DNA of 24,658 nucleotides from a virus: the IMG/VR virus record IMGVR_UViG_3300028548_004170, positions 1 through 24,658 of that record. The stretch is one strand, 5' to 3'. The translations under genes and the position numbers were made by a program. Below, piece by piece: positions 1 through 24,658 of the stretch (positions are counted from its first letter, which is position 1; every line of letters begins with the position of its first letter). The notes under the pieces are model-generated. The model was given only the letters and a program-made list of their open reading frames with translations. It did not search any database and was not told the DNA's origin.

Positions 1-32
1 TGTGATTCGTATTTTTTAGGTGTGTCTGGCAT
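1..32 (-). CDS. 5' end of a further minus-strand gene (partial)
   Basis: An ATG at 30-32 opens a frame that runs off the left edge of the window; it begins MPDTPKKYES. A GGAG ribosome-binding site lies at 37-40, about 4-5 bases upstream, inside the end of the preceding gene. Only ten codons are visible, so no function can be given. It continues the same-strand gene run. Confidence 0.6.
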   Translation of the reverse strand, partial: MPDTPKKYES

Positions 33-33
33 G

Positions 34-591
34 TTATCTCCTAATCAGCTGATTTTCTAAAGGATACCACTCTGGTGTTGGCCTGTTCTTCCAACTCACA
101 AAGTCTTTCTTTTCTTTTATATAGTAGTTCCTATATGCAGAGATTGGGTCATTCTTAATCTTACAGTAATCTGGCATTGCTTGTGTCAGTTCGGTATTTT
201 TACTGGTACGAAGGTTTTTTGGTGGTGTTTTAAGTATCATTGATGCCCTACTAGAACCATGTATTTTACCATATCGGTAAGTATATTCTGCAAGGGTAGC
301 CATGTAGATAAAATAGAGTTCCATATAGTTTTCTCTGGACTCACGCACCCATATGTTTGATGGATGATTGACATGACTTGCCTTCATTAACATATCCTCA
401 CGTTCATCTGACAAATGCCATCTCTTGATGTTATGATTATTCTTAGTCTTACCTAGATACATTTCACCATCTAATACTCTATGTGCAGTAGACAACAACT
501 GACAGTACTCTGTAGCCATCTTTACAATGTGTTTATCACAATGATACTCTGCATTTTTGATAGGGTCTTTATGTAAGTAGAATATGTTCAT
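34..591 (-). CDS. conserved T4-like marine phage protein, unknown function
   Basis: This 185-aa protein opens MNIFYLHKDP and carries the block YHCDKHIVKM (about residues 17-26), then NHPSNIWVRESRENY and a C-terminal SWKNRPTPEWY. From memory the same pattern of conserved His, Lys, Trp and Arg residues occurs in many cyanophage and pelagiphage genomes as a hypothetical protein. The invariant CDKH..K and NHPS..W.R blocks suggest an enzyme or nucleic-acid-binding protein rather than a structural one, but this is inference. Its start overlaps the stop of the SleB-type hydrolase by 4 bases, so the two are probably translated together. A sigma70-like promoter inside the hydrolase gene (712-740) could also drive it. 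Confidence 0.75.
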   Translation of the reverse strand: MNIFYLHKDPIKNAEYHCDKHIVKMATEYCQLLSTAHRVLDGEMYLGKTKNNHNIKRWHLSDEREDMLMKASHVNHPSNIWVRESRENYMELYFIYMATLAEYTYRYGKIHGSSRASMILKTPPKNLRTSKNTELTQAMPDYCKIKNDPISAYRNYYIKEKKDFVSWKNRPTPEWYPLENQLIRR

Positions 592-1100
592 CTCTTATCC
601 CATGTATAAAATATGTGGTCACCAATTTCTGTAGTCCTATGTTTCGTCTTTGCCCAACTGGGTTTTACATAGTCTGCATGATAAAATAAAGCACCATCTG
701 TTATATCTACTAGTATATAACTATTTGAGAGTATTGTCAAGGAAAAATTCAACATTTCTTGATATTCTTTTATATTTTTTGGGTCATCACTTTTGCCATC
801 ACAAAACCAACTGAATTGGCATCTATGTTTAATAGGGTACATTGTACCATCTTTCTTCCAACTCTCACGCACAGGCCCTTGTTCTACGACCTCACAGACG
901 GTATTAGGAAACCTAGTATCGTTCATACGATTTAATACTACATTACTTACTGCAAGTCTACCAGCAGTTCCTTGATTACGAGCTTCATAATACATATTCT
1001 TTGCAAGGCATGTTGCCTCTTGTAATAAGAATGGTTCTGCATCATCTCTATCTATCGTTGGTAGTAATAGGAGTCCTGCTACTAGTATTTCATTTATCAT
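588..1100 (-). CDS. SleB-like cell wall hydrolase (putative endolysin)
   Basis: The 170-aa product matches the Hydrolase_2/SleB pattern: CLAKNMYYEARNQG (residues 31-44), with Glu39 the expected catalytic acid, then AVSNVVLNRM, FPNTVCEVV, CQFSWFCDGKSDD, a DITDGALFYHADYVKPSW block, and a terminal IGDHIFY. SleB-family enzymes cut peptidoglycan glycan strands. In a phage the natural role is host wall degradation at lysis, or as a virion enzyme. A short hydrophobic N-terminus (ILVAGLLLL) could be a signal or anchor sequence, which would allow export without a holin. Its C-terminal end overlaps the next gene by 4 bases. The candidate spanin genes are far away at 22946-23672, so lysis functions are split across the window. 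Confidence 0.88.
   Translation of the reverse strand: MINEILVAGLLLLPTIDRDDAEPFLLQEATCLAKNMYYEARNQGTAGRLAVSNVVLNRMNDTRFPNTVCEVVEQGPVRESWKKDGTMYPIKHRCQFSWFCDGKSDDPKNIKEYQEMLNFSLTILSNSYILVDITDGALFYHADYVKPSWAKTKHRTTEIGDHIFYTWDKR
712..740 (-). promoter_or_regulatory. sigma70-type promoter inside the endolysin gene
   Basis: On the minus strand TTGACA (735-740) is followed after 17 bases by TATACT (712-717). Predicted start is near 705. It lies within the endolysin coding region and would transcribe the gene at 34-591 and those beyond the left edge. Confidence 0.5.
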
Positions 1101-1470
1101 CTTTCCACCTCTCTAATAATATTTCTTGTTTCTCATATGCTTCGTCTTCCATCTTTTGTAATACAGGCTGAAACTCATCACGAGCTTGTTGTTTCACATG
1201 AACCATCTCGTGCATAACACAAGTTTTAAAATCATCACCTTCTAATGATTTCTTTACCTCTACAAAGTGTTCACGATTATTTTCACCTTCCCAACAATAT
1301 CCCTCAGCATTAAATTCTAAACTACCTTTTAAATGAATCCATATATCCAAAGTTCTCATTCGTGGCATCAGTTGTCTTATACACCAATGAGCAATATCAG
1401 CTGTCAACTGTCTTTGCTTTTTGTTACCACCAGTTACTTCAATTAGATTACCCTTCTCAACTGTAATCAT
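1090..1470 (-). CDS. zincin-like metallopeptidase family protein (HEMVH)
   Basis: The product carries HEMVHVKQQ (HEMVH at residues 91-95 counting from the upstream ATG at 1482; 87-91 from 1470), the HExxH zinc site, followed about 20 residues later by MEDEAYEKQ, which could supply a third Glu ligand as in SprT/gluzincin-type folds. There is no signal peptide, so it would act in the cytoplasm. At about 126-130 aa it is too small for a full protease and resembles compact HExxH phage proteins seen in T4-like marine phages. Two in-frame ATGs exist (1482 and 1470); the second gives the smaller overlap with the upstream small gene, so I use it. The 3' end overlaps the endolysin start by 11 bases. 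A prophead-type protease role is possible but not shown. Confidence 0.7.
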   Translation of the reverse strand: MITVEKGNLIEVTGGNKKQRQLTADIAHWCIRQLMPRMRTLDIWIHLKGSLEFNAEGYCWEGENNREHFVEVKKSLEGDDFKTCVMHEMVHVKQQARDEFQPVLQKMEDEAYEKQEILLERWKDDK

Positions 1471-1636
1471 TGGAAGATTCACTTAATTCTGTGTTATCTA
1501 AATCTCTTATTTGTTCCTCGTATTCATCCCTTTTTACTTTTGACATATTATCCCATTCTCTATCAGTACAGTTTGCAAATTTCTTTGCTTTTTGTAAATA
1601 ATAGTAACTATGGTCATTTGATTTTGTTACTGACAT
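1457..1636 (-). CDS. small hypothetical protein (59 aa), hydrophilic
   Basis: An uninterrupted frame reads MSVTKSNDHSYYYLQKAKKF and continues charged, ending NDYS before TGA at 1457-1459. The start has an excellent AGGAGG ribosome-binding site at 1640-1645, close upstream, which is the main support. It begins 2 bases after the stop of the upstream membrane protein and overlaps the metallopeptidase gene at its 3' end, the usual packing in this window. A single Cys and many Asp, Glu and Lys residues are seen; no family recognised. Confidence 0.7.
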   Translation of the reverse strand: MSVTKSNDHSYYYLQKAKKFANCTDREWDNMSKVKRDEYEEQIRDLDNTELSESSNDYS

Positions 1637-1637
1637 A

Positions 1638-1931
1638 TTATCCTCCTATAAAATACTTGATTAATCCATTTGCCATAATTGCAATTCCTACTGCATTGAT
1701 AATGATAAGTGACCTATCGTTCCACATCATAGCCACTGCTAACCAACCACTTAATCCTACCAAATGTACAAATAGGTTTAATGGATATATCTGATTAGAG
1801 GTGAGTAACATACCCACGAGTAATACCATACTTGAAGCCCACTTTATGTACCAATCTGTGGTATGTGTTGGTGTTACTTTCTGTAGCACATTCTCATTCA
1901 TTTTCATTTTAATATATTCTTCATCTTGCAT
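1638..1931 (-). CDS. small polytopic membrane protein
   Basis: The 97-aa protein has a polar N-terminus (about 25 residues) then WYIKWASSMVLLVGMLLTS, a second hydrophobic stretch (LNLFVHLVGLSGWLAVAMMW) and a third (LIIINAVGIAIMANGLIKYF), so about three membrane spans. The arrangement TDWYIKWASS...NQIYPLN...WNDRSLIIINA is familiar from small inner-membrane proteins of marine T4-like phages, function unknown. The start is preceded by GGAG at a good distance. A holin-like role cannot be excluded but nothing specific supports it. Confidence 0.75.
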   Translation of the reverse strand: MQDEEYIKMKMNENVLQKVTPTHTTDWYIKWASSMVLLVGMLLTSNQIYPLNLFVHLVGLSGWLAVAMMWNDRSLIIINAVGIAIMANGLIKYFIGG

Positions 1932-1933
1932 TT

Positions 1934-2008
1934 TTATACTCCTACACTACATAGTGTAATTCCACCTAGAATTATCACTACTATTAATATTGCTACTAGT
2001 TTATTCAT
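1934..2008 (-). CDS. tiny membrane peptide (24 aa)
   Basis: The frame reads MNKLVAILIVVIILGGITLC then SVGV and stops. It is one hydrophobic helix with a Lys near the start. Its ATG (2006-2008) overlaps the stop of the upstream gene as TAATG, which suggests translational coupling. At this length chance cannot be excluded; the uniform hydrophobicity and exact coupling are the arguments for it. Confidence 0.4.
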   Translation of the reverse strand: MNKLVAILIVVIILGGITLCSVGV

Positions 2009-2268
2009 TATACGCTTTTCCTTATTGTTAATTTTTCCAAAGCATCCATAGTTCCTTGAAATTCAGGTATTTCAATTGGTTTTACAGAATTGGTTAATTC
2101 ATCTAGTTTTTCTTGGTTTCTCTTGAGCCAACTTTTAATGGCAAGGTCAGAATCTAGTAAAATATCTATTTTAGTTGTTAGATTAGTTACCGTAGATTCC
2201 AATTGTTCTATTAACCATGCTTGTTCTGTCATTTTACTCATTATATCGTCATTATTATACATACTCAT
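2008..2268 (-). CDS. hypothetical coiled-coil protein (86 aa)
   Basis: An acidic, helix-rich protein with heptad-like spacing of hydrophobic residues over about residues 15-60 (QAWLIEQLESTVTNLTTKID and on). No signal peptide, membrane span or recognised motif. Its start follows an AAGGA site 9 or so bases upstream. It sits in a run of small unknown genes behind the promoter at 2909-2936. Function unknown. Confidence 0.65.
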   Translation of the reverse strand: MSMYNNDDIMSKMTEQAWLIEQLESTVTNLTTKIDILLDSDLAIKSWLKRNQEKLDELTNSVKPIEIPEFQGTMDALEKLTIRKSV

Positions 2269-2298
2269 TTTGTATCCTTTTGTTATTGTTATTATTAA

Positions 2299-2655
2299 TT
2301 ATAGGTATAGAGGGCCAGTCCAGTTTATTGAGAAACCACCATCTAAAATATTTCCTCTCGGTTTGTTTCTAGCAGGTTTATCATAACCAGCAGGTTTCAA
2401 CAAATCACCTTTTTTGAACAATTTATCATTGTCGGTATTCACAACAAATCCCCATGTTCCATAGTCAGCAGTTCTAAATCTTATGTATTTTGAACCTTTA
2501 GTAATTACCCAACCTTTTGTGAACCTATCATTCATTTTTTTCATTGTACTAGCAGTACCACCAGATGGTCTATCTGTGTAATCTGCGTTTGCAGCTGCAA
2601 CTAAATTGTTGACAGCAAGATTAATATCTGTAAATTTTTTCATCACTTTTTTCAT
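2299..2655 (-). CDS. hypothetical protein with a compact C-terminal domain (118 aa)
   Basis: The N-terminal 40 residues look helical (MKKVMKKFTDINLAVNNLVA). The C-terminal part has the pattern KGSKYIRFRTADYGTWGFVV with aromatic and Gly residues that suggests a small beta-barrel or SH3-like fold, then a Lys/Pro/Gly-rich tail ending INWTGPLYL. I recall similar proteins in marine T4-like phages without an assigned function. It is 2 bases downstream of the coiled-coil gene at 2658-2876 and probably co-transcribed with it. Confidence 0.65.
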   Translation of the reverse strand: MKKVMKKFTDINLAVNNLVAAANADYTDRPSGGTASTMKKMNDRFTKGWVITKGSKYIRFRTADYGTWGFVVNTDNDKLFKKGDLLKPAGYDKPARNKPRGNILDGGFSINWTGPLYL

Positions 2656-2657
2656 TA

Positions 2658-2876
2658 TTATATACTTTCTTTTTTTTGGTTAATGTATTCTTGACTTGCG
2701 AACTCATCTCTTAATTGTGCTGACGTCATTTTACTATAAGTCAACCATTTTTTTAATTGTGCAATTTCAGATTGTGCTTCTACTAAATCAGCAGCCATTT
2801 CATTTTTTTGTTCTTTTACTTTGTTTAACTCAATTACCGTATCTTGGTATTTTTTTTCTAAAACTATTACACTCAT
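2658..2876 (-). CDS. hypothetical coiled-coil protein (72 aa), first gene behind a strong promoter
   Basis: Almost the whole protein is a predicted coiled coil: VLEKKYQDTVIELNKVKEQK and LVEAQSEIAQLKKW show heptad spacing. There is no membrane span. It is the first gene after the promoter at 2909-2936, with a leader of about 26 bases. Being placed directly behind a strong promoter suggests early or abundant expression. Function unknown; small coiled-coil phage proteins can be RNA polymerase or host-factor inhibitors, but nothing here proves it. Confidence 0.65.
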   Translation of the reverse strand: MSVIVLEKKYQDTVIELNKVKEQKNEMAADLVEAQSEIAQLKKWLTYSKMTSAQLRDEFASQEYINQKKESI

Positions 2877-2908
2877 TTTTGTTTCTTTCTCTTTGTTAAT
2901 ATACCACT

Positions 2909-2936
2909 ATTATACCAAGTTTGACGGAAATGTCAA
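2909..2936 (-). promoter_or_regulatory. strong extended -10 sigma70 promoter
   Basis: Minus-strand TTGACA (2931-2936), 16-base spacer, TATAAT (2909-2914) preceded by TGG (extended -10). Predicted start near 2902, 26 bases before the ATG at 2876. Both hexamers are exact consensus. Confidence 0.75.
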
Positions 2937-2937
2937 A
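2920..2937. promoter_or_regulatory. 6-bp inverted repeat over the -35 box, operator candidate
   Basis: TTTGAC-GGAAAT-GTCAAA (plus strand) is a perfect 6-bp inverted repeat with a 6-base centre that covers the -35 element and part of the spacer of the promoter at 2909-2936. A dimeric repressor site at this position would block polymerase. The same palindrome is not seen at the other promoters, and part of it is simply the -35 consensus, so this may be chance. Confidence 0.3.
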
Positions 2938-3047
2938 CATTATTTTTCAGAATCAGGTAAGTCATTGTTTTATAAGGATTCTTTTTTTGGATTTTCAACA
3001 TTTTTTATTTCAGTATTTTCAAAAATTGACAGGCGATTCGTTTAAAC

Positions 3048-3078
3048 AAAAAAAGAGGGGCCATAAAGACCCCCCTTT
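3048..3078 (-). terminator. intrinsic terminator of the small transcript
   Basis: Read on the minus strand, arms 3068-3078 and 3052-3062 form an 11-bp stem (with two G-U pairs) closing a 5-base loop at 3063-3067, followed by a T tract. It lies about 60 bases after the stop of the 26-aa ORF at 3138-3218. Confidence 0.8.
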
Positions 3079-3083
3079 GATAA

Positions 3084-3129
3084 TTCACACAACTATTCTA
3101 ATGATGAGATGAGAGGTGTGTTGTGTGAA
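3084..3129. repeat. 10-bp perfect inverted repeat (long hairpin)
   Basis: TTCACACAAC (3084-3093) and GTTGTGTGAA (3120-3129) are exact reverse complements separated by 26 bases. It sits between the 26-aa ORF and the terminator, so it would form a second hairpin in the 3' part of the short transcript. It has no T tract and is not itself a terminator. Confidence 0.6.
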
Positions 3130-3137
3130 CCAAACTG

Positions 3138-3218
3138 TTAACCCACAAATGCGTTTAGGGCAAGAATAATAGTGAACCAACATAAACCTAATGTTGCAGC
3201 TTCAAATAATATTTTCAT
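3138..3218 (-). CDS. 26-aa hydrophobic peptide with its own promoter and terminator
   Basis: The frame reads MKILFEAATLGLCWFTIILA then LNAFVG and stops with TAA. A GAAGG ribosome-binding site lies 7 bases before the ATG. After a short amphipathic start the peptide is one hydrophobic helix. Unlike the other small genes of the window it is not part of a polycistron: a promoter (3253-3281) lies just upstream and a strong terminator (3048-3078) just downstream. It could be a membrane-active peptide, or the ORF could be secondary to a regulatory RNA. Confidence 0.55.
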   Translation of the reverse strand: MKILFEAATLGLCWFTIILALNAFVG

Positions 3219-3252
3219 AATGTAACCTTCTTTGTTTGTAATCAATATAGTT

Positions 3253-3281
3253 ATTGTACTATAAAAAAAGGGGTTTGTCAA
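3253..3281 (-). promoter_or_regulatory. sigma70 promoter whose -35 lies in a terminator loop
   Basis: Minus-strand TTGACA (3276-3281), 17-base spacer, TACAAT (3253-3258); predicted start near 3246, 28 bases before the 26-aa ORF. The -35 hexamer is formed by the tetraloop and top two stem bases of the terminator at 3266-3289. Confidence 0.7.
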
Positions 3282-3289
3282 CCCCTTTT
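3266..3289 (-). terminator. intrinsic terminator of the beta-barrel lipoprotein gene
   Basis: A perfect 10-bp stem AAAAGGGGTT/AACCCCTTTT with a 4-base loop, followed on the minus strand by a run of seven T (three beyond the stem). It lies about 22 bases after the stop codon at 3311. The symmetric A/T ends mean it could also work in the other direction, but no plus-strand gene is there. Confidence 0.8.
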
Positions 3290-3310
3290 CTAACTTTTAT
3301 GAAAAATACT

Positions 3311-3973
3311 TTAGAAATTAAATGATAAGGCTGTTCCTAAGTATGCAGATTCTTGTTTCATATCTTTATCTGCGATAATTTCAATATAAGGACTAAAACT
3401 TATATTGTCGTCAAGATTAATCTTCACACCAATTTGGTTTCTGATATCATCAATCTTAGTATCTTCTTCTTGTCCTTGTCCAAATGTCCAACGAGGTTCT
3501 ATTTGTCCCCAGACACTATATGTTTCAGACAATCCAATGTCAACTTTAACAATGGCACGATAACGCCAATAGTCATTAGTTGATTCATTTTCATAATTTC
3601 TAAACTCAATTCTATGTCCTACCCAAAATTGTGTATTAGATTTTGATGTAGTACCATCATCATTAATTGTATCTTCTGGAGTCCAATTAATTATTTGGTG
3701 GTCTAGTTTAGGACGATACTCTCTTGCACCATCTTCTTCAGCTATTCTTACAGCTGCAGTCATTCCATACCATTCTTTACCAAGATTGTATGAAGGTTCT
3801 ATGTGTTGGTAATCAGAACGATATTGGTTTCTTAACTCTAAACCAAAATTACCATGTTGTATATTATAGTTATGCTCTGATTTTTTCCAATTAGTAGAGG
3901 CAGCCTCAGCTGGTTTTTCTTTGCAAGCAGTAAATAAAAATAATGTTGCTAGAAGTGTTATGAATAATTTCAT
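3311..3973 (-). CDS. outer-membrane beta-barrel-like lipoprotein
   Basis: The 220-aa product starts with a signal peptide ending LFLFTAC, a lipobox-like site with Cys17. The rest alternates polar and hydrophobic residues in many short strands rich in Tyr, Trp and Phe (for example YWRYRAIVKVDIGL, VWGQIEPRWTFGQ, ISFSPYIEIIADK) and ends AYLGTALSFNF, with a terminal Phe as in outer-membrane barrels assembled by BAM. This resembles small porin-like or DUF2490-type barrels; I cannot name a family with certainty. As a phage gene it may alter the host surface, for instance to block superinfection. It is a single-gene unit: hairpin-containing leader upstream (3999-4043), terminator downstream (3266-3289). 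If AEAA is used for cleavage it would be a plain secreted barrel. Confidence 0.65.
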   Translation of the reverse strand: MKLFITLLATLFLFTACKEKPAEAASTNWKKSEHNYNIQHGNFGLELRNQYRSDYQHIEPSYNLGKEWYGMTAAVRIAEEDGAREYRPKLDHQIINWTPEDTINDDGTTSKSNTQFWVGHRIEFRNYENESTNDYWRYRAIVKVDIGLSETYSVWGQIEPRWTFGQGQEEDTKIDDIRNQIGVKINLDDNISFSPYIEIIADKDMKQESAYLGTALSFNF

Positions 3974-3998
3974 TTAGTTTTCTCCTTTATAGAATAAA

Positions 3999-4043
3999 AT
4001 ATTCTGTAGTATTTATTAGAAACAAATACTCTAGACAGAATAT
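3999..4043. repeat. bulged 16-bp hairpin upstream of the lipoprotein gene
   Basis: ATATTCTGT (3999-4007) pairs with ACAGAATAT (4035-4043), and AGTATTT (4008-4014) with AAATACT (4024-4030); a 4-base bulge (4031-4034) and a 9-base loop (4015-4023) complete it. It fills the 90-base gap between genes at 4064 and 3973. On the minus strand the loop and arm contain AATAAATA, 7 of 8 bases of the T4 late promoter TATAAATA, so it may be a promoter, a structured leader, or a weak terminator. Confidence 0.5.
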
Positions 4044-4063
4044 ACATAAAATCTTTATAAGTT

Positions 4064-4444
4064 TTATTTACCCAAATCCCACTCTAATGGATTTTCAGGC
4101 ATTGTTGTTGATGGAGTGTTACCTTGTTGCCAACGTGTATCATTTGGGTCTGAAGGCATATATAACTCTGGGTCTACACCCTCAATAATTCTCCACTCAT
4201 TAGAATTTTCTTGAGTTCTTTTAGTTTGGTCACAACCAGCATAAACAATGTCTATGTCTTCTGGTTTATCTCTTTCAAAGTCTATTATTTCATCATAATA
4301 CGGCCCTGCTTGAGTTTGAAAAGTCCATCTTAACATATTTTGACATTGTTCTTGGTCTGTTAATTTTATGTAAGGGGCACTTTCAAAACTCGTGCAGTTA
4401 CCATGAAGACATATGAGCATTATTGCCACATGAAATATTTCCAA
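4064..4444 (-). CDS. hypothetical Cys-containing protein, TTG start
   Basis: The 126-aa product begins with a moderately hydrophobic stretch (IFHVAIMLICLHGNC) and has further Cys residues in DQEQCQNM and VYAGCDQTKR, which suggests a secreted, disulfide-bonded protein, though the signal sequence is weak. The C-terminal third is rich in Pro, Asp and Asn. The start codon is TTG at 4442-4444, chosen because GGAG lies 7 bases upstream; no ATG fits as well. It is 9 bases downstream of the DUF6433-like gene. Family unknown. Confidence 0.6.
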   Translation of the reverse strand: MEIFHVAIMLICLHGNCTSFESAPYIKLTDQEQCQNMLRWTFQTQAGPYYDEIIDFERDKPEDIDIVYAGCDQTKRTQENSNEWRIIEGVDPELYMPSDPNDTRWQQGNTPSTTMPENPLEWDLGK

Positions 4445-4453
4445 TTTATTCTC

Positions 4454-4948
4454 CTACTGAGCAATACCACTTGCAGATCGACTTCCTTGTGGATATACTG
4501 GTACTTCTGGTGTTGTGTAATCTTCAGTCCAACCAAATGCTTCTAACACTACTGGTTCTGACAGACCTTTATATACTTGATGTAATCTTTTATCTTTAGC
4601 TGCAACAAGTAAGTCTGCTTCACTTTCGTGTAAACCTTCTAACATTTGTATGAACATTGTTTCTTTTTTAAATTGTACATTTTGGTTATCAGCACCTTTA
4701 ATAAAATGCCATAGTTTTCTACACTCATATGCTAGAACTGTATGTTCTGTTCCTGCTGGTGCATCATTCTTTTTAAAAGGAACATTACCTTCTGGTATAG
4801 CCCATTTAATCTTTGGGTCAAAAGATGCTTTGATTACCATACGAAGAGCCTCTTGATTATGTTCTCTTAGTATATTTATCTTTTGTGTTTTTGTTTTTGC
4901 TTTGTGTACTTTGTCAAGTATCTCTGATAATAATAACGTGCCACTCAT
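4454..4948 (-). CDS. DUF6433-like conserved T4-type marine phage protein
   Basis: The 164-aa product has the highly conserved pattern I know from T4-like cyanophages: LLLSEILDKVHKAKTKTQKI at the start, then NQEALRMVIKASFDPKIKWA, IPEGNVPFKKNDAPAGTEHT, MFIQMLEGLHESEADLLVAA, and KGLSEPVVLEAFGW. The family is assigned as DUF6433 from memory; its function is unknown. It is probably cytoplasmic and helical. It starts directly after the RNase H stop (GGAG ribosome-binding site), so it is translated from the same message as RNase H, which suggests a link to replication or recombination. Confidence 0.8.
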   Translation of the reverse strand: MSGTLLLSEILDKVHKAKTKTQKINILREHNQEALRMVIKASFDPKIKWAIPEGNVPFKKNDAPAGTEHTVLAYECRKLWHFIKGADNQNVQFKKETMFIQMLEGLHESEADLLVAAKDKRLHQVYKGLSEPVVLEAFGWTEDYTTPEVPVYPQGSRSASGIAQ

Positions 4949-5785
4949 TTAAAAATCTCCTATCGATTCAGTTAGTTCTTTTAATCTGTTTTTTATAAAA
5001 TAATTAAGTAATTTACTTCTATCTCCATGAGGAGCTGTATCTATCTCGGATAAAATTTGTTCTTCTAAGTCTTGTGGTATTTTATCTAGACTAATTAACT
5101 TCTCGTTCCTTTGATAGTTTCTCTTGGTTTCATCTGGCATACTGTCCATAGACTCCAACCAAGTCTCTATCTTTTTCTTTCCTAAAGGTCTTTGACGTAT
5201 TCCTTCTGTAAATGTATCATCAACTGACAGCACATTTGGAACTCCATCACTCGTATCACCTTTTAGTATGTGTGTTCTTATATAGGTGTCTGGATTATGT
5301 CCAGTTATGTGTTTCTTTACAATAGGACTATATTGATGTACATTATTGTATTTGTGTAACTGTATGAAATCTTTATCACCAGATACAATCATAATTGGTT
5401 CTCTCTCTTTTTTACATAGTGTTCCAATAATATCATCAGCCTCTGCACCATATACCTCTAGGTATTTGTATGGTAGATTTTCTTTGAATTCAGCCTTAAT
5501 CTTATTTAAAGCACCAAAGATATTATCCCAATCTTTTAAATCTTTCTCTCTACTTTTCCTACGACTAGCTTTATATTGTGGGAAGAAATCTCTCCTCCAA
5601 TAGTGTCTTGAGTCATATGTAAGTACTACTTCTCCATACTTCTCTTTAAACATATTTCTATATAAACGAACAGAATTAAGAATCATGTGTCTTACCATAT
5701 CCTCATCAACTGTTTTTTGTTTAGTCATATTCAAATGCATCATCAGACTTGCTACTGAGATTTGATTCATATCAATTATTATCAC
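4949..5785 (-). CDS. rnh: T4-type RNase H / 5'-3' flap exonuclease
   Basis: The protein aligns by eye with T4 RNase H along its length: MVRHMILNSVRLYRNMFKEK, TYDSRHYWRRDFFPQYKASR, EVYGAEADDIIGTL, IMIVSGDKDFIQLHKYNNVH, HILKGDTSDGVPNV and the C-terminal NYFIKNRLKELTESIGDF. The acidic residues of the FEN/PIN active site are present (near Asp5, Asp58, Glu115, Asp117, Asp118, Asp137 and Asp139, counted from the GTG). It removes RNA primers from lagging-strand fragments with gp32. I choose the GTG at 5783-5785: it gives the family's usual short N-terminus before the first catalytic Asp, lies 1 base after the upstream stop and has AAGGAAGAG upstream. An in-frame ATG at 5824 would add 13 unusual residues and a 38-base overlap. 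Confidence 0.93.
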   Translation of the reverse strand: MIIIDMNQISVASLMMHLNMTKQKTVDEDMVRHMILNSVRLYRNMFKEKYGEVVLTYDSRHYWRRDFFPQYKASRRKSREKDLKDWDNIFGALNKIKAEFKENLPYKYLEVYGAEADDIIGTLCKKEREPIMIVSGDKDFIQLHKYNNVHQYSPIVKKHITGHNPDTYIRTHILKGDTSDGVPNVLSVDDTFTEGIRQRPLGKKKIETWLESMDSMPDETKRNYQRNEKLISLDKIPQDLEEQILSEIDTAPHGDRSKLLNYFIKNRLKELTESIGDF

Positions 5786-5786
5786 T

Positions 5787-6488
5787 TTAAAGTACTCTTC
5801 CTTTGGTTGGTTTCCAGTATGCATTAAAACTCATACTTCGTCTTTCTCCATCACAATAGAATGGATACACACTATGTTTTAAATATGAAGGGAATAATAG
5901 TATCATTCCTACTTCTGGTTTACACATGAGAGTATCACTCCTCATGTCTTGAGCTTCTCCGTATGAAAATTCAAGTAATCCACTTGCTGGATAATGGTCT
6001 TTCGTTTCTTCTACAAAATGGTTTTCCATACCATCTGGTATCTTTAGATAGATAACTGCCGAGAAGTGACCACTATGTTTATGCCATGGGTTGTATTCAT
6101 TCTTGTATTGACTTACAATCCAACTTTGGGAAATATTAATATTTTCTTCTTTTGGAATTGCACTACCAGATGCTTTATTCCATTCATAAGACCTACCCCA
6201 TTCTTGCATTTGTTTTAAATATTCTTTACAATAGTTTCTCATAATAGATAAACAATAAACAGAATCATCTTCATTTTGTATTGGTATTCCAACTTCTTTA
6301 GATACTTTACCCACAAGACTTTCTGAAAAATCATACTTCTTAGATAAACCATCATCTGCCAAAACTTCATCACCAATATTATTAACAATATCAAGAAATC
6401 TCTTTGGTACTTTTGATTCTAATATTGTTGGACTAAAAGTTTGTTTCCAATTTAATTCAATACCTTCGGATTTATTTCTCTTTGCCAT
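5787..6488 (-). CDS. putative 2-oxoglutarate/Fe(II)-dependent oxygenase
   Basis: The second half follows the 2OG-FeII_Oxy_5 pattern common in T4-like marine phages: NPWHKHSGHFSAVIYLKIPD (metal His near residues 136-138), a SGLLEFSYG strand, then PEVGMILLFPSYLKHSVYPF with the distal His near 205, and GERRSMSFNAYW where Arg would hold 2-oxoglutarate. The substrate is unknown; relatives are proposed to hydroxylate proteins or nucleic acids. The start at ATG 6488 is set by GGAGAAG just upstream; a longer reading from TTG at 6500 would bury that site inside the gene. It overlaps the preceding gene by 17 bases and ends 1 base before the RNase H GTG. Confidence 0.82.
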   Translation of the reverse strand: MAKRNKSEGIELNWKQTFSPTILESKVPKRFLDIVNNIGDEVLADDGLSKKYDFSESLVGKVSKEVGIPIQNEDDSVYCLSIMRNYCKEYLKQMQEWGRSYEWNKASGSAIPKEENINISQSWIVSQYKNEYNPWHKHSGHFSAVIYLKIPDGMENHFVEETKDHYPASGLLEFSYGEAQDMRSDTLMCKPEVGMILLFPSYLKHSVYPFYCDGERRSMSFNAYWKPTKGRVL

Positions 6489-6867
6489 CATCTTCTCCAA
6501 TCATATCTCGTAATTCGTTTTCTGTAAATTGAATGAACGAACCTTTTGTTTTGTCCATAAGATTTCCCATAATAGAATGTAATGGATGTTTAAGCCCTAT
6601 ATCTTTAAAAATTATACTTTTACAACATTCACTTATAAATCCAATATCACGAATAAAATTAGAGTCTTCAAGTTGAAACCCATTTTCTCCCATTGTATGA
6701 ATCATCTGCACCATAAGGTGTTCAGTTAAGTCTTCTGCAAATAATAAATCTTCTTGCAATTGAGTATGCATTGGGTCTTTTGCAACTTTAACTATCTTCT
6801 TTTTAGATTGTTTTTTCCAAGGGCCCTTTATTACTGTTGCTGGTTTTTTGGTGCTATCGTCTGCCAT
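6472..6867 (-). CDS. conserved marine phage protein, unknown function
   Basis: The 131-aa protein has a basic, disordered N-terminus (KGPWKKQSKKKIVKVAKD) followed by a helical domain with DLLFAEDLTEHLMVQMIHTM, ENGFQLEDSNFIRDIGFISE and HPLHSIMGNLMDK, and a very acidic C-terminal tail. Similar proteins occur in T4-like cyanophages next to replication and late-transcription genes. By position near rnh it could be a T4 gp33-like late-transcription co-activator, but I see no sequence proof. A GAGGA site precedes the ATG; the gene overlaps its upstream neighbour by 37 bases. Confidence 0.7.
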   Translation of the reverse strand: MADDSTKKPATVIKGPWKKQSKKKIVKVAKDPMHTQLQEDLLFAEDLTEHLMVQMIHTMGENGFQLEDSNFIRDIGFISECCKSIIFKDIGLKHPLHSIMGNLMDKTKGSFIQFTENELRDMIGEDDGKEK

Positions 6868-7244
6868 TTAATCCTCATGTGTTCGTCTTTACCATAATAA
6901 TTGCCTGTCCAATCATTATGCTTTAAATAATGCGACATTATCTTGAGATATCCATTTACACTTGCAAGTTTAGCAATTGAACCACTTATATTTCTTCTAA
7001 CATCACTACGAAGTGAACTTGATAATTCTCTGTTGTGTTTCATCCATTCTTTTATTTTCATATAAGAAAATGGGTGGTCATCTGGTAACGCAACAACTTT
7101 TGGGTGAATATTTTTATATTCAATAGGCCCCTTTGCAGCTCTTGCTTTTGCAAGTCTTTCTGCGGCGGCCTGTCTTTGTTCCTCAGTCATAGGTTTACGT
7201 TTCTTAGGACGTTTAATATTTTTTTCTGTCCATTCTTCTGACAT
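6831..7244 (-). CDS. conserved marine phage protein, basic N-terminus
   Basis: The 137-aa product starts MSEEWTEKNIKRPKKRKPMT, followed by EEQRQAAAERLAKARAAKGP, a helical Ala/Arg/Lys segment often seen in T4-like marine phages, then YKNIHPKVVALPDDHPFSYM and a C-terminal domain with HNDWTGNYYGKDE. The charged N-terminus suggests nucleic-acid binding. Function unknown. It overlaps the bS21 gene by one base (TAATG) and has GAGG upstream, so it is translationally coupled with bS21. Confidence 0.7.
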   Translation of the reverse strand: MSEEWTEKNIKRPKKRKPMTEEQRQAAAERLAKARAAKGPIEYKNIHPKVVALPDDHPFSYMKIKEWMKHNRELSSSLRSDVRRNISGSIAKLASVNGYLKIMSHYLKHNDWTGNYYGKDEHMRIKWQTIAPKNQQQ

Positions 7245-7528
7245 TAGTAACCTCTAGTTTCTATTTGTTTTTCTCTATCTTTTAACCATCTTCTCCTACC
7301 AGCAGCTCTTGCAAGTCTTTTCTTTTCACTTCTGGTTTGAAATGATACTCGTTCTCGCATCTCATTAAAGATACCTTCATTCTGCATACGTTTCTTTAAT
7401 ATTCGTAATGCTTTTGCAATATCATCACCACGAACTTCTACACATAGTCCTTGTTTTGGACGTTCTCCTCTTTCAAATTTCTTTTTAAAAGGTTTATTTT
7501 TGTCATTATGTTGTTTATTATATTTCAA
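7244..7528 (-). CDS. rpsU: ribosomal protein bS21, phage-encoded
   Basis: The core from about residue 29 reads VEVRGDDIAKALRILKKRMQ, NEGIFNEMRERVSFQTRSEK and KRLARAAGRRRWLK, the full bS21 pattern including the basic C-terminal helix. bS21 joins the small subunit near the anti-Shine-Dalgarno region and helps initiation. Phage-encoded bS21 is known in pelagiphages such as HTVC008M and may bias ribosomes towards phage messages. This copy has a 28-residue basic N-terminal extension (NKQHNDKNKPFKKKF) that host bS21 lacks. The start appears to be TTG at 7526-7528 with GGGAG ten bases upstream; no ATG is available, so translation of this gene may be deliberately weak. Confidence 0.93.
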   Translation of the reverse strand: MKYNKQHNDKNKPFKKKFERGERPKQGLCVEVRGDDIAKALRILKKRMQNEGIFNEMRERVSFQTRSEKKRLARAAGRRRWLKDREKQIETRGY

Positions 7529-7529
7529 A

Positions 7530-8069
7530 TTAATATATCTCCCTTAGTTGCCATTCGTTATTTATCTTACACGCAGTTCCACGCATTTGTTCTAATTCTT
7601 TGTTCACTTGTACAGATGTTATAAACTCTCTACATTCACCCTCACTTGTAAGAGGCATTGCATTTACAGCAATGTTTTTAGTTGGGTGTTTCCAACTAGA
7701 TGATTCAAAATTACTGTTGTTATTTAAAGATTGTGCAAGTATCATAGTAGCATACATCTGGTCTACTTTATCAAATGTATCTCCAATACTATGTCCAATC
7801 ACTAATCCAGCAACTGCAGCTGCACTTATGAGTAATGGGTCACCACTACCAACTGATAATATAACACCAGCAATAGTTCCTATTCCACCACCTATCTTTG
7901 CTTTTGACATTGGTGTATCATCTGCCCAAACACCTTTACCTGGCTGGTAAAAATCTTTAGATTGACAATTATTACCACAACCATTATTTGCAAGACCACT
8001 AGGTAGTCCACTCATAATGCAACCACTTAGTGATATTGTTAATATTAAACTACTCAGAAGGTGTTTCAT
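7530..8069 (-). CDS. glycine-zipper lipoprotein, 17-kDa surface antigen-like
   Basis: The signal peptide ends LTISLSGC, a clear lipobox (Cys17). A second Cys-rich patch (NNGCGNNCQS) follows. Residues about 59-95 form a glycine zipper (KIGGGIGTIAGVILSVGSGD, AAAVAGLVIGHSIGD), as in the Rickettsia 17-kDa antigen/Rcs-type family. The C-terminus GECREFITSVQVNKELEQMR, GTACKINNEWQLREIY matches the surface-antigen domain with two Cys. It should be an outer- or inner-membrane lipoprotein. It overlaps the LPP20 gene by 20 bases and is the last gene of the envelope cluster that begins at the promoter 9507-9535. Confidence 0.82.
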   Translation of the reverse strand: MKHLLSSLILTISLSGCIMSGLPSGLANNGCGNNCQSKDFYQPGKGVWADDTPMSKAKIGGGIGTIAGVILSVGSGDPLLISAAAVAGLVIGHSIGDTFDKVDQMYATMILAQSLNNNSNFESSSWKHPTKNIAVNAMPLTSEGECREFITSVQVNKELEQMRGTACKINNEWQLREIY

Positions 8070-8709
8070 TACTACCTATAACCTTTTCAATATTAACTAT
8101 TGATTCTGCTTCTTCATCATCTAAATTAGACTGAACTTCTCTTTCAAGTTCTTCCCAAGCTTTTGTTGAACGAATTCTAGAATATACCATTCTATCTTTT
8201 CTTAATCTATTCATCATAATCTTAGTTGCTTCTAAATCAGAATACTCTAACAATACAAATGCACGATACTGTGTACCAGCAGGTAATACATCAAGTTTTA
8301 TTTGAGTATATCCAGCAACATCAACAGATGCAATTACATTTTTAGTAACTGTTTCTATCTCTGTTAGAACACTTGATTCAATATCAGATTGTCCTATTTT
8401 TGCAACAAATGATTTTGTCATAGAATCTAACTTACCATTAATCCTATCTGCTAAAACTGTTTTTGCATTAAGTGTTGCAACGTCTATTGCAAGTTGTATG
8501 TCTGGTGCAGTTGCAGTACCAGCCGAATAGATATTTCTATCATGTTTTGGCATTTCTTTGAACCAGTCTGGAACAATATTCACTCCAGCAACCACTTGTT
8601 CTGTTTTATACTCAACAGTACCATTTTCAAGAATTGGTGCGTCTTTATTAGTACATGCACTCAAACCAATTAAAAGTGCTGATGCACTTATTACTCCATA
8701 TTTTATCAT
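8050..8709 (-). CDS. LPP20-family lipoprotein
   Basis: A signal peptide ending IGLSAC (Cys19) makes this a lipoprotein. The LPP20 pattern follows: VPDWFKEMPKHDRNIYSAGT, AIDVATLNAKTVLADRINGK, then SVDVAGYTQIKLDVLPAGTQ and YRAFVLLEYSDLEA. The C-terminal 50 residues are charged and helical. LPP20 relatives include Helicobacter Lpp20 and the Vibrio flagellar protein FlgP, and such lipoproteins often accompany CsgG-like proteins in bacterial genomes. Its ATG overlaps the stop of the 44-aa membrane peptide (TAATG) and is preceded by GAGGAG. In a phage its role is unknown; a part in an envelope-spanning assembly with the curli-like genes is an inference. Confidence 0.85.
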   Translation of the reverse strand: MIKYGVISASALLIGLSACTNKDAPILENGTVEYKTEQVVAGVNIVPDWFKEMPKHDRNIYSAGTATAPDIQLAIDVATLNAKTVLADRINGKLDSMTKSFVAKIGQSDIESSVLTEIETVTKNVIASVDVAGYTQIKLDVLPAGTQYRAFVLLEYSDLEATKIMMNRLRKDRMVYSRIRSTKAWEELEREVQSNLDDEEAESIVNIEKVIGSNETPSE

Positions 8710-8843
8710 TAGTTAATCTCCTCAATTTTTTCAATAACAATTTCTTTTGCACCAGAATTTACAAAACTATCTTTTATTGCACTTCCAGCATTTATATCAC
8801 AGGCAATATACCCTATCATAATTCCAAATATAATCTTAAACAT
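8709..8843 (-). CDS. small membrane protein (44 aa)
   Basis: The frame reads MFKIIFGIMIGYIACDINAG, then SAIKDSFVNSGAKEIVIEKI and EEIN. One hydrophobic N-terminal segment (signal anchor or signal peptide) is followed by a short polar tail. Its start and stop both overlap neighbours as TAATG (8841-8845 and 8707-8711), which strongly suggests it is a translated, coupled gene. No family recognised. IACD is not a convincing lipobox. Confidence 0.7.
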   Translation of the reverse strand: MFKIIFGIMIGYIACDINAGSAIKDSFVNSGAKEIVIEKIEEIN

Positions 8844-9292
8844 TATTCACACGTCTCCATTCTCACTTTTTGTTCACCTATAACAGGCATTAACACATTC
8901 ATATATATTACCTTACACGATTTTTTCACCGTTGTCAAGTCACAATTTATTTTTTTTTCACTATTCATAGTTTCTGGTAATACTTCATTCATAATTTTCC
9001 TCTTTGCACGAGTCTCTGCTTGACTACAAGCTTCTGATTCGGACAAGTCAGGCCCAAAAACATATTCTGCACTAGCAGGATACCATTGACCTTCTATTCT
9101 TGATTGAAGTGTAATACGACATTTTCGAGTATCGTCTACGTAAGGAAATACTTTTTTAGATACTACTTTGGTAGATTCTATGTGTCCTACATATGTAAGG
9201 TTGTCATTACTCTTATAAAAGCATTGACTGTGTGCTTGAAATGCAAGACTAGTAATTAGTGTGGTGTATAAACCAATTTTATAATAATTCAA
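8843..9292 (-). CDS. secreted Cys-rich protein, unknown family
   Basis: The 149-aa protein has a signal peptide (IGLYTTLITSLAFQAHSQ) and six Cys in the mature part (QCFYK, RKCRIT, EACSQ, NCDLT, KSCKV, METCE), suggesting three disulfides in the periplasm or outside. A helical stretch SESEACSQAETRAKRKIMNE recalls the A..A..A helix of LPP20-like domains. I do not recognise a family. It overlaps the upstream gene by 4 bases (ATGA) and the downstream peptide gene as TAATG, so it belongs to the same envelope operon. Confidence 0.7.
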   Translation of the reverse strand: MNYYKIGLYTTLITSLAFQAHSQCFYKSNDNLTYVGHIESTKVVSKKVFPYVDDTRKCRITLQSRIEGQWYPASAEYVFGPDLSESEACSQAETRAKRKIMNEVLPETMNSEKKINCDLTTVKKSCKVIYMNVLMPVIGEQKVRMETCE

Positions 9293-9477
9293 ATAACCCT
9301 CTGATAAATCTTTTCGCCATTTTTAACAATGTATTTAACCATACCTTCTCTTTCAAGACGGTTGAGTGTATCTCCAGCTATCTGTGTAACTAAACTATTT
9401 CTATTTGCAACTCTACCAATCTTCCATGCGAAGTATATTGATAGTGCAGCAACTATTGTGTGCGTGTATTCGTTCAT
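9289..9477 (-). CDS. small single-span membrane protein with a winged-helix-like tail
   Basis: The N-terminus (THTIVAALSIYFAWKIGRVA) is one membrane span, and the tail LVTQIAGDTLNRLEREGMVK, YIVKNGEKIYQRVI reads like a small winged-helix or MarR-like hairpin (helix with LEREG followed by a two-strand wing). Such short proteins are common in T4-like marine phages, function unknown. It is the first gene behind the promoter at 9507-9535, with a leader of 23 bases, and overlaps the next gene by 4 bases. Confidence 0.72.
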   Translation of the reverse strand: MNEYTHTIVAALSIYFAWKIGRVANRNSLVTQIAGDTLNRLEREGMVKYIVKNGEKIYQRVI

Positions 9478-9506
9478 TTAAACCTCTTTCTCTTTATCTA
9501 TATACC

Positions 9507-9535
9507 ATAGTAACAAATATTTAGGGGTTTGTCAA
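9507..9535 (-). promoter_or_regulatory. extended -10 sigma70 promoter of the lipoprotein cluster
   Basis: Minus-strand TTGACA (9530-9535), 17-base spacer, TACTAT (9507-9512) preceded by TGT. Predicted start near 9500. It begins 6 bases after the cyclase stop codon. It shares the string TTGACAAACCCCT with the promoter at 3253-3281. Confidence 0.7.
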
Positions 9536-9540
9536 GGGTT

Positions 9541-11355
9541 TTATTTTGGTTGATAAATTGTTATCAATTCTTCTTTACCTTTAACCTTAATTCTATCTAA
9601 TTCTTCACTAGGTATATCAATTAAGTCTTTGGTGTACTGTGAATATAATGTGGTACAATTTGGATAGTTCCTCGTCTGTGCCTCTAATCTTGCAGCTAAG
9701 TTAACTGCATCACCAATAACAGAATAATCAAAACGTGTGGTAGAACCCATGTTACCAACTATACACTCACCAGTATTTACTCCTGAACCTATATTGATAT
9801 CTGGTAATCCTTTTTCCTTAAACTCTGCCTTCATCTTCTCGGTTTCATCTGCACATTCTATAGAAGTTTTGACAGCCATCTGTGCATGATTCTCACAGTC
9901 CAAAGGTGCGTTCCAGAACGCCATGATACAATCTCCCATATACTTATCTACTGTACCACCATTTTTTTGAACTATCTTTGTCATTCTATCTAGGTAATTG
10001 TTTATCACTTCACATAATCCCTCTGGGTCATCATTGTTCTTGTAATGTTCTGATATAGGTGTAAACCCTACTATATCCATAAACAAGAATGACATCTCTT
10101 TTCTTTCCCCACCAAGTTTTAACTTCTCTGGATTCTTCTGTAGAATGGCAACTTGTCTTGGGTCTAGGTAATGTTCAAACTGTTTCTTTATTTGTTGACG
10201 TAATTTGTATTCTTGCATAAATCTTAGGAACGCAGAACTTGACCATGCAATAAATATGGTCAATACAGGCCAACTCCAATCCACTAGATAACTATACTCT
10301 GTAAATAGATATAAACTACCATAGTATGAACCACCTAGAAAAACTGGTAATAATATCATACCATAATACCATCTTAATGTCAAGACCACAATTGTTATGA
10401 TTAATGCAAGTATAAATGAACCACCTAGTTCTGCTAAGTTTGTCCAGTATGGTCTTGTGATATTTCTACCTGACATCATAGTTGCAACAGAAGATGCGAT
10501 TAAGTCATGGTTTTGAATAACTCCAACTGGTGTCGGTACTGGTGCATCTAACCCAGCTGCAGTAAGAGAGAGAATAACAATCTTACCATCTAGTTTTGGT
10601 AGTTCCTCATGTAATGCATAGGTTTCTGTCCTCCACTTAAAGTCTAACCAGATGTTTCCATTCTGGTCTGTCTTAATAATACTGTACTTTGGTATTCGTA
10701 ATGCTTCTACACCTGCAACCCCAGTTTTAATTTGATAACTCACATCTCCAGTCTCAACTCTTAATATCTCCATAGACATAGATGGGTATATCTGGTCGTC
10801 TATTTGTACTGCGAGAGGTGTCCTACGAACCACACCATCTTTCTCTGGTGCAACGATTAACATTCCTACACCGATTGCTGATTCTGCAAACTCTTTGAGT
10901 GGGCCTACTGCTGCAGAATATCTATAGAGCCAAGGTTTCCATGATTCACCTACAGCTGCAACTCCTCTAGTAACTGGATTACCATCTGTTACCTGTGCTG
11001 GTACTTGTCCTATGATTGTGGGTGTCTTTAACAACATGTCTTGGAACTGTGTGTCTTGGTTAAATCTATCTGGTTCTGCAAATAACATAGGAAGAATAAC
11101 TAATCCAGCACCTGACTCATATAACCTATGGATATGATTTGCTAACTCTCCTCTAGGAAATGGCCATTGACCATACTCTGAGAGTGTATCATTATTAATC
11201 TCAATCGTAACTACGTTATCTACGATTTCAGTTTGTTGTTGTCTTTGATGTGAGTCTAGTGCTTTTAATCGTATTACATCTAGTATCCATACATCATAAA
11301 ATCTAATACTACATAATGCAATGATTATGAGTAATGATATAATCCACTTTTTCAT
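9541..11355 (-). CDS. CHASE2-domain membrane adenylate cyclase (class III)
   Basis: This 604-aa protein has an N-terminal span (WIISLLIIIALCSIRF), a CHASE2 extracytoplasmic sensor (about 20-300; VTIEINNDTLSEYGQWPFPR and DLIASSVATMMSGRNITRPY are typical), three more spans (about 305-380), then a class III cyclase domain. All key residues are there: FMDIVGFT (Asp427) and DKYMGD (Asp475) for metals, Lys471 and Asp543 for adenine choice, and NLAARLE (Asn552, Arg556) for the transition state. It should make cAMP from ATP at the inner membrane in response to a periplasmic signal. The ATG at 11355 is preferred (AGGGGA upstream, TAATG overlap with the previous gene); a start at 11385 adds ten unlikely residues. 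It closes the curli-like operon. A cyclase with such a sensor is highly unusual in a phage. Confidence 0.93.
   Translation of the reverse strand: MKKWIISLLIIIALCSIRFYDVWILDVIRLKALDSHQRQQQTEIVDNVVTIEINNDTLSEYGQWPFPRGELANHIHRLYESGAGLVILPMLFAEPDRFNQDTQFQDMLLKTPTIIGQVPAQVTDGNPVTRGVAAVGESWKPWLYRYSAAVGPLKEFAESAIGVGMLIVAPEKDGVVRRTPLAVQIDDQIYPSMSMEILRVETGDVSYQIKTGVAGVEALRIPKYSIIKTDQNGNIWLDFKWRTETYALHEELPKLDGKIVILSLTAAGLDAPVPTPVGVIQNHDLIASSVATMMSGRNITRPYWTNLAELGGSFILALIITIVVLTLRWYYGMILLPVFLGGSYYGSLYLFTEYSYLVDWSWPVLTIFIAWSSSAFLRFMQEYKLRQQIKKQFEHYLDPRQVAILQKNPEKLKLGGERKEMSFLFMDIVGFTPISEHYKNNDDPEGLCEVINNYLDRMTKIVQKNGGTVDKYMGDCIMAFWNAPLDCENHAQMAVKTSIECADETEKMKAEFKEKGLPDINIGSGVNTGECIVGNMGSTTRFDYSVIGDAVNLAARLEAQTRNYPNCTTLYSQYTKDLIDIPSEELDRIKVKGKEELITIYQPK
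10355..10383 (-). promoter_or_regulatory. possible internal promoter within the cyclase gene
   Basis: Minus-strand TTGACA (10378-10383), 17-base spacer, TATGAT (10355-10360) preceded by TGG. Start near 10348, before the cyclase catalytic domain; an in-frame ATG at 10218 (MQEYKLRQQI) would give a soluble cyclase, but its ribosome-binding site is weak. Confidence 0.35.
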
Positions 11356-12815
11356 TAGTTCCCCTGAGTGACTGCTACCGTACAACCTAATGCGTTGGTA
11401 CAGTTATATGTATTTGCATATGACTGTGCAGTACTTCCTTGTTGGTTAAGGTCAAAATCTACAGTATATCCTGATAATGAAACTCTGGCTGCATGATTAC
11501 CACTTCCTTGTTGCATGATATCAATGTCATGTGTTCCAGCACCCTCAACAGTAACATCTAGATAATGAGTTCCAGTATCTTTCTGTAATATATCTATATC
11601 ATTACTATTATTATTCACGTCTAGGAATAGAGTTTTTTGTCCATTATCTCTTTGTGATATATCTATACTATTGGATAGAGCATCAACATCTATAAATGCA
11701 AAATGTTTTGATAATGTTCCACTATCATATTGTTCTAAGTTAACCACATTACTATTTCCATTTAAATCTACAACTGCTTTATGTTCGCCTTGGTCGTTTG
11801 CATGGTCACCCTGAAGAACAGTTAAGTTTATGTTATCTCCATTTATATATAACCCCAATCCATTCTCATCACTACTACCTGAAGTTGTGACGTTACCTTG
11901 TCTTACAGTAAGTGTTACATTATCTCCAGTTATTGTTGAATTTCCAGACCAATCGGTATCTACGATAAAATGAGCATTACCATCTTGTCTTATGTTCGCA
12001 GTAAAGTTTGCACCACTCTGAGTTATACAGACATTACAACCATTCTCCCTATCAGCATTTAGAGCTGCAGTTCGTGTTGTTGTTTGTGCTGATGTTATTG
12101 ATACACCTGTAGCTCTATTAGTAGCATTTTGTTGTAACAGGTCATCTATCAATGCGTCTATAAACTCTGCGTTGTCAGCTGTATAATATGAACCAGATGC
12201 ATGATTAACGTCAGTAATAACAATTACAACACCACCTTGATAATTAGCTGTAAGAGCAGTACCTCTCCACATAGCCACACCTATCTGTCCATCACTATTC
12301 TTAGCAATATACTCACCATCATCTCCAAGATCAGTTATGACACCACCAGCAGCAAAGTTTAAGTATGCCCAATTACCTGGCAAACTTGATAACACATTAG
12401 TATCAGATAGTTGTTCATCATCTCCACTATAACCAATGTATTGAGTGGTACTGTAAGTAATAGTATTATCACCTGTCCATTGTCTTAGTAGAGCTTGTAT
12501 AGAATTATTTCTTGCCCGAAAAGAAGAGTTACTGTTCTCTCCAATAAGAACTACTGTACCATCATTAGCTAATACAGTTTCCATTTTAGTCTCATCACTA
12601 CTTGATATAGCTGTAGTATATCTAAAGTCTATTAGCATCTCATAGGAAGAAATATTTGATGGTAAAGAAGTGCCTACAGTCACATTGTGACTATCAGCTT
12701 CTAGTCTACTCTCCCAACTATTTGCGTGACTACTCTGTTTTACTATTACAGCATCATCAGCATATGATATACTAACGTATAGTAATATCAATAGTATTGT
12801 TATAAGTTGTTTCAT
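11355..12815 (-). CDS. secreted curlin-repeat protein with an N-terminal Rossmann-like domain
   Basis: After a signal peptide (MKQLITILLILLYVSISYA) residues about 40-230 form an alpha/beta domain: YEMLIDFRYTTAISSSDE, TVVLIGENSNSSFRARNNS and GGVVIVITDVNHAS look like a glutamine amidotransferase-like or DUF4350-like Rossmann fold without an evident nucleophilic Cys. From about 260 to the end there are roughly ten imperfect curlin-like repeats of 22-25 residues centred on a beta strand ending in Gln-x-Gly or similar, such as NLTVLQGD, NSIDISQRDNG, NDIDILQKDTG and HDIDIMQQGSG. Two Cys pairs (CNVC, CTNALGC) flank the repeats. It is probably exported by the phage CsgG and could be an amyloid subunit, nucleator or tip protein. 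It overlaps the FecR gene by 44 bases. Confidence 0.8.
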   Translation of the reverse strand: MKQLITILLILLYVSISYADDAVIVKQSSHANSWESRLEADSHNVTVGTSLPSNISSYEMLIDFRYTTAISSSDETKMETVLANDGTVVLIGENSNSSFRARNNSIQALLRQWTGDNTITYSTTQYIGYSGDDEQLSDTNVLSSLPGNWAYLNFAAGGVITDLGDDGEYIAKNSDGQIGVAMWRGTALTANYQGGVVIVITDVNHASGSYYTADNAEFIDALIDDLLQQNATNRATGVSITSAQTTTRTAALNADRENGCNVCITQSGANFTANIRQDGNAHFIVDTDWSGNSTITGDNVTLTVRQGNVTTSGSSDENGLGLYINGDNINLTVLQGDHANDQGEHKAVVDLNGNSNVVNLEQYDSGTLSKHFAFIDVDALSNSIDISQRDNGQKTLFLDVNNNSNDIDILQKDTGTHYLDVTVEGAGTHDIDIMQQGSGNHAARVSLSGYTVDFDLNQQGSTAQSYANTYNCTNALGCTVAVTQGN

Positions 12816-13878
12816 TTGTATAAATCTCTGGGACTACACTACCCTTTTGGTTTATGTTAATTTTATGGCCACCATCTGATTGGTTTATAGTAATATCTAT
12901 ATTACTGTTATCCCACTCTCTTAGTAAAGTAACTTCACCACTTTGTATAATAGTTGTAACAAGAGTGTTTGGATTGTAACCAGCAACTCTACCATCTTTA
13001 TTTGTAAATTTTATTTTTTTATCATATGCTTTATTTAATTCTTCTAATATATTTGCTAAAAAGTTTTGTAGTAAAAAATCTACATCTAAACTTGTGAACC
13101 CTTCGTCTACTTTTTCTTCTAGATAATTCTTATCAATTTCTTTCTTTTCATCCAAAAGATTATCTAATAGTTTTTTCTTTTTATCCTTTTCCTGACTTGC
13201 ACTTTGTTCTTCTTTTTTCTTAGGTGGTCTAATGATTAACATATTATTAATCATACTTTCAGTCAAGTCTAAAATTTTAGGTGGTGTTGGTCTTTGTTCT
13301 CTTGAACCAACTGTTGTTGCTTGAAATGCTCTATTCAATATCACTTGACCAATATCAGACTCTACTGCAATCTCTCCTACAGTTCCATCTACGTTGGGTA
13401 GTAATATGATGAGGGATTGTCCTATCTCATCAACTGTCATACTAAACGCAGTACCACGAACAAGTATCTTTGCTGTTGGTGTCCTGATATCTACGTTCTG
13501 ATTATCGAGATGTGCAATATTACCACTTGCATATCGTACTGTACCAGCTGCAATATTCATTACCAACTTTGATGCAGATGGTGAACTGGGGTCATAGATA
13601 AATTCATCTATCACAAGTTTACTTTGAGGACTTACAGCCACATTGGTATCATCTACAAATGTAATACCAATATTTCCTTTTCCTGTAATCACATTATCTT
13701 TGAACATAATATCCGAGTCTTTCTCAAGGGCAGACTCTTCCCCACCTCTTTCAACAGAGGTTACACCATCTTGTTTTACTACACTACCAATTGCAGCTGC
13801 ATAGAGCAACTGTGGTATGAGTAGTAATAATATACTAAGGCGTAATAATAACATCAATATCTGAACTCGTAGCTCCAT
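12772..13878 (-). CDS. FecR-domain secreted protein with C-terminal curlin-like repeats
   Basis: A long hydrophobic signal sequence ends LLYAAA. Residues about 30-150 form a FecR domain: IGSVVKQDGVTSVERGG, DIMFKDNVITGKGNIGITFV, VDIRTPTAKILVRGTAFSM. A Lys/Glu-rich helical linker follows (about 218-260), and the C-terminus holds two curlin-like units, SNIDITINQSDGG and HKININQKG. FecR domains are periplasmic sensing modules and FecR proteins are often encoded beside CHASE2 proteins in bacteria, so this and the cyclase at 9541-11355 may signal together. The ATG at 13878 is used; a TTG at 13881 and an ATG at 13854 (a shorter signal, overlap of 20 bases) are alternatives, none with a good ribosome-binding site. 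Confidence 0.82.
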   Translation of the reverse strand: MELRVQILMLLLRLSILLLLIPQLLYAAAIGSVVKQDGVTSVERGGEESALEKDSDIMFKDNVITGKGNIGITFVDDTNVAVSPQSKLVIDEFIYDPSSPSASKLVMNIAAGTVRYASGNIAHLDNQNVDIRTPTAKILVRGTAFSMTVDEIGQSLIILLPNVDGTVGEIAVESDIGQVILNRAFQATTVGSREQRPTPPKILDLTESMINNMLIIRPPKKKEEQSASQEKDKKKKLLDNLLDEKKEIDKNYLEEKVDEGFTSLDVDFLLQNFLANILEELNKAYDKKIKFTNKDGRVAGYNPNTLVTTIIQSGEVTLLREWDNSNIDITINQSDGGHKININQKGSVVPEIYTNETTYNNTIDITIR

Positions 13879-14566
13879 CAAATGTCATACTAACTGTAGA
13901 ATCAGTATTTCCACTTTGGTTTACTGTAATATCACTAGCAGCAAATGAACCATTGATATCTAGAAGAGTGTCGTGATTTCCTGAACCTGTGTGGTCTATG
14001 TCGATATCTACATCAGCACTTGATACAGCCATATTGATATTCGTTACTTTTTTATTTGTTCCACTAGCAGTAGAATTTTCTAATACATTAATATCAATAC
14101 CAGCACCTGTCAATACTACATCTATATCAGTATAATCACCAGCACCTGTTGCAGTACCTACAGTATAGAGAGATGTTCCTCCAGCAGCAGATGAATTTCC
14201 AACTCTACTTTCTATAACACTAGTTTGAACACTAAGGTCACCATCAGCACCAATAGCTAAAGTATAAACATTACCAGTACCAGTATTAGTTAAACTTAAT
14301 TCCTCACCACCAGTACCACGAGCAGAATCTCCAGTAACATAGATATCACCAGTTATCGTATTACTGCCCTTTAAATCTACGATAATATCTAAATTTGCAC
14401 CCTCAATTTGTGTTATATCACTAGAAGTACCAACACTACTTCCATCTCCATCTAAGGTAATATCTAAGTCTAAACCACTACCAGATTGATTAATATATAC
14501 TGCATTTTGAGCATGAACCACACTTGTCATAATAAACATAATAATTACAAGTATGAATATTTTCAT
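13835..14566 (-). CDS. secreted curlin-like repeat protein (candidate amyloid subunit)
   Basis: The 243-aa product has a signal peptide (residues 1-19, ending VVHA) and a low-complexity mature part rich in Gly, Ser, Thr, Asp and Asn, with no Cys and little Lys or Arg. Curlin-type units include NAVYINQSGSGLDLDITLDG, SSDITQIEGANLDIIVDLKG, DIDIDHTGSGNHDTLLDING and SDITVNQSGNTDSTVSMTFD, with the typical Ile-x-(Gln/His)-x-Gly core. This composition fits a CsgA/CsgB-like amyloid fibre protein or a beta-solenoid, though the units are less regular than in CsgA. Its start overlaps the csgG stop by 4 bases (ATGA). It is probably the main cargo of the CsgG pore; this is inference. Confidence 0.78.
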   Translation of the reverse strand: MKIFILVIIMFIMTSVVHAQNAVYINQSGSGLDLDITLDGDGSSVGTSSDITQIEGANLDIIVDLKGSNTITGDIYVTGDSARGTGGEELSLTNTGTGNVYTLAIGADGDLSVQTSVIESRVGNSSAAGGTSLYTVGTATGAGDYTDIDVVLTGAGIDINVLENSTASGTNKKVTNINMAVSSADVDIDIDHTGSGNHDTLLDINGSFAASDITVNQSGNTDSTVSMTFDGATSSDIDVIITP

Positions 14567-15402
14567 TTACATTTCTCCCTTTTAAGTAACTTCGGTAAAT
14601 TATGATCACATGGTGGCATTGGAACTGTGTGTACGTCTTTAAATTCCCATAACCCTTTTCTTTCACCCTCCTCAATTAATTCCATAACAGCTGCATCCAT
14701 TGCTTTTCTTACTGCATAGGTTGCCGACTCATTCTCTGTATACCCAATTTCTGTTTCTAACAACTTTGTTCCAGCATCTAAAAATTTAAATACTGTAGCA
14801 GATTGTTGAGCACTCCATATTGTTTTCTCTGTACTAATCGCAAGTAATACTTCTCCAGTTTGTACAGATATTAATCTTATACCTATTGATACAGTATCTT
14901 CTCTAAACTGAGATGATGCACCGATACCTAACATTCTAGCACCTAATCCACCAGTCATAGTATTTGTATCGTATCCTACTATACCACCCTCTATTAAAAC
15001 TCCAGCAAATAATAATGGTGAAATTACATCTTCATCACCAAATGTTTCTCTTGTTTGTCGTATTATCTGTCGTTCTTTTATTAAATTATCAAGAGCTCCT
15101 CTTTCTACTACTTGAAACCATTCACCCCTACCAGCATTTTTCAATGACTGGATTAACCAAATATGTCCACCTTGTGTCACAGCAGTACTTATCAATGCCA
15201 TGTTTTCAGACGGCTTTCTTTGTCCTGTCATATCCGTGAACGAATACACAGCAATCGGCACCTTAACTTTAGGTGGCGTTATTTCCTCTAATTTCTTAAT
15301 GAATATTTTAGGTTGAACTGTTGGGGGGTCTAAAGGAATGGTTGCACACCCAACTAACAAACTAAAACTGGAAATCATTAAGAGGTAAAGTAATTGTTTC
15401 AT
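14563..15402 (-). CDS. csgG: CsgG, curli secretion channel lipoprotein
   Basis: The signal peptide ends SLLVGC (lipobox). The body matches E. coli CsgG throughout: IAVYSFTDMTGQRKP, ISTAVTQGGHIWLIQSLKNA, VVERGALDNLIKERQIIRQT, GVLIEGGIVGYDTNTMTGGL, GARMLGIGASSQFREDTVSI, IRLISVQTGEVLLAISTEKT and LLETEIGYTENES. CsgG forms a nonameric outer-membrane pore that exports curli subunits. The loop that makes the pore constriction (KPYPASNFSTAV in E. coli) reads KPSENMALISTAV here, so the key Tyr is missing and Phe is replaced by Ile. I use the ATG at 15402, which gives a standard signal peptide; ATG 15417 adds five residues. It overlaps csgF by 41 bases. From memory, csgG and csgF occur in some marine myophages. 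Confidence 0.95.
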   Translation of the reverse strand: MKQLLYLLMISSFSLLVGCATIPLDPPTVQPKIFIKKLEEITPPKVKVPIAVYSFTDMTGQRKPSENMALISTAVTQGGHIWLIQSLKNAGRGEWFQVVERGALDNLIKERQIIRQTRETFGDEDVISPLLFAGVLIEGGIVGYDTNTMTGGLGARMLGIGASSQFREDTVSIGIRLISVQTGEVLLAISTEKTIWSAQQSATVFKFLDAGTKLLETEIGYTENESATYAVRKAMDAAVMELIEEGERKGLWEFKDVHTVPMPPCDHNLPKLLKREKCK

Positions 15403-15925
15403 TACCGTCTGGCCCATCTATTTGTAATACTACTTGGTCATTTGCACTATCTTTCGTGTATTTCATTGTTGTTCCGTTAAACGTCATTGTTCCATTACAT
15501 GAAGTTCCACCTGTGTGTCCTTCAACTTCTTGTGCAGTTGGTGCTACTACTGTACCAGCTGTATCTCCACTTGCAACATATGATGTTCCACATGCTTCAC
15601 CAAACATAGCATCTGCTAATTGTTTTGAAAACTCTGCATATATCCTTGATTCAAAATTATCTAAGAACTTTGCAAAATTTGTATTCTTCTTGGCAGCTTC
15701 TATTGATTTCTCTTCAGCAATTCTCTTTGATTTTATTTCTGCTTTTCTTGTAAACTCTTGGTTCTCAATAGTTAAGTAATGAGCACTCGTACCTATACCA
15801 CTAAATGATGGTGATTTATATCTAAACACCAAATCTGTAGCATGTACTTGTGTATGAGCCCATAGTGCTAAAAAAATAGTAATAGACAACAAAAATGCTT
15901 TGGTTCTATTATTTAGATTTTTCAT
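15362..15925 (-). CDS. csgF: CsgF-like curli assembly factor
   Basis: After a signal peptide ending QVHA, the mature N-terminus TDLVFRYKSPSFSGIG closely follows CsgF (TMTFQFRNPNFGG), the very segment that plugs into the CsgG channel. A Lys/Glu-rich helix (QEFTRKAEIKSKRIAEEKSI) and FAKFLDNFESRIYAEFSKQL, similar to CsgF LDNFTQAIQSQIL, come next. The C-terminus has NGTTMKYTKDSANDQVVLQI then ETITLPLNDFQF, like CsgF's last strand. A Gly/Thr-rich insert with two Cys (CGTSY, TSCNG) is unusual. CsgF caps CsgG and couples export to nucleation. The start at ATG 15925 is chosen for the GGGAAAGGCAG site just upstream. At about 187 aa it is longer than E. coli CsgF (138). Confidence 0.88.
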   Translation of the reverse strand: MKNLNNRTKAFLLSITIFLALWAHTQVHATDLVFRYKSPSFSGIGTSAHYLTIENQEFTRKAEIKSKRIAEEKSIEAAKKNTNFAKFLDNFESRIYAEFSKQLADAMFGEACGTSYVASGDTAGTVVAPTAQEVEGHTGGTSCNGTMTFNGTTMKYTKDSANDQVVLQIDGPDGNETITLPLNDFQF

Positions 15926-16175
15926 CTTTCTGCCTTTCCCTTTCCTGTTCATTCAACTCTATAATCGTGTTTATCTTCTGATCTAATCTTATCATATCGT
16001 TGTCGAGCATTCGTATCCTATCAATCAAGGCAATCAATGTTTGCATTGCAGCACCAAGTGTAGGTAAAATCTCAGTTGTAACAAATTTCCAAATGTAGTA
16101 TATGAAATATGACATACCGACAGCGACTACTGTAGGAACACCATACTGGTTTACCAAATCAACTATCTCTTGCAT
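15909..16175 (-). CDS. small TM/coiled-coil protein in the curli operon (second)
   Basis: The 88-aa product has one N-terminal span (VPTVVAVGMSYFIYYIWKFV) and a C-terminal coiled coil (ALIDRIRMLDNDMIRLDQKI, NTIIELNEQERERQ) ending Lys-rich. Topology resembles BhlA/UviB-type small holin-like proteins, and it looks like a diverged paralogue of the gene upstream (shared LIDRIRMLDNDMIRLD / ALDNRVKTMNNEIVRLD). The ATG at 16175 overlaps the upstream stop (TGATG); a TTG at 16178 is possible. Being first in the operon with CsgFG, it may help open or organise the inner membrane. Function not known. Confidence 0.7.
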   Translation of the reverse strand: MQEIVDLVNQYGVPTVVAVGMSYFIYYIWKFVTTEILPTLGAAMQTLIALIDRIRMLDNDMIRLDQKINTIIELNEQERERQKDEKSK

Positions 16176-16453
16176 CAATCTTTCCTTGCGTCTTCTTTAC
16201 CATCAGCAGCAGACATTCTTCTTACGTCTGGTTTTACTCCCAATGTGTGACAGATCAATGCATCAAGTCGTACTATTTCATTGTTCATAGTTTTCACTCT
16301 GTTATCAAGGGCTGATATCATACCATTAAGTGTTTTAGCACTATTCACTACAGAATTCAGTATATATTTCAACAACATGATTATAAAAAATCCACCACCA
16401 ATTACAGCTGCAATGGAAAAACCTAAGTCTGCAATTAATTTAAATGCTTCCAT
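16175..16453 (-). CDS. small TM/coiled-coil protein in the curli operon (first)
   Basis: The 92-aa protein has an N-terminal membrane span (LGFSIAAVIGGGFFIIMLLKYI), then a coiled coil (SALDNRVKTMNNEIVRLDAL) and a polar tail with ICHTLGVKPDVRR. It is the first gene of the run that leads into csgF and csgG, with GAGGAG upstream of the ATG. The resemblance to the next gene suggests duplication. Such a span-plus-coil design is common in small phage holin-like or scaffolding membrane proteins; no specific family recognised. Confidence 0.7.
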   Translation of the reverse strand: MEAFKLIADLGFSIAAVIGGGFFIIMLLKYILNSVVNSAKTLNGMISALDNRVKTMNNEIVRLDALICHTLGVKPDVRRMSAADGKEDARKD

Positions 16454-16466
16454 AGACTATCTCCTC

Positions 16467-16489
16467 AATACTTATATCTAAGTATTTAG
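16467..16489 (-). promoter_or_regulatory. possible late-type promoter and palindrome ahead of the curli-like operon
   Basis: The 81-base gap 16454-16534 holds a perfect 8-bp palindrome AATACTTA-TATC-TAAGTATT (16467-16486) and, on the minus strand, CTAAATA (16483-16489), a 6-of-8 match in context to the T4 late promoter TATAAATA. A weak sigma70 alternative is TTAACA (16493-16498), 16 bases, TATAAG (16471-16476). None is as good as the other promoters in this window, so late, gp55-type control is possible. Confidence 0.35.
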
Positions 16490-16534
16490 GTGTGTTAAAA
16501 TTTTGATTCGGGGATTTGTTTGATAAGGGGGGTT

Positions 16535-16891
16535 TTATGTATCTTTAGGTGCTTTATCAGTATTTTTATATAGATTTACAAAATACTCGGCATCAACAAC
16601 AACAAGAGGTTTTTGATTATTTCTCTTCATAAACAAAACTGGTTCATGTGTTCCACAATTGGCTTCAGCCTGTTCATAGGATTTCCACACATTTAAAGCT
16701 TGTTGGTTCTTACATTCAATTGATAGTGGGAATTTTTCTCTGGCATCTCTAGCCATCATTATATCTTCGCCACCAGCACCCATTGACCTACTCTCTATAT
16801 CTTCTGGGTGTATGTCTAGTCTTTCAATAAGTATATCTCTTACCCATTGTTGAAATTTACGGCCCTTTTGTTTTGCTGATGATGTTTTCAT
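16535..16891 (-). CDS. PD-(D/E)XK nuclease family protein
   Basis: The 118-aa protein shows KQKGRKFQQWVRDILIERL, DIESRSMGAGGEDIMMARDA and PLSIECKNQQALNVWKSYEQ; Asp43 of GGED and Glu59-x-Lys61 of IECK form a PD-(D/E)XK-type site, as in small VRR-NUC/Holliday-junction-resolvase-like proteins common in marine phages. A third core strand VLFMKRNNQKPLVVVDAEYF follows. It may be a structure-specific endonuclease in recombination or packaging. Its start overlaps the zinc-ribbon gene stop (ATGA) and GAGGA lies upstream. Confidence 0.78.
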   Translation of the reverse strand: MKTSSAKQKGRKFQQWVRDILIERLDIHPEDIESRSMGAGGEDIMMARDAREKFPLSIECKNQQALNVWKSYEQAEANCGTHEPVLFMKRNNQKPLVVVDAEYFVNLYKNTDKAPKDT

Positions 16892-17040
16892 TTAGCTTCC
16901 TCATAATCAATTATACTATCTTCTTCTATGTTTTCACCACAAAATATACAATATGTTATTTCATAATATTCTTCGTCTAAATTATGTTTTACAGAAAATT
17001 CTGCCTCACAACTTTCACAAGTAATCAATTGTTTAATCAT
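16888..17040 (-). CDS. small zinc-ribbon protein (50 aa)
   Basis: The frame reads MIKQLITCESCEAEFSVKHN, then LDEEYYEITYCIFCGENIEE and an acidic tail. Two CxxC pairs (Cys8/Cys11 and Cys31/Cys34) form a zinc ribbon, the pattern of many small T4-like phage proteins of unknown function. It overlaps the end of nrdB by 8 bases and the nuclease start by 4, so it is part of the same polycistron. A role as a transcription or nuclease accessory factor is only a guess. Confidence 0.8.
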   Translation of the reverse strand: MIKQLITCESCEAEFSVKHNLDEEYYEITYCIFCGENIEEDSIIDYEEAK

Positions 17041-18268
17041 ATGCACTATCCCAAGAACCTGTTAATCCAGCAACTTCATATTCTGTAACTCTGTTTTCAA
17101 AAAAGTTAGTATGGTCGGCACCATTCAGAATCCACTCTAGCCATGGCAGAGGATTGTTCTTTACTTTGAAGTTAGTTTTCAATCCAAGTTGCAATAACCT
17201 TCTATCAGTTATGTACCTTATATAGGTCTTTACTTCTTCCATAGTTAAACCTTCTATATCACCCATTTCGTATGCAAGTTCAATAAACTTATCTTCTAGT
17301 TTAACAATGTCTTTTGCCATTGTATAGATTTCTTTCTTAAAATCATTGTCTACTAACTTTGGGTGTTCTGCAATAAATGCTTTGAATAGTTTTGAGTTTC
17401 CTTCAACATGCATAGACTCATCACGAATACTCCACTCAACAACTTTACCCATACCCTTCATCTTACCAACTCTTTGGAAGTTAAGTAACATAACAAAAGA
17501 AGCAAACAATGCAACACCCTCATTGAATACAGACTTAGCCATAGCAAGTGCAAGACCTCTTTGTGTAGAGTTATCTGATTTTTGCATGAAGTCAATCTTA
17601 TTAGTCATCTCTTTGTATTCTAGAAACGCATGGTATTCTGAGTCTGGTAATCCTAGTGTATCATTCAATAACGCATAGGCTCTTTGATGCACACCCTCAC
17701 GATTTGCAAATGAACCTAACATGTTCCTGACTTCGTTGTTTTTAAATTTAGGAATGAATTGGTCGTAATAGTTTTGACCTACTGCAACGTCTGATTGTGT
17801 AAACAATCTTAGAACATTTGTAATGTAATCTTTTTCTACCTTTGTAACTTTACCAGTTTTCCAATCACTTACATCTTCTCCTAAGTCAATCTCATCTTCT
17901 ATCCAATGGGCCTTCTCATGTCTTACTGTAAGGTCTACTGCCCATGCATAATAGAAAGGTTTGTATGTTTGAGATGCAACTGTAAGTCCACCACCACGAG
18001 CTCTTAGTATCTTATCCTGAACTTTGATAAGTTCTGAGTATCCACCAATTCTCTCATTGTTCATATAAATCTGTGGAACAGAATTGATACCATTCCTACC
18101 AACACCTAGCTGTTCTGAAACATTATTAATTCTTTGATAAAAAGCAAGACGCTCTTCTTCATTATTCATTAAGTGTTCTGTATATTCTATAGTATGTTCG
18201 TTAAACCATTGTTTTGCTTGTACACAAAAGGGACAGTCTGTCTTTGTATAAATCTGAATATCTAACAT
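17033..18268 (-). CDS. nrdB: glutaredoxin-NrdB fusion, class Ia ribonucleotide reductase small subunit
   Basis: Residues 1-90 are a glutaredoxin (IYTKTDCPFCVQAKQWF with active site Cys12-Cys15; NSVPQIYMNNERIGGYSEL binds glutathione). Residues 100-411 are NrdB: metal ligands Asp128, Glu191, His194, Glu250, Glu284 and His287 and the radical Tyr198 (REGVHQRAY) are all present, so the subunit should be active. The fused glutaredoxin could re-reduce NrdA on the spot. NrdAB makes dNTPs for phage DNA. The gene starts 12 bases after nrdA with AGAAGG upstream. Such fusions are known in some bacteria and phages. Confidence 0.95.
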   Translation of the reverse strand: MLDIQIYTKTDCPFCVQAKQWFNEHTIEYTEHLMNNEEERLAFYQRINNVSEQLGVGRNGINSVPQIYMNNERIGGYSELIKVQDKILRARGGGLTVASQTYKPFYYAWAVDLTVRHEKAHWIEDEIDLGEDVSDWKTGKVTKVEKDYITNVLRLFTQSDVAVGQNYYDQFIPKFKNNEVRNMLGSFANREGVHQRAYALLNDTLGLPDSEYHAFLEYKEMTNKIDFMQKSDNSTQRGLALAMAKSVFNEGVALFASFVMLLNFQRVGKMKGMGKVVEWSIRDESMHVEGNSKLFKAFIAEHPKLVDNDFKKEIYTMAKDIVKLEDKFIELAYEMGDIEGLTMEEVKTYIRYITDRRLLQLGLKTNFKVKNNPLPWLEWILNGADHTNFFENRVTEYEVAGLTGSWDSAYD

Positions 18269-18280
18269 TATTTTTTCCTT

Positions 18281-20053
18281 CTAACCTTGACAAGCAATAC
18301 ATTCATCTTCTTCTTTCTGGATGTCTGTAAGGTCTGTTAATTTATTTAATTCAACTTTTTCTGCAACATTTTCAGCACGATTTGATGTTTCAGTTCTCAG
18401 ATAATACAATCCTTTACACCCCTCTTTCCATGCTCTGAAGTGAACTTCATGTAAGTATTTTTTAGACGCACCAGCTGGGAAATATACGTTGAGAGATTGA
18501 CCCTGACAGAGGTATTTTTGTCTATCTCCAGCGAGTCGTACTATCACATTTTGATTGATTTCTATTGCTGTTTTGAATACTGATTTGATTTCGTCTGATA
18601 AGAATTCTAGGTGTTGGACTGAACCACCGTTTGTTATAATTGAAGTCCATATTTCTGGGGTTTCCATATTGAGGTTTTCTAGTTCCTCTTTGAGATACCT
18701 ATTCTTAATGAGATGAGAACCAGCTCGTGTTCTGTGTGTGTATGCATTTGCTTTGTGAGGTTCGATTGAAGGGGAACAACTAACAATCATAGAACTGTTT
18801 GCATTAGGAGCAATCGCAAGTAAGTGTGCGTTCCTTCTTCCAGTACCCTTCATGTCTTCACATTCACCTCTTTCTTTTGCAAGTAATTCAGTTTCTTCAA
18901 CAGCATATTCTTTTATCTGTTTGAAGATTGCATCATTTATTGATGTTGCAAGTTCTGATTCAAAAGGAATTCTATGTTGTTGTAGATAGGAATGAAAACC
19001 CATTGCACCCAATCCTAATGACCTCTCTTGCTGTGCAGAATATCTTGCACGACTTATTTCATCACCAGCATTATCTATAAAGAATTGTAGTACATTATCT
19101 AAGTAACGTATCAAATCTTTTACTAAAGATGTATCTTTCCACTCATCATATCTTTCTAGATTGAGTGAGGATAAACAACATACAGCTGTCCTATCTTCAT
19201 TTGTAGGTAGATGGATTTCATTACACAGATTTGAACCATTGATTTTAAGACCTTTGTCCTTCATAGTTTGTGGTAATGCACGATTAGCAGTATCAATAAA
19301 GTTAATGTAAGGTTCACCAGTTCTAAATCTTGTTTCTAGAACTATCTCCCACAACTTACGAGCACTAAAAGTTTCTCTCACAGTTGTATCATTTGGGTCT
19401 TTTAAATCCCAAGTCTTATCTTCTTCTACTGCTGTCATAAATTCATCTGTAACATTTACTGCGTGATGAATGTTTAGACATTTTCTTCCTACATCTCCAG
19501 TAGGTATTCGTATTTGTAGAAACTCCATGATATCTGGGTGTGATATATCCATGTAAGCTGCATAAGAACCCTTACGTGTCTTGCCTTGTCTGTATGCAAT
19601 CATATCTGCGTCTACTGTGTGTAAGAATGGTATCGGGCCTGGTGCAATATCTGATACAGAGCGAACTGAAGACCAATGTCCACCTACACCTCCACCCTTG
19701 ACTGACAACCACCGTAACTCTGCTGAATGGTCAATTAGACCCTCTAAACTGTCTGGTACATATGTAAGAAAACATGAGATAGGTAATGCTTTAACTTTTT
19801 CTTTTGGTAGTGGTGCATTAGATAAAACTGGTGATGCAAACATGAACCAACCTTTACTTGCAGCATCATATATTTTTTGTGCAAGTTTCTTATCACCATA
19901 TGAATATGCATTTGCAGCTCTAGCAAATGCCATCTGAGGGGAAGTTTCATCTGAACGACAATAGTATTCAGTTAGTAATTTTTCTGACTGCTCTGAGAGA
20001 ATCTCATCTCTGTTTTTGTCAATTTGTACACCTAGATATGTTTCTTTTTTCAT
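18281..20053 (-). CDS. nrdA: ribonucleotide reductase large subunit NrdA, lacking the ATP cone
   Basis: Active-site landmarks are in place: Cys94 (LPISCFLTY) and Cys292 (AVCCLSSLNL) as the redox pair, NLCNEIHLP with Asn275, Cys277 (thiyl radical) and Glu279, and LYYLRTETSNRAE with the Tyr pair near the end. The C-terminal CIACQG (Cys585, Cys588) relays electrons from thioredoxin or the glutaredoxin fused to NrdB. At 590 aa, with no VxKRDG-type N-terminal ATP cone, it lacks the usual overall activity switch, so dATP would not shut it off, as is common in phage enzymes. It starts inside the end of the primase gene (35-base overlap) behind GGAAGAAAG. Confidence 0.96.
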   Translation of the reverse strand: MKKETYLGVQIDKNRDEILSEQSEKLLTEYYCRSDETSPQMAFARAANAYSYGDKKLAQKIYDAASKGWFMFASPVLSNAPLPKEKVKALPISCFLTYVPDSLEGLIDHSAELRWLSVKGGGVGGHWSSVRSVSDIAPGPIPFLHTVDADMIAYRQGKTRKGSYAAYMDISHPDIMEFLQIRIPTGDVGRKCLNIHHAVNVTDEFMTAVEEDKTWDLKDPNDTTVRETFSARKLWEIVLETRFRTGEPYINFIDTANRALPQTMKDKGLKINGSNLCNEIHLPTNEDRTAVCCLSSLNLERYDEWKDTSLVKDLIRYLDNVLQFFIDNAGDEISRARYSAQQERSLGLGAMGFHSYLQQHRIPFESELATSINDAIFKQIKEYAVEETELLAKERGECEDMKGTGRRNAHLLAIAPNANSSMIVSCSPSIEPHKANAYTHRTRAGSHLIKNRYLKEELENLNMETPEIWTSIITNGGSVQHLEFLSDEIKSVFKTAIEINQNVIVRLAGDRQKYLCQGQSLNVYFPAGASKKYLHEVHFRAWKEGCKGLYYLRTETSNRAENVAEKVELNKLTDLTDIQKEEDECIACQG

Positions 20054-21044
20054 TTATATTTACTTTCTTCCAATAAACAAATTGGGTTTTAGCACTAATA
20101 CCAGAAAAGGTATTCTTACTGATTAATTCTTGTATATCTTGTTTTGTCCGTCCAGACAAAATCATCTCATTTATATCTTTTTCTTTTACATCTTCGGGCC
20201 ACAAAACAACTGAATAATCAGAGTCGATAAACTTTCCAATTTGTTTCACAATCTCTCTATTTCTAGGTTCATTATCTGGTATCAAAACAACATTCTTATC
20301 ACCCTTAATTCTTAAATCAGATTGTGCCGTTGCAACACAGTTGTCAAGGAAAAGACTATCTAGTGGGCCTTCAACAACGTAAACAGTTTTGTTCCAGTCT
20401 ACTCTGTTAAGTCCATATAATTTATCTTTTTCTGGATTTAAAATTATGGTAATATATTTAGGTTCTTCTGCTCCAAATGCTCTCCCTTGTAATGCAAACA
20501 TCTTATTGTCTTCGTCAAAAAATGGTATAACTAGTCTTGGATGGTCTTTCTCTAAACTAGAGAACTTATTAGGTATAATTGTATTAACCCATTTATAAAA
20601 TTTAGGAGCAAAAAATAACTCAAAGTGTACGTTAGTAGGTATGAGTCTTTTTTCCACAAATCGTTTAACAGGATGGTCATATCTTAATGACGATATCTTC
20701 TTAATTGATTTGAGGGGGGAGCTTCCTTTCATAAAATTAGGTTGTTTGAAGATGCCAATATCTGGAACATCATCTGTCTTTTTATACTTCTCCATTATAT
20801 AGTCATTGTAGATTTTTAAATCTACATGTTTTAACAAGTTTTGTAAACTTGCACCTTTAGAACAATTATGACATTTATATATTAAGTTCGCATCTTTACG
20901 AAAGATAAATCCTCTAGCTTTAGTTTTATTCTTATGCGAATCGCCACAATACGGACACCTAAAATTATAAAGGTAATCACCTTTTTTTTTAAATTGTTGT
21001 AATTGTGAGGAAGCGATTAATAAATATTTTTGTTCTATATACAT
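20019..21044 (-). CDS. T4 gp61-like DNA primase
   Basis: The 341-aa protein has an N-terminal zinc finger (FRCPYCGDSH with Cys30, Cys33; YKCHNCSKG with Cys58, Cys61), a polymerase core, and a TOPRIM domain (VYVVEGPLDSLFLDN with Glu225; VVLIPDNEPRN with Asp257). Length and layout equal T4 gp61 (342 aa), the primase that works with the gp41 helicase. No helicase gene is in the window. The ATG at 21042-21044 coincides with the predicted start of transcription from the promoter at 21051-21079, so this message may have no leader. nrdA and nrdB follow in the same transcript. Confidence 0.92.
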   Translation of the reverse strand: MYIEQKYLLIASSQLQQFKKKGDYLYNFRCPYCGDSHKNKTKARGFIFRKDANLIYKCHNCSKGASLQNLLKHVDLKIYNDYIMEKYKKTDDVPDIGIFKQPNFMKGSSPLKSIKKISSLRYDHPVKRFVEKRLIPTNVHFELFFAPKFYKWVNTIIPNKFSSLEKDHPRLVIPFFDEDNKMFALQGRAFGAEEPKYITIILNPEKDKLYGLNRVDWNKTVYVVEGPLDSLFLDNCVATAQSDLRIKGDKNVVLIPDNEPRNREIVKQIGKFIDSDYSVVLWPEDVKEKDINEMILSGRTKQDIQELISKNTFSGISAKTQFVYWKKVNINEKRNISRCTN

Positions 21045-21050
21045 TCAATT

Positions 21051-21079
21051 AGTATAGTACAAATGGTGGGTAATGTCAA
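21051..21079 (-). promoter_or_regulatory. strong sigma70 promoter of primase-nrdAB
   Basis: Minus-strand TTGACA (21074-21079), 17-base spacer, TATACT (21051-21056). The predicted +1, 7 bases after the -10, is at 21044, the A of the primase ATG. Confidence 0.72.
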
Positions 21080-21507
21080 GAGAAATCCATCATTTTATGT
21101 AAGACAAATCCTACTACGATAGAACCACCGATAAGGACATATCTCCACTTTTCAAGAACACCAACTCTTTTGTTGATATCATTATGTAATTTTTGAATTG
21201 CTTCTGCATGTTCTTTGTGTTGTCTTGTACCCTCAGCTAACAACTCTTTTGTGTTTGTTGTGATTCGTGAGTGTAATTCTTTGATTTCATTTGAGAACTC
21301 TGAACGTCTTGTTTCTATAAGTTCTTCAGCAGCAAAGACTGCTTCTTCTTGTGCGTTTAGTTTTTCTTCGTGTACTGCTAACATTCTATGAATAGAGTTA
21401 GAAACATCTGTGATTTTCACAATTGCTGTGTCTAAACGATTATGAATAAGTTTCATATCCTTAACTTCTCTTTTAAGAAGTACCACATCTGTTTCTAACC
21501 CTGCCAT
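21076..21507 (-). CDS. tail-anchored coiled-coil protein
   Basis: From ATG 21507 the 143-aa protein reads MAGLETDVVLLKREVKDMKL and continues as a long coiled coil to about residue 115, with one C-terminal span (WRYVLIGGSIVVGFVLHKMM). From memory this is a conserved protein of T4-like cyanophages and pelagiphages, function unknown. The start is set by GAGGAA about 8 bases upstream; reading further upstream to 21585 would run through the neighbouring gene. It ends just before the primase promoter. Tail anchoring in the inner membrane with the coil in the cytoplasm is likely. Confidence 0.78.
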   Translation of the reverse strand: MAGLETDVVLLKREVKDMKLIHNRLDTAIVKITDVSNSIHRMLAVHEEKLNAQEEAVFAAEELIETRRSEFSNEIKELHSRITTNTKELLAEGTRQHKEHAEAIQKLHNDINKRVGVLEKWRYVLIGGSIVVGFVLHKMMDFS

Positions 21508-21511
21508 AAGA

Positions 21512-21673
21512 CTATTCCTCTTTGTAAAGAGTCCACGCACCGTAGGCAATTGCCCCATACGCAGCATATTGTGCAAGACCACCAAATAATATGATGACGA
21601 TTCCTACACCGATTAAAGCCGCACCATCAAGTGAGGTGCGTTCTACTAGTCTGTTTTTTATCCAATTTATCAT
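21512..21673 (-). CDS. small membrane protein (53 aa)
   Basis: The frame reads MINWIKNRLVERTSLDGAAL then IGVGIVIILFGGLAQYAAYG and AIAYGAWTLYKEE. It has two short membrane spans. The pattern NRLxERTSxDGAAL is one I recognise from many T4-like cyanophages, where its function is unknown. It lies between the small membrane protein at 21683 and the coiled-coil gene; its stop is 5 bases before the ATG at 21507. Confidence 0.8.
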   Translation of the reverse strand: MINWIKNRLVERTSLDGAALIGVGIVIILFGGLAQYAAYGAIAYGAWTLYKEE

Positions 21674-21682
21674 AGATAACTC

Positions 21683-21922
21683 CTAGTCAAAATCTTTTTG
21701 GTGTCTAAACAGCCAAAAGATTACAGCAACTGCGATTAGACCTACTAATCCCGAGTTACCTAGTTGAGTAATTATGCCGATAATGTTTCCTACGACATCA
21801 CCACCGATAAACGGTACTACTGAACCAAATAACATTTGCCAAACTATAGCCAATGTTAAGAACATAACACTAATGTGTGTCAGTCCTATAATCCATTTCC
21901 CTACCTTGTCGATTGCGTTCAT
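21683..21922 (-). CDS. small membrane protein with two spans (79 aa)
   Basis: Two hydrophobic segments (ISVMFLTLAIVWQMLFGSVV and GLVGLIAVAVIFWLFRH) flank a Gly-rich turn, ending with a charged KDFD tail. AGGAGAAAG precedes the ATG. It belongs to a run of four small membrane proteins (22177-21076) next to the lipase and spanins. A holin-like role is possible from the setting, not shown by sequence. Confidence 0.72.
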   Translation of the reverse strand: MNAIDKVGKWIIGLTHISVMFLTLAIVWQMLFGSVVPFIGGDVVGNIIGIITQLGNSGLVGLIAVAVIFWLFRHQKDFD

Positions 21923-22177
21923 TTACTTTCTCCTTTTTTCTAACTTGGTTATTCTTGATTCTAAATCATCTATCTTTGCAGCAACTTTAGGATATTTTCG
22001 TTTCCATGCTATACCTTCTTTGTCTAACAAGTCAACTCCGTATCTTTTTGCTGCCCAACCACATATCAGTTCAAATTGTTTATATCCCCAGACTCCAAGT
22101 TTTGTATCCTTGAGATATTTTGTAGAAGCTGCACCAAGCAGACTTCCTGCTATGTTAGATAATAACCATAACCACAT
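21923..22177 (-). CDS. small membrane-anchored protein with a C-terminal coiled coil
   Basis: Starting at ATG 22177 (one base after the lipase stop, GGTGA upstream) the 84-aa protein begins MWLWLLSNIAGSLLGAASTK, a membrane anchor, followed by a folded part (YKQFELICGWAAKRYGVDLL) and a basic coiled-coil tail (AAKIDDLESRITKLEKRRK). TTG and GTG codons a little upstream are alternative starts. I recall relatives in marine T4-like phages with no known role. Confidence 0.7.
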   Translation of the reverse strand: MWLWLLSNIAGSLLGAASTKYLKDTKLGVWGYKQFELICGWAAKRYGVDLLDKEGIAWKRKYPKVAAKIDDLESRITKLEKRRK

Positions 22178-22178
22178 C

Positions 22179-22949
22179 TTATTCACCAACCCTTCGTTTT
22201 AAGTATTTGGAGTAAGAACCCATATTGTGGTCTCTTATTCCATCAAAGAATTGATATTTTTTAATGGCAGCCCAGCGACCTCTTAATTGGTCTTTAACTC
22301 GTTGCCATTTCGTTAACTGTCTTATATTACCATAAAAATTGATATATGTCAAGTCCCCATGATGGCGAAATCCCATAATCCAGAATGGTACTGAAGTAAC
22401 CATATCGTTATTGTTTACGTGACGATTATGATTTACTAGACAATTCTTTACAAACTCTTTACCACCAACCCTTGGCGAACCATAGGTATATAGTTCTGGG
22501 TAATGTTCTTCCAGTCTAGATGCACATATTGTTGCCATGGCTGCACCTAATGAATGACCACAAATATATAGTTTTCTATTACCGATTCGTTGTAAGGATA
22601 CTAATACATCTGCCCAGAGTTTGTCTAATTCGTTTTTAAATCCGTTATGAACCATTCCTTCAGTTCTGGATTTTCCTTTAAATGCATTTAAGTCTGCTTT
22701 AATGTCAGAGAACTCTTTTGGTTCTGTACCTCTAAATGCAATAATTACAACATCTTTATTTTGTGCTATATGACATTGAGCTCCCTCAACATCAAAGAAT
22801 TTATATGTTGTAAATCCAATCTTTTTAAATTCTTTTTTTGCTGGAAAAGAATTTAGATATGCTAGTTTAGAACATTCTGCAAAGAAATATGATTTCCAAT
22901 TACTATTGACAAAATCTAGTTCTTCACACTTATCAAAAAATGTATTCAT
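22179..22949 (-). CDS. class 3 lipase/esterase (alpha/beta hydrolase)
   Basis: The 256-aa protein shows the Lipase_3 signature in order: VVIIAFRGTEPKEFSD (oxyanion-type strand), VHNGFKNELD, LYICGHSLGAAMATICASRL with nucleophile Ser133, YTYGSPRVGGKEF, NNNDMVTSVP with acid Asp182, and a late IRDHNMGSY with His241. The triad is complete, so it should hydrolyse acyl esters, for example phospholipids or stored lipids. No signal peptide is present, so it acts in the cytoplasm or is released by other means. It overlaps the o-spanin gene by 4 bases. A lysis or membrane-remodelling role fits the context but is inference. Confidence 0.88.
   Translation of the reverse strand: MNTFFDKCEELDFVNSNWKSYFFAECSKLAYLNSFPAKKEFKKIGFTTYKFFDVEGAQCHIAQNKDVVIIAFRGTEPKEFSDIKADLNAFKGKSRTEGMVHNGFKNELDKLWADVLVSLQRIGNRKLYICGHSLGAAMATICASRLEEHYPELYTYGSPRVGGKEFVKNCLVNHNRHVNNNDMVTSVPFWIMGFRHHGDLTYINFYGNIRQLTKWQRVKDQLRGRWAAIKKYQFFDGIRDHNMGSYSKYLKRRVGE
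22324..22352 (-). promoter_or_regulatory. possible internal sigma70 promoter in the lipase gene
   Basis: Minus-strand TTGACA (22347-22352), 17-base spacer, TAATAT (22324-22329) preceded by TGG. Start near 22317; it would transcribe the run of small membrane proteins that follows. Confidence 0.4.
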
Positions 22950-23347
22950 TTTTTTTCTTCCTCAATTTTTTCTTCTGGTTTATCTGTTACAGCCTTTTCG
23001 TAATAGATTATAATTTCTTTTTGTTGTTTTATATATCTAAATATTTCAGCAAAGTTTAACGCAAAGTTTTCATAATCATGGACACTTACAGCATAAAATA
23101 CAAATGAGTCATTTGTCTTTGAAAATTTTGCTTTAAATTCTTCATAATTTTTTTCTGTTACAACATAGAACTTAACGTCTGTCATATCAATAGGTTTTGG
23201 TTGATTCTGTAAGGGTATTCTTTTTTGAACCTCTACTGTTTGTACTATTATTTCTTTCTCTGGCTTTCTAAGATAACCACAGTTAGTTAATAGCAGGCAA
23301 AGCAGTAAGAGACTCGATACTCTTAAATAATTTCTTAGTTCCATCAT
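22946..23347 (-). CDS. putative o-spanin (Rz1-like lipoprotein)
   Basis: The 133-aa product has a signal peptide ending LLLTNC (lipobox). The mature part contains VQKRIPLQNQPKPIDMTDVK, FYVVTEKNYEEFKAKF and NFAEIFRYIKQQKEIIIYYE, a pattern common in marine T4-like phages next to Rz-like proteins. It would sit in the outer membrane and pair with the i-spanin to fuse both membranes at lysis. Its gene overlaps the i-spanin gene by 65 bases, the nested or overlapping layout typical of Rz/Rz1. Two consecutive ATGs are possible starts after AGGA. Confidence 0.78.
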   Translation of the reverse strand: MMELRNYLRVSSLLLLCLLLTNCGYLRKPEKEIIVQTVEVQKRIPLQNQPKPIDMTDVKFYVVTEKNYEEFKAKFSKTNDSFVFYAVSVHDYENFALNFAEIFRYIKQQKEIIIYYEKAVTDKPEEKIEEEKK

Positions 23348-23672
23348 TTATCCTTTTCTCTATTAATCCTGGCTTCTTTATACTTAGACGAGTTAGATTG
23401 TGTTTATGTAACTTCTTTCTCAAATCATCTCCGTATTCTTCTGCCTCATTAAGTTTCATTTGTAAGTCTTTATTTAAGGTTGCGAATTTCTCTTGATTCT
23501 TTTGTAAACTTTTAACAGTTAATTCATTTTGTTTTGAAACTGTTTCAAGTTTTGCGTTGTTTGTTTGTAGTGTTGCAATTCTTTGTTGTGTATCTTGGTA
23601 GTAAGCATATGCACCATACCCTACTCCACCAATTATACCCAATACAAAAATTAACATATATATTTTAAGCAT
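23283..23672 (-). CDS. putative i-spanin (Rz-like)
   Basis: A single N-terminal span (YMLIFVLGIIGGVGYGAYAYY) is followed by a long periplasmic coiled coil (ATLQTNNAKLETVSKQNELT and VKSLQKNQEKFATLNKDLQM) and a C-terminal domain with KLHKHNLTRLSIKKPGLIEK and RINDGTKKLFKSIESLT, seen in T4-like marine phages. Length (129 aa) and type II topology match an Rz i-spanin. It overlaps the lipoprotein gene downstream (65 bases). Confidence 0.78.
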   Translation of the reverse strand: MLKIYMLIFVLGIIGGVGYGAYAYYQDTQQRIATLQTNNAKLETVSKQNELTVKSLQKNQEKFATLNKDLQMKLNEAEEYGDDLRKKLHKHNLTRLSIKKPGLIEKRINDGTKKLFKSIESLTALPAIN

Positions 23673-23683
23673 AACAATTATCC

Positions 23684-24241
23684 TTATTCAGTTGGTTTAC
23701 TGTATGTTTCAAAAGATAGTTTTTGATTTGAGGTTGAGAAATTCTTCTTTCTCATTATAGTTTTTGCAACAAGTTCTAGTTCACCACGTTTATTTTTATT
23801 CAATACAAACGGCATATTAATATCTGTTTTCATATCATTGATAACAGCCTGTGCGTCATCACCAAGTTTTGATATTTTCTTACCATATTTTTTATAGGAT
23901 TGTTTGAACAGACGTGTGAGTTCAGCATATGTGATTTGTCTTTGATTTCTTGCATCATTTAATCTATCTAGAAAATGTCTTGTAAATTCTACGTCAATAC
24001 CTACAACACCAAATATTTTATCTGCATATCTTTCTATTTGATCTAAATCTGATTTTTTAATTTTTTTAGTATCACCTTTAAGATTTAATGATTTAACTTG
24101 TCCTAAAAATTCTTTTTTAGCATTGAGGTCTACAATAGGTTCGTACTGACCCATACCTGGCCCTGTACTACCACCTCCGTATGAAAATAGTGGGTTGAGT
24201 GCATCTTGTGCTATCTCATTAAAATGTTTAAAGGTTTTCAT
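23684..24241 (-). CDS. conserved T4-like marine phage protein, unknown function
   Basis: The 185-aa protein begins MKTFKHFNEIAQDALNPLFS with a Gly-rich segment, then a domain with VEFTRHFLDRLNDARNQRQI, YAELTRLFKQSYKKYGKKIS, AVINDMKTDINMPFVLNKNK and ELELVAKTIMRKKNF. The TRHFLDRxNDxRN and DIN.PFV...ELELVAKTIMRKK blocks recur in T4-like marine phages, sometimes linked to head or maturation proteins. The second half resembles the compact fold of RelE/BrnT-like toxins in pattern only. No function is assigned. Confidence 0.7.
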   Translation of the reverse strand: MKTFKHFNEIAQDALNPLFSYGGGSTGPGMGQYEPIVDLNAKKEFLGQVKSLNLKGDTKKIKKSDLDQIERYADKIFGVVGIDVEFTRHFLDRLNDARNQRQITYAELTRLFKQSYKKYGKKISKLGDDAQAVINDMKTDINMPFVLNKNKRGELELVAKTIMRKKNFSTSNQKLSFETYSKPTE

Positions 24242-24250
24242 TAGAAAACT

Positions 24251-24652
24251 TTACTTACCTAAGGCTTTCATAACAAAACCATGAACTTTCATAAACTCAC
24301 TCTTTTTACCATTCATCATGGCAGCAAGTTTCTTCTGGTTAGCAGGTTTAACCTTGTCTAAAACTGTTAACATCATATTTGCAGTTTGCATGTCAATTGT
24401 CATAGTACCATCTTTAAATTTTATTGGTTTTGCAGATTTTCTTTTTACTATACTTCTGAGTACATCTACATTGTCTTCTGCAAGTAAAGATTCAACATTA
24501 AAGTTTAATACAGACTCTTTAACTTTTTGAGAGAAAGTTTTTCTTTCAACACTCTCGTGCATTGCATTTGCTTTTGCACCATAAAAGTTTACTATATCTA
24601 TTGCTTGTCTATTTAAATCATGTCCTCTTTTTGCAGTAACCGTTAAACTCAT
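24251..24652 (-). CDS. conserved marine phage protein, unknown function
   Basis: The 133-aa product has a Lys-rich helical character: AMHESVERKTFSQKVKESVL near the middle, then IKFKDGTMTIDMQTANMMLT and VLDKVKPANQKKLAAMMNGK. Similar proteins occur in T4-like marine phages near gene 23684-24241. No motif points to an enzyme. The ATG at 24652 is close to the right edge, so its ribosome-binding site is not visible. Confidence 0.65.
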   Translation of the reverse strand: MSLTVTAKRGHDLNRQAIDIVNFYGAKANAMHESVERKTFSQKVKESVLNFNVESLLAEDNVDVLRSIVKRKSAKPIKFKDGTMTIDMQTANMMLTVLDKVKPANQKKLAAMMNGKKSEFMKVHGFVMKALGK

Positions 24653-24658
24653 TTTACC

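Follow-up and report, generated by a model that had tools for sequence, protein, structure and literature searches.

A conserved phage RNA hairpin outside the catalogued families, linked to interchangeable small hydrophobic ORFs

Sequence comparison identifies a real, conserved and uncatalogued phage RNA hairpin that is attached to exchangeable small hydrophobic open reading frames (ORFs). It was found in a small transcription unit of a 24,658-base IMG/VR virus record, IMGVR_UViG_3300028548_004170, the whole of which we refer to as the window. Our preferred explanation, to which we assign a probability of about one half, is that the hairpin regulates by base pairing through its loop, from the 3′ portion of a short mRNA that encodes a small membrane protein. 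Given its gene content (CsgG and CsgF by Pfam, DUF6433, and a ribonucleotide-reductase region 75% identical to that of Methylophilales phage Melnitz), we place the window phage near the pelagimyophage/Melnitz group of Kyanoviridae, and the hairpin-carrying phages appear to be uncultured marine relatives of the phages of SAR11 and OM43. SAR11 and OM43 are streamlined, abundant bacteria that dominate the surface ocean, and knowledge of regulatory RNA in their phages is scant.

Organization of the unit

The unit occupies window 3281–3045, on the minus strand. A preliminary description of this DNA had proposed a promoter, a 26-codon ORF with a good ribosome-binding site, a 10-bp hairpin with a 26-base loop, and a terminator. 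All of these elements were recovered: the 10-bp stem is exact at 3129–3120/3093–3084 and extends to 13 pairs, and the ribosome-binding site is a Shine–Dalgarno sequence close to the start codon. The features are as follows.

3266–3289, minus strand: terminator hairpin of the upstream operon (AAAAGGGG-TTGACAAA-CCCCTTTTTTT); fold z −4.6; kept in relatives
3253–3281, minus strand: promoter of the small unit, TTGACA-17-TACAAT, −35 at 3281–3276 and −10 at 3258–3253; 11/12 matches; kept in nearly all relatives covering the site
3226–3232, minus strand: Shine–Dalgarno AAGAAGG, 7 nt 5′ of the ATG; kept in relatives with the 26-aa ORF
3138–3218, minus strand: 26-aa hydrophobic ORF (MKILFEAATLGLCWFTIILALNAFVG), one likely membrane helix; 7 distinct variants
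3081–3132, minus strand: conserved hairpin, arms 3132–3120/3093–3081 (13 pairs), loop 3119–3094; covariation
3101–3117, minus strand: nearly invariant loop core, ACCUCUC(AU)CUCAUCAU; sequence comparison
3052–3078, minus strand: intrinsic terminator of the unit (AAAGGGGGGTC...), 11 pairs and then a T-tract; lineage A only
2955–2971, plus strand: motif AGGTAAGTCATTGTTTT; on the sense strand 3′ of the hairpin in lineage B (L016, 2682–2693)

In lineage A the last of these motifs lies downstream of the hairpin but on the opposite strand relative to lineage B. Transcription would start near 3246. The signals expected of a discrete transcript, promoter and terminator, are present and conserved in the sequence. 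Hairpin and terminator together fold with a z of −5.9 against dinucleotide shuffles (0/200), and the whole 202-nt RNA shows a modest folding excess (z −2.3 against shuffles).

Elsewhere in the window, a 614-aa protein (9541–11385, minus strand) carries CHASE2 and adenylate/guanylate cyclase catalytic domains (Pfam E 8e-34 and 1e-17) and is a candidate phage-encoded membrane nucleotide cyclase adjoining curli genes. The block at 12772–15952 (minus strand) encodes a FecR-domain protein, CsgG and CsgF (Pfam), together with two secreted proteins with N/Q-rich repeats that look curlin-like by eye.

Four lineages share the hairpin

A search with the 220-aa gene upstream of the unit returned 21 IMG/VR loci, and the unit was found downstream of that gene in nearly all of those with a long enough contig. 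Loop-pattern scans added further contigs; L192, L262 and L402 were found by scans that fixed short flank and loop pieces only. Loose loop-pattern scans also gave many unrelated matches, which were told apart by the absence of a matching stem. The hairpin occupies the same locus in about 26 other IMG/VR contigs, once per contig and in four lineages, and all sequences that bear it are metagenomic, none coming from an isolate. It is absent from the complete genomes of Mosig, Melnitz and HTVC008M, and GTDB genomes gave just two chance-like pattern matches, in unrelated organisms.

Lineage A, comprising the window and its near relatives, has the 26-aa ORF, the hairpin and a private terminator. The order in lineage B is a 26-aa or 54-aa hydrophobic ORF, the hairpin, a second stem, a GAUGAG strand and the motif AAGUCAUUG, after which comes the next hybrid terminator/promoter (described below). 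Lineage C (L192, L221 and L262) carries a 35-aa hydrophobic ORF and lineage D (L402) a 57-aa ORF. DUF6433 and a 118/120-aa gene recur nearby in lineages C and D, and the locus is therefore syntenic.

The hairpin is a conserved RNA structure

Covariation, which the preliminary description had named as a check, bears the structure out. Across 13 distinct sequences and 13 stem pairs, in an alignment fitted to the model (a procedure that favours the structure), 99.4% of stem cells are paired and 7 of the 13 pairs show two-sided changes. The covariation score is 0.448, compared with 0.239 in shuffles (0/500), and slid-register controls are only 24–38% paired. With 11 lineage A and B sequences aligned by MAFFT in the ordinary way, pairing was 100% and 6 pairs showed two-sided changes. 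Moreover, a covariance model built from lineages A and B finds lineage C (L192 and L262; 45 bits, E 4e-8) and lineage D (L402; 36 bits, E 5e-6); because the scans that had found these three contigs fixed flank and loop pieces only, the stem is independent evidence for both lineages. On this comparative evidence the hairpin exists as an RNA structure, conserved separately from the ORF as expected of a dual-function RNA. The RNA itself is probably functional, because the stem changes in matched pairs while the loop hardly varies. No credible match was found among 4,227 Rfam models at gathering and relaxed thresholds, with no score above the gathering threshold, and neither a tRNA nor a tmRNA was found.

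The loop, ACCUCUC...CUCAUCAU, is nearly invariant, and in lineage A it is unchanged while the stem has varied. Some of this invariance reflects ascertainment, the pattern scans behind lineages C and D having required parts of the loop sequence; loci recovered via the 220-aa gene escape that bias, and their loop is the same. Taken by itself, the stem is compatible with a protein-binding or stability element too. The hairpin could be a cis-acting 3′-end element only, serving mRNA stability, processing or protein binding through the loop, with no pairing in trans. Such a role agrees with the constant position of the hairpin, which at this locus always follows a short ORF and occurs once per contig; if a protein bound the loop, the invariance of the loop on a variable stem would be accounted for. 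On the other side, lineages B, C and D carry a strand complementary to the loop, suggestive of RNA pairing. We regard this as the leading alternative, possible yet distinctly less probable than regulation by loop pairing.

The peptide gene is exchanged while the hairpin stays

The 26-aa ORF shows the codon conservation that the preliminary description had suggested looking for: its seven distinct variants contain no stop or frameshift, keep the Shine–Dalgarno sequence and show no second-codon-position changes, with a pN/pS of 0.29 that rests on 10 variable sites only. This pattern suggests that the ORF is translated. The 26-aa ORF is found in close relatives only, and before the same hairpin it is replaced by three other short hydrophobic ORFs (35, 54 and 57 aa). 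The 26-aa peptide has no tBLASTn match in isolate phages, and neither it nor the 54-aa ORF matches Pfam or PHROGs. In L025, an entericidin-like lipoprotein ORF (MIKFMSILLSVSFVAGCSTVAGVGQDV...; Pfam E 0.008, below the cut-off) lies upstream of the 54-aa ORF in the same unit.

Because the peptide gene is swapped while the hairpin stays, the RNA, and not the 26-aa peptide, is the constant part of the unit. We nevertheless considered whether the peptide is the function, as a membrane-active, toxin-like or superinfection-exclusion factor, with the hairpin incidental. Every lineage has a short hydrophobic ORF at the locus, pN/pS is low for both the 26-aa ORF and the 54-aa ORF (0.35 in the latter), and Mosig and HTVC008M have relatives of the 57-aa ORF without the hairpin. 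However, an incidental hairpin would not give such covariation and loop conservation, and the restriction of the 26-aa ORF to close relatives also counts against this explanation, which we consider unlikely.

The preliminary description had offered a dual-function RNA, a regulatory small RNA and a membrane-active peptide as alternatives. Close relatives retain both ORF and hairpin, and the hairpin reaches much further than the ORF, which supports the two RNA options; the peptide as main function is weakened, because other hydrophobic ORFs take the place of the 26-aa ORF while the hairpin stays.

The loop has a complementary strand in three lineages

Downstream of the hairpin on the same transcript, lineages B, C and D carry a strand (the GAUGAG element) with 7–10 nt of complementarity to the loop:

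AUGAUGAGGU, 10 nt: L014 and L016 (lineage B)
AUGAUGAGA, 9 nt: L262 (lineage C)
AUGAUGAG, 8 nt: L402 (lineage D)

One loop/partner position covaries, being C–G in lineage B and U–A in lineage C. Single matches are modest against shuffles (0 to 46 of 500) and the partners lie at differing distances, so we argue for cis pairing from its recurrence in separate lineages. The loop and the downstream strand would form a pseudoknot or kissing-loop in these three lineages. Lineage A has no comparable GAUGAG strand downstream of the hairpin. Retention of the loop after apparent loss of its cis partner in the lineage of the window implies that the loop is put to other use.

A further possibility is a cis switch, in which the loop, by pairing with a leader or with the 5′ arm of the terminator that follows, controls read-through into the downstream gene. 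Duplex predictions do join the loop to the GAUGAG strand and to an AGAGGGG terminator arm in lineage B. Yet the energy does not exceed that of shuffles in lineage C (59–60/200), the terminator hairpin is far stronger, and lineage A has no GAUGAG strand 3′ of the hairpin; such a switch is improbable, more so than a peptide function.

Candidate targets of the loop in trans

No conserved trans target was found within the 24.7 kb of phage DNA that the window covers. The loop paired with the gene leaders of the window no better than shuffled loops did (99/200), and on this ground a general anti-Shine–Dalgarno role was rejected; the leader sets of lineages B and B2 showed weak enrichment (10/200 and 6/200). 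The best specific site is an 8-nt match, CACCUCUC:GAGAGGUG, at the Shine–Dalgarno sequence of a cell-wall hydrolase gene (588–1100; Pfam Hydrolase_2). It is the only 8-nt loop match over a Shine–Dalgarno sequence in the window, and the leader is unchanged in lineages A and B and in L414. A trans-acting RNA silencing phage mRNAs, this one in particular, would have a precedent in PAK_P4as15, a phage RNA proposed to delay endolysin synthesis (PMC12197685). However, lineage C (L413 and L262) and L052 have lost the site although they keep the loop, and conservation of the site elsewhere is otherwise explained, because it lies within the preceding coding sequence. The hydrolase leader was accordingly rejected as a target, and silencing by the loop is largely refuted, the least probable of the explanations that we weighed.

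A hybrid terminator/promoter precedes the unit

The −35 element of the promoter sits inside the terminator hairpin of the upstream operon (3289–3266), an arrangement that the preliminary description had missed. Promoter-like matches occur in the window at chance level (45 versus 38; 70 versus 77), so the promoter call rests on conservation in relatives and on the hybrid design. The claim that this is the sole unit with its own consensus promoter and strong terminator and without a long gene was roughly right: the only second strong GC-rich hairpin with a T-tract is that of the upstream operon, and the other terminator-like sites in the window are weak and near shuffle expectation. In L041, TTGACA is present and the terminator arms are absent.

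More than 119 viral sequence stretches contain the exact hybrid pattern GGGGTTGACANACCCCYTTTTTT, and 88 of 89 distinct sites examined (among L300–L401) have a −10-like hexamer 17–19 nt past it; similar elements in Enterococcus, Klebsiella, Staphylococcus and Synechococcus phages surfaced in BLAST searches. The hybrid is widespread in phage DNA and may serve as a general compact control element; no published description of it was found in the literature searched, a weak sign of novelty. In many hybrid elements of another phage group (L302, L306, L308 and others), a conserved GATAAATAATAGCTCATAA follows, perhaps as a second conserved leader or an overlapping late promoter. The next promoter in the window (2936–2909) matches the consensus at 12/12 positions, and over its −35 lies a perfect 7-bp inverted repeat, GTTTGAC-N6-GTCAAAC (2919–2938), which lineage A keeps and which could be an operator.

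Because the promoter of the small unit is of the sigma70 type, early expression is plausible, as the preliminary description had suggested. In the related phage Melnitz, promoters of this type were assigned to early expression (PMC9004378).

Proposed mode of action

Pairing through the loop is the best-supported candidate mechanism. We propose that host sigma70 RNA polymerase would transcribe the unit from the hybrid terminator/promoter and that the peptide would be translated. In lineage A, the cis partner and second stem may have been replaced by the private terminator, and the resulting RNA of about 200 nt, with its exposed pyrimidine loop, may pair in trans with phage or host RNA as a dual-function mRNA and small RNA. 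More tentatively, and with lower confidence than in loop pairing as such, the hairpin may define a new phage RNA family in which a constant loop-pairing hairpin is combined with interchangeable small membrane-protein genes and in which loss of the cis partner in the lineage of the window yielded a free trans-acting RNA. The hairpin offers an RNA family concrete enough to align and to describe by a covariance model; its loop residues are well defined, and the presence or loss of the cis partner amounts to a natural experiment.

Comparison with known systems

Like type I toxin peptides of the Ibs, TisB and DinQ class, the unit is predicted to give a small structured mRNA that encodes a short hydrophobic peptide. 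Unlike those systems, it has no opposing antisense promoter stronger than 9/12; plus-strand promoter-like matches within it are weak only, in a simple consensus scan that could miss an antisense RNA. Dual-function small RNAs such as SgrS, RNAIII and SR1 combine a small mRNA with a base-pairing RNA. The unit resembles them in its predicted short transcript, bounded by a dedicated promoter and terminator, which combines a small ORF with a separate conserved hairpin whose exposed loop is pyrimidine-rich; it differs in that its ORF is exchangeable between lineages and that the window yielded no conserved target for it. Small RNAs encoded by phages have been reviewed, among them PreS of lambda, PAK_P4as15, CfrI, sar and c4 (PMC12197685). 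As with these, the present RNA is small, phage-encoded and presumably acts by pairing, but it matches no Rfam family in sequence or structure and is not antisense to a neighbouring gene. Finally, structured RNA motifs are known from marine phages and cyanophages, namely manA, wcaG and the glutamine riboswitch (PMC2864571, PMC9004378). Like them, the hairpin is a structured RNA of T4-like marine phages; whereas those motifs are mRNA-leader or tmRNA-linked elements, it lies 3′ of a short ORF, before the terminator.
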